From positions 1 to 58,015 of the forward strand of contig JADGRE010000006.1 of NCBI GenBank assembly GCA_017881185.1: a DNA stretch of 58,015 bases, written 5' to 3'. The DNA comes from Pseudomonadota bacterium (lineage in GTDB: Bacteria; Myxococcota_A; Polyangia; Polyangiales; JAFGIB01). The position numbers and the translations under genes are program-made. The notes beneath the pieces were generated by a model that saw only the letters and a program-made list of their open reading frames with translations, made no database searches and had not been told where the DNA came from. Positions 1-58,015 of the stretch are shown piece by piece. Within the stretch, counting starts at the first letter, position 1. Every line of letters starts with the position of its first letter.

Positions 1-150
1 CTGACCGGGAGGATTTGACCCATTCTCGCTTGTCCCGAGCGCGCATGGCTGCGTTGCTCCTCGTCACAATAGCGCCGGCTATTGCTCCTCGTCGCGCCTG
101 GCCCTGCACGTTCGGTGCTGCGCGATAACGGGTCAAATCCTCCCGGTCAG
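1..150. repeat. Long imperfect palindrome with perfect 21-bp ends
   Basis: CTGACCGGGAGGATTTGACCC (1-21) is the exact reverse complement of GGGTCAAATCCTCCCGGTCAG (130-150). The interior is also largely self-complementary, with central CAATAGC-GCCG-GCTATTG. The element begins at the window edge. Confidence 0.85.
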
Positions 151-205
151 AGCACCGGCTCTGACCTGCCTTTACTGCTTACAATAAGGTAAGTACAACC
201 GCGCC

Positions 206-889
206 ATGGCCACCGCCAAGCGTGCAGCCAAGGGTAGTGCGCCACGGCCGCCTCGCGCCTCGGAGCCGACTCGCGTGCCGCCTCGCGTGCCTGCGCGCCG
301 CCGCCTGAACGCCGAGGAAGCCCGCCGTCGCATCCTCGAGGCCGCCGAGAAACAGCTGATGAAGGTGGGGCCGCAGGGCCTGCGCCTGACCGACCTGGCG
401 CGGGCGCTCGGCGTGTCACACCCGGCCATCTTGCATCACTTCGGCAGCCGCGAAGGTCTTGTCGCCGCCGTGGTCCGGCATGCGGTCGGCACGCTCAACG
501 AGCAGCTCTTGGCCGCGTTTGCGGGTGGCAAGCGCGGCGCCGACCGCGAGGCACTGATGGAGATGGTCGCCGAGGTGTACGGAGAGCGCGGCTTCGCGCG
601 GCTGCTCGCGTGGCTCATGCTCTCGGGCCGTGCCACGCCACAGCGCGGCGCTCCCGAGCAGCCGTTGCGGCGCCTGGCCGACGCGGCGCACGCCTTGCGC
701 CAGCAGCGCGATCCAGACGCCAACTTCGACGACACACTCTTCGAGCTGCAGTTGGTGGCGATCGCACTGCTCGGCGACGCCATCTTCGGTGAGACCATCC
801 GCCGCGCTTCGGGCTCGGCTGCGCCCGGTCCGCAGGGCTCGCGCGATTTCCGCCGCCGGCTCGCGGCGTGGCTGCGCGAGCGCGCTTGA
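206..889 (+). CDS. TetR/AcrR family transcriptional regulator
   Basis: N-terminal HTH pattern RRRILEAAEKQLMKVGPQGLRLTDLARALGVSHPAILHHFGSREGLVAAVV. Confidence 0.88.
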   Translation: MATAKRAAKGSAPRPPRASEPTRVPPRVPARRRLNAEEARRRILEAAEKQLMKVGPQGLRLTDLARALGVSHPAILHHFGSREGLVAAVVRHAVGTLNEQLLAAFAGGKRGADREALMEMVAEVYGERGFARLLAWLMLSGRATPQRGAPEQPLRRLADAAHALRQQRDPDANFDDTLFELQLVAIALLGDAIFGETIRRASGSAAPGPQGSRDFRRRLAAWLRERA

Positions 890-961
890 GGGCTGCGGCT
901 GCAACCTGTTGCGAGCGCAAGGAGTTTCCCTGCCGCGCCGGGTCAATTACAGTCCGTCGCC

Positions 962-1573
962 ATGAGTCAGCTCAGCGCTACGCGCTCTGCCCACGCCTGC
1001 GGCGCTCGTCGCCTGCGCTGGGTCGTGCCGGCACTGCTCGTGTGCGCTCAGCTCGGGTCGCAGCTGGTTTCGCCGGCGTTGGCGATTGCCGAGCCGGCGG
1101 CCGAGCTCAGCCCCGAGCACGTGGCTGCGACCCAAGAAGCCCCCGATGCGCCTGGCACCACGCAGCTGTCGGCGGCGGCGGTCACCGGCTCCAAACAAAC
1201 AGAGCTGCAAGCCGCGCTACTGCGCGTTCGCTCCGAGCGCGAAGGCACCACGCGTCTGTGGCCGCTCGTGATGATCACCACCGGCGTCGCGGTGCTACTG
1301 ACCGGAACCTCGGTCGCCGTAGGCCAGACCATGGCTTGTGACGGCGCGCACTGCACCACGGCGCCCGTGACCGCGCTGGCCGTCATGGTCGGAGCCGCGC
1401 TCGCTGGCGTCGGCGCGGTCTGGCTCGTGGGTCAAGACCACGCCATCTCCCAGCTCGACTTGCAGCAACATCAGCTGCAAGACGAGCTCGACCGCCTGCA
1501 TATGCGCGCCGCGCGCCAAGCTGGCTCCGTGCTTGCAGCGCAACCGAGCGCGACGCTACGTCTACGTTTTTGA
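962..1573 (+). CDS. Hypothetical protein with N-terminal signal-like segment and two hydrophobic helices
   Basis: Open frame with hydrophobic segments LWPLVMITTGVAVLLTGTSVAVG and VTALAVMVGAALAGVGAVWLVG; short coiled-coil-like tail. Confidence 0.65.
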   Translation: MSQLSATRSAHACGARRLRWVVPALLVCAQLGSQLVSPALAIAEPAAELSPEHVAATQEAPDAPGTTQLSAAAVTGSKQTELQAALLRVRSEREGTTRLWPLVMITTGVAVLLTGTSVAVGQTMACDGAHCTTAPVTALAVMVGAALAGVGAVWLVGQDHAISQLDLQQHQLQDELDRLHMRAARQAGSVLAAQPSATLRLRF

Positions 1574-2599
1574 AGGCGGGTCGTTCAGCGTCTTCGCGTA
1601 CGCCTCGACCAGCGGCCAGAACGCACGAAAGCTCCGGCCACTCTGCTCCCAGAGCTTGGTCACGGCCACGCCGCCCAGGCTGTACTGCCGAAAGTGCACC
1701 AGGCGTGCATTGTTCATGCGCCACGTTCCTGGCTCGTCCTGAGGATACAGCTGCTGCAGCGCGCGTTCGAGTGAGCCAAACACCTGCTCCCGCTGGCGGA
1801 GCTTGCGCGCCTCGGGCAACGCGCTGCCATACAGCTGCTCGAGCTCGCTGCAAGCTCCCGCCACCAGCGCGTCCAGCGCCTGCTTGCGCTCGGCGCGCGC
1901 TTGCATCAGCTGCGGCCAGCCGGTGCCCGCGAAGCGCGGTCGCGCGAAGTAGCGCTGTGCGCCTTGCTCGCCCACGAAGCTCGCGAGCGCCTCATTCCAT
2001 TCCGTGTGTCCGGGCACGTACAAGCGCACGTGCGTCAGCTCGTGGATCAACACCTCGACGAGCCCCGGCAGACCGTCGCGCAACATCGGCGTCGTGACCG
2101 GGTCGCGGAAGAACCCCAGCGTGGAGTAGGCGCGCGAAGGGCTCACCCAGGTGTCGTAGCCACGCGCCTGCAGCTCTGCTTGCGCCGCGTGCGCATCCTG
2201 TTCATCGAAGTACGAGCGGTACTCGACGCGGCCCACGATCGGAAACCACCAGCTGTACGCCGACAGCCGCGTGCGCTCGCTGGCCGTGAGCACGTAGGTC
2301 ATGCCCTTGCGCGTGGTCGCGAAGTAGCCCGTGTAGCTCTTGCCGGTGCGCAGCCCGACCACTTCGCGTGCGAACGCACGTATCGCGGGCACCTCGGCGA
2401 GCAACGCACGTTCCTGCGTGCTGTGCGTCTCGCGCATGGCGCGCTCGATGCGGCGCTGCCCATTGATGAGCTCGAGCTGTCCCGCCGCCAACTTGCCCAT
2501 GCTGCAGCCGCTCGCCCAGAGCAGCCACACGCAGCTCAGAGCGCGCCAGATCCCGCGCGCTTGACATACTTTCTGCGTGACTGTAACTACTTCGAGCAC
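1562..2599 (-). CDS. Putative aminopeptidase-like lipoprotein (COG4324/DUF2265 type)
   Basis: Lipobox LWASGC; HELTHVRLYVPGHTEWNEALASFVGEQGAQRYF zinc-protease-like motif; GTG start. Confidence 0.75.
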   Translation of the reverse strand: MLEVVTVTQKVCQARGIWRALSCVWLLWASGCSMGKLAAGQLELINGQRRIERAMRETHSTQERALLAEVPAIRAFAREVVGLRTGKSYTGYFATTRKGMTYVLTASERTRLSAYSWWFPIVGRVEYRSYFDEQDAHAAQAELQARGYDTWVSPSRAYSTLGFFRDPVTTPMLRDGLPGLVEVLIHELTHVRLYVPGHTEWNEALASFVGEQGAQRYFARPRFAGTGWPQLMQARAERKQALDALVAGACSELEQLYGSALPEARKLRQREQVFGSLERALQQLYPQDEPGTWRMNNARLVHFRQYSLGGVAVTKLWEQSGRSFRAFWPLVEAYAKTLNDPPSKT

Positions 2600-2638
2600 G
2601 TGTCCAAGCTCTCGTCAGGGCTCTCGTCAGGGCTCTCG

Positions 2639-2995
2639 TCACTCGTCGCGGTGCACGGTCGCCGGGCTGAACGCCGGCAGACAGATCGCCACGTACTTCG
2701 CGCCCCCCGGCGTCTTGTAGCGCACCCACTCGCCGGCCCGGGTCAGCACGGCTTGGCCGGTCGCCACTTGCAGCGTGCCACCGGCGTGCTCCACTTCGAC
2801 CGCACCTTCCAGCACGAGCGTGTACTCGTCGAACTCCGGTTTCTGCCCGGGCTCCTGCCAGCCTGCGGGGCTCTGCATCACGGCCACGCTCAGCTGCTCG
2901 GTCTGCGAATTCACGCGGCCCACGTACTCGTCGATCAGCTTCGGTTTGTTGCCCACCGCGGCAACGCGCGTGGGACTGGGGATCAGGGTTGGCAT
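2639..2995 (-). CDS. Cupin-domain protein
   Basis: EFDEYTLVLEGAVEVEHAGGTLQVATGQAVLTRAGEWVRYKTPGGAKYVAICLPAFSP; start placed at MPTLIPSP. Confidence 0.8.
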   Translation of the reverse strand: MPTLIPSPTRVAAVGNKPKLIDEYVGRVNSQTEQLSVAVMQSPAGWQEPGQKPEFDEYTLVLEGAVEVEHAGGTLQVATGQAVLTRAGEWVRYKTPGGAKYVAICLPAFSPATVHRDE

Positions 2996-3158
2996 GTGCG
3001 CTCCTTCTGCGGCTGTGGCTTTGGCGTTCGGCCAGCTGCTTCGCTCATAGAGTCTCAGGTGCAGCCGGTCAACACCGCCTGCGCGCACGCCCCTTCGACC
3101 GCTCACCCGCGGGTGCTACAACGCTCACTTCACCGCGTCGTAGCCGCAAGGAGGTCAC

Positions 3159-4544
3159 ATGGACCCAATCGTCTCGCAGCTCTGCAGCAGCCTGTGCCAG
3201 ATCGTGGGTGACAAGCACGTGCTGGTCGGCGAGGCCATCGACCCCGAATACACGCGCGACGAGTCTCTCACCGTGGCGCCGGTCGTACCGCGTGCGGTGG
3301 TGCGTCCGGCCAACACGGCCGAGGTCGCCAAGCTGCTCGCATTCGCCAACGCCCAGCGCCTGGCTGTGGTCGCACGCGGCGCCGGCACGGGCTTGTCAGG
3401 TGCATGCACGCCCGTGGCCGAAGGCATCGTGCTCTCGCTCGAGCGCATGAATCGCATCCTCGAGATCGACGAAGAAAACCAGGTTGCGGTGTGCGAGCCC
3501 TTCGTGCGCCTGACCGAGCTCTACGCCGCCGCCGAGGCCAAGGGCCTCATGTACGCGATCGTGCCCGGCGAAAACAGCGCGACCATCGGTGGCAACGTCA
3601 ACACCAACGCCGGTGGCATGCAGGCGGTGAAGTACGGCGTCACACGCCATCACGTGCTCGGTCTCGAAGTCGTGCTGGCCGACGGTCAAGTGCTGCGCAC
3701 CGGCGGCAAGATCGTGAAAGTCTCGAGCGGCTACGACCTCACGCAGCTCATCGTGGGCTCCGAAGGCACGCTCGCTGTGGTCACGCAAGTCATCGTCAAG
3801 CTCGTGCCGCGGCTGCCTCATCGCAAGACCGTGCTCGCGCCGTTCAAGACGCTCGCCGAAGTCACGCACGCCATCCCCAAGCTCGTGGCCACGGGCATCG
3901 GCCCGCTCATGCTCGAGTACATCGACGTGCTCACCATGGCGAGCATCCTGCAACGCTCCAAGATGGATCTCGGCATCGATCCCAAGTTGCGCGAGCAAGC
4001 CATGGCGTACCTGCTGCTCGTCACCGAAGGCCGCGACGAAGCCGGCACGGAGCGAGACGCCGCCGAGCTCGGCGAGAAGTGTCTCGAGCTGGGCGCGATG
4101 GACGTGTTCATGTTGCCCTCGCAAGCGGGCCGTCAGCTCATCGAAGCGCGCGAGCAGAGCTTCTGGGCTGGCAAAGCCGCAGGCGCCGGCGACGTCATCG
4201 ACGTGGTCGTACCCCGTGCATCCATCGCCAACTACGTCGAGCGCGCCGGCCTGATCGCCGCCGAGCATCAAGCGCTGGTGGTGGGCTGCGGCCACGCGGG
4301 CGACGGCAACGTGCACTTGGCGGTGTTCCACGGTGACGCCGCGGTGCGCGGCAAGGTTACCAAGGCCTTGCTCACGGCGGGTGTCGAGCTGGGCGGCGCG
4401 GTCAGCGGCGAGCACGGTATCGGCCGCGCCAAGAAGCGCTACTACGCTGCGCTCGAAGACCCCGCCAAGCTCGTGCTACAGCGACGCATCAAGCAAGCCT
4501 TCGACCCCAACGGCATCCTCAACCCCAGCGCGATCTTCGATTGA
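3159..4544 (+). CDS. glcD: FAD-linked oxidase, glycolate oxidase subunit GlcD / D-lactate dehydrogenase type
   Basis: GAGTGLSGACTPVAEGIVLS and PGENSATIGGNVNTNAGGMQAVKYGVTRHHVLGLEVVLADG FAD-binding motifs; C-terminal GEHGIGRAKKRY. Confidence 0.9.
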   Translation: MDPIVSQLCSSLCQIVGDKHVLVGEAIDPEYTRDESLTVAPVVPRAVVRPANTAEVAKLLAFANAQRLAVVARGAGTGLSGACTPVAEGIVLSLERMNRILEIDEENQVAVCEPFVRLTELYAAAEAKGLMYAIVPGENSATIGGNVNTNAGGMQAVKYGVTRHHVLGLEVVLADGQVLRTGGKIVKVSSGYDLTQLIVGSEGTLAVVTQVIVKLVPRLPHRKTVLAPFKTLAEVTHAIPKLVATGIGPLMLEYIDVLTMASILQRSKMDLGIDPKLREQAMAYLLLVTEGRDEAGTERDAAELGEKCLELGAMDVFMLPSQAGRQLIEAREQSFWAGKAAGAGDVIDVVVPRASIANYVERAGLIAAEHQALVVGCGHAGDGNVHLAVFHGDAAVRGKVTKALLTAGVELGGAVSGEHGIGRAKKRYYAALEDPAKLVLQRRIKQAFDPNGILNPSAIFD

Positions 4545-4681
4545 GGCAACCATTTGGCGAAGAGGTGCGCGTCACCGGCCCAGTCAAGCGCCTGGTGGCC
4601 GGCGTCATGAAGCATTTGCCGGAAAAGAGCGCGCTGCAGCTCATACGTGGGCGCGCCAAGCACTACCGGCGCATCGAAAGC

Positions 4682-4700
4682 GGACGCCCACTGGGCGTCC
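4682..4700 (+). terminator. GC-rich hairpin downstream of glcD (no U tract)
   Basis: GGACGCCC-ACT-GGGCGTCC, perfect 8-bp stem, followed by a second small hairpin CCCC-ATTT-GGGG. Confidence 0.4.
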
Positions 4701-4827
4701 GGCGGGAAACTTGCCCCCATTTGGGGACCAGCTGACGATCTTCGCAGCGAGAACCTGCGCGCCGAGACATCGTCGTGCTCGCAATGTGCGTGCAGCTACG
4801 GTACTTTGCGGAGCTGGGAGGCTTTTC

Positions 4828-5007
4828 ATGAGCACGGACAAGCGCAAGCAGAGCCTATACTTCCCCGAAACCATGCTGAAAGACCTCCAGCGTGAGGCCG
4901 ATCGGCTGGACCGTTCGCTGTCGTGGGTGGTCCAGCGCTGCGTTCGCATCGGCATGCTCGACCTGAAGAAGCTGCCCTCGACCGACGACCCCACTCACCA
5001 GCCCTGA
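4828..5007 (+). CDS. Short ribbon-helix-helix protein (TIGR04563-like)
   Basis: 59 aa: MSTDKRKQSLYFPETMLKDLQREADRLDRSLSWVVQRCVRIGMLDLKKLPSTDDPTHQP. Confidence 0.75.
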   Translation: MSTDKRKQSLYFPETMLKDLQREADRLDRSLSWVVQRCVRIGMLDLKKLPSTDDPTHQP

Positions 5008-5174
5008 GCCGCGCAGTCTGGCAGGAGTCGGTTGGCGCCAAGCGTTCGCGTGGGCCAGCGCGACACGCGCGCTTGCAGCCATCAGGCGCGTTGATTGAGG
5101 TGCGGGCGGCGAGCCCGTCAGCTTGCAGCGCCCGTCGCGCGCGCGGTGCGCGGTGTCGCAGCCCGGAGCAGGCG

Positions 5175-6092
5175 TCACTGGTAGCTGAAACGCAGCTCGT
5201 AGTCGCAGATGCGGAAGACGTCGCCTTCTTCGATGCGCTTGCTGTCGAAGCGACGGCCCTGGTACTCGACACCGTTGGTGCTGCCGAGATCCTTCATGTA
5301 GTAGCCACCGTTGTGCAGCACGACGGCTGCGTGTCGGCGCGAGATGTTGCCGTCTTTGATGGCCAGATCGGCGCTCTTGCTGCCGCGACCGATGACGAAC
5401 TCTTCTTTGGTGACCGGGATCTTCTGGCCGTTGAAGATGATGAACAGCTGGCGCGGTCGAGCGGGAGGTGCTGCGGGCGGCGCCATCGAGGCGCGTGCAC
5501 CGCCACCAGGCAACGGCGGCGGATTGGCCACCACGGAGGGCGGGCGTGCCATCGAGCCAGTGCCACGCGGCCCTGGGGGCGGTGGGGGCATCGAGGATGC
5601 ACGCTTGGGCGGCGGGGGTGCGGGTGGCGCTGCGGGCGCGCGGGGCGCTGGGCTCGGCGTGGGTGTGTTCTGCGCGGCGTGCGCCTGCATCGACGGGATG
5701 GCGGCAGCCATCGGCGAGGTGGCCGCAGCCGAAACGCGAGGTCGCGGTGGCGGCGGCGAGGGAATCGATGGCCGTGCCGCGTTCTCGCGCAGCGATGGGA
5801 TTCCTCCGCTGCTAGCGCCATGGGTTGGCGCAGGCGCTGCCGGGTGTGGGGCTTGGGCCGCGGGCGGCGCGGGCACTTCGGCGTTCGGGTTGGTGCCCGC
5901 GCCGGTGGGGTCGCGCTGGCCGCTGCGGGACGTGCCGTAGTTGCGCGAACGCGCGTACTGCCGCATCGCTTCGTTGATCAGGTAGTCCGTCGAGCATTCG
6001 AGCTCAGTGCTCATCTGCTCGAAGATCTCCCAAAGATAATCTCTGCACTGAAAGTGCCGGAGCGTCTTCTTGTTTTGATCCTGCGTGCTCAT
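5175..6092 (-). CDS. N-terminal RHH-like domain, Pro/Ala-rich linker and C-terminal FHA domain
   Basis: MSTQDQNKKTLRHFQCRDYLWEIFEQMSTELECSTDYLINEAMRQYAR; about 150-aa Pro/Ala linker; FVIGRGSKSADLAIKDGNISRRHAAVV...YYMKDLGSTNGVEYQG. Confidence 0.85.
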   Translation of the reverse strand: MSTQDQNKKTLRHFQCRDYLWEIFEQMSTELECSTDYLINEAMRQYARSRNYGTSRSGQRDPTGAGTNPNAEVPAPPAAQAPHPAAPAPTHGASSGGIPSLRENAARPSIPSPPPPRPRVSAAATSPMAAAIPSMQAHAAQNTPTPSPAPRAPAAPPAPPPPKRASSMPPPPPGPRGTGSMARPPSVVANPPPLPGGGARASMAPPAAPPARPRQLFIIFNGQKIPVTKEEFVIGRGSKSADLAIKDGNISRRHAAVVLHNGGYYMKDLGSTNGVEYQGRRFDSKRIEEGDVFRICDYELRFSYQ

Positions 6093-6123
6093 GGCTGTTC
6101 CGGGGCGGGGTGCACCTGCTCGT

Positions 6124-7647
6124 TCATTTGGGCGCAGAGCCGGGGGCCCCACCGGACTCTTCCTTGACCCGCTCTCGTAGCGCAGCGATCGCCTGCTCTG
6201 CAACCTTGCCCACGGTCGTCTGGTTGTCGTCCCAGTGCTTGCCCTTGGTGGCCGCGCTGCTGTGCGTCAGGGCGCTCATCTCGGCCACGTCGGCTTCGCT
6301 GCCCCTGCGCTGCAGATAGTCGAGGCCAATCACGTTGTTCCACCAGTTGGGGGAATGGAGCTGCGCCACCGCCAGCTCGTGCGGCAGCGGTGACATCTGG
6401 GTCATGCGTTGGGCGTAACCATCGAGCTCCTCCGGCTCGTAGGCCACTGAGGCCGAGCTCGGAAGCTTGGCGAAGAACTCCGGCAGCATGCCGCTGCCGC
6501 CGATGGCGAGCACCAGCTCGCCGGCACGCCAGCGCAGGCGCTGGTCTTCCGCGTTCTGCACCAGCGGCCACATCGCCGGAATCGCCTTGGGGTCGTGCAC
6601 GTCGCCGACACGGTCGAACGCGTAGTCGCGCACCGAGGTCGGGTTGGCGGGGTCGAGGGCCAAGCCGAGCAGCTCTTCGAGCTGTGCCGAGCCGACCTTG
6701 CCTTCGAGCGCTTGCAGCGCGCGCGTACGGCGGTCGGTGAGCTTGGCTTCCTTGAGTGACGCGATGTGCAAGAGGCGCGCCGTGACTTCCGGCTGATCCG
6801 CCAGGTACTTCATCGCTGCGAGCGCCCCGGTCTCGATGAAGTTGTTGCGGTTGAGCTCCGCCGCGCTCTCCACGCGCTTGGCGTCGACCTTGCCACCCGC
6901 CTTCATCTGATCGGTGATCTGACTCTTCAGCCACTCGAGGAAGGGCGCGCCTTCCATTTCCTTCTCGATCTCCACCAGGATGTGTCCAGCGCGCTGCTTG
7001 ACCGCCGGCTCACCCAGCTGGCCGATGAGCTCCGCGAGCTTCACCAACGCTTGCTGCGGCAGCTTCGCCGACAATGCGTCGACCAAGCTCTTGGCCGCCG
7101 AGGACCCGAGGCCCCGCACCACTTGCTCGGCGCTGAAATTGCCCGACAACGCACGGCCGTTGAAGTCGGCGGTGTACCAGCTGACGACCGCGGTGGTGAG
7201 CTTCTCGCGCACCGCCGGTGTAGCGCTCGTCACCAGCAAGAACGCCGCGTCTTTCGCGCGCACTTGGTAGGCCGGCGGCGCGCCATCGCTCGAAGCTTGC
7301 GCGGGCGGCTTCTGCATCAGCGCGATCAGTCCATCCGCCAGGCCTTCGACGATCTTGTCGCGTGCATCGGCGTCCAGCTTCTGGATGGCACGTTGCATCT
7401 CCGCGACGCCATCGACGTCTTGGCGTTCCATCTCGACCAGCTCGACCGCCGCATAGGTACGCAGCGGGATGTCGAACTTGCTCGCCATCATCACGGCGAC
7501 CATCTTGCCGGGTCCTTTGCGCGTGCCCTTCCAAGTGTCGATGTCTTTCTGGGTGACCTTGCAGCCGGTGCTGGCCACGAGCGCCCCCAACAGCAACCAA
7601 GGAAGCAGCGTTCTGTGACGCGGTCTGTGATCTTGCTGAGCTCGCAT
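6124..7647 (-). CDS. Lipoprotein, probable HEAT-like helical repeat protein
   Basis: Lipobox ALVASTGC; helical repeat-like segments (PTSVRDYAFDRVGDVHDPKAIPAMWPLVQNAEDQRLRWRAGELVLAIG). Confidence 0.65.
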   Translation of the reverse strand: MRAQQDHRPRHRTLLPWLLLGALVASTGCKVTQKDIDTWKGTRKGPGKMVAVMMASKFDIPLRTYAAVELVEMERQDVDGVAEMQRAIQKLDADARDKIVEGLADGLIALMQKPPAQASSDGAPPAYQVRAKDAAFLLVTSATPAVREKLTTAVVSWYTADFNGRALSGNFSAEQVVRGLGSSAAKSLVDALSAKLPQQALVKLAELIGQLGEPAVKQRAGHILVEIEKEMEGAPFLEWLKSQITDQMKAGGKVDAKRVESAAELNRNNFIETGALAAMKYLADQPEVTARLLHIASLKEAKLTDRRTRALQALEGKVGSAQLEELLGLALDPANPTSVRDYAFDRVGDVHDPKAIPAMWPLVQNAEDQRLRWRAGELVLAIGGSGMLPEFFAKLPSSASVAYEPEELDGYAQRMTQMSPLPHELAVAQLHSPNWWNNVIGLDYLQRRGSEADVAEMSALTHSSAATKGKHWDDNQTTVGKVAEQAIAALRERVKEESGGAPGSAPK

Positions 7648-7848
7648 CGCCCCTCTTCCCACGCTTGGTGCAGCGCGCCTTTTCGATGACACCGAACCGC
7701 ATCACCCCGCGTTTGCGGGATTCCGAAGCCGCGCCCGCTGCAACGCACGCACGGCACACGCGCTGCGCGCGTCGCAACCCAAGCGCTCAGATACTAGAGA
7801 ATTCGTCCATGCATTCAAGGGCTAAGGACCCATTGTACGGGAGCTGAC

Positions 7849-7866
7849 GCCCGCTGCGGGTTTTTT
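7849..7866 (+). terminator. Short hairpin followed by T6
   Basis: GCCCG-CTG-CGGG followed by TTTTTT, just upstream of ftsK. Confidence 0.4.
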
Positions 7867-7907
7867 GACGTCACAGGCTCGCAACTGGCAATGTCCAGTG
7901 TGCATAC

Positions 7908-10430
7908 GTGCGTGAAAGAGCGATAACACCTACATCGCCGCAGGAGCCAACCTTGGGTCGTCGGCACGAGATTCTGGGCATTGTCAGCTTCGCGGCCGCC
8001 CTGCTCGCAGGACTGTCGCTCTGTTCCTACGACGTCCACGGCGGCGCCAACTGGGTCGGGCCGGTGGGCGAGTCGCTGGCGGGCTCGCTCGTCACCGCCT
8101 TCGGCTTGGCGGCACTGGTCGTCCCGTTCGAGCTGCTGCTGGCCGCGGCGTACTGCGTTCGTTTGCGCCCACCGCTGCCGGTCGTTGCGCACGTTGCATC
8201 CGTGCTCGTGCACCTCTTGCTCGGCTGCGCGCTCTTGCATCTGTCGCTGCACGACTTCCCCGTGTTCGGTGGACAGCTCGCTGGCGGCCTCATCGGCGAG
8301 GTCCTGGCCGAGGTCCTGCGCTCGCTCGTGGGTTCGGTCGGCGCCTACGTCGTATGCATCTCGGCGCTGCTCATCACGCTCATCCTGCGCACCTCGCTGT
8401 CGGTCATCGCTGTCGGTCGCCAGGTTGCCGGCTTCTCGTCGGCGCACGGTCGCAGCCTGTGGCAGTCGTTACGCTCCGGCAGCCGTGAGCTGTGGGACGC
8501 CTGGCAAGCCGCCAAGCAGATCGAACGCGAGGAGCGCGAACGCGCACGCGCCGCGCTCGAGCCGCGCATCTCCACCACGCTCTCGGGTGCGTCGGTGGTC
8601 CCGCGAGCCGATGCGGATGTGGACGTCGACGACACCGAGCCCAACGCGAAGCTTGCGCGCGCCGCTGTCGATGCAGCTGACGACGTCGACGAAATCGAGC
8701 ACGACGACGAGTCCGACGACAGCGAGCTCGCCGACGACGAATCCGACGAGGACGTGGCCGCAGTTGCTGCGCCGCCCGAGCCCGCCAAGAAGCGTCGCGA
8801 CAAGGGTCCGGTGATCGTCGCGCCCAAGCCCGAGACCCGCAAGCGTGCGGTCGAAGCCGAGCCGGTGACCTCGCGTCACGCCGGCCCGTTCGTGTTGCCG
8901 CCGACCAAGCTGCTGGCTGAAGCACCCGAAGGCACGATCGAGATCGACGAGGCCACGCTCAAGCAAAACGCAGCGCTGCTCGTGGAGAAGCTCGCAGCCT
9001 ACGGTGTGAAGGGTCGCGTCGACGAGATCCACCCGGGCCCCGTCATCACCATGTACGAATTCGAGCCGCAGAGCGGCACGAAGATCTCGAAGATCCAAGG
9101 GCTTGCCGACGACCTCGCGATGGCGCTCGCCGCACAGAAGGTGCGTATCGTCGCGCCCATTCCCGGCAAGGCGCGCGTCGGCTTCGAGCTGCCCAACGAC
9201 ATCCGCCAGACCGTGTTTTTGCGGGAGCTGCTCGAGGACGAGCGCTGGCGCAAGCTGCAAGTCGCGCTGCCGGTGGCGTTCGGCAAGGACATCGTCGGCG
9301 CGCCGGTCTATGGCGATCTCGCCAAGATGCCGCACGTTCTGGTCGCAGGCGCGACGGGCTCCGGCAAGAGCGTCGGTCTCAACGTGATGCTCACGTCGTT
9401 GCTCATGAAGAAGTCGCCGGAAGAAGTGCGGCTGCTGATGATCGATCCGAAGGTGGTCGAGCTGGCAGTGTTCGACGGCATCCCGCACATGCTCTTGCCG
9501 GTCGTGACCGACATGAAGAAGGCCTCGCTCGCGCTGCGCTGGGCGGTGGACGAGATGGAGCGCCGCTACCAGCTCTTCGCCGACGCCGGCGCGCGCAACC
9601 TCGTGACCTACAACGTGCGCGTGGACAAGGTGCACGCTGGTGAGCTCTCGGTCGCTGCGTTTGCACCGCGGCGTGCAGGCAAGGTGCGCGCGCAGTCTGT
9701 CGAGGGCGCCGAAGTGTTGCTCGATCCGGACGACGGCGAGAGAGCCGACGCCGAGGATTGGCAACCCGAGAAGCTGCCGAGCATCGTGCTGGTCGTGGAC
9801 GAGTTCGCCGACTTGATGATGGTCGCGGCCAAAGACGTGGAATCGGCGATCGCGCGCCTCGCGCAAAAAGCCCGCGCTGCCGGCATCCACGTCATCCTCG
9901 CCACGCAGCGTCCGAGCGTCGACGTGATCACCGGCATGATCAAGGCGAACTTCCCCTCGCGCATCGGCTACAAGGTCTCCCAACGCGAGGACAGCAAGAC
10001 CATTCTCGGTCGCAACGGTGCTGAGCATCTGCTGGGCAACGGCGACATGCTCACACTGATGCCAGGTAGCAACGATCTCAAGCGCGTGCACAGCGCGTTC
10101 ATCAGCGAAGACGAAGTCAAAGCCGTCTGCGACTTCTTGCGTGCCCAAGGCGAGCCCGTCTACGACGACAACATTTTGAAGCCGCGCGACGACGAAGAGG
10201 GCGGCGAGATCGGTGGTGGCGGCGAGCCCTCGGACGACCCGCTCTACGATCGTGCCGTGGCCATCGTGGCGCAGGCCGGCTACTGCTCGATCTCGCACAT
10301 CCAGCGCAATCTCAGCGTGGGTTACAACAAGGCCGCCAAGCTGGTCGAGCGCATGGAGAAAGACGGCGTGGTCGGGCCTCCCAGTGGCAAAGCCGGTGGG
10401 CGGCGCGAAGTCTTCATCGAAGCCCGATGA
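7908..10430 (+). CDS. ftsK: DNA translocase FtsK/SpoIIIE
   Basis: Walker A VAGATGSGKSVGLN, Walker B LPSIVLVVDEFADLMM, C-terminal gamma domain YDRAVAIVAQAGYCSISHIQRNLSVGYNKAAKLVERMEKDGVVGP; N-terminal membrane helices. Confidence 0.95.
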   Translation: MRERAITPTSPQEPTLGRRHEILGIVSFAAALLAGLSLCSYDVHGGANWVGPVGESLAGSLVTAFGLAALVVPFELLLAAAYCVRLRPPLPVVAHVASVLVHLLLGCALLHLSLHDFPVFGGQLAGGLIGEVLAEVLRSLVGSVGAYVVCISALLITLILRTSLSVIAVGRQVAGFSSAHGRSLWQSLRSGSRELWDAWQAAKQIEREERERARAALEPRISTTLSGASVVPRADADVDVDDTEPNAKLARAAVDAADDVDEIEHDDESDDSELADDESDEDVAAVAAPPEPAKKRRDKGPVIVAPKPETRKRAVEAEPVTSRHAGPFVLPPTKLLAEAPEGTIEIDEATLKQNAALLVEKLAAYGVKGRVDEIHPGPVITMYEFEPQSGTKISKIQGLADDLAMALAAQKVRIVAPIPGKARVGFELPNDIRQTVFLRELLEDERWRKLQVALPVAFGKDIVGAPVYGDLAKMPHVLVAGATGSGKSVGLNVMLTSLLMKKSPEEVRLLMIDPKVVELAVFDGIPHMLLPVVTDMKKASLALRWAVDEMERRYQLFADAGARNLVTYNVRVDKVHAGELSVAAFAPRRAGKVRAQSVEGAEVLLDPDDGERADAEDWQPEKLPSIVLVVDEFADLMMVAAKDVESAIARLAQKARAAGIHVILATQRPSVDVITGMIKANFPSRIGYKVSQREDSKTILGRNGAEHLLGNGDMLTLMPGSNDLKRVHSAFISEDEVKAVCDFLRAQGEPVYDDNILKPRDDEEGGEIGGGGEPSDDPLYDRAVAIVAQAGYCSISHIQRNLSVGYNKAAKLVERMEKDGVVGPPSGKAGGRREVFIEAR

Positions 10431-10517
10431 AGCCTGCTCACCGTGGACTACATGGTGGGCTGCCGGTTGGTGGCTGGAAGCTCGAGGACTCTGCTATGCT
10501 GCCCGAAGAGGAACTCC

Positions 10518-10754
10518 GTGACGCACCCTGCTGAGCTATTGGAACTGCTGGCTTGTCCGAAATGTCACGGGCGCATGCGCACCATCAGCGCCCCCCCGTC
10601 GACGCCATCGACCGTAGGGGGCTTTGCGTGCGAAGCGTGCAGCTTGTTCTACGCGCTCGACGACGGCCTGCCCAACATGCTCATCGACGAGGCTCGGGCT
10701 TGGCCCTTAGCCACCGCACCCACCGCGTCCTCTGATGCCAAGGTGTCTGCCTAG
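10518..10754 (+). CDS. Trm112 family protein
   Basis: GTG start; LLELLACPKCHGRMR...FACEACSLFYALDDGLPNMLIDEA (paired Cys motifs). Confidence 0.75.
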   Translation: MTHPAELLELLACPKCHGRMRTISAPPSTPSTVGGFACEACSLFYALDDGLPNMLIDEARAWPLATAPTASSDAKVSA

Positions 10755-10762
10755 GAGCGCTC

Positions 10763-11170
10763 ATGGCCGTCGATCCCGTCACAGGACACGTGCTTCCCAA
10801 GATCCTCGTGGTCGAGGACGACGCCGATCTATTGCACATGATCAAGACCATGCTGCAGACCGTCGGCGAGATCACGCTCGCGCGAGACGGCCAGGAAGCG
10901 CTCGACCTGCTCAAGAACGGCTTTCGCCCGGACGTCATCGTCACCGACCTGATGATGCCGCGCATGGACGGCCTCACGTTGGCCAAGACGCTCAAGAACG
11001 ACCCGAACATCGGCAGCATCCCGCTCGTGATGCTCACCGCCAAGAGCGGCCCGATGGACATGATCACCGGCATCAACGCCGGCGCCCGCCACTACGTCAC
11101 CAAGCCCTTCAAGGCCGCCGACCTCATCGACAAGGTCAAGAAGGCCCTGATGTCGCGCCGCGCGTCTTGA
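10763..11170 (+). CDS. Single-domain response regulator (CheY-like receiver)
   Basis: ILVVEDDADLLHMIKTML, DVIVTDLMMPRMDGLTL, VMLTAKSG, YVTKPFKAADLIDKVKKAL. Confidence 0.92.
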   Translation: MAVDPVTGHVLPKILVVEDDADLLHMIKTMLQTVGEITLARDGQEALDLLKNGFRPDVIVTDLMMPRMDGLTLAKTLKNDPNIGSIPLVMLTAKSGPMDMITGINAGARHYVTKPFKAADLIDKVKKALMSRRAS

Positions 11171-11208
11171 CGCGCGGCAATGAACCAAGCGCGTCTTGAC
11201 GCGCGAGC

Positions 11209-12939
11209 TCACCAGCCGTCGCGCAGCGTGGGCGACACCAGCAACATGATGTTGCCGGCGTCGTCTGCCGTGCAGTGACCGATCTCGATGCTGCGTGCCT
11301 GGTCACCGTCGCCCACGACCGTGTATGCATGCACGTCGGCGCCGGCCAGTGAACGCTGCTCGGCGCTGTTGCCGCCGATATAGCTCAGCGTGCCCAAGAC
11401 GACCACGGGTGCGTCTACGACCACGCGCGTGGCGAACACGCTGCGGCGCGCGGCAATGTCCACGTCGTGGAGCACCTGCCAGGGGAAGTTGCTCTCGGCG
11501 GGCGGCTTGATCACCACGTCGTAGCTACCCACGTCGACAGTCAGTTGGAACATACCGTTGGTATCGCTGGTGGTCTGCTTGGAGCGGTTGTAGCTCGCGA
11601 CAGTCGGGTCGGACGCAGCCAGCGCGAGGTCTCGCCCGAGCGCCACGGCGTCGATCGACGCGTTCACGACGGGCATGTCGTCGGAGGTCGAGATCGTCCC
11701 GGTCAGCGTCGCGGGCTTCTGGAAGGTCAGCACTTCGTTCGTGTAGTCGCTGCCCGTCGTGGTTTCGATCAGGCGGCGCTCGGCGAAAATGGCACAGGGC
11801 AAGTTCGCGGGCGGGGTGACCACGACCACGTAGTCGCCGGGCAATACCTGCGTGCAGAAACGCAACTCGCCGGAGGCCTTGTCGACCGAAACGGTGGTGG
11901 CCGCGTTGTACGCCGCGGTGACGGTCACGGCCTTGTCCGCAAAGCGCAGGGCGGTGGCGTCGAGCGTCATCGGCATGCCGTCGAGGCCCTGGCTGCTCTT
12001 GCCCGCGCACAGCTGAACGGTCCCCGAGTAGCGGATCGGCGCGGGGATCGCTGGCAGCGTGAGTGTCAGGTTGCCCTTGGCATCTTGCGTGAGATCTACG
12101 TCGTTGGCCGTCAGCACCGGGAACACCTCGCCGGTGGCGTCGCAGGCCGACTTGCCGTTGCCCGGGGCGCTGGCGCTCGGCTGCGTGTCCTGCGCCGCGA
12201 TCTCCAGCTTGAAGTCTTGGTGGCCCGGATCGGTGTCGAGCACGACCGACCCGTTCTTCAGCACGATGGTGTTGGAGAGCGGCCGGCCGGTGGCTTTGTC
12301 GAGCTCCCGCAGTTGTAGGGTGTGGCTGCTGGGCGCGCCTTGCACCACCACGGTCGTGTGGGTCCAGCCGACCTTGGCGTAGTCGACGTCGATGTTGCCC
12401 TTGGCCTGCGCCGTGACGTTCAGAGCATGCGGCGCAAGGGTGGTATCCATGGGTTGGACGACCACGTGGTAACTTGCGGCATCGAGCAAGAGCGCGCTGA
12501 ACGCGCCTTCGCCGGGCGCGGCGGGATCCACGGTGCTCGCTTGCACCGCGGGCCCGGTGGGCATGCCGTTCGCATCCACTGGCGTGAACGACAAGCTGGC
12601 CGCGATGGGCTGCGTTCCGTCGTGCACGGACCCCGACATCGTCACGGGTCGCGCCAGCTCGAACGAGCGATGCGCCGGCCCTGTCAGCGTGAACGGCCCG
12701 AACGGAATGGCGAGCGCCTCGGTGCTGTCGGGTGCGTGCGCGGGCACGACCTGCAGGCTGATGCCCAGCGCCGTGGTGCTATCCATCGCGCACAACCCCG
12801 CCTTGCAGTGCGCCTGCCCGGTGCAATCGGCATCCATGCTGCACGCGTTGCGCTGAAGCGAGCTCTTGGCGCTGCTGAAGCTGCAGCCGGCGCCGAGCAG
12901 TGCGATCAGAAGCGCGGCGGTGAGGATGCGCGTGTTCAC
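11209..12939 (-). CDS. Lipoprotein with carboxypeptidase-regulatory/Ig-like repeats
   Basis: GTG start overlapping upstream stop; VNTRILTAALLIALLGAGCSFSSAK lipobox; beta-rich repeats. Confidence 0.7.
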   Translation of the reverse strand: MNTRILTAALLIALLGAGCSFSSAKSSLQRNACSMDADCTGQAHCKAGLCAMDSTTALGISLQVVPAHAPDSTEALAIPFGPFTLTGPAHRSFELARPVTMSGSVHDGTQPIAASLSFTPVDANGMPTGPAVQASTVDPAAPGEGAFSALLLDAASYHVVVQPMDTTLAPHALNVTAQAKGNIDVDYAKVGWTHTTVVVQGAPSSHTLQLRELDKATGRPLSNTIVLKNGSVVLDTDPGHQDFKLEIAAQDTQPSASAPGNGKSACDATGEVFPVLTANDVDLTQDAKGNLTLTLPAIPAPIRYSGTVQLCAGKSSQGLDGMPMTLDATALRFADKAVTVTAAYNAATTVSVDKASGELRFCTQVLPGDYVVVVTPPANLPCAIFAERRLIETTTGSDYTNEVLTFQKPATLTGTISTSDDMPVVNASIDAVALGRDLALAASDPTVASYNRSKQTTSDTNGMFQLTVDVGSYDVVIKPPAESNFPWQVLHDVDIAARRSVFATRVVVDAPVVVLGTLSYIGGNSAEQRSLAGADVHAYTVVGDGDQARSIEIGHCTADDAGNIMLLVSPTLRDGW

Positions 12940-13658
12940 TACGGCCCCATCCCGGCGGTGCTGTCGCCATTGGCAGCGTTGCAGGTCTTGGCCAGCGCTT
13001 GAGCCTTCGCTGGATCGGTCAGCGCGTCGTTGCTGACTTCCCAGACCCAGTAGCGCGCGCGCGCAATGTCGGAGGGATCGCTCGTGTCGTCGAAGCGACC
13101 CACGATCTTGTGGATCTGTTCGGGTCCCAGTTGCGGCAACTTGGTGGCGTCGATGCAGTCGGTGAAGCGGCTGCTCACCACGATGTCGACGCGATTGCAT
13201 TCGCCACGGTTGAGATCCGTCTTGTTGATCGTGATCTTGACGTCGGAGCGCTCGACGCTTCCCGACGGCGGGATCACCGGCTCGGGGCAGGTGTAGAATA
13301 CGTAGCCGTTGCTCTTGGTGATGAGCGTGCGTTGGTACAGCTGCTGGTCGACGTTCTCGTCGCGGACGGTCAGCGGGATGTCGAGGGCGTTGGGTCCGCT
13401 CTGCGTCACCGTGATGATGCTGCCAACCGGATACGCCGAGTCACCGATGATGGCGGGCGGGAAGTTGACGTCGTCCTTGAAAGTGATTGGGTCGGTCACG
13501 AGGCACCCACAGCCGAACAGCGCCAGCCAAAGGCCGCAAATGCTCGCAACCACTGGGATTGCAAGCTGCGGGCCAGGTCCCACGCTGCGGGCCGGGTGCG
13601 CGGGATTACTGAGGATTTCCCCGAGGGCAGCCGCCTGTGATGGAATTTGTCGCGACAT
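12939..13658 (-). CDS. Hypothetical lipoprotein
   Basis: LWLALFGCGCLVTDPITF lipobox-like; stop overlaps next gene start by 1 nt. Confidence 0.7.
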   Translation of the reverse strand: MSRQIPSQAAALGEILSNPAHPARSVGPGPQLAIPVVASICGLWLALFGCGCLVTDPITFKDDVNFPPAIIGDSAYPVGSIITVTQSGPNALDIPLTVRDENVDQQLYQRTLITKSNGYVFYTCPEPVIPPSGSVERSDVKITINKTDLNRGECNRVDIVVSSRFTDCIDATKLPQLGPEQIHKIVGRFDDTSDPSDIARARYWVWEVSNDALTDPAKAQALAKTCNAANGDSTAGMGP

Positions 13659-13691
13659 TGCTGTCAGGTTCTGGGGCCGCGTTGTAGGCGG

Positions 13692-15494
<1,803 letters not shown>

Positions 15495-15556
15495 GTAGGC
15501 GTGAGCATAGCAGAGCGAGGCCGGTGGTGAAGCCCGGTCCGCACGGGCTGCGCGCG

Positions 15557-17026
15557 CTATGGGCAGCGCCAGAGCGACCACAGCGCCAACCACGGCGCGT
15601 GAGTCTCCGGCAACCACTGCGGCCACGCATTCATCACACCGGCTGGATATCGAGTCGTGAGCACGGCACAACGGTGCTCGTCCTGCAGCGCGTGATAGTC
15701 GGCGAGCTTCTCCACGACCACGAGCCCGTGCCAAGCCTTGCGCCGGCGGGGCACCCTGCGGGAGATCAGCGCCAGGCGTTCGATGTAGTAGGTCGGCCGC
15801 AGTGTCCAAGGTCGCAGCGGATCGGTTCTGAACTCGTAGTAGAGCAGTGCTCGTTTCGGCGGAGCGTGCTCGAAGAGTGCAGCGTAGAGCCCTACATACA
15901 GGTTTGCGTCGTGAAACGCACCGATCAGCGCCAGCGCGAGGTTCAGCCCGAGGTAGGCTCGGGCCAGCGCGCTGGACCAAGCGAAGCGAGCCAACAGCTC
16001 CCACGAGCTGAGCAGCATGGCCGGCATCATGGGGGCCAGTGGAAAGAGGAAGCGCAGCTCCTTGTGGGAGATGCAGACGTGCAGCAACACGAATGGCGCG
16101 CTCATGAAGGTCAGCTTGTCGAGCGGACGGCGTGCCCAATGCACCAGCAGTGCCATGAGCAGCACGGCACCGGGCAGGTAACCCGTCGCCTCGAGCAGCA
16201 TCGGCACGTAGGCGTAGAAGGGCGCGCTGCCGAAGTGCACCGCCTTTCCGAGCACCAAGTTCTGGTGGACGTAGTTCCACGCGACGCAGGTGAATTCTCC
16301 GTATCCCCAGCGATCGCAGAGCACACCGACAGCGGCGGCGAGCACGACTCCGGTGCCCAGCAGCACGATCCGTTGCCAGTCTCGTTGTCGTGCGTGAAAG
16401 AGCAGTAGGCCTGACACCATGGCCGCGACCATCAGGCGGATCACCACGGCTGCGCCGAAGACAAAGCCGATCGCGATCAAGCGCGCCCGGTGATCGCGCG
16501 CATCGGTTCGGGTGTCGTCGTCCAAGACGAAGCCCAGCGCCAGCAACCAGCCGCCGAGCATCTCGGCGCTGGTGCGCACGTCGAGCCACGGAACGAAGAA
16601 GAGCGTCGCGAAGAGTAACAGCTGCTTAGGATCGCGCAGCGTCAGGCGACGGATCGTGAACAGCGCCAACGCCGCGGCACAGGCGCGGTGCACGGTCGCG
16701 CGTGTGAAGGGAGAAAGGTCGAGGAAGTGACGCGAGATCCACTCGAGGGGATAGAACAGCGAGATGTGCAGCCATGGACGCATGCGCGCAGGAAGCTCCC
16801 ACGGCATCTGAGCGGTTGGCACTGCTCCGAACTTCCACTGGATGTACTCGAACACCTGAAAGTGCTCGTCCATCTGCAGATAGCCTCGTGAACACACGAT
16901 GGCGATCGCATGCGACAGCAGCACCAGCCCCCACAGCGCTGCTCGTTGCTTGCGCTCGTCGTCCGGACCCGTCGAGGCAAGGCCTGAGTCTGGGTGGATC
17001 CGAGGTGGCGCTGGTTCGCTAGTCAC
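15557..17026 (-). CDS. Alg9/GPI-mannosyltransferase-like (GT22) membrane glycosyltransferase
   Basis: [16 protein letters not shown] near N-terminus and [18 protein letters not shown]; many TM helices. Confidence 0.75.
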
Positions 17027-17255
17027 GGTCGTGAGGGTGGTGACGCAAGCAGCAGGCGCGCACGACGACGACAGTGGCGCCGAGGCCGACGAAACCTCGA
17101 CTTTCCCTCCCGTGCTGTCAAGCGGCGGCTCTCGTGCCGCGCGCGCTCGCCGGTCGGGCTACCGACGGTTGACCGGCCCAGATACCGGCCCAGATACTCT
17201 CGATCGACTCGCGGCGGACCCGCGTCTATGCTTCATTCCCGCCCGGTGTCGCACG

Positions 17256-18176
17256 ATGGCCTTTCAGCCGAAAATGTCTGTGGTCGGCATGCTCTTGCTG
17301 GCCGCCAGCCCCGCATGCTTGGCCGATTTGGGCCCGCGTGAACCGCAGCGGCATCGAGACGACGGCGGCGCCGCAGAGGACGCTGGGATTGATGCTCGAC
17401 GCAGTTACTGGGCGGGTGAGCGTCGTCATTTCGCCAAAGCGCCCAGCGGCAACCTCGTGGCTGTCAATTGCCACAATTGTTACGAAGAGAAGTTGTCGAC
17501 CTCGGGCGAGAATCTTGCTGCGACCCTGGTCAAAGTTCACCAGGCCCAGGCAGACGGCGCCGACCTGCTGGAGCTGGACACCAAAGAGGAGCGCGGGACT
17601 TGGTACGTTGGACACAACGACGATGGCTCTAGCAACGCTGCGCAGCTGCAAACCGTGCTGGCGGATGAAGCCATTCGCAGCGGCGATCAGCTGCTGTACG
17701 TCGAGACCAAGGAGCTGAACCCAACGCAAGACAATATCGGTAAGCTGTTGCAGCTGATTGTCGACGCGGGGTTTGCCGTTCGCGGCAGGGAGGTCGTGCT
17801 GCGTGTGTTCCTCGCTCACGCCCAGAGCATGCATATCGTGAAGCAGCTCCTCGATGCTGGTGCGGTACCCGGTCACGCCGAGTATTTCAAGCGGCAGATC
17901 ATCTACAACACCGGCGACTGCGAGCCCTTGAGCAAGGCTCCGACAACGTTCGCAGCTGCCATCGCGGACCGGATCGACGGCGTGGAGCTCAATCTCGTCT
18001 CCGTCGACATCCTGGAGCTCCTTGCCCTCGCACGTCGGCTCGGACTTGGCACCAACGTGTGGACGGTCAGCGGAACCATGGATGCGCCAATCTGCAGGAT
18101 GCTTCGTGATGGCGCCGACGCGATTACGACCGACTCCGGGATCCCGAGTTGTCGTGCCGCCGTCGAGGCACGGTGA
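17256..18176 (+). CDS. Exported glycerophosphodiester phosphodiesterase-like (TIM-barrel PLC-like) protein
   Basis: Signal peptide ending MLLLAASPACLA; ADGADLLELDTKEERGTWYVGHND; TNVWTVSGTMDAPICRMLRDGADAITTDSG. Confidence 0.7.
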   Translation: MAFQPKMSVVGMLLLAASPACLADLGPREPQRHRDDGGAAEDAGIDARRSYWAGERRHFAKAPSGNLVAVNCHNCYEEKLSTSGENLAATLVKVHQAQADGADLLELDTKEERGTWYVGHNDDGSSNAAQLQTVLADEAIRSGDQLLYVETKELNPTQDNIGKLLQLIVDAGFAVRGREVVLRVFLAHAQSMHIVKQLLDAGAVPGHAEYFKRQIIYNTGDCEPLSKAPTTFAAAIADRIDGVELNLVSVDILELLALARRLGLGTNVWTVSGTMDAPICRMLRDGADAITTDSGIPSCRAAVEAR

Positions 18177-18231
18177 TTTCAGGCTCGGTCGTGCGGTAGT
18201 CGTGCGGCCCCGAAGGCTTGCTCCTCGACGA

Positions 18232-18264
18232 AAAACGGGTGCCGCCGTTGGCAGCACCCGTTTT
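18232..18264. terminator. Bidirectional hairpin terminator between convergent genes
   Basis: AAAACGGGTGC (18232-18242) pairs perfectly with GCACCCGTTTT (18254-18264). Confidence 0.85.
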
Positions 18265-18299
18265 CGAGTGAGGGTGCGGGGGTGAGCCCGCGGGTCATG

Positions 18300-21683
<3,384 letters not shown>

Positions 21684-21702
21684 CTCCGACGGTCGTCCAC
21701 CG

Positions 21703-21743
21703 CCGGTCCACCGGTCGTCCCCCGGTCATCCCCCGGTTATCCG
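21703..21743 (-). repeat. 11-bp phased short tandem repeat upstream of nrdJ
   Basis: CCGGTCGTCCC / CCGGTCATCCC / CCGGTTATCCG in tandem (21711-21743), preceded by partial CCGGTCCA. Confidence 0.7.
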
Positions 21744-21762
21744 GGCGCAATCCCCCACAAAC

Positions 21763-21810
21763 ACACAATATGTGGTGAAGGGTGGCCACCTCAACCACCA
21801 CAAGTTGTGG
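21763..21810 (-). promoter_or_regulatory. Candidate paired NrdR boxes upstream of nrdJ
   Basis: ACACAATATGTGGTGA (21763-21778) and CCACCACAAGTTGTGG (21795-21810), starts 32 bp apart; 13/16 and 10/16 matches to ACACWATATATWGTGT by eye. Confidence 0.55.
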
Positions 21811-22283
21811 CACGACGGGTGATAAGGCCCGTCGGCTGCTTGCGTCAACAAAAAAGCAAGCGCGTCGATCGAAGCTTGATCAGCAGCGAGTTGGGGCTTG
21901 ACTGACGTGCTCGAAGAGCGAGCACTCGCGCGTCACGAACGCAGCAACATATGACGAGACGATTCGTGACATGACACGTATGGCCCATCCTAGAGACAGA
22001 CCGCCGGATCGCAAGGGGCCACGCGCCTCTTCACCACTTTTCTCGACCGTGCTGCAGCTTGCGAAACCTGTTGGTCGTCGACGCGCGCGTCCGTCGGGTA
22101 CCGCGAGCGATCCAAAAAACCGAACGCGTACTTGAGCCAATCTCGGCGTCGCACGCGCGGAAGATCCGTCGCACCCGAACACGACCGGCAGCGAGCGGAA
22201 GATCCGTCGCGCAAGAAAATGCAATTCGCGCCGCGACGCAGTGCGATCGCGCGCATGTAGGCACAAGTGTGTTTCAGTCGCTA

Positions 22284-22862
22284 TCAGTCGTTCGGAACGG
22301 TGCCGAAGACCATGCGCATGCCGCCGGTGCTGTGCAGCTGCGCGCTCACGCGCTTGTCGGCTGCCTCGTAGTTTGCGTCGACGAGCTCCCAGCCCGAGCA
22401 CAGGCCGCCCTTGAGCTTGAATGCCTTGTTTTCATCGGTGCACAGCGTGCCCACTTCCATCGCGAGCACCAGACGTTGATGCGACTTGATCGGGTCGCTC
22501 TTCACGGTTTGCGACAACACGATGGGTGCGTCGGGCGCGTTGAGCGGCACGCTGATGTCGAGCGCTGTGCCGACTGCAGAGAAACCTTTCTGGATCTGCG
22601 CGGCCGAAGGTTTCTTCGACGCCTTCTTGAGCGTGATCAAGCGCGAGTGTCCGACCGGCAGACCTTTCGGAAAGGTCATCGTGATGCCGCCGCCCAAGTC
22701 GAAGATGGCGCCGGTCACCGTGTCGATCGCTTGGGTGACCGAGCCTTTTCCGCTGAACGTGGGCAGGCCGGAGTCTTGCGCCATGAGCGAAAGCGGCAGG
22801 CTCAGCAACCCGCCGAGCAGCAGCGTGACGAGCCAGTAGCGAAGGTGATTGAACGTTCTCAT
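22284..22862 (-). CDS. Secreted hypothetical protein
   Basis: Signal peptide MRTFNHLRYWLVTLLLGGLLSLPLSLMAQ; conserved-looking beta-rich body. Confidence 0.7.
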   Translation of the reverse strand: MRTFNHLRYWLVTLLLGGLLSLPLSLMAQDSGLPTFSGKGSVTQAIDTVTGAIFDLGGGITMTFPKGLPVGHSRLITLKKASKKPSAAQIQKGFSAVGTALDISVPLNAPDAPIVLSQTVKSDPIKSHQRLVLAMEVGTLCTDENKAFKLKGGLCSGWELVDANYEAADKRVSAQLHSTGGMRMVFGTVPND

Positions 22863-23006
22863 GGAGTCCTCCTGCGCGACACACCCTGCGACGCGCGAAT
22901 CGACGCGTGATCAAGCGACGGTCAGCCCCGGCGCAGGCTTCACTTTAGACGAAAGCAGGCGCCGCAAGCACGCGTGCTCGTGCGCGCTTCACGTACGCAC
23001 GGGTCG

Positions 23007-23330
23007 TCAGTGCGTGGCGCCGGAGTCGTCGTGGTCGACGCCCGCGTCGTCCCGGACGCCGGGGAGGGCACCAACGCCAGCAGAACCGTTGGCGTTGCTG
23101 CCGGCGGTCGGGGGCATGGGTGCTCCGGCCGTGGTGCCTGCGTTGCCGAAGCTGCCGGCGCCCGAGGTGGTGCCGCTGCCCCCTGCGCCGCCCGCGCCTG
23201 CGGTGCCCGGACCGGCGCTCTGTCCGCCGCGACCCGGCGGCTCGAGGCCCGGACCGACGCAGCCGCCGAGGGTGCAGACCGCCAGGACTACGAGGGGCGC
23301 TCGGAGGCAACTGCGGCCCCAACCTGTCAT
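23007..23330 (-). CDS. Small Gly/Ala-rich lipoprotein (paralogue 1)
   Basis: LGGCVGPGLEPPG lipobox plus motif; start overlaps upstream stop by 4 nt (ATGA). Confidence 0.65.
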   Translation of the reverse strand: MTGWGRSCLRAPLVVLAVCTLGGCVGPGLEPPGRGGQSAGPGTAGAGGAGGSGTTSGAGSFGNAGTTAGAPMPPTAGSNANGSAGVGALPGVRDDAGVDHDDSGATH

Positions 23331-23680
23331 CGCGTGCGGCCTCCGGCGTCGTCGCTGCCGGCGTCGGTTTCAGCGGCGCCCGAGTCGGTCGTGGCGCCCG
23401 AGCCCGCGCCGCCACCGGCGGCACCGCTGTCCACGTTGCTGGAAATCGGTACGGTGCCCGCATCCGCCGAGCCCGCCGCTGCATCCGCAAAGCCGCCACT
23501 GGTGCCTGCTGCATTACCGCTGGCGCTCTTGTTGCCGCCAGGCGGTTCGAGACCTGGGCCTACGCAGCCGGCAAGCCCCAGGGCGAGCAGCAATGCGAAC
23601 GCGACCCAAACGAGTCCGCTAAAGCGTCGCTCGGCTTGCTCGCGCCCGGTCCTCATCCATGTCCAAGTCGGCTGCGCCAT
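23327..23680 (-). CDS. Small Ala/Gly-rich lipoprotein (paralogue 2)
   Basis: LAGCVGPGLEPPG lipobox plus motif identical to the neighbouring gene. Confidence 0.65.
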   Translation of the reverse strand: MAQPTWTWMRTGREQAERRFSGLVWVAFALLLALGLAGCVGPGLEPPGGNKSASGNAAGTSGGFADAAAGSADAGTVPISSNVDSGAAGGGAGSGATTDSGAAETDAGSDDAGGRTR

Positions 23681-23808
23681 GTGGCTTTTCCAGATCTACC
23701 CGCGTGTCGACGCGCAGGACCACTCTCTTCGCTAGTGGATACCCGGCGACCAACCGGCTCACGACACAGCGTAACCGTCAAAGGCGGTGGGGTACAGCAA
23801 GGTAACAA

Positions 23809-23837
23809 TTGACACTGCGGGTGTGGCACCCAATACT
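23809..23837 (+). promoter_or_regulatory. Sigma70-like promoter for the tRNA gene
   Basis: TTGACA (23809-23814), 17-bp spacer, AATACT (23832-23837), about 18 bp upstream of the tRNA 5' end. Confidence 0.65.
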
Positions 23838-23855
23838 GCGCCGGCTTTTCAGGGC

Positions 23856-23929
23856 GCCGATGTAGCTCAGCCGGTTAGAGCGGGCGTTTCATACGCGCTA
23901 GGTCGGAGGTTCGAGTCCTCCCATCGGCA
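23856..23929 (+). tRNA. tRNA with CAT anticodon (tRNA-Met elongator, or tRNA-Ile2 if the C is lysidine-modified)
   Basis: GCCGATG/CATCGGC acceptor, GCTC/GAGC D stem, GGCGT-TTCATAC-GCGCT anticodon arm, GGAGG-TTCGAGT-CCTCC T arm; CCA not encoded. Confidence 0.93.
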
Positions 23930-23930
23930 C

Positions 23931-24076
23931 AAAATAGCGCGGCTGGCGCGCGATACACTTCGCGAGCGCCGTTCGGGGCCTGCGGTCCGTGCTCACGTAC
24001 CGACACGTACGCTGCGCGCGGTCCTCGGCCCCGAACGCCGCTCGCTCGCGTCTCGCGCGCCATCCGTCGCTATTTT
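23931..24076. terminator. 146-bp imperfect palindrome between tRNA and tolB, likely bidirectional terminator / palindromic repeat
   Basis: AAAATAGCG...CGCTATTTT ends; TGGCGCGCGA...TCGCGCGCCA; GTTCGGGGCC...GGCCCCGAAC; inner CGTAC/GTACG. Confidence 0.75.
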
Positions 24077-24160
24077 CGGCGAGCGTTGGTGGGGATGGTT
24101 TCGGGCGGCGTGGCAGCTGCGCTGCCTTCGGCAGGCAGCGGGACGAGAGTTGCTTCGGCT

Positions 24161-25477
24161 CTAGCGGCCCCAGCGGACTGTCGAGATGGTGCCGTTGAGC
24201 ACCTTGATTTGGTTTAGGCCTTCGGGGTTGGAGATGAAGACTCCACCGCGGGAGGAGGCGAAGGCGACCATGCGGCAGTCGGGGGAGAAGGCGGGGTCTT
24301 GGTTTACGCCTTGGCCTTGGGTGAGGCGCTTGTATTCGCCGGTCTTGAGGTTGAGGGTGACGATGTCGAAGCCGCCGCCGTCGCGGGCGGAGAACGCTAG
24401 CAGCGGCGTCTGCGGGTCCATGCACCAGGCGGGTGTTTGGTTGTGGTTGCCCTTGTAGGTCAGGCGGGTCACGCCGCCACCTTCGCCGTCCATCGAGAAG
24501 ATCTGCGGGCCGCCGTGGCGGCTCGACACGAAGGCGATGCGGCCGCCGGGACCGCACGCGGGGCTGACGTCGATCGAAGGGTTGTTGGTGAGGCGGCGTT
24601 GATCGCTGCCGTCGAGCGCGGCGCTGTAGATCTCACTGTTTCCGTCGCGCGTGGACGAGAAGTACACGCGGCCGTTGCACACGCTGGGGCCCATGTTGAG
24701 GCCGTTGCCTTCGATGACCGGGCGCTCGCGGCTCTTGGTGTTGGTGAGGTACGAGCCCGTGTCGGTGAGCATCGAGTACCAGACCCCGGCGTTGGCGCCG
24801 AAGCTCGGCAACATGGCGTTGCCGCGGCCGCTGCTCACGCGGTACTGGCCGTGCCCGTCGAAGTCGGAGAAGTAGATGTCTTTGCGACCGGGGCCGACTT
24901 TGCGCGCGTAGAGCAGATGCGTGCCGAACGCGCCTGCCTTGCCGGTGAGCACACGCAGGATCTCGTTGGCGAAGTCGTGCATGAAGCCGCGCAGCTGCTC
25001 GCTGTTGCCGTGGTAGGTGCGCGAGAGCACGGCAGTCTCTCCGCGCGCCAGCTCGTACAGGCGCATCTCGACGTCGAGGTTGCTGCCGTTCTGCGTGAGC
25101 TTGCCTTTGACCACGCCTTGCGCGCCCACGCTCGACCACGGCGCTTTCTGCAGACCGAGGCCCTCGGCTTCGGTGTTCGCGAGGAACGAGCGTGGATCAA
25201 GCACCTGGAACAGTGCCGAGAGCGTGAGATCGTTGCGGACCACGCCGGCGCCTTCGCTGCCGAGCGCGCTGCTGCCGAGCAAGCTGGGCACGGCGATGCG
25301 GTAGAGCGCGCGCTCGGGCGAGTCGACGTCGATCACCACGCGCGTAGGCAGCGGTTCGTCTTTGGCGGGTGCGCCCTGCGAGGCGCCGTGCGGTGGCCAC
25401 ACCCAGGCTGCCGCCCACGCAAACAGAACGAGACTCGTGGCGAAAGTGCGAAGACGGCTCTGGCGTGTTTTGCTCAT
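24161..25477 (-). CDS. tolB: Tol-Pal system protein TolB
   Basis: Beta-propeller repeats ([57 protein letters not shown]); follows tolQ/tolR/tonB-like genes. Confidence 0.93.
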
Positions 25478-25544
25478 GGTTCCTCGGCTCCGACGCTCGA
25501 TTATTCCGACAACGAACACGCGGCTCAAGTTTGGCGCGTACGCG

Positions 25545-26351
25545 CTATGGCTTGAAATTCACACCCAGCGTCCAGGTTCCGGCGAATTTGTCGGCGACCT
25601 CGGGAGGTGGATCGGGCAAGGTGGTGCCCTGCGCGCGCAGCTCGTTGATGCGATCTTCCACGCTCTGATCGAAGAGCGCATTGCCGCTCGACTTCACGAT
25701 CTGGTGCGGGCCCACATGCTTGCTGGCTGTGATCTCGATGCTGGCGCGCGTCACGAGGTTGTGCGTGTCGGTCAGCGTGTTGGGAATGGTCCAGCCGCGC
25801 TTGAAGAACGACACGAGCTGACCCATGTAGAGGTCTCCGGCTTTCGCGCTGGTCTCCGTGCCGTCGGGCACGCCGTTGGGGTCGCCTTCTTGCTCTTGCT
25901 GCTGCGCGATCTCTGCGAAGGTTTGCGCGCGGTCGCCCAGGTGCGTGAGCAAGTCTTCGGTGGGGTTCACGGGCTGCGGGCCGGCGTCGGGCTTGTTCGG
26001 TTTGGGCGGGTCCATCACCTTGGAGACGGCGACGCCCGGTTGCGGCGCGGTGGACTTCACCGGCACTTTGCGGTTGGGGATCTTGTGCGGGTCGAGCTTC
26101 TTGCCCAGGCGCACGAAGCGCGCTTCCACCACGTGCTCTTCGATGATGGCGTGCGGAGTCTTGCCCACGCCGCTGGCAGAGAGCAGTGCCAGCACCAGCG
26201 CGATCGCGCCAGGCACCAGCAGGTGCGCACAGATGGCTGCGACCACGCCGCCCACGGCCATGCCGCTCGAAACCGTGCGCGGTCGCAAGAGCGACGGGGG
26301 CCGGAAGTCGAGGCCCTGCATGGGCAGGACCATGCTGTTGCGTGCGCTCAT
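25545..26351 (-). CDS. TonB/TolA-like energy-coupling protein
   Basis: Single N-terminal TM, Pro-rich middle, C-terminal TonB-like ITASKHVGPHQIVKSSGNALFDQSVEDRIN; between tolR and tolB. Confidence 0.8.
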   Translation of the reverse strand: MSARNSMVLPMQGLDFRPPSLLRPRTVSSGMAVGGVVAAICAHLLVPGAIALVLALLSASGVGKTPHAIIEEHVVEARFVRLGKKLDPHKIPNRKVPVKSTAPQPGVAVSKVMDPPKPNKPDAGPQPVNPTEDLLTHLGDRAQTFAEIAQQQEQEGDPNGVPDGTETSAKAGDLYMGQLVSFFKRGWTIPNTLTDTHNLVTRASIEITASKHVGPHQIVKSSGNALFDQSVEDRINELRAQGTTLPDPPPEVADKFAGTWTLGVNFKP

Positions 26352-26761
26352 TCGGAGGCCAAGGGGTCTGTCACCAAGCCTAGCTTGTCGATGCCGCCCT
26401 TGCGCAACAGCGCCATGACTTTGGCCACGAAGCCGTAGGGGACGGCCTCGTCGGCTTGCAGGTAGATCTCGCGTTCGCGCTGCAACCGGGCGTTGTGGGT
26501 GAGCACGTCTTCGAGCTTGTCGTAGGGGATCTCGGTCTCACCCAGGAAGACCTTTTGGTCTTTGGTGATGCTGAGCAAGAGTTTCTGCTCTTCTCTGTCC
26601 ATCTGGGCGGCGTGCGCCTTGGGCAGATCGACCTCGATTCCGGTGGTCATCATGGGCGCGCTCACCATGAAGATGATGAGCAAGACGAGCATGACGTCGA
26701 CCAGCGGTGTGACGTTGATCTCGCTCAGCGGTCCTTTGCCGGAACCCGAAGACATGCCCAT
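26348..26761 (-). CDS. tolR: ExbD/TolR family protein
   Basis: PLSEINVTPLVDVMLVLLIIFMVSAPMM; IYLQADEAVPYGFVAKVMALLRKGGIDKLGLVTDP. Confidence 0.93.
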   Translation of the reverse strand: MGMSSGSGKGPLSEINVTPLVDVMLVLLIIFMVSAPMMTTGIEVDLPKAHAAQMDREEQKLLLSITKDQKVFLGETEIPYDKLEDVLTHNARLQREREIYLQADEAVPYGFVAKVMALLRKGGIDKLGLVTDPLASE

Positions 26762-26805
26762 GGCGCGACCTCCTAGTCTGGTTGCTCAGCCGGCCTCAGC
26801 CGGCC

Positions 26806-27570
<765 letters not shown>

Positions 27571-27682
27571 CGTTTCACCGGTCCTCCGCTGCCAACGGTT
27601 TTGACCACGCACGCTGCGCCCTGTCAATTGAACGGGACCGCGGGCGACGTTGGGGTGAAGGGCGAATGGGGCGTGTTAGCGC

Positions 27683-28195
27683 TCAACCGCGCCGTTTGGC
27701 GGCGCGCAGCGCGTCATCGAGCTCGGCCTCGCCCACGGCGCCCACACGCGAAAGCACGATCGTCCCGCTGGGCGAAAGCACGTAGGTGGTCGGCACCGAG
27801 CGCACGCGCAGACGCTGCATGAGCGCCTCGTCGCTGCGTCCGACCGGGTAGGTGATCCCAAACTCGCGTGCCGCGCGCATCAGCTCGCTCTGGTTCGCCG
27901 AGTCCACCGACAAGCCGACCACGCGCACGCCGTGGGCGGCTGCCGCCGACAGCAGCGGCGCTTCGAAGCGACACGGCGCGCAGTAGCTCGCCCAGAAGTT
28001 CAGCACCAGGACTTGCCCGGGCGCGCCGTCGAGCTGGAAATGCGAGCCGTCGGAGAGCTCGGCCGAGACCACCGGCAGTCGCTCACCTTTCGCGAAGGTG
28101 GCGACCGGTTTGACGTTGCGGCTGAACCAGAACACGCCGACGAACAGCAGCGCCCAAGGCAACGCGCGGCGCACGAAGCTGATCAGGCTCTCCAT
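27683..28195 (-). CDS. TlpA-like membrane-anchored thiol-disulfide oxidoreductase
   Basis: N-terminal TM; VLNFWASYCAPCRFEAPLL (CxxC); VRSVPTTYVLSPSG. Confidence 0.88.
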   Translation of the reverse strand: MESLISFVRRALPWALLFVGVFWFSRNVKPVATFAKGERLPVVSAELSDGSHFQLDGAPGQVLVLNFWASYCAPCRFEAPLLSAAAAHGVRVVGLSVDSANQSELMRAAREFGITYPVGRSDEALMQRLRVRSVPTTYVLSPSGTIVLSRVGAVGEAELDDALRAAKRRG

Positions 28196-28272
28196 GCCCG
28201 ACACGATGCAGTCCCGAGCCCCTCGCGGCAAGCCCCTCACGCAGTCTCCACCCCACCCCACCCCACCACAAA

Positions 28273-28416
28273 GTCGCGCGCGTTCAGCGCAGCTCGCTAT
28301 TGCGGCGCAGGTCGGGGAGGACGAGTCCGAGCACGGACCCGCCGGACCGCGCGCAGGACTCGTCCTCCCCGACCGTTCAGCGTCGCCACAAGCCGAATGC
28401 GTTGAACGCGCGCGAC
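28273..28416. repeat. 144-bp imperfect palindrome with perfect 19-bp inner stem
   Basis: GTCGCGCGCGTTCAGCG (28273-28289) vs CGTTGAACGCGCGCGAC (28400-28416); GGTCGGGGAGGACGAGTCC (28310-28328) vs GGACTCGTCCTCCCCGACC (28356-28374). Confidence 0.85.
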
Positions 28417-28420
28417 GCTG

Positions 28421-29302
28421 CTACGACCCGAATGCGATGAGCGCGATGCCCGCCACGGACGCCAGTGCTCCAGACAGCCGCCCCACGCCCGGCCGTTCGC
28501 CCAAGGTGAGCATCGCCAGCGCCACGGCGAACAGCACGCTGGTCTGGCGCACGGCGACCACGTAGCTCACCGGTGCCGTGCGCATGACCTCGAGCACCAG
28601 GATGTAACTCAGCCAAGTGATCACGGCGCTGGCGCTGATCAGCACACCGCGCGCCCGCAGCTCCTGGCGCAGCGCCTGCTTGCCCACGCGCTTCCACGCC
28701 AGTGGCAGACACACCAGCGCCGAGCCCACCGTGAACAACCAGTAGAACACGCTCGACGCAGGCACCGGGCAATCCCACGCTACGCCACGCAGCACCTGCA
28801 TCGCGCGCTTGTCGATGACCGAGAACAGCGCGGTCAGCAGCAGCATCTGGTACGCGTACAGCGCGGCCGGTTGCTTGAACGCCGACCACTGCACGCTGCC
28901 GCCGGTCTGCACGAGCCACAGGCCGATGACTGCCAGCGCGATGCCGAACGCACCGGTGCCCGACACGTGCTCGCCCAACAGCGGCACCGCCAAGAGCGGC
29001 ACCACCAGCGGTGTGGAGCGCGAGATCGGATACACGACGCTCAAGTCGCCCGCCTCGTACGCGAGCGCGAGCGTGACGAACGACAGTCCGTGCGCGAGCG
29101 AGCTACCGAGCGTGAGCCAGACCAGCTCTGCGGGGATACTGCGGTACGGAATGAAGAAGAGCAGGGGCAGCGCCGCCAGTGCGGTGATCGCCGTCAGCAA
29201 GAACAAGAACGCCGTGGGCTTGCGCGTGCGCTTGGCCGCGGTGTTCCAGATCGCGTGCAGCAGCGCCGAGCCGAGCACCCAGACAACATCTCTCGACGTC
29301 AC
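28421..29302 (-). CDS. EamA/DMT superfamily permease
   Basis: About 10 hydrophobic helices in two repeats; LSVVYPISRSTPLVVPLLAVPLLGEHVSG and APVSYVVAVRQTSVLFAVALAMLTLGERPG. Confidence 0.85.
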   Translation of the reverse strand: MTSRDVVWVLGSALLHAIWNTAAKRTRKPTAFLFLLTAITALAALPLLFFIPYRSIPAELVWLTLGSSLAHGLSFVTLALAYEAGDLSVVYPISRSTPLVVPLLAVPLLGEHVSGTGAFGIALAVIGLWLVQTGGSVQWSAFKQPAALYAYQMLLLTALFSVIDKRAMQVLRGVAWDCPVPASSVFYWLFTVGSALVCLPLAWKRVGKQALRQELRARGVLISASAVITWLSYILVLEVMRTAPVSYVVAVRQTSVLFAVALAMLTLGERPGVGRLSGALASVAGIALIAFGS

Positions 29303-29323
29303 CGGGTACGCATAGCACGGGCG

Positions 29324-31309
29324 TTACTGTACTACGACAACAGCGCAGTAGCCGCCGATGCAGCTGTTCTTGGGCTGGCTGGCGTCCTTCGGCGAGCAGC
29401 AGTCTGCTGCCGTCACGCAGTGCTCGTCGGTCTTGGAGCAGGTGGGCACCTTGGGCATGTCGCAGGTACCCTTTTGCTCCACCTTGAATTCGCTCGACGT
29501 GGGGGTCGGCACGTAGCAGAAGCCGCCGCAGCAATCGATGCCGCTCGTGCAGCTGTCGCCCTGCTTCTTGCACGGGTCGAGCGCGGCGAACGCGCGGTGG
29601 TTGCCGGTGCCGAACTCCTGGCCCTGCAGGTAGAACGGCGGGTGCGAGCGATCGACCGTGTAGTCGCCGTTGGCGGCGATGTCGACGGCCACGCCCCACA
29701 GCTGACGCTGCAGGCCCATGTTGCCGTAGTGACGGTAGGAGTCGAAGAACACCCAGAAGAAGCCACCGGCCGCCACGGGCGATACCGTGGGGTAGTAGTT
29801 GTGGTGCAGGTCTTCGGCGCCGAAGGGCAAGTAGGTGGTGCCACTCGCGGCGTCGGCCGGAGTCTTGTAGCCCATGGCTTGCGCGAGCACGGTGGACTTG
29901 CCGCTCGTGATGTCGAGCAGTTGAAGCTCACCGAACGGTGTGCCGGCGGACCCAGCCAGCGCGAAGATGCTGCCTGCGCCGCCGCCGAGGATGCCCGCCG
30001 CGCCGCCGGAGAAGTCCGCGGAGTCCGTGTGCAAGAACACGATGCCCTTGTCGTCGGGCAAGAAGAAGGGCCATGCCGGCATCTTGGCGGCGTCGCTCTC
30101 CTTGTACAGGTCGCGCCGGCCCGTGGCGGCGTTGGTCTTGTTGTCGAACGCCATCACGCTGATGCCGCCGGATTTCATGTTCGTCGAGTCAGGGACCGCG
30201 AACGCGAAGAAGGCACCGCTCGGCGAGAACATCGGCATGATCGCGTTCGCGGGGATGCCCATGCTCGGGATGGTCATGCCGTTGTTGGTGTCGATCAGGA
30301 TCGAGTCGGCCGGGCTGCTCGTGATGTTGGAGCGTGCGACGTTGACCGCGCCGGAGTTCGAGATGTACTTCGAGCCGTCAGGATACGGGGCTCCGAATGA
30401 GCCACGGGTGCCGTCGGCGACGATTGCCGGGTTCGGGCCGCCGCCCGACATGAGCACCGCCGAGCCGGCGCCGCCGCCGATGCCGCGCTGCGTCAGCAAG
30501 CGCGAGCCGTCAGCTGACACCGAGTGACAGCCATTGCACTCGCGGGACTCGAACGCCTCGGCAGGCTTACCCGCCGGGATGCGCAGGACGTTGCCGCCGA
30601 TGGTTACGCCTGGCAGCTTGGAGCTGTAGCTGTTGTAGTAGATCGAGCCCTTGATGGTCGCCTGCGCGATCATGATGTGGAAGGTCGCCGGGCCCGTGGC
30701 TGCGCTGCCGGTGAGCGTGCTGACCTCGAAGAGGTACGGATCGGTGGGGCCGTAGGTGCGCGCTGCAGCCTGGTCCCAGACGTCTTGCGGGATCTGAATC
30801 TGGCCTGGCATCGACGGCTTCAAGCAGCCTTTGTACTCGAAGGCCTTCGACTTGATGTGCACGTAGACGAAGTCGCCGCCGCCGTCCCACATCAACATCG
30901 GGGAGATCATGCCGCGGGGGAACACGGTGCCCTCGTACGGATAGAGCACCTTGATCGCGCCGGGGTTGCCGCTGCCCGCCATGAGGGTCTGCACTTGCAT
31001 CGTGCTGATGCCGGCCGGGTTCATCGCGCCGCAGGCGTCGATACTGATGGGCGTCACGGAACCGGGCAGGGTGCCCATGCCGCCGTCGACTCCGGGCATG
31101 TTCTGCAGCATGCCGCTCACGCCGGCGTTTCCGTTGCCGTTTCCGTTACCGAACGAACCGCCGGTGGTGCCGCCGTTGGTCTGCGTGGTCCCGGCGGTCG
31201 ACGCCGCGCCGCCGCCCGGGGCAGTGCCGCTATGCGAGGCCGCGTCGGCAGAACAGCCGAAACCCGCGATCGCGACCAGAAGACAGCACACAAGCGCCCG
31301 AACCTGCAT
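29324..31309 (-). CDS. Lipoprotein with single CxxCH motif, propeller-like repeats and Cys-rich tail
   Basis: VAIAGFGCSADA lipobox; ECNGCHSVSADGSRLL; C-terminal CKKQGDSCTSGIDCCGGFCY...CSKTDEHCVTAADCCSP...CIGGYC. Confidence 0.7.
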   Translation of the reverse strand: MQVRALVCCLLVAIAGFGCSADAASHSGTAPGGGAASTAGTTQTNGGTTGGSFGNGNGNGNAGVSGMLQNMPGVDGGMGTLPGSVTPISIDACGAMNPAGISTMQVQTLMAGSGNPGAIKVLYPYEGTVFPRGMISPMLMWDGGGDFVYVHIKSKAFEYKGCLKPSMPGQIQIPQDVWDQAAARTYGPTDPYLFEVSTLTGSAATGPATFHIMIAQATIKGSIYYNSYSSKLPGVTIGGNVLRIPAGKPAEAFESRECNGCHSVSADGSRLLTQRGIGGGAGSAVLMSGGGPNPAIVADGTRGSFGAPYPDGSKYISNSGAVNVARSNITSSPADSILIDTNNGMTIPSMGIPANAIMPMFSPSGAFFAFAVPDSTNMKSGGISVMAFDNKTNAATGRRDLYKESDAAKMPAWPFFLPDDKGIVFLHTDSADFSGGAAGILGGGAGSIFALAGSAGTPFGELQLLDITSGKSTVLAQAMGYKTPADAASGTTYLPFGAEDLHHNYYPTVSPVAAGGFFWVFFDSYRHYGNMGLQRQLWGVAVDIAANGDYTVDRSHPPFYLQGQEFGTGNHRAFAALDPCKKQGDSCTSGIDCCGGFCYVPTPTSSEFKVEQKGTCDMPKVPTCSKTDEHCVTAADCCSPKDASQPKNSCIGGYCAVVVVQ

Positions 31310-31385
31310 AGGATTCTCCTCCACAACGCGGCACAGGTAGGTCAGTTTGCGCAGCCGCAACGCCCCGTTGTCCCGAGTGTGCACA

Positions 31386-31826
31386 CTAGCGCCGTTTATG
31401 GGTCACGCAAACGCTGGGGTGGCGGGTAGCGTTAAGAACTTGGCGGCTGCGGGTACAACGCCTGGCCCGGCGAGAGAGCCAGTAGTGAACGCTCTGCGCG
31501 CTGTCGAACACCACGAGGCCGCGCGCGAAGTACACGAAGGCGGCGACCAGCAAGAGGCCCCGCGGAAACAGCGCGTCGAGCTTGCGGCGCTGCTGCAGCA
31601 TGCAGCCCACGCCCAGGCCGAAGAAGCTGGCCATGAGCATCAGGTTCGTGAAGTACGAGATGGAGCGGACTTCGGCGGGCACCTCGCGGATGAACGCCAG
31701 CTCGAGCACGAGCACGCTGCCGGACACGAGCGCGATGTGTGAGAGGCGCGCGGGCGGCTCTGGCTCGGGTTGCGCGGCGCGTGTGGCGCGTGTGGCAGGC
31801 GTGGCGTCGGGTTCTGCTAGGCTCAT
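31386..31826 (-). pseudogene. Probable truncated N-terminal fragment of a membrane protein (spermidine-synthase-like TM domain)
   Basis: LVSGSVLVLELAFIREVPAEVRSISYFTNLMLMASFFGLGVGCML resembles the first helices of larger proteins; sequence turns non-conserved after HYWLSRR and stops. Confidence 0.4.
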
Positions 31827-31858
31827 GACGAAGCGCCGTTACGCGCAGGAGCAGAATA

Positions 31859-32761
31859 GTGCGCGCGCGCCAACAGGGAAACGAAGTGCAAGACCTGACC
31901 GACGACGCGCTGACCGGCAGCATCCGCGTGTGGCAGCGCCGCCACGGCCACCGCTACTCGCTCGACGACGTGGCCACCGCCTGGTTCGCGCTGCGTGCCC
32001 AGCAGCAGGCGGCCAGCGTGCTCGATCTGGGTTGCGGGCTCGGCTCGGTGCTGCTGATGGCGGCGGACCGCTTGCCGCAGGCGCAGCTGTGGGGCATCGA
32101 GGCGCAGACCATGAGCTACGAGCTCGCGGTGAAGAACGTGGAACGCAACGCGCTGTCTGCGCGCGTCTCCGTGCGGCTGGGCGATCTGCGTGACAGCGCG
32201 CTGCTCGATGACCTCAAGCAAGAGGCTACTGGCGGCGGCGGCTTCGCGCTGGTGACAGGCACGCCGCCTTACAAGCTGCCCGGCACGGCGACACCCTCGA
32301 GCGACTCCCAGCGCGCGTACGCCCGCATCGAGCTGCGCGGCGGCATCCCCGAATACCTGCGTGCGGCGGTCCGGGTGCTGGCGCAAGGCGGCCTGTGCGT
32401 GCTGTGCGCAGAGGCAGGCGCCGAGCCGAGGATCGCGGCGGCCTGCGAACAGACTGGCCTGCGCTGGCTCACGCGCATGGACGTCGTCCCGATGGCCGGT
32501 CGCAAGCGTCGTTTGCTCGCGGTGCACGCCTTCGCGCATGCACAAGCCGCCGGTACGTGGTTGGCGCGCATCTGTCTCGCGCACCCTGCGTTGTCCGCTG
32601 TCACAGGCCCGAACCCCGTCGCGCTTGCGCCACTGATCGCGCGCGACGAGCACGGCGCCCGCACCGAGCAAGCCCACGAGCTGCGGCGCTTCTTCGGCCT
32701 GTCACCCCAAGCGAACGAGCCCGCGAGCCCACCGACGCGTGTACGTCGCGCTGCGGGCTAA
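31859..32761 (+). CDS. SAM-dependent methyltransferase, TrmN6/YfiC-like
   Basis: VLDLGCGLGSVLLM; LVTGTPPYKLPGTA (TPPY in place of NPPY). Confidence 0.78.
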   Translation: MRARQQGNEVQDLTDDALTGSIRVWQRRHGHRYSLDDVATAWFALRAQQQAASVLDLGCGLGSVLLMAADRLPQAQLWGIEAQTMSYELAVKNVERNALSARVSVRLGDLRDSALLDDLKQEATGGGGFALVTGTPPYKLPGTATPSSDSQRAYARIELRGGIPEYLRAAVRVLAQGGLCVLCAEAGAEPRIAAACEQTGLRWLTRMDVVPMAGRKRRLLAVHAFAHAQAAGTWLARICLAHPALSAVTGPNPVALAPLIARDEHGARTEQAHELRRFFGLSPQANEPASPPTRVRRAAG

Positions 32762-32847
32762 TTTAGACCCGCGCTGGATGCGCGTTCGAGTCTCGCGCCC
32801 GCGAAAAAGCTGTCTGCCGGCCGCGAGCGGGGCTAGGGTGTCCGCTC

Positions 32848-34134
32848 ATGCCTGCGCCCAAAGCTCGCCGTTCCAAGCCCGGTCCACGCAAGACGCCGAA
32901 CAAGGCGCCGGGGCGTCGCGCGCCGGTTGCGCCGCCGCCACCGCCCGTGGTGCGTCAGCGTCGCTCGCTGTCGCAGCGTGGCGGTGAGATCACCAGCGGC
33001 GGTGACGAGCAACTTTCATCGATCTTGAGCCGCGCGCTCGAAGCCAGCAGCGCGCCGCCCGAGGACGACCTCACCCACGGCTTCCACAGCTACCCGGCGC
33101 GCATGCATCCGGCCATCGCGTCGCTGCTCATCGCAGAGCTCAGCGAGCCGGGTCAGAACGTGCTCGATCCGTTCGTGGGTAGCGGCACCGTGCTCATCGA
33201 GGCGCTTGCTCAAGGTCGGCGCGGCGTGGGTGTCGACCTCAACCCGCTCGCGCTGCGCATCGCCCAGGTGCGTTGCCAGCTGCGTGATCGCACCACGAGC
33301 GCACGCTTCGCTCGTGCGCTCGATGGCGTGGCCGAGGCATCCGAGGAGAGCGTGCGCAGCCGTGCTCGAGTGAGCGTGCCGATCGGGCCCCAAGAGCGCG
33401 AGATGTACGAGCCGCACGTGCTGCTCGAGCTATCGGGCCTGTGGGGGCAGATCGGTCGCGCCCAGAATCCTCTCGATCGCGAGACGCTCGAGATCGTGTT
33501 TTCGTCGCTGCTGGTGAAGTTCTCGCGCCAAGCCGGCGACACCAGTGAAGAGCGCATCGAAAAGCGTATCCGCAAGGGCCTCGTGACGGAGTTCTTCGCT
33601 CGCAAGGGCCACGAGCTGATCTTGCGTTGGGAGGCACTGGCTCGCACCGCGCCGCAGGGCGCGACACCGGTGAAGCTCGTGCAGGGCGACGCACGCAATC
33701 TGCCGCAGCTCGCGCCGCGCGCTTACCAGGCCGACTTGGTGCTCACTTCGCCGCCCTACGGCGGAACCTACGACTACGTCAGTCACCACGCGCGTCGCTA
33801 CGCGTGGCTCGGTCTCGATGACAGCATGTTGCGGCAGTACGAGATCGGCGCGCGCCGAAACTTCGTGCAGGCCGGTGGTGCTGCACGCTGGGATGCGGAG
33901 CTGGGCGCCGCGCTCAAGGCGATGGTCGCGGTGCTCGCAGACAACGGGCGCATCGTGTTGTGGATTGGCGACGCGGACCTCGCGGGCGCGCGCGTGTCGG
34001 CCGATGAACAGGTCGCGCGTCTGGGCGCGCGCGTCGGCTTGCGTCTGGTTGCACAGGCGGCACAAGAGCGTCCGGATTTCCGCGGCGGCCCTGGGCGTCG
34101 CGAGCACTTGCTGCTCTTGTCGCGTGCACGCTGA
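32848..34134 (+). CDS. DNA methyltransferase-like protein (N4/N6-amino type)
   Basis: THGFHSYPARMHPAIASLLI, LDPFVGSGTVLIEALAQGRRGVGVDLNP, LVLTSPPYGGTYDYV. Confidence 0.8.
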   Translation: MPAPKARRSKPGPRKTPNKAPGRRAPVAPPPPPVVRQRRSLSQRGGEITSGGDEQLSSILSRALEASSAPPEDDLTHGFHSYPARMHPAIASLLIAELSEPGQNVLDPFVGSGTVLIEALAQGRRGVGVDLNPLALRIAQVRCQLRDRTTSARFARALDGVAEASEESVRSRARVSVPIGPQEREMYEPHVLLELSGLWGQIGRAQNPLDRETLEIVFSSLLVKFSRQAGDTSEERIEKRIRKGLVTEFFARKGHELILRWEALARTAPQGATPVKLVQGDARNLPQLAPRAYQADLVLTSPPYGGTYDYVSHHARRYAWLGLDDSMLRQYEIGARRNFVQAGGAARWDAELGAALKAMVAVLADNGRIVLWIGDADLAGARVSADEQVARLGARVGLRLVAQAAQERPDFRGGPGRREHLLLLSRAR

Positions 34135-34167
34135 GGCGCGCGCGTCAAGAAATCGGCGCGTTGATCG

Positions 34168-35229
34168 TTGCGCGCACGCGCGCACGGTTGCTGTGCGCTG
34201 CCCGATGCCGTCCGATTTTTTGACCCATGTGGCCGCTGCCCCGATGGTTGTCGCGTGGATCAGGGCGAACGCGCAGAGCTGCCAGGCACCGTCATCGACG
34301 ATCGCTATCGCATCGGCCGGCGCATTGGTCTGGGCGGCACCGGCGTGGTGTTCGAAGCCACCTGCACCTTCGATGGCTCGAAGGTCGCGGTCAAGACGCT
34401 GCGCCCGTGCTTCGTGAACCACATCGATCTCGGCGTGCGCTTGCGCCGCGAGGCCGAGGTGTCACGGCGTGTCGCGCATCCGGGCATCTTGAAGGTGCTC
34501 GACGAAGGCACGCTCTACGACGGCTCGCCCTATGTGGTCATGCCGCTGATGTACGGCGAGAGCCTCGCGCGCTTGCTGCTGCGCTTGAACGAGCTGCCGC
34601 AGCTCGAAGTGGCCGCCATCGCCGGCCGCGTCGCGGCCATTCTGCACAGCGCACACCTCGCGGGCTACGTGCACCGCGACGTCAAGCCCGAGCACATTCT
34701 GTTCAACCGCAGCGCCACCGGTGACTTGACCGTGCACCTGCTCGACTTCGGCGTGTGCTCCAGCGCCAACGCCGACCAGCAAGAGAAGCAGCGCGAGTGC
34801 GGCAAGGTCTTCGGCACGCCGAGCTACGTGTCGCCCGAGCAAGCTTCCGGCAAGGTCGACATCGACGGTCGCGCCGATCTGTTCTCGCTCGGCATCGTGA
34901 TGTTCGAGGCGCTCTCCGGGCGCGTGCCGTTTTCCGGCTCGACCGTGTCCAAATTACTCTTGCGCATCATCCGCGACGAAGCGCCGCGCGTGAGCCAGGT
35001 CGTGGATGGCATCGACCCCACACTGGACGCGCTCGTGTCACGCCTGCTCGCGCGCGAGCCGCAAGATCGCTTGCCTTCGGCGCGCGCGCTGTCGCGCACC
35101 ATCGCTTCGTTCCTCGGTGACCGCACGCGCGTGGAGCGCAGCTTGGCTGCGATGCTCAACGAAACCTCCAACATCGCCGACACCGCGCCCACGGTGCGCT
35201 GCACCGTCCCCGAACAACAAGTCGCCTGA
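34168..35229 (+). CDS. Ser/Thr protein kinase (alternative GTG start at 34255)
   Basis: YRIGRRIGLGGTGVVFEA, VAVKTL, HRDVKPEHILFN, LLDFGVCSS, GTPSYVSPEQASG. Confidence 0.88.
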   Translation: MRARAHGCCALPDAVRFFDPCGRCPDGCRVDQGERAELPGTVIDDRYRIGRRIGLGGTGVVFEATCTFDGSKVAVKTLRPCFVNHIDLGVRLRREAEVSRRVAHPGILKVLDEGTLYDGSPYVVMPLMYGESLARLLLRLNELPQLEVAAIAGRVAAILHSAHLAGYVHRDVKPEHILFNRSATGDLTVHLLDFGVCSSANADQQEKQRECGKVFGTPSYVSPEQASGKVDIDGRADLFSLGIVMFEALSGRVPFSGSTVSKLLLRIIRDEAPRVSQVVDGIDPTLDALVSRLLAREPQDRLPSARALSRTIASFLGDRTRVERSLAAMLNETSNIADTAPTVRCTVPEQQVA

Positions 35230-35414
35230 TCGCGGCTGGTGTGCCTGCGCAGTAGCTTGGGGCGGTGATTGGCAGCTGCTGGCGGTGCGAGCCACACCCA
35301 CGCGCCCGCACGGGGGTACTCCGCCGCGCTTGCTTCCGCTCGGCAGAAAACGTTAACCTCATCGGTCACGCCAGCTTTTTGCGCGCACTGTGCGCGCTCG
35401 CCCGTGGCTTTCAT

Positions 35415-37103
35415 ATGCTCAAAGATCTCGTGCAGAGCAAGAACGCGGTGCCCGCCCTGGTGCTGGCCGCCTTCGCCGTGTTCCTGGTGGTCATCGCGCC
35501 GCTGTTCATGCCGTTCGCGCCGTGGGTCGCAGGCCTCCTGGGGCTCGTGCTGGGCATCGGCTCGGCGGCGCTCGCGCTGCACGGCGTAGGCGCTAGCGAA
35601 GACGACCTGCTGGCGATTCGCACGGGCTCCAAGGCGGCGCTGCGCGGCCAGCGTCCGTCGCGGCCCGCGTACGCACCTGCCGCGGTGTCCGAGATCCTCG
35701 AGATCCTCGAGAACGTCGCCGGCGAGATCGAGCAGAAGACCCACCGCGTGAACGAGATGGAGCAAGCGGTCTCCAAGTCGCACGCCGACCTCGACCGTCA
35801 GAAGAAAGAGCTGCACGACGCCGAGCACGCCCTCAGCGCGCAGCTCGACGAGTTCACCGCCAGCTTGAACGAGCAAGCCACGGCCAGCGACCAAGCCACG
35901 CGCTCCATGACCAACACCGCCGAGGTGCTCAAGCTGCTGGCGGGCAGCGTGGAAGTGCTGGCCCAGAGCGCAGAGGAGTCGTCGTCGTCGATCCTGGAGA
36001 TGAAGGCGACCAACGACGAAGTCGCCGAGAACATGACGAACCTCGGCAATAGTGTGCGCGACACGGTCTCTTCGATCGAGGAGATGACCTACAGCGTCAA
36101 GGAAGTGGCTCGCAACGTCGACTCGCTCGCGCTCATGACCGAAGAGACCTCGTCGTCGATGAACGAGATGGACGTCTCTATCGATCAGGTGCAGAGCAAC
36201 GCCAATCAGACCTCGCGCCTGTCCGAGCAAGTGGCCAAGGACGCGGAGCGCGGTGCCGACGCCATCGGGCGCACGATCCACGAGATCAACCGCATCAAGG
36301 AGTCGAGCTCCGACGCCGTGTCGGCCATCGTGTCGCTGGGCAAGCGCATCAGTGCCATCGGCGACATCTTGAACGTCATCGACGACGTGGCCGAGCAGAC
36401 GAACTTGTTGGCTCTCAACGCGGCCATCATCGCGGCGCAGGCGGGTGAGTACGGCAAGGGCTTCGCCGTGGTGGCCGACGAGATCAAGGAGTTGGCAGAG
36501 CGCTCGGGCACCTCGACCAAGGAGATCGCCAGTCTGATCAAGACCATCCAGGAAGAGACCAAGAACGCCATCAGCGCGGTGGAGCGCGGCGCGACCACGG
36601 TCGACAAGGGCGTCGAGGTGAGCGCCGAAGCCGAGCAAGCGCTGAAGAAGATTCTCGATTCGTCGCAGAAGTCCACGTCGATGGTGGGTGCCATCGCGCG
36701 CGCCACGGTCGAGCAGGCCAAGGGCAGCAAGCAAGTCACCGACGCCATCGCGCGCATCGCCGAAACGGTGCAGCAGATCGCGTCTGCCACGGCGGAACAG
36801 GCGCGCGGCTCCGAGCTCATCATGAAGAGCGCCGAGAAGATGCGCGTGATCACCCAGCACGTGGAGCGCAGCCAGAAGGAGCAGGCGCACGGTGCCCGGC
36901 AGATGACCACGTCCGTGGAGAACATCTCGCAGATGGTCAGCCAGCTGAACAAGTCGCAGCGTCAGCAGACCAAGTCCTCCGAGGACACCTCGCAGCTCCT
37001 GGACCGCATCGCCACGCTCACCCGCAGCCAGGAGAAGCACCTGGGCTCGCTCGCTGGCGCCGCGGAACGCCTGCACCAGCTGGCTCGCAAGAACGGTAAT
37101 TGA
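35415..37103 (+). CDS. Methyl-accepting chemotaxis protein
   Basis: Short TM hairpin then signalling domain [61 protein letters not shown]. Confidence 0.92.
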
Positions 37104-37110
37104 CCCGTGT

Positions 37111-37154
37111 GAGCCCCGCGCGAGCCCCGCGCGGGCCCTGCGCGAGCCCCGCGC
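37111..37154 (+). repeat. Four tandem 11-bp units (GAGCCCCGCGC) after the MCP gene
   Basis: GAGCCCCGCGC GAGCCCCGCGC GGGCCCTGCGC GAGCCCCGCGC, flanked by GTGAGC (37109) and GCTCAC (37161). Confidence 0.75.
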
Positions 37155-37241
37155 AAGCGCGCTCACAGTGGGGCAGGGCGCAGCGGGAGTATTCTGCGGT
37201 CGCGGCGGCCGGGGCTGTGCTACACCAGGCGCCACTGCGTC

Positions 37242-37706
37242 ATGTTCGACAGCATCGGCATCGGTGAGCTTGCGGTCATCTGCATCGTCTTCATTCTCGC
37301 CGTTGGGCCCGAAAAGCTGCCCACGATGATGAAGACGGTCGGCAAGACCTTGCGTCAGTTGCGGCAAGCGAGCCGCGACATCCGTGCGTCGACCGGCATC
37401 GACGAGCTGATGCGCGACGACCTTCTCGACGCACCGCCCGTGCGCCGGCAGTACGTGCCGCCGCCGGGGCCCGAGATGGTGAGTCGCCTGCCAACGTCCA
37501 CCGACACGTCGATCGCGGCCGCCGCGAACGCCGCGGCCGATGCAGCCGCCGTGCACGCCGGCTACGCGCCGCCGACAGCTGCAAATGCACCCGGGACCGT
37601 GGGCGCCGCGCCGGTGCCGAGCGCGGACGCAGCGGGCGTGGGTGCTGACATCGCAAGCGGCACGCCGGCTGCGAAGCCGCCCGCTGGCCCCACGGATCCC
37701 AGCTGA
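37242..37706 (+). CDS. tatB: Sec-independent protein translocase TatB-like
   Basis: MFDSIGIGELAVICIVFILAVGPEKLPTMMKTVGKTLRQLRQASRD. Confidence 0.88.
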   Translation: MFDSIGIGELAVICIVFILAVGPEKLPTMMKTVGKTLRQLRQASRDIRASTGIDELMRDDLLDAPPVRRQYVPPPGPEMVSRLPTSTDTSIAAAANAAADAAAVHAGYAPPTAANAPGTVGAAPVPSADAAGVGADIASGTPAAKPPAGPTDPS

Positions 37707-37707
37707 C

Positions 37708-38565
37708 ATGGCCGCGGATGCTGCCAAGCGCGACCTTCCGTCCCGTGCGCCCGGTTCGCCCGGCGCGCCGCGCGACGAAGACCGGCCGATGACCGTGCTC
37801 GAGCACATCGGCGAGCTGCGTGGCCGGCTGATCAAGGCCCTGCTCGGCACCATCCCCGGCATGTGGATCGCCTGGACCTACAAGGAATACCTACTCGACT
37901 TCCTGCTCGCGCCGCTGGCTCAGGCCTGGCGTCACCTGGGCCTGGGCGCGCCCACCGTGCACTTCTCCAATCCCGTCGATCTCTTCGTGGCCTACATGAA
38001 GATCACGGTCATCGTCGGGCTGATGGTGGCCAGCCCGTGGGTGTTCTATCAGCTGTGGGCCTTCGTGGCACCGGGGCTGTACAAGCGCGAGCGCATGTAT
38101 GCGGTGCCGTTCGTGCTGGCCTCGACCATCTTCTTCGCGGGCGGGGCGTTCTTCGGCTACGCGGTGGTGTTCCCCGCCGGTTTCGAGACCTTGCTGGGCA
38201 TGTCGGGCGAGCTGCCGAGCGCGACCATCAGGGTGCAGCCCACGATCATGCTCGACGAGTACATGACCTTCGCCACGCGCATGCTGCTGGCGTTCGGCGT
38301 GGTGTTCGAAGTGCCGGTCATCGTCACGTTCTTGTCGTTGGTGGGCCTCGTCAACTGGAAACAATTGCTGGCGTTCGGGCGCTGGTGGGTGGTGATCGCC
38401 AGCATCATCGCTGCCATTCTCACGCCGCCCGACGTCGGCTCTCAAATGATGATGCTGGTGCCGTTGGTGGTGCTCTACTTCTTGTCGGTGGGCCTCGCGT
38501 ACTTCCTGGGCCCCAAGGTTCCGCCCACGCCGCGCAAGTCAGCCGACGGCGACAAGGTGCTCTGA
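37708..38565 (+). CDS. tatC: Sec-independent protein translocase TatC
   Basis: MTVLEHIGELRGRLIKALLG, SPWVFYQLWAFVAPGLYKRER; multi-TM; adjacent to tatB. Confidence 0.93.
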   Translation: MAADAAKRDLPSRAPGSPGAPRDEDRPMTVLEHIGELRGRLIKALLGTIPGMWIAWTYKEYLLDFLLAPLAQAWRHLGLGAPTVHFSNPVDLFVAYMKITVIVGLMVASPWVFYQLWAFVAPGLYKRERMYAVPFVLASTIFFAGGAFFGYAVVFPAGFETLLGMSGELPSATIRVQPTIMLDEYMTFATRMLLAFGVVFEVPVIVTFLSLVGLVNWKQLLAFGRWWVVIASIIAAILTPPDVGSQMMMLVPLVVLYFLSVGLAYFLGPKVPPTPRKSADGDKVL

Positions 38566-39987
38566 ATGCAGGCGCTGGGCGTGTGGCCTGCGCTGCAAGC
38601 CAGCTGGCGCCTGCTGCGCGCGCGCCCGGTCGTCACGCTCGCGCTCGGTGCGGCCGTGGTGTTGTCGCTGATCTCGGTGTGCTGTGGCATCGGCCTCTTC
38701 ACCACGCCCTGGTTCATGTGCGAGCTGTTCGCGCTGCAGATTGCTCAGACCAATGGCGGTAGCAGCCCGCGCACGCTGGCGTGGGTGCCGGCGAGCCTGA
38801 TCTTGCTGGGCGCCGTGCTGCTGGTGAGCGCCGCCGCGGGCCTCACTTTGCTTGGCGCCACGCCTTCGCTCGTGATCTCCGCGACCCAGCCGCTCGGCTG
38901 GTCGCTGCTGGCGCGCAGCACGCCGTTCTATGCGCTCTTGTCGAGCGTGATCGCCGTGCTCTTCATCTTGCCGTTTCTGTTCTGCCCACTGATCTTGATC
39001 GAAGAAGGCGCGAGCTTCGATACCGCCTTGCTCGAGAGCGCCCGCCGGGTCGTGGCCGGCGGAACCCTGCAGCACGCGCGTTTGTCGCTGGCCGCGCATG
39101 GCTTGCAAGTAGCGCCAGCGCTGCTGGTCGCGCTCACCACCGCACTGGTCGATCCCAGCGCCGTGGCGGTCGCCACCTTGTGCGCAACGCCGCTCTTGTG
39201 TGCCACCGTGCCGCTCGGCCAGGGCATGATCGTCAGCGCGCACGTGCACGCACGCGCCGAGCAGCTGCCGCACGACGAGCCTGCGCACGACGCTGCGTTC
39301 AGCCGAGTCGCGCGCGTGATCCGCGTGGGCACTTTCAGCTGGACGCTGTTGATGGCGCTGCCGCTCGTGTCGCTGTTGCTGCTGGGCGGCTCACTCGCTC
39401 GCCCGTCGCGCCTGGCCGTAGGTCTCGCCCCCGAAGCTGCGGTCGTTGCGGAGCTGCAGGTGCGCGGCGCTCCTGCGCAGCGCGCGCTGCTGCCTGGCAC
39501 AGCGCTCGAGGTGGTCGCGAGCCCGCGCGCGGTGCGCGTGGTGGCGAGCGATGGCGGCGGTGTGGGCGAGCTGCCCCTGCGCAGGGCTGGCGCAGTCGAA
39601 TGGGTGCGGGTGGTGCGGGTGCGCGACGCGTATGCGATCGAGATTCACCAGCACGGCACACGTGCGGTCCTCGGCATGGTCGACCGTGCCGGTGTGCGTC
39701 TGGACGACGACCTGCGCGTGCGCTTGTTCGATCGCGTGCCGGTCTGGGGCCTGCTGCTCGTGCTGTCCGCGTTGCTGTTGACCGCGCTGCTCACGCTGCC
39801 CGCGCTCGATGGCCTCGCGCGCGTGCGCCTGCGCCACGCCTTGCCTGCGTCGCGGCGCCCGGCCGCGGACTTGCTCGCGCTCGACCTGCGGCGCTGTCTG
39901 CGCCACGCGTTGCTCTCCGCCGCGCTGCTCTTGCCGCTCTCCATCGCAGCCAGTGTGATCGCGGCACTGGCTGCATTTGCAGCCTAG
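38566..39987 (+). CDS. Multi-pass membrane protein, unknown function
   Basis: Start abuts the tatC stop (TGAATG); several TM helices. Confidence 0.65.
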   Translation: MQALGVWPALQASWRLLRARPVVTLALGAAVVLSLISVCCGIGLFTTPWFMCELFALQIAQTNGGSSPRTLAWVPASLILLGAVLLVSAAAGLTLLGATPSLVISATQPLGWSLLARSTPFYALLSSVIAVLFILPFLFCPLILIEEGASFDTALLESARRVVAGGTLQHARLSLAAHGLQVAPALLVALTTALVDPSAVAVATLCATPLLCATVPLGQGMIVSAHVHARAEQLPHDEPAHDAAFSRVARVIRVGTFSWTLLMALPLVSLLLLGGSLARPSRLAVGLAPEAAVVAELQVRGAPAQRALLPGTALEVVASPRAVRVVASDGGGVGELPLRRAGAVEWVRVVRVRDAYAIEIHQHGTRAVLGMVDRAGVRLDDDLRVRLFDRVPVWGLLLVLSALLLTALLTLPALDGLARVRLRHALPASRRPAADLLALDLRRCLRHALLSAALLLPLSIAASVIAALAAFAA

Positions 39988-40011
39988 CGTGCGTGCTACT
40001 CTCGGTGCGCG

Positions 40012-40281
40012 ATGCCGAACGACTCCGCGACATCTGCTGCCGTCTCGAGCGACGAGCGCCTGCAAGCGGCCGAGCGCGCGTACGCTGCTGGCGACTTCGC
40101 GGCGGTGCGTGTGCTCACCGCGAAGTTGCTCGCTGCGTCAGCGTCCGAAGCGGCTCCTGCAGGTGATGTCGAGCGGGCCCGCGCACTGCGCGCTCGCGTC
40201 GCGGTCGATCCGGTCGCGCTCGGCGTGCTCGCGTTCGCGTTCGGGCTCTTGTGTGTCATCGTTTATGCGTATGCGCGTTGA
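40012..40281 (+). CDS. Small tail-anchored membrane protein
   Basis: 89 aa with C-terminal VALGVLAFAFGLLCVIVYAYAR helix. Confidence 0.5.
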   Translation: MPNDSATSAAVSSDERLQAAERAYAAGDFAAVRVLTAKLLAASASEAAPAGDVERARALRARVAVDPVALGVLAFAFGLLCVIVYAYAR

Positions 40282-40717
40282 AGCACGCCTGCTCTGGCTG
40301 CTGGGCCTCGCGGCCGTCGCCGTCGCCTGCAAGAGCGACAACGCTCCACCCGCGCATGCGTGTCTGGCGACGCTCGCGCCCGACTGCGTGCCGCTCTACG
40401 ACCCCACCTTCGACAATCTTTACAAGAACGTCCTGGGCACCAGCTGTGGCGCCTCCACCACGGGCAGCTCGTGTCACTCGGAACGCGGCGCGATGGCTGG
40501 CCTCGTCATGCAGACGGCGAACGAGGCGTACGACCACTTGCTCGGCAAGAGCGACGGTCGCAAGCGCGTCATCGCGGGCAATCCAGAATGCAGTCTGCTC
40601 ATGGAGCGCTTGGCTTCCGACGACCCACGCTTCCGCATGCCGCCCGGTCAGATGCAGCTGGGCGCGATGGAGCGCTGCGCGTTCCAGCTGTGGATCTCCG
40701 AAGGCGCCAAGCGCTGA
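40271..40717 (+). CDS. Lipoprotein, hypothetical (alternative start 40265)
   Basis: LLGLAAVAVACKSDN lipobox; ECSLLMERLASDDPRFRMPPG. Confidence 0.65.
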   Translation: MRVEARLLWLLGLAAVAVACKSDNAPPAHACLATLAPDCVPLYDPTFDNLYKNVLGTSCGASTTGSSCHSERGAMAGLVMQTANEAYDHLLGKSDGRKRVIAGNPECSLLMERLASDDPRFRMPPGQMQLGAMERCAFQLWISEGAKR

Positions 40718-40787
40718 GCACGTGGGATTGCGCTGTTCGGCGTTCTGGCGTTCGCGTTTGGACGCTTGTGTGTCATCGTTAACGGGT

Positions 40788-41405
40788 ATGCGCTTGCTGC
40801 ATGGCCCCACCGCGTTCACGGCGTTTCCTGTCATCACCCTCATCACGCTCATCACAGGGCTCTGTACGAGCGCCTGCGCGGGTGCAGGTGTGCGCCCCAA
40901 GACCGCCCACGATCTGTCGCCCAGCTCGCTGTATCCGCTCGGCGCGGGCTACGCCTGGTCGTACGACGTGGACACCGGCGACGCGCAGCCCACGCTCGCC
41001 GTGGCGCGCGTGGTCGAGCTACAGAACGGCAACGCCACCGTCGCTACCGGCGCAGACAGCGTGCTGCGCTACAGCGTGCGCAGCGACGGCATCGCCCGCG
41101 CCGACGACAGCGGCTACCTGCTCAAGGCGCCGATCGGGCCCGGTGCGAGCTGGACCTCAGGGCAGGGTGCCTCCGCGCAGGTCACGCAGCTCCACGTCAC
41201 GCTCGATACCCCAGCAGGCAAGCTGACCGACTGCGTCGTGGTCGACGAGCACAACGCTGGCTCGGGCCAGCACATCACCACCACCTACTGTCCGGGCGTG
41301 GGTCCGGCGCAGGTCATCTCCGAGATGGAAGTGCGCGGCCAGACCCTGCGCGTAGTGGCTCGGCTGCGCGGCTACACGGTCGACACTACCAGCGCTGCCC
41401 AGTGA
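40788..41405 (+). CDS. Hypothetical lipoprotein
   Basis: MRLLHGPTAFTAFPVITLITLITGLCTSACAGAG; YPLGAGYAWSYDVDTGD. Confidence 0.65.
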   Translation: MRLLHGPTAFTAFPVITLITLITGLCTSACAGAGVRPKTAHDLSPSSLYPLGAGYAWSYDVDTGDAQPTLAVARVVELQNGNATVATGADSVLRYSVRSDGIARADDSGYLLKAPIGPGASWTSGQGASAQVTQLHVTLDTPAGKLTDCVVVDEHNAGSGQHITTTYCPGVGPAQVISEMEVRGQTLRVVARLRGYTVDTTSAAQ

Positions 41406-41590
41406 GGGGCAGCGCCGCGCCGTGCGCAAGCTCGCAACTGTCGGCCGCACGGCCGGGAATTCGGTGGCGTTTCAAGTACATCCATGTGCGAAAATTGCGA
41501 TCAGCATGGTGCTTTTCGGCTTGCCGCAAGAGGTCCTGGTCCGCATGATTTTAGAGTAGAGGCTGCTGCTTAGCGCCTGGCTGAAATCCC

Positions 41591-43159
41591 ATGACGCAGT
41601 CCATCCCGCCCGACGCGAGCAACTACCTGCTCTTCTCGGACGTGCACTTGGGCGCGGACTTGGTGCAGCACACGCGGCCCTGGACGGCCTCGCGCCTGAG
41701 CGAAGCGCACCGCATCGACCACGACCTGGGCGCGATGCTCGATCACTACCGCGAGCAGGCGGATCCCGAGCGACCGTGGCGCCTCGTCATCGCCGGTGAC
41801 TTCATCGACTTGGTTGGCATGTCGATCTCGGCCGGCGACAACGCAGCGTTGCAGTCTCCGCTCAGCGACGACGAGGTCGAGCACGGCCTCGGCTCGGCCG
41901 AGGATCGCGCGGCGTTCAAGATGCGCTCGGTCGCTACGCGTCACGACAAGCTGTTCCGCAAGCTCGCGCACTTCGTGAAGGCGGGCCACTCGCTCGTGTT
42001 CGTGCGCGGCAACCACGACGTGGAGCTGTATTGGGAGTCTTCGCAGCGCGCGTTCCTCGAGGCGCTGAGCGAGCGCGCCGATCTGCCGGGCGAGGCCGGG
42101 GCGGCGAGCCTCGATCGCAAGCTCTTCGAATCACGCATCGAGTTTCGTCACTGGTTCTACTACGTGCGCGGTTTCCTGTACGTGGAGCACGGCCACCAGT
42201 ACGACGCCACCTGCGCGTACCACCACTGGCTCGCACCGCGCGATCCGCGCGATCCGCAGCGTATCCACTACTCGTTCTCCGACATTCTGGTGCGCTACGT
42301 GGTGCGACCCACGCGCGAGCTCTCGACCGACGGCCACGAGAACAACTCCATCTTCGATTACTTCCGCCTGGGCTTCTCCATGGGCGTGCGTGGCTGCGCC
42401 ATGCTCGGCTACCGCTTCTTCAGTGCGGTGGGCCGCATGGTCGGCACCTGGCGCAACCACGTCACCGAGCACACGGCCCACATTCGTGCGGAGCAAGAGC
42501 ACCGCATGCAACAGATCGCCGCACGCTTCCGGCTCAACATCGACAGCCTGCGTGCGCTCTCCAAGCTCTGGGCCACGCCGGTCACCGGCAGGCTCTTCTC
42601 CATCTTCCGCACGGTGTTCCTGGATGGGCTCGCCGCTGCGATCGTCTCGGGCGTGCTCATCACGGTGCTGAGCGCACTGCATGTGCTGCCGCTGGCGTGG
42701 GTGCCGCTGGTCATGGGCTCGGTGATGCTCGCTTTCTTCGTGTACATGAAGAGCTGTCGCGTGCTCGAGCCGGTGGCTGCGCTGCGCCGCGGTGCCGACA
42801 AGCTCGCCGAGCTGATGCCCGCGCGCTACGTGGTCATGGGCCACACCCACAAGCCGGTCATGGAACCGCTCAGCGGGCGCAACAGCACCTACGTCAACCT
42901 GGGCAACTGGACCGCCGACCTCTGCGACGACCACGCGCCCCCGGCGCCCTGCACGCACCTGGTGATTCGCCACGGGCTCGACGGCAAGCCTGTGGCGTCG
43001 CTGTGCACCTGGGACATGGCGCTGGGCGCACGCGTGCTCACGACCGACGCCACCAGCCCCAACCCACTGGCAGTAGCGGCCCGCGAGCGCGCCCATCGCG
43101 CCAGCGTTCCGTCGCCGATGGCGGCAGGTTCCGCCGTGGTTTTGCCGCCCTCGGTTTGA
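41591..43159 (+). CDS. Metallophosphoesterase with C-terminal-half TM segment
   Basis: LLFSDVHLGADL, VIAGDFIDLVG, VFVRGNHDVELYW, VEHGHQYD, VVMGHTHKP. Confidence 0.88.
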   Translation: MTQSIPPDASNYLLFSDVHLGADLVQHTRPWTASRLSEAHRIDHDLGAMLDHYREQADPERPWRLVIAGDFIDLVGMSISAGDNAALQSPLSDDEVEHGLGSAEDRAAFKMRSVATRHDKLFRKLAHFVKAGHSLVFVRGNHDVELYWESSQRAFLEALSERADLPGEAGAASLDRKLFESRIEFRHWFYYVRGFLYVEHGHQYDATCAYHHWLAPRDPRDPQRIHYSFSDILVRYVVRPTRELSTDGHENNSIFDYFRLGFSMGVRGCAMLGYRFFSAVGRMVGTWRNHVTEHTAHIRAEQEHRMQQIAARFRLNIDSLRALSKLWATPVTGRLFSIFRTVFLDGLAAAIVSGVLITVLSALHVLPLAWVPLVMGSVMLAFFVYMKSCRVLEPVAALRRGADKLAELMPARYVVMGHTHKPVMEPLSGRNSTYVNLGNWTADLCDDHAPPAPCTHLVIRHGLDGKPVASLCTWDMALGARVLTTDATSPNPLAVAARERAHRASVPSPMAAGSAVVLPPSV

Positions 43160-43355
43160 GTGGCGCGACGGCTCCCGACACGTCGCAAATTCGCCTGGAT
43201 TTCCAGGGGGATCAGACGCATTTGAGGGTTGCTTGTTTGGGTGCGAAAAGGTACGCTCCCGCGCACGCAACACAGGCTCCGATTTGGGGCCGAAAACTTG
43301 GGTGGCATGCAGACCGGCATCGGCCAGTCGCACCATCAAACGACAACCGGGTTAG

Positions 43356-45872
<2,517 letters not shown>

Positions 45873-46025
45873 GCGCGCAGTACTGCGATCCCACGCTCAG
45901 GACACATAGCTGAGCACTCACCGCGACTCGTACGGTGGGAACGAGGGTGTCGGCGACGACGCGGATCAAGAATCGGCGCCGACGGCATGGAAGCGTTGGG
46001 TGCGAGGCGGCTGTCTCACCCGGTG

Positions 46026-46046
46026 TCCGCCGCCATCGGCGGCGGA
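46026..46046. terminator. Strong hairpin between convergent gyrB and mpl
   Basis: TCCGCCGCC-ATC-GGCGGCGGA, perfect 9-bp stem. Confidence 0.5.
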
Positions 46047-46081
46047 TGACGGAGCGCCGATCGTGGGGCGCGCTGCCGTGC

Positions 46082-47536
46082 TCAGTCGCCTGCATGTGGC
46101 GCTCGAGCGCGCGCGCTGTCGGCGCGGGTCGAAAGCGCGCACAGCAGGCGATCGTGAATCTGCGCGAACGCGCCGTTCGACATGGCTACGACCGTGTCGC
46201 CAGGCCGCGCCAGCGCCACGATGCGTGTGATCACCGCGTCGATGTCGGGGGGTGCCTCGGCGTGTCGGCCGGCCTCCTGCAGTTGCGCGATCAGCGCGCG
46301 CAGGTCGAGACGCTCGGCTTCGGGAATGTCGGTGCGCCCGACCGGTGCGAGCAGCGTGACATCGGCCGGCATGAAGGCCTGCGCGTAGCTGGCCTGGTGC
46401 ACGCGTCGCGATGCGGTCGCGCTGCGCGGCTCGAACACGGCGAAGAGATGACCCTCGGGGTGGCGGATGCGCAAGCCCCGCAAGGTCTCGAGCACGGCCG
46501 TGGGGTGGTGCGCGAAGTCGTCGTAGACACGCACGCCGGCGGCGATGCCGCGCAGCTCTTGGCGGCGCTTGACGCCGGCGAAGCCGACCAGCGCGCGCGC
46601 CAGCGTGGGCATCGGCACGGCGGCCGCCTCGGCACACAGCGCCAGCGCGGCCACGGCGTTCTTCAAGTTGTGCGTGCCGGACAGCGGCGTCATCAACCGG
46701 CCACACGAGCTGCCGCCGATGAACAGGTCGAAGGGCAGGCGCTCGCCGCTGCCTTGCACCGGCGCAGCGAGCCAGGTCGGAGTGACGTCGCCAGTGTCTT
46801 CGCCGTCGAGCGCGTAATACACCACGCGACAGCGCGCGTGCTTGGCGACCGCGCGCACTTCGGCGTCTGCAGCATTGGCGACGAGCAAGCCATGCTCGGG
46901 AATGCGCTGCACGAAGCCGCTGAACGCCTGCCGATAGCTGTCCATCGTGGGGTAGATGTCGGCGTGGTCGTGCTCGATCGCCTGCAGCACGGCGACCTCG
47001 GGCGCGTAGTGCCAGAACTTGGGTGTCTTCTCGAAGAACGCGCTGTCGTATTCGTCGCCTTCCACCACGAACGGCGCGCCCGGCTGGGCGAAGCGAAAGC
47101 TCTCGTCGAAGCCCAGCGGGATGCCGCCGATCAGGAACCCGGGCGCGAGCCCTGCTGCGTCGAGCAGGTGCGCGACCAATGCGGTGGTCGTGGTCTTGCC
47201 ATGAGTGCCTGCGACGACGAAGCTGCGGCGACCGCGCAAGCAGTGCTCGTGCAACGCCTTCGGGAACGAGGTGTAGGGGATGCCGCCGTCGATGGCGGCC
47301 CGGGCTTCGGGGTTGCTCGAGCGGCACACGTTGCCGACGACCACAAGATCCGGCCGCGGGGCCAGATGTGCTGGATCATAGCCTTGGCATTTTTCGATGC
47401 CCCAGCGATCGAGCGCTTCCCCCATGGGCGAGTAGAACGCGCTGTCGCTGCCCGTGACGCGATAGCCGGCCTTTTTCAGCAATCCGGCGAGCGATCCCAT
47501 GCCTGTGCCGCAGACCCCGATCAAGTGCGCGTGCAT
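46082..47536 (-). CDS. mpl: UDP-N-acetylmuramate:L-alanyl-gamma-D-glutamyl-meso-diaminopimelate ligase
   Basis: HLIGVCGTGMGSLAGLLKKAGYRVTGSD, VAGTHGKTTTTALVAHLLD, GTHNLKNAVAALAL, VYDDFAHHPTAV. Confidence 0.93.
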   Translation of the reverse strand: MHAHLIGVCGTGMGSLAGLLKKAGYRVTGSDSAFYSPMGEALDRWGIEKCQGYDPAHLAPRPDLVVVGNVCRSSNPEARAAIDGGIPYTSFPKALHEHCLRGRRSFVVAGTHGKTTTTALVAHLLDAAGLAPGFLIGGIPLGFDESFRFAQPGAPFVVEGDEYDSAFFEKTPKFWHYAPEVAVLQAIEHDHADIYPTMDSYRQAFSGFVQRIPEHGLLVANAADAEVRAVAKHARCRVVYYALDGEDTGDVTPTWLAAPVQGSGERLPFDLFIGGSSCGRLMTPLSGTHNLKNAVAALALCAEAAAVPMPTLARALVGFAGVKRRQELRGIAAGVRVYDDFAHHPTAVLETLRGLRIRHPEGHLFAVFEPRSATASRRVHQASYAQAFMPADVTLLAPVGRTDIPEAERLDLRALIAQLQEAGRHAEAPPDIDAVITRIVALARPGDTVVAMSNGAFAQIHDRLLCALSTRADSARARAPHAGD

Positions 47537-47688
47537 CGAATGCCCTCTGCTCCCACGTCGTCTCGCATCACATGCTCTTACAGCGGGGCCGAGATTCGCG
47601 CCAGATTCGCGGCGTTACCGGGGCTGCGGCAAGGCCTACACGTTGACACCGGGTTCTCGGGACCCATACTCATCAGACAGGCTTTTCA

Positions 47689-47832
47689 ATGCCCAACGAC
47701 GAACGACCCGCGAAGCCGCTCACCGACCGCATCAAAGAGCGGTTGCGCGACTTGGCCGACGAGGTCTCCGCGGTGTTGGAGGGGCTGCTGAACCCGGTTC
47801 CGGCGCCCGTGCCTGTTCGCGTCCGCCGCTGA
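47689..47832 (+). CDS. Short hypothetical protein (47 aa)
   Basis: MPNDERPAKPLTDRIKERLRDLADEVSAVLEGLLNPVPAPVPVRVRR, read from sequence. Confidence 0.4.
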   Translation: MPNDERPAKPLTDRIKERLRDLADEVSAVLEGLLNPVPAPVPVRVRR

Positions 47833-47922
47833 GCACAGGGCGTGAACGCAGTGTGCAGTCGCTTGGCCCCGCGCTGCGCGCCCGGCGCGCCCCGCGCGCT
47901 CTGAGCGTGGCCTGCGGCCGGC

Positions 47923-48243
47923 CTACTGGTGGCCCGCATGCCGAGCAAAGCGCATGCGCAGGTCGAAGAGTACCTGATGTAGCAAGCGCTCTTCCTCACC
48001 CGTGAGGTTGCCGCGTGTCTTGTCTTCGAGCAGGGCGAGGATATCGATGGTCTGGCGCGCGAGCCCCAAGTCGACGCTGCTGGCGCTGCCGGCACTCTGG
48101 CCAACGCCCGCGGGCGGCTCGCCGAGGTGGATCAGTGCCGAGGCGTTGAGCGACAGCACGAAGATGTCGAAGCGCATCGGCTGAATGTCATCGGCCTCGA
48201 GCGCTTCGTCGGCGTCGCTTGGGGTGGCGTCTGATTCCTTCAT
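47923..48243 (-). CDS. DUF1844 family protein
   Basis: FDIFVLSLNASALIHLGEPP...DLGLARQTIDILALLEDKTRGNLTGEEERLLHQVLFDLRMRF. Confidence 0.82.
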   Translation of the reverse strand: MKESDATPSDADEALEADDIQPMRFDIFVLSLNASALIHLGEPPAGVGQSAGSASSVDLGLARQTIDILALLEDKTRGNLTGEEERLLHQVLFDLRMRFARHAGHQ

Positions 48244-48398
48244 GATGTCGGGGTTTCGCTCGACTCGGGTTTCTGCACCTTGTCGCGCAGGTCAGGCAGC
48301 TTCTCAAGCAGCTCACGATACGCCTTTTTGTCGAGTCTGCCCTCTCGCAGCGCGCGGTCGATGACCCGTTTATCTAGAAGTAGTTCCTTGATGTGCAT
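48240..48398 (-). CDS. Small hypothetical protein (52 aa) translationally coupled to the DUF1844 gene
   Basis: MHIKELLLDKRVIDRALREGRLDKKAYRELLEKLPDLRDKVQKPESSETPTS; stop overlaps downstream start (ATGA). Below the size cut-off of the ORF track. Confidence 0.65.
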   Translation of the reverse strand: MHIKELLLDKRVIDRALREGRLDKKAYRELLEKLPDLRDKVQKPESSETPTS

Positions 48399-48515
48399 AA
48401 GGTTCGCTCCTCGGTCACGCAGTATCGAAAACTTGATGCGTCGCTGTCAAACCGGGGGCATGCGGGCCGGGCTCAGCGCTTGCGAGGCGCCAGAGAGACG
48501 AGATTCTTGGCGACC

Positions 48516-48706
48516 GGGGAGCTGGGGGACGGTGGGTCGTGCGGGGGACGATCCGCTTGCAAAGAGTGGCGGCCTCGGTAGCGAGCAAACGTATCCGTAC
48601 GCCACGCAAGCGGATCTCGTCTCGTCGCGCCAAGTGCGCGCCGCGCTTCAATGCGCACTTGGCACGCCGAGACGCCCCCGCCCGCCCCACCGTCCCCCAG
48701 CTCCCC
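48516..48706 (+). ncRNA. Candidate structured element E1 (191-nt three-way junction); RNA or DNA form unknown
   Basis: P1 48516-48547/48675-48706 (30 of 32 positions match); P2 GATCCGCTTGC/GCAAGCGGATC (48550-48560/48606-48616) plus GTGGCG/CGCCAC; P3 48618-48639/48653-48674 (20/22). Confidence 0.6.
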
Positions 48707-48874
48707 TTGCGTCGGAGTCGCTCTCCCGGGCTCGAGAGCGAGACTCCATCATGCAACCTCGTGTTGCGGTGACGTGTCCACTACACTTAACAGCGAGGCC
48801 GTTCGCTGGAGTGTTGGTGTCAGCTGACACGTGTTCGTCTGGCTGAGGGGCTTGCACGGGTGGCGCTGACATGA

Positions 48875-49065
48875 GGTGCTTCGGGGGCGGTTACGTGGGT
48901 GCGCGGGGCGTCCGAGCGTGACAAACGCCAAGTGGCGCGGCCGCGTTTGGCACGCTCGTACGAGGTCGACTTGCGTGGCGTACGGAAACGTCTTCTTGCT
49001 ACCGAGGCCGCCACTCTTGCAAGTCGACCGTCCCCGCGCACCCACGTAACCGCCCCCGAAGCACC
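48875..49065 (-). ncRNA. Candidate structured element E2 (191-nt), inverted homologue of E1
   Basis: P1 48875-48908/49032-49065 (34 bp perfect); P2 48964-48974/49019-49029 plus 48975-48980/49009-49014; P3 48909-48928/48943-48962 (18/20). Confidence 0.6.
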
Positions 49066-49096
49066 GTTCGCCAAGAACTCTCGTTCTCGCTCTCCC

Positions 49097-52000
49097 TCAG
49101 AACAAGCCAATCGAGAACTGCAAGGTTCCAAAGGGTTCCCCCAGCGCGCGGCGGCGCGTCAACACGATGCCGTAGTCCACCGCGATGGGGCCGACCGGTG
49201 TAGCCAAGCGCAAGCCCGCACCCGCGATCGGCCGCAGCTGGAACGGGTTCATCATGGCCGGGTCGGCCCACAGGTTGCCGATGTCCGTGAACAGCCCCGC
49301 GCCCAGTTGGCCGTAGACGGGGAAGCGCAGCTCGCCCTTGAGCAGGATGAACGCATCGCCGCTGCGCACGATGCTGTTGGGGGTAAGCTTGGGGTCGGTG
49401 ATGATCTTGTTTGCGATGTCTTGCGGCACCATTTCGTCGAGGTAGTAGCCGCGCATCGTGTCGACGCCGCCCAGGAAGAACGCGCGGTCGGGATAGGTTT
49501 TCGAGTCGTGCTGCAAGTGCACGATGCGCCCGACGCGCGCCTGGCCTGCGAGCACCACCGAGCGGCCGAGCGGCACGTAGCCGCTGCCGGTGATCTGCAG
49601 CTTGAGAAAACGGCTGAGGAACTGCGCCTTGTCGGCGCTCACCGTCTCGGTCGCCAGCGTGGTGGCGAGCTCGGAGGACGCGGACACGAAGTAACCCTTG
49701 GTCGGAGTGAACGGACTATCGCGCTGATCGTAGCTGATGCCCAGGCGTGCGGCGGCCAGCGTGGTATTGCCTTCGGGTACGCGCAGCAAGCGCTTGAGCC
49801 GCGGATCGCTGGTCATCGCCAGGTAGTCGTTGAGCGCTTCACTCACGAAGAGATCGACGTTGTTGTTCTCGAGGTCGGCCGCTTCCGTGAGCGTGATGCG
49901 GTGCCACGGCGTCTCGGTGAAGGTAAGCGTGCCGCCGTTCTTGTCGAGACCGAAGTCGCGCTCGTTGTGACGCACGTGCACCAGATCGATGGCGGTGCGG
50001 GTGGAGCCAAGGCCAGGCACGCGCGGGATTACGGTGCCGAGCGAGATGTTGCGTTCGAGGCGGTCTTGAAGCGCGAGCGCTTCGAAGCGTCGCCGCAGCT
50101 CCGGGCTCACGAAGAAGAGCTGGTGCGCGAACTGCACGCGCAGGGTCATGCTCACGGCGCGGTCGAACAAGTTGCGGTAACCGTACTCGAAGCCGCCGCG
50201 CACGCCTTGTCCCGTGCTCACGCCCGCGCTGAAGTCGAGGAACTGGTTGCGGCGCTCGCTCACCGTCACCAAGAGCGGCTTCACGCGCGCGGGTAGATCG
50301 GGGTCTTGCATGCCGATCGACACGCCGGTGAATACACCCAGCGCCTGCAAGGTTTCTTCGCTCTTGCGCGCCTTGGAGGGTTGGTAGAGATCGCCGGGCT
50401 GCAACGCCAGCAAGTTGCGGATGAACGCCACGCTGGTGCGCTCGGTGCCGCGCACCACGATCTCGCCCACGTGCACCGGGAACCGCTCGCTGATCTGGAA
50501 GGTGACCTCGGCGCGTGTGCGGTCGCGCGAGAAGCGCACGCTTGGTTCGATCTTCACGAACATGTGGCCGCGCTCGTTGTAGAGGTTCTGCATGCGCAGC
50601 CGGGCCTCTTCCAGGCGCAGGTACGAGAACGGTTGGTTGCGGGTGAGGCCCGACGCCACCAGCAACTCACGCTCGCTCACCAGGCGTTGACCCTGCAGCA
50701 CCACGTCGTGCAGCAGGGTCTGCGGGCCTTCGACCACCGGGATGTTCACGGTCGCGCGGCTCTCGCCCACGCGTTCGAGCACGGCCGGGCCGACCTTCAC
50801 CGACAAGAAACCATCCGCTTGATAGAGCTCGGTGATGTGCTTGATGGCTTCGGTGTAGGTGGGCTCGTAGTAGGTGCCGGCCGGATTCTCGGCCATCGGC
50901 TTGGGCACCTGGCGCTCGGGCGTGGTCTTGCCCGTGGTGAGATCGTCAGCGACGTCGGAGTCGACGATCTGGATTAAGTCGGAGTTCGGCAGATCGTCTT
51001 CGAGGTAACTGACGATCTGATCTTGCAGCTGCTCGCGCGGGAAGTGTTGCGCGCCGGTGAAGCCGATATCCACGACCTCGAGCTGGCGGCCCGGCACGAC
51101 GCGGATGCGCAACACGGCGCGGTCCGCTGAGCGCGCGCCCAAGCGCGACTGCAAGCGCGCGATGGACACGCGAGCCTCGATGAAGCCATGCCGCGCGTAC
51201 GCGTTCTTCACGCGCGCGGGCATGAGATCGAGGGTTTGATCGGTCAGGCGTTCGCGATCGAGCTGCAGCGCTTCGATGACTTCCTCGACCGGCAAGGGCG
51301 AGGTGCCCAGCACGTCGTAGGAGTAGCGCGGGCCGACGTGCGCGGGGAAGGTCACCTTGGCCTGCTCGCCCTCGATGGTGAGGATCGGCGCATCGAGGCT
51401 CGCCTCGAAGTAACGCTGCGCACGCAGGTACAGCTCACCCTTCTTGGCACTCTCGGCGAGCACACGCCGATCGAGCACGTCATCGAGCGCTACGCCCATG
51501 GCCTCGCGCACGCCGAGTGGGTCGGTCGGCTGCTGCCCCGCGAACACGATCTCGGTGATGCGCGTGGGCGCACCTTCCTCGATGTTCACCATCAGCACTT
51601 TGGATGACGGGTCGTCGGTGTCGCGGAAGCTGACATCGACGCGCGCACCGAGGTAGCCGCGCTCCGCGTAGGCCTTGCGTGTGGCCGCAGACAGCGCTTC
51701 GAGGCCCTCGCTGCTCAGCTCGGAGCCGCGACTGACACCCAGCGCATCGGTGATGACTTCTTCGTCCACGTGATGGGTGCCCTGGATGTCGATGCGCCGC
51801 AGTGTGATGCGCGGCTCCAGATGCAAGGTGAGCAGCACTCCGTCGTCTTGCGGCTCGGCGTCGACCTGCACGTCGATCCAGCGGCCGCTCGCGAGCAGCC
51901 GTTCAATCGCGGTGCGCACGAGCTTGCGGGTGAGCGGTGCGCCCAGCGGGATGCCAGCCTCGCGCGCGGCCGCGATCTCCGCGACCTCGCCGGCCACGCG

Positions 52001-52123
52001 CACCTCGTTCACCGGCTTGTTCTGCAGCGCTTCCGGGATCTCGGCGCGCGCCACCCACGCTGCCGCGCTGATGCAGGCGGCAAGCACGATGGCGGTCCAG
52101 CGCGCGAGCAGAGAGGAGTGCAT
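49097..52123 (-). CDS. BamA/TamA (Omp85) family outer-membrane assembly protein
   Basis: Several POTRA-like repeats, C-terminal barrel with FFLGGVDTMRGYYLDEMVPQD and final GLF. Confidence 0.88.
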   Translation of the reverse strand: MHSSLLARWTAIVLAACISAAAWVARAEIPEALQNKPVNEVRVAGEVAEIAAAREAGIPLGAPLTRKLVRTAIERLLASGRWIDVQVDAEPQDDGVLLTLHLEPRITLRRIDIQGTHHVDEEVITDALGVSRGSELSSEGLEALSAATRKAYAERGYLGARVDVSFRDTDDPSSKVLMVNIEEGAPTRITEIVFAGQQPTDPLGVREAMGVALDDVLDRRVLAESAKKGELYLRAQRYFEASLDAPILTIEGEQAKVTFPAHVGPRYSYDVLGTSPLPVEEVIEALQLDRERLTDQTLDLMPARVKNAYARHGFIEARVSIARLQSRLGARSADRAVLRIRVVPGRQLEVVDIGFTGAQHFPREQLQDQIVSYLEDDLPNSDLIQIVDSDVADDLTTGKTTPERQVPKPMAENPAGTYYEPTYTEAIKHITELYQADGFLSVKVGPAVLERVGESRATVNIPVVEGPQTLLHDVVLQGQRLVSERELLVASGLTRNQPFSYLRLEEARLRMQNLYNERGHMFVKIEPSVRFSRDRTRAEVTFQISERFPVHVGEIVVRGTERTSVAFIRNLLALQPGDLYQPSKARKSEETLQALGVFTGVSIGMQDPDLPARVKPLLVTVSERRNQFLDFSAGVSTGQGVRGGFEYGYRNLFDRAVSMTLRVQFAHQLFFVSPELRRRFEALALQDRLERNISLGTVIPRVPGLGSTRTAIDLVHVRHNERDFGLDKNGGTLTFTETPWHRITLTEAADLENNNVDLFVSEALNDYLAMTSDPRLKRLLRVPEGNTTLAAARLGISYDQRDSPFTPTKGYFVSASSELATTLATETVSADKAQFLSRFLKLQITGSGYVPLGRSVVLAGQARVGRIVHLQHDSKTYPDRAFFLGGVDTMRGYYLDEMVPQDIANKIITDPKLTPNSIVRSGDAFILLKGELRFPVYGQLGAGLFTDIGNLWADPAMMNPFQLRPIAGAGLRLATPVGPIAVDYGIVLTRRRALGEPFGTLQFSIGLF

Positions 52124-52157
52124 GCGAAGGCCGGAGGGTAGCGCAGAACCCGAACGA

Positions 52158-55100
52158 TCAGTCGAACTCCAGCCGCCACTTCAGATCCACGCCGACGTCT
52201 CCGAGCTGCGAGGCACTGGTGGAGGTCTGGTTGTTGTACACCGCGCCCACACTGGTTTTGTCGCTGATCTGGTACTCGACACCCGTGCTGAAGTCGCGCG
52301 ACTGCGCCAGCCCCGTGGCTGCGTCCAGGCGCACGCGATCGGCCAGGCGCTTGCCCAGGTGCAACTGCGGCTCGGTGCGATTGGTCCGCAGCGAGTAGCT
52401 GCTGGCGATGTGCACGTCGTCGATGGCGGGGATCGCGCGCTGCACCTCGCGCTCCACACCGGTCACCGTGGCCAGCGCTTCGAGCGCCGCGGTGCCGGTG
52501 AGATCGGAAGTCTGCAGCTGCGCCAGCTCGGTGTGCGTCATGCCCACGGCGAGCAAGAGCGCGATGTCGTCTTCCGAGAGGTACGGGTCGCTGGTCAGTG
52601 CGAACTGGAACGACTCGGGTGTGCCCCAGGCGTGCACGCCGATGTGCCAGCTGGTCTGACCGAGCTGCCCGCTGCGGCGCACGTCGGTGACGGCGCGCAC
52701 GTCGAAGCTGGGTTGTATGCGCACGGCGCTGGCGAAGCTGATCTCACCTTCCTTGATGTCAAACGAGCGGTCGCGCAGCCGCACCTTACCGCGGCGGATG
52801 TTCATGTTGCCCAAGAGACCGAAGCGCTGGTCGGTGCCCACCAAGCGGAACAGCTCTTTCTGATCGTCGATAGTGATGTCTGCGTCGATCAGGTTGTTCT
52901 CCACGTGCATGGGCTCGGTCTCCACGATGCGCAGGTCGAGCGCCAGCATGTCGGCATCGGGATCGTAGCTCTGTACGTCGGTGCGCTCTTTCTTCGCCAT
53001 GTCGCTGATGGTGCGGCCCATGTTGATCGGGCGCGTGTAGCGCATGCGGTCCAGACGCAGCGTGCCGCTGAGCTTGGGCACGCGGTCGCCTTCCTTCCAC
53101 GCCAGCACCGTCTGGCCACCGAGGGAGAGATCGATGCCTTCGCGCGGCGAGAATGCAAGTCGGTCGCCTTCGATCTCGAAGCGCATGCTCCCGAGGCGCC
53201 GGCCGTTCAGTGCGGCGGCGCCCGTGAGCGACAGGCGTCCGCCCAGCGCTTGCGCGCTGAAGCTGTCGAAGATCACGCGCTGCGCGCTGAAGGTGACTTG
53301 CCCCTGTGCGTTCTGAATGGGGAAGGGCATGGACGCGAAGCGCAGCGACGCGTCTTGCACGTGCGCTTGCCCGAACACGCCCGGGTGGTCCAGCTGACCG
53401 CTGATCTTGCATTCGAGCGCCAGCCGCCCGCTGGCCTCCACCAGCTCGCGCGAGAAGCTCGGCAAGATCGCCAGATCCACCGCGCCCGACAGCTCGAGCC
53501 CGAGCCCGCCTTCCAGCGACCCACCGCCCTTGACGTGCAACGCCGACGACGGTCCCACGAATTCTCCGCGTTCGATGTCGAAGCGACCTTCCGAGAAGCT
53601 CGCGAGCAGCGGTCCGTCGTTCTGCAAGGTCACCCCGAGCTGGCCGACCTTCAGCGTGTCGAGGTGCAAGCTGCCCGCCAGCGTGCTGGGCGTGAGCAAG
53701 GCGCCGCCACGCAGCCGCACGATGCCCGTGAGCGTGCCCTGCGGTGGCTCGGTTTTCTTGTGCCTGGGCAGGAGCTTGCCGAACTGAAACGCCGTGAACT
53801 GAAGATCGCCGCGCAGCGGATACGCGCGCGTGCGTCCGATGGCCATGTCGAAGGCGATGCGTCCGCCGAATGCTTCGCCGCACACGAGGTACGCCATGGG
53901 TGCGTCGAGCGAGGGCAGCAGGCCTTCGGCCGTATGCATGGGCGGGTCTGCGGGCCAGCTGCCGCGCGCCAGGCCTTCACGTGCATGCGCGCACGCCGCG
54001 TTGTCGGGTGGGGCGTCGGCCTTCCAGCTCAGCGCTTCCTTCACCCACGGGTCTTCCTTGTCGGTCAAGCGCATGTACGCGCGCGCATCGCCCAGCGGCT
54101 CGTGCGCGTAGGCGAGCCCCGTGCCCGCCAGCTCCAGCTCCGCGCGCGGCACTGCGGCGGTTCCGCGGATGGTGCCCGTGATGCTGTAGTTGCCGCTCAG
54201 CTCCGGGATGCGTTCGGACAAACCCTCGGTGTCGCGCACGGCAATCTTGTCGCCCACTGCGACCATGGACAGATCTCCGCCAAGCGCCATCTTGCCCGAC
54301 AAGCTCACCGTGCCCTTGCCCTTGTGCAGCGCGAAGCGCTCGACCGTGAGCTCGCCGCCGCGGTAGCCCTGCGCGTGGTCGAGCCAGTTCCAGCTGCCGG
54401 TGAAGTGCCCCGACGGGAAGCGGAAGCCAGAGAGCTCGGCTTCCGCAATCCCGAGATCCATGTCGACCTTCATGGTTCCGCGCGGCGAATCCCCGGGGAA
54501 GTCCATGGTGTAACGGATCTGCGCGTCGCCCGTGACCACGCCCTGATACGCCGTGTAGCGATCGTCTTCCTGATAATGGAACAGGTCGTAGAAGTCTTGC
54601 AGCGCGAACTTGTCGCAGTGCAGCGCCGCGTCGATGGCGAGCCTGTGGTCGCTGAAGTCGAGCACGAAGTCGTCGGCGTGGTAGCGACTCTCGCCCTTCT
54701 TCGCGACCAGGTGCGGGAAGCGTACCGCCTGCGCTTCTTTTTCGAGGTGGAAGTCCGATTCCAGATCGCCGAACGGGTAGCTGTGGAACGCGAACTGCGC
54801 GAAGTGCATCTTGCCGCCCACGGCTGGCTCGTTGAATTTGCCGTCCACGTGCAGCTCGAAGCCGCCCTTGCCGGCAAGCGAGAAGTCGACGAGCGGAGTG
54901 ACGTCGACCAGATCGAGATCGTCGGTGTCGGCGCTCACGCGCAGCTCGTTGTCGAAGCCCAAGAGCACCTCGTGCACGTGCAGGTGCGAGTTGCGCATGG
55001 CGACTTCGATGTTCTGCAGGAAGATGCCGCGCGGCTTCACCGCCACGCTGCCCACCAGGTTCGCGCTCGCGACGCCGATGATGTTGCGCGGCGTGGGCGT

Positions 55101-56414
55101 GTCGTGCCAGGCGCCGCGCATCACGCGAAAGTCGCGCGTGGGCATGCGCAGTGGGCCGCTCAAGTCCAGCGGATCGAGCGTGCCGCGCAGCTCGAAGCCC
55201 CCGCCCAGGTTCCAGCCCACGATGGCGTCCGGCGACACGCCCAGCTGTTCCATCAGCTTCGAGAAGTCCACGTCGTTCACGCGGGCTTTGAGCGCGAACG
55301 GCAGGCGCCCGTCGAGACCGATCGAGCCCGACAAGTCGACCGAGCCGCCGCCGCGGATGACCTCGGCGTTGCCGTCGAAACGAATGACCTTCTTGTCGAG
55401 CGTGAGCGCGAGCTCTACGTCCTCGCCGAAGCCGTACTGCTCGAGCAGCACGCGGTGCAGCGCGATCTTGGCGTCGCCACGCAAGCCGGTGTCGTCGCTG
55501 CGGGCGCTCACGTGCACGCGCAGGTCGCCTTCCACGTGCGGCAGCTTGAAGGGCAGTGGCCAGCGTTGCAGCTGCGGCAGCTGCGCATGCAGATCGAGCT
55601 CGCCGTTGTAGGTGTTGCCCACCGGCAGCTCGCAGCTGGCGTGGCGCAAGGTGACTGCGACCTGGGGCGTGGCCAGGCGCAAGAGCTCTACCTGCACGTT
55701 TTCGTCGGTGAGCTTGGCGCGCACCTCGATGGCCTTCACCACGTCGCGCCCGGCGCGATGCTGCACGAAGCCCTTGGGCGCAGACAGCGTTAGGCCCAGC
55801 ACGTCACGCTGCGTCGAGTCGAGGTAGATGTTGATCGACGACAGCTCGCCGCTGGCGTCCGGCAGCGCGTCCACCACCAAGCGCGAGTGCTTCACCCACA
55901 GCTTGTCGAAGGGCAGGTCCACGCTCTGTCCGCCAGCCTGGCTCGGCTTGGTCTTGGGCCCGTTGATGAGCTTGCCGTCGCGCACCACCAGCCACACCGT
56001 GGCTTTGTCGATGGTGATGCTGTGCAGGTCGATCTGTCCGCGCAGCAGCGCCCACCACGACGGCCGAATGCGCAGCAGCTTGGCTTCGACCAACCGGCCG
56101 TGCTCGGGGTGGTCGAGCGTGATGCCGCGCGCCACGATCGCCATGCTCGCGGGCTCCAGATCCACATCGCTGATCACCGCCGACAGCCCCAGCTCCGAAC
56201 GGATGGCGCGCTCCGCCTGCTGGCGCACGTACTCGCGCACGGCCGGCGTGCGCAGCGCGGCCGCGAGCGCCATCGGGATGGCCACCAGCACGAACAGCGC
56301 AAACAGAGCGCGCTGCCACAGGGAGCGATGCGGTTTTTTCGCAGCTACGGCCACAGAACCCCGGGTCAACCTAGCACGCAGACTGTAAGGACGCGCCTTT
56401 CGGACCGCCGCCAT
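52158..56414 (-). CDS. tamB: TamB/DUF490 domain translocation-assembly protein
   Basis: 1418 aa, N-terminal TM, AsmA-like beta-helix, C-terminal VGMTHTELAQLQTSDLTGTAALEALATVTG and VGVDLKWRLEFD. Confidence 0.88.
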   Translation of the reverse strand: MAAVRKARPYSLRARLTRGSVAVAAKKPHRSLWQRALFALFVLVAIPMALAAALRTPAVREYVRQQAERAIRSELGLSAVISDVDLEPASMAIVARGITLDHPEHGRLVEAKLLRIRPSWWALLRGQIDLHSITIDKATVWLVVRDGKLINGPKTKPSQAGGQSVDLPFDKLWVKHSRLVVDALPDASGELSSINIYLDSTQRDVLGLTLSAPKGFVQHRAGRDVVKAIEVRAKLTDENVQVELLRLATPQVAVTLRHASCELPVGNTYNGELDLHAQLPQLQRWPLPFKLPHVEGDLRVHVSARSDDTGLRGDAKIALHRVLLEQYGFGEDVELALTLDKKVIRFDGNAEVIRGGGSVDLSGSIGLDGRLPFALKARVNDVDFSKLMEQLGVSPDAIVGWNLGGGFELRGTLDPLDLSGPLRMPTRDFRVMRGAWHDTPTPRNIIGVASANLVGSVAVKPRGIFLQNIEVAMRNSHLHVHEVLLGFDNELRVSADTDDLDLVDVTPLVDFSLAGKGGFELHVDGKFNEPAVGGKMHFAQFAFHSYPFGDLESDFHLEKEAQAVRFPHLVAKKGESRYHADDFVLDFSDHRLAIDAALHCDKFALQDFYDLFHYQEDDRYTAYQGVVTGDAQIRYTMDFPGDSPRGTMKVDMDLGIAEAELSGFRFPSGHFTGSWNWLDHAQGYRGGELTVERFALHKGKGTVSLSGKMALGGDLSMVAVGDKIAVRDTEGLSERIPELSGNYSITGTIRGTAAVPRAELELAGTGLAYAHEPLGDARAYMRLTDKEDPWVKEALSWKADAPPDNAACAHAREGLARGSWPADPPMHTAEGLLPSLDAPMAYLVCGEAFGGRIAFDMAIGRTRAYPLRGDLQFTAFQFGKLLPRHKKTEPPQGTLTGIVRLRGGALLTPSTLAGSLHLDTLKVGQLGVTLQNDGPLLASFSEGRFDIERGEFVGPSSALHVKGGGSLEGGLGLELSGAVDLAILPSFSRELVEASGRLALECKISGQLDHPGVFGQAHVQDASLRFASMPFPIQNAQGQVTFSAQRVIFDSFSAQALGGRLSLTGAAALNGRRLGSMRFEIEGDRLAFSPREGIDLSLGGQTVLAWKEGDRVPKLSGTLRLDRMRYTRPINMGRTISDMAKKERTDVQSYDPDADMLALDLRIVETEPMHVENNLIDADITIDDQKELFRLVGTDQRFGLLGNMNIRRGKVRLRDRSFDIKEGEISFASAVRIQPSFDVRAVTDVRRSGQLGQTSWHIGVHAWGTPESFQFALTSDPYLSEDDIALLLAVGMTHTELAQLQTSDLTGTAALEALATVTGVEREVQRAIPAIDDVHIASSYSLRTNRTEPQLHLGKRLADRVRLDAATGLAQSRDFSTGVEYQISDKTSVGAVYNNQTSTSASQLGDVGVDLKWRLEFD

Positions 56415-56497
56415 GTTGGCTGTGATTATTCATAAATGACGGAAAATCAGTGAACGGGCGCGCTCGCGCGTCGCGCCCTGTGCTAACAAGCAAACAC

Positions 56498-56992
56498 ATG
56501 GAACCAGGGAGCTTTCTGCAGGGCATGACCCGCGAGACCAGCATCCGGCGCGATGCGCTGGGTCGCTGGTTCCACGAGGGCGAGCCGCTCGAGCACCCGA
56601 ACCTGGTGCGGGCGTTCGATCGCTGGGTCGACCGCGCGCAAGACGGCCGCTACTGCCTGAAGAACGACATCAACTGGGCCTACATCACGCTCGAGGGCCC
56701 GCCCTTCTTCGTGCGCTCGGTGCAGCTCGGGCCCCAGGGCGAAGCCTCGCTCGTGTTGAGCGATGACCAGAAAGAGTTCCTCGACCCGAGCACGCTGCGT
56801 CAGGGTCCCGACGGCGCGCTGTACTGCGACGTCCGGTCGGGCACCATGCCCGCGCGCTTCGACCGTCACGCCATGCAACAGCTCGAAAGCGTATTGCGCG
56901 AAGACCCCGAAGGCGTGTACCTGCTGCTCGGCTCGCGTGCGGTGCGTCCGCCCGCGGTCAGCGACCCCCTCTTGCCACTGCCGGTTCAATGA
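56498..56992 (+). CDS. DUF1285-like protein
   Basis: TSIRRDALGRWFHEGEPLEHPNLVRAFDRWVDRAQDGRYCLKNDINWAYITLEGPPFFVRSVQ. Confidence 0.75.
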   Translation: MEPGSFLQGMTRETSIRRDALGRWFHEGEPLEHPNLVRAFDRWVDRAQDGRYCLKNDINWAYITLEGPPFFVRSVQLGPQGEASLVLSDDQKEFLDPSTLRQGPDGALYCDVRSGTMPARFDRHAMQQLESVLREDPEGVYLLLGSRAVRPPAVSDPLLPLPVQ

Positions 56993-57654
56993 CAGCGCCT
57001 GCGACCATTTCCACTTCCAGCACGCCCAGCACGCCCGGCACACCGCGCCGCTCGCGCGAGCTCATCGCCGCGTTGATGGTGGTGTTGGTCGGCGCGCCGC
57101 TCACCTTCGTGTTCGCTCGCGCCATGGTCGACAGCGAAGTGCGCCGCCGCGAGGGCCCGCTGCGCGCGATGCTCGGCGACCCCGCGTTCGACGCCCAGAG
57201 CCGCGGTGAAAAGACCGAGCTCAACTACCTGGGCGACGGCCTCACCGCGCCTGACTTCACGCTCACCGATCAAGACGGCAAGCCGTGGAGGCTGCAAGAT
57301 CATCGCGGCAAGATGGTCGTGATGAACTTCTGGACCATCACCTGTCAGCCTTGCGTGGAGGAGATGCCGAGCTTGGTCGCGCTCGCCGACATCGCCTCGC
57401 GCCGCACCGACATCGAAGTGGTGGCGGTGAGCACCGACAAGGATTGGAAGGCCGTCGCGCCGATCTTCCCGCCGCACTCGCGGCTGCGCGTGCTCTTCGA
57501 TCCCGAGCGCAAGATCGTCAACGGCACGTACGGCACGCGCTTGTTTCCCGAGACCTGGATCATCGACCCGGGCGGCGTGATCCGCATGCGCGTCGACGGC
57601 GGGCGCGACTGGGCGTCGGCACTGTCGATCGAAGCCATCGACCACTTCCTGTGA
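56989..57654 (+). CDS. TlpA-like thioredoxin-fold protein, membrane anchored
   Basis: TM then APDFTLTDQDGKPWRLQDHRGKMVVMNFWTITCQPCVEEMPSL (CQPC active site). Confidence 0.88.
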   Translation: MTAPATISTSSTPSTPGTPRRSRELIAALMVVLVGAPLTFVFARAMVDSEVRRREGPLRAMLGDPAFDAQSRGEKTELNYLGDGLTAPDFTLTDQDGKPWRLQDHRGKMVVMNFWTITCQPCVEEMPSLVALADIASRRTDIEVVAVSTDKDWKAVAPIFPPHSRLRVLFDPERKIVNGTYGTRLFPETWIIDPGGVIRMRVDGGRDWASALSIEAIDHFL

Positions 57655-58015
57655 GCCGTTTCGCTTCCGTCGTCGTGTCGCTCCGTCGCGTCATCGCGTC
57701 TCTCGGCACGCGCGATGCCGACGCCGCAGCGGCAGGCGCCGTCGCCTACACGCTGGTGCTCACGCTGTTCACCAAGCTCGTGCGTGCAGCGCTGCTCATG
57801 CAGACCACGCACAGCTTGCTGCCGTGGTTGGTGCTGCCGCTGGCCTGGGGGTTCGACCTTGCGCTGTGCGCGCTGGTCGGCCTGGCAGCGCACGCCTTGT
57901 ACCGCGTGCGCTTCGCTTGGCTGCGCATCGGCATCGCTGGGCTACTGCTGACGCTGCTCGTATTGGTGCACGTGTTCGACATCGGTGCGTACGAGCTGAC
58001 GGGCGCGCCGCTCAC
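57651..58015 (+). CDS. N-terminal part of a multi-TM membrane protein, possibly an LTA-synthase/sulfatase type; runs off window
   Basis: GTG start overlapping upstream stop (GTGA); hydrophobic helices; VLVHVFDIGAYELTGAPL. Confidence 0.5.
   Translation, partial: MSRFASVVVSLRRVIASLGTRDADAAAAGAVAYTLVLTLFTKLVRAALLMQTTHSLLPWLVLPLAWGFDLALCALVGLAAHALYRVRFAWLRIGIAGLLLTLLVLVHVFDIGAYELTGAPL

Follow-up and report, generated by a model that had tools for sequence, protein, structure and literature searches.

When the two arms of a stem covary, this is usually taken as proof that an RNA is conserved. The question raised at positions 48491–49096 of the window (the whole 58,015 nt stretch of DNA analyzed) is whether covariation carries that meaning here, where two copies of a three-way junction lie in opposite orientation, differ in sequence and keep their pairing. 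An earlier note on this DNA offered two readings, a structured non-coding RNA or a hairpin-dependent mobile DNA element, and took the pattern as a sign of selection on structure.

Architecture of the 600 bp unit

Both junctions, E1 (48516–48706, plus strand) and E2 (48875–49065, minus strand), are exactly 191 nt, as had been noted, and folding of each confirms a closing stem, P1, that encloses two adjacent hairpins, P2 and P3. The G-rich 5' arm of P1 in E1 is at positions 48516–48547 and the C-rich 3' arm at 48675–48706. Between them are P2 (48550–48616), which has an AAAGA bulge and a variable apical loop, and P3 (48618–48674), which has the motif CGCGCCAA...TTGGCACG; all four segments are on the plus strand. 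The P1 arms and P3 were placed by folding and self-match and P2 by folding and covariance model R1. In E2, on the minus strand, the fold places the G-rich 5' arm at 49032–49065 and the C-rich 3' arm at 48875–48908, and the fold together with the R1 alignment places P2 at 48964–49029 and P3 at 48909–48962. The E1 region is highly stable thermodynamically (-164.4 kcal/mol, z -12.1), as is that of E2 (-162.0 kcal/mol, z -11.1), with no shuffle as stable in either case. The three compensated changes described between the P2 stems of E1 and E2 are real. The P2 apical loop had also been called conserved; E1 and E2 agree in it, but other copies are variable.

The segment between the junctions (48707–48874, no strand assigned) was delimited by comparison of copies. 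It contains two palindromes, likewise without strand: GCAAC-5nt-GTTGC (48753–48767), which recurs in type-1 copies, and TGTCAGCTGACA (48818–48829), which recurs with variants in type-2 copies. The left outer end (48491–48515, plus strand) is purine-rich and continues into TTCTTGGCGA. It is the inverted counterpart of the right outer end (49066–49096, minus strand), which reads TTCTTGGCGAAC on the minus strand and is directly 3' of the neighboring gene's stop codon. The left end pairs with the right end in the fold of the whole unit and recurs at the ends of other copies; when the 600 nt are folded as a single DNA strand with the outer ends paired, z is -20.8. E1, E2, the inverted outer ends and the middle part thus form one unit of about 600 nt (48491–49096, no strand assigned, outer limits approximate), and E1 and E2 are two ends of this unit, not two separate genes. 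The unit is an inverted pair that separates a stop codon from the promoter region of the next gene on the minus strand. The stop codon, which abuts the unit, is that of a TamA-like Omp85/POTRA protein gene (49097–52123, minus strand; Pfam POTRA and Omp85) outside the element. At the start of the contig, window positions 1–150 form a near-perfect inverted repeat, CTGACCGGGAGGATTTGACCC ... GGGTCAAATCCTCCCGGTCAG, that resembles the end of another repeat element.

A dispersed family with empty sites

A BLAST search with E1 finds about twenty places in the assembly that holds the window (G000; 6.0 Mb, 410 contigs). Twelve full copies were aligned, an RNAalifold consensus was made, and covariance model R1 was built from the core, i.e., inner P1, P2 and P3. 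The covariance-model search that the earlier note had proposed yields many dispersed copies: 19 junctions in this genome, to which are added about ten end fragments that keep one end, usually the 5' arm. Compensated changes are found at 17 of 41 pairs in the 12 own-genome copies and at 32 of 41 in an alignment of 45 copies. The covariation holds on these 45, with a score of 0.449 compared with 0.118 in shuffles (0/500 as high). The P2 and P3 stems are conserved among members of a subfamily; GGACG, TTGC(A)/GCAA, CTCG and CGCGCCAA...TTGKCACG are the conserved motifs.

No named family had been recognized in the element, and for Rfam this holds. At the gathering threshold the only match in the window is a tRNA at 23856–23929, and eight related loci have no match; a permissive search of the region returns only eukaryotic and viral miRNA precursors, far below threshold and chance-like. 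The core model matches in 21 genomes among 145 relatives. With the broader 45-copy model the counts are 38 (G038), 34 (G106), 33 (G103), 30 (G075) and 16 (G006), and several genomes of genus g8 carry 12 to 38 copies. Eight genomes are positive in an even sample of 284 from the phylum, all of them from the window's own order. Phages and plasmids searched with the 600 bp unit and viral contigs searched with a gapped P2 pattern have no match. A 16-base pattern gives only chance matches in genome contigs, and of two Myxococcales matches that were checked neither is a member. All genomes are drafts or MAGs, and some inversions or chimeric copies, e.g., the one on contig C152, might be assembly errors.

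Inverted pairs with the 5' arms outward are present in the window (contig C266), on C140, C152 and C277 of the same genome and on C338 of G002. A pair usually joins one subfamily 1 and one subfamily 2 junction, that of C277 being two of subfamily 2, and small palindromes (CAAC-5-GTTG and TGTCAGCTGACA) recur in the middle part. Units of genus g8 have a full junction at one end only; at the other the 5' arm alone recurs, inverted and truncated, and one or two modules in which GCGAAGC mini-hairpins abound lie between the two ends. The junction units are mosaic repeats.

Several other repeats were seen beside them. In g8 a mini-hairpin module of the GCGAAGC type that ends in AGGGAGGATTACGGG follows the junction at a distance of about 100 nt and is in some cases present twice (L246 3875–4100, L208 3035–3100), and another hairpin module, GGAGAACGGCTCGGGATGGGCAGCACAGCGATTGGG ... 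CGAGCACGCCCGTCGCGAGCCGTTCTCC, is mixed with junction units (L168, L169, L170, L174, L176, L354); at L174 the flanking sequence is itself repeated inverted around the unit. A second dispersed family of long hairpins, CGCTTGGGGTYGGCAGGTCGCTC...GAGCGACCTGCCRACCCCAAGCG, is within or adjoining junction units on G000 contigs C254, C236, C306, C248 and C244 (L230, L368, L366, L363, L359) and shows compensation in its stem at least once, where T-A has become C-G. The chimeric copy on C152 (L233 3624–3765) has mismatched P1 arms, and its 3' arm is that of the copy on C140; it is the product of recombination between copies or an assembly chimera.

The copies are not placed at random with respect to genes. 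Among 89 copies with both neighbors predicted, 55 are in convergent, 25 in co-directional and 9 in divergent gaps. The element-free gaps of the same stretches are 22 convergent, 81 co-directional and 38 divergent (22/141 convergent), an excess of convergent gaps for the element (P = 1e-12) and a deficit of divergent ones (P = 0.002); genes were called from simple ORFs and a codon-position score, and single cases may be wrong. The co-directional copies comprise 14 sense and 11 antisense (P = 0.69). A gene end is on the 5' side in 69 of the 89 copies, often a few nt from P1, and the 5' arm commonly begins a few nt after the stop codon. This bias toward gene ends follows from the residence of the elements between convergent genes. 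REPs likewise adjoin convergent genes at their 3' ends (PMC3733652), and the mobile unit of REPs is believed to be the inverted doublet (PMC3116915). One junction copy (L211 3203–3473) is directly behind a tRNA-Leu gene.

Comparison with relatives shows sites with and without the unit. The order of a DUF1844 gene and the TamA-like gene is kept in G001 and G002, of the same genus, and in G006, of the same family. The distance from the TamA-like stop codon to a TGTCAA motif upstream of the next gene is about 25 nt in G001 and G002, about 45 nt in G006 and roughly 650 nt in the window, and the corresponding stretches of the three relatives have no junction. These comparisons favor a lineage-specific insertion in the window over a loss, because three relatives are without the unit and one has it. 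In g8, G075 and G038 have copies in different intergenic gaps of one gene cluster, G103 and G075, with 93% identity at the locus compared, have several filled sites in common, and G085 has a plain spacer at one locus that is filled in both of these. At two orthologous loci with both flanks aligned (L303/L208 and L309/L204) the unit is in opposite orientation. This may represent an inversion, a replacement by an independent copy at the same site, or an assembly error; inversion and replacement would look alike in these data because orthologous copies are only 70–92% identical.

Base pairing in the stems

RNA stems tolerate G-U pairs as intermediates. The control was RNase P RNA from nine related genomes, which was aligned and folded in the same way as the junction copies; tRNAs were considered for this purpose and set aside as too few and too conserved. 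In RNase P RNA 10.1% of pairs are G-U (99 G-U and 7 A-C cells), compared with 0.5% in 18 copies from the window's family and G033 (3 G-U and 6 A-C cells). Stems from g8 have more G-U than the window's clade, i.e., 2.2% in G075/G085 and 5.1% in G038, the latter figure being weaker because near-identical copies count a few columns many times. Against the window's clade the excess of G-U in RNase P RNA is clear; against G038 it is weaker. Over all copies the P1 stem has 1313 Watson-Crick, 6 G-U and 26 A-C pairs, and the alignment as a whole has 1694, 15 and 33, respectively; the outer parts align too loosely for reliable G-U counts and were left out.

The outer P1 arms are 62% identical between copies of subfamily 1 and 96% complementary within a copy; in subfamily 2 these values are 53% and 95%. 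P2 stems are 94% (subfamily 1) and 83% (subfamily 2) identical between copies. Orthologous g8 copies differ by 59 compensated and 9 uncompensated double changes and by 99 single changes; 15 of the single changes create G-U and 28 A-C. Many of the double changes are C-G to G-C, states that no single G-U step connects.

Template switching between the arms of an inverted repeat homogenizes the arms and inverts the spacer (PMC8604942). Both features are seen here, and template switching would explain them without RNA selection. This quasipalindrome correction has been described for short arms and spacers, whereas the arms here are 30 bp and the units 400 bp, and its action in these bacteria is a proposal. 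With this qualification, we infer that template switching is the source of the arm co-change and of unit flipping. Gene conversion from one subfamily to another may be a further contributor. The covariation on which the idea of selection on structure was based is real, but selection is not its sole possible source, in that DNA template switching also yields arms that change together.

Nature and spread of the element

Of the two readings first offered, the mobile DNA element gains from the dispersed copies, the inverted-pair unit and the empty sites, and the structured RNA loses by the near absence of G-U and the lack of an orientation preference. E1 and E2 are probably the inverted ends of one non-coding, non-autonomous, dispersed DNA repeat of about 600 bp, with palindromic three-way-junction ends able to form Y-shaped hairpins. 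A junction end would form such a hairpin in single-stranded or extruded DNA, and the hairpin may be the form recognized by a trans-acting recombinase or transposase, with P2 and P3 carrying the conserved signals. Replication template switching between the arms would keep the stems paired while their sequence drifts fast; it would create RNA-like covariation and also flip units in place. Several points count against this explanation. The search for a transposase or recombinase linked to the family found none, and a target-site duplication could not be delimited. The P2 bulge region and the P3 motif are strictly conserved across two families, which calls for a binder or a function, and G-U is higher in g8 (see above).

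A structured RNA would be a small RNA or the 3' untranslated end of an mRNA that terminates transcription or protects the mRNA end, with compensation resulting from selection on the fold. The element shares with Rfam-type candidates a conserved multistem fold of very high stability, strong covariation and conserved loop motifs, and the gene ends 5' of 69/89 copies and the tRNA-Leu gene before one copy would suit such a role. Unlike these RNAs, however, the junctions have no Rfam match, their G-U is near absent in the window's clade compared with 10% in RNase P RNA, A-C mismatches are as common as G-U, and there is no sense or antisense preference beside co-directional genes. Promoter-like or terminator-like signals at E1 and E2 are not above chance, and the copies are lineage-specific and often truncated. 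A structured RNA is accordingly quite unlikely. A classical MITE, i.e., an internally deleted insertion sequence whose ends are served by the DDE-type transposase of an autonomous relative, with the fold incidental, is unlikely as well. It would account for short non-coding dispersed units (~430–720 bp) with terminal inverted ends and insertion polymorphism, including the empty sites. The fixed fold, with ends that are Y structures and inner stems that covary across families, is not expected of a MITE, and neither a parent element nor a target-site duplication was found. No duplication is visible at the target site, the spacers of relatives being too diverged to place exact ends, and no autonomous relative is present among the own-genome copies examined, which are a part of the copies in an incomplete assembly. 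Clustering of predicted neighbor genes reveals no shared coding or transposase gene, only ordinary host genes. Two candidates for an element gene were rejected: an ORF between two inverted copies at L211, which lacks a Pfam match and whose flanking copies are two separate elements, one of them the copy behind the tRNA-Leu gene, and a wide pair of ends 3.2 kb apart at L359, which encloses host-like genes and no transposase recognizable by eye. A bridge-RNA or omega-RNA was also discarded, as inspection by eye found no IS110 or IS605 gene beside the copies inspected.

The closest known repeats are REP/BIME and REPIN elements, which are also extragenic palindromic repeats, have an inverted-pair unit, form mosaics with other hairpin modules (PMC3733652, PMC3116915) and occupy sites next to the 3' ends of genes and in convergent gaps. 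REPs differ in being hairpins of 20–60 nt, whereas each end here is a 191 nt three-way junction and the unit is several times larger. The short stem with its GTAG or CGTC tag is absent, the outer stem is hypervariable, and the window's genome has no RAYT gene. A REP/REPIN system driven by an IS200-like tyrosine (Y1, RAYT) transposase is very unlikely, even with inverted doublets that are extragenic and beside gene ends. RAYT-like Y1 (PF01797) genes are present in many g8 genomes, including most of those with high copy number, and G010 and G018, with one copy each, have none. No Y1 match, however, is found in G000 or G002, both of which bear the element. The g8 RAYT genes (L266, L267, L268, L270, L271, L273) have a conserved chromosomal place and are flanked by an unrelated inverted repeat of their own of about 65 nt, and no junction element is within several kb of them. 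A retron-like msr-msd remnant or other reverse-transcribed element is extremely improbable. P1 around two hairpins does resemble the a1/a2-enclosed retron RNA, and msDNA-like repeats have reportedly been found in a myxobacterium. There is no Rfam retron match, and the reverse transcriptase domain RVT_1 has no match in G038, G075, G103 or G106 (38, 30, 33 and 34 copies); its absence from four high-copy genomes argues against a retron-like spread.

The non-autonomous DNA repeat is best classed as a new mobile element of REP/BIME-like type, unusually large and enriched between convergent genes. It is not assigned to the REP family itself, of which it has neither the size nor the transposase. An undescribed enzyme might, although this is rather doubtful, process the ends in the form of Y-shaped single-stranded hairpins, the outer stem being rewritten each round as one arm is copied from the other. 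If this is true, covariation in such families would arise incidentally from DNA replication and would be a general cause of false structured-RNA candidates.

Described here is a family of large, structured repeats from a single bacterial order, in which the covariation is of textbook quality and the pairing rules and placement point to DNA. It provides a natural data set for testing to what extent selection on RNA can be imitated by template switching between inverted repeats, and it calls for caution when non-coding RNAs are sought in GC-rich genomes.
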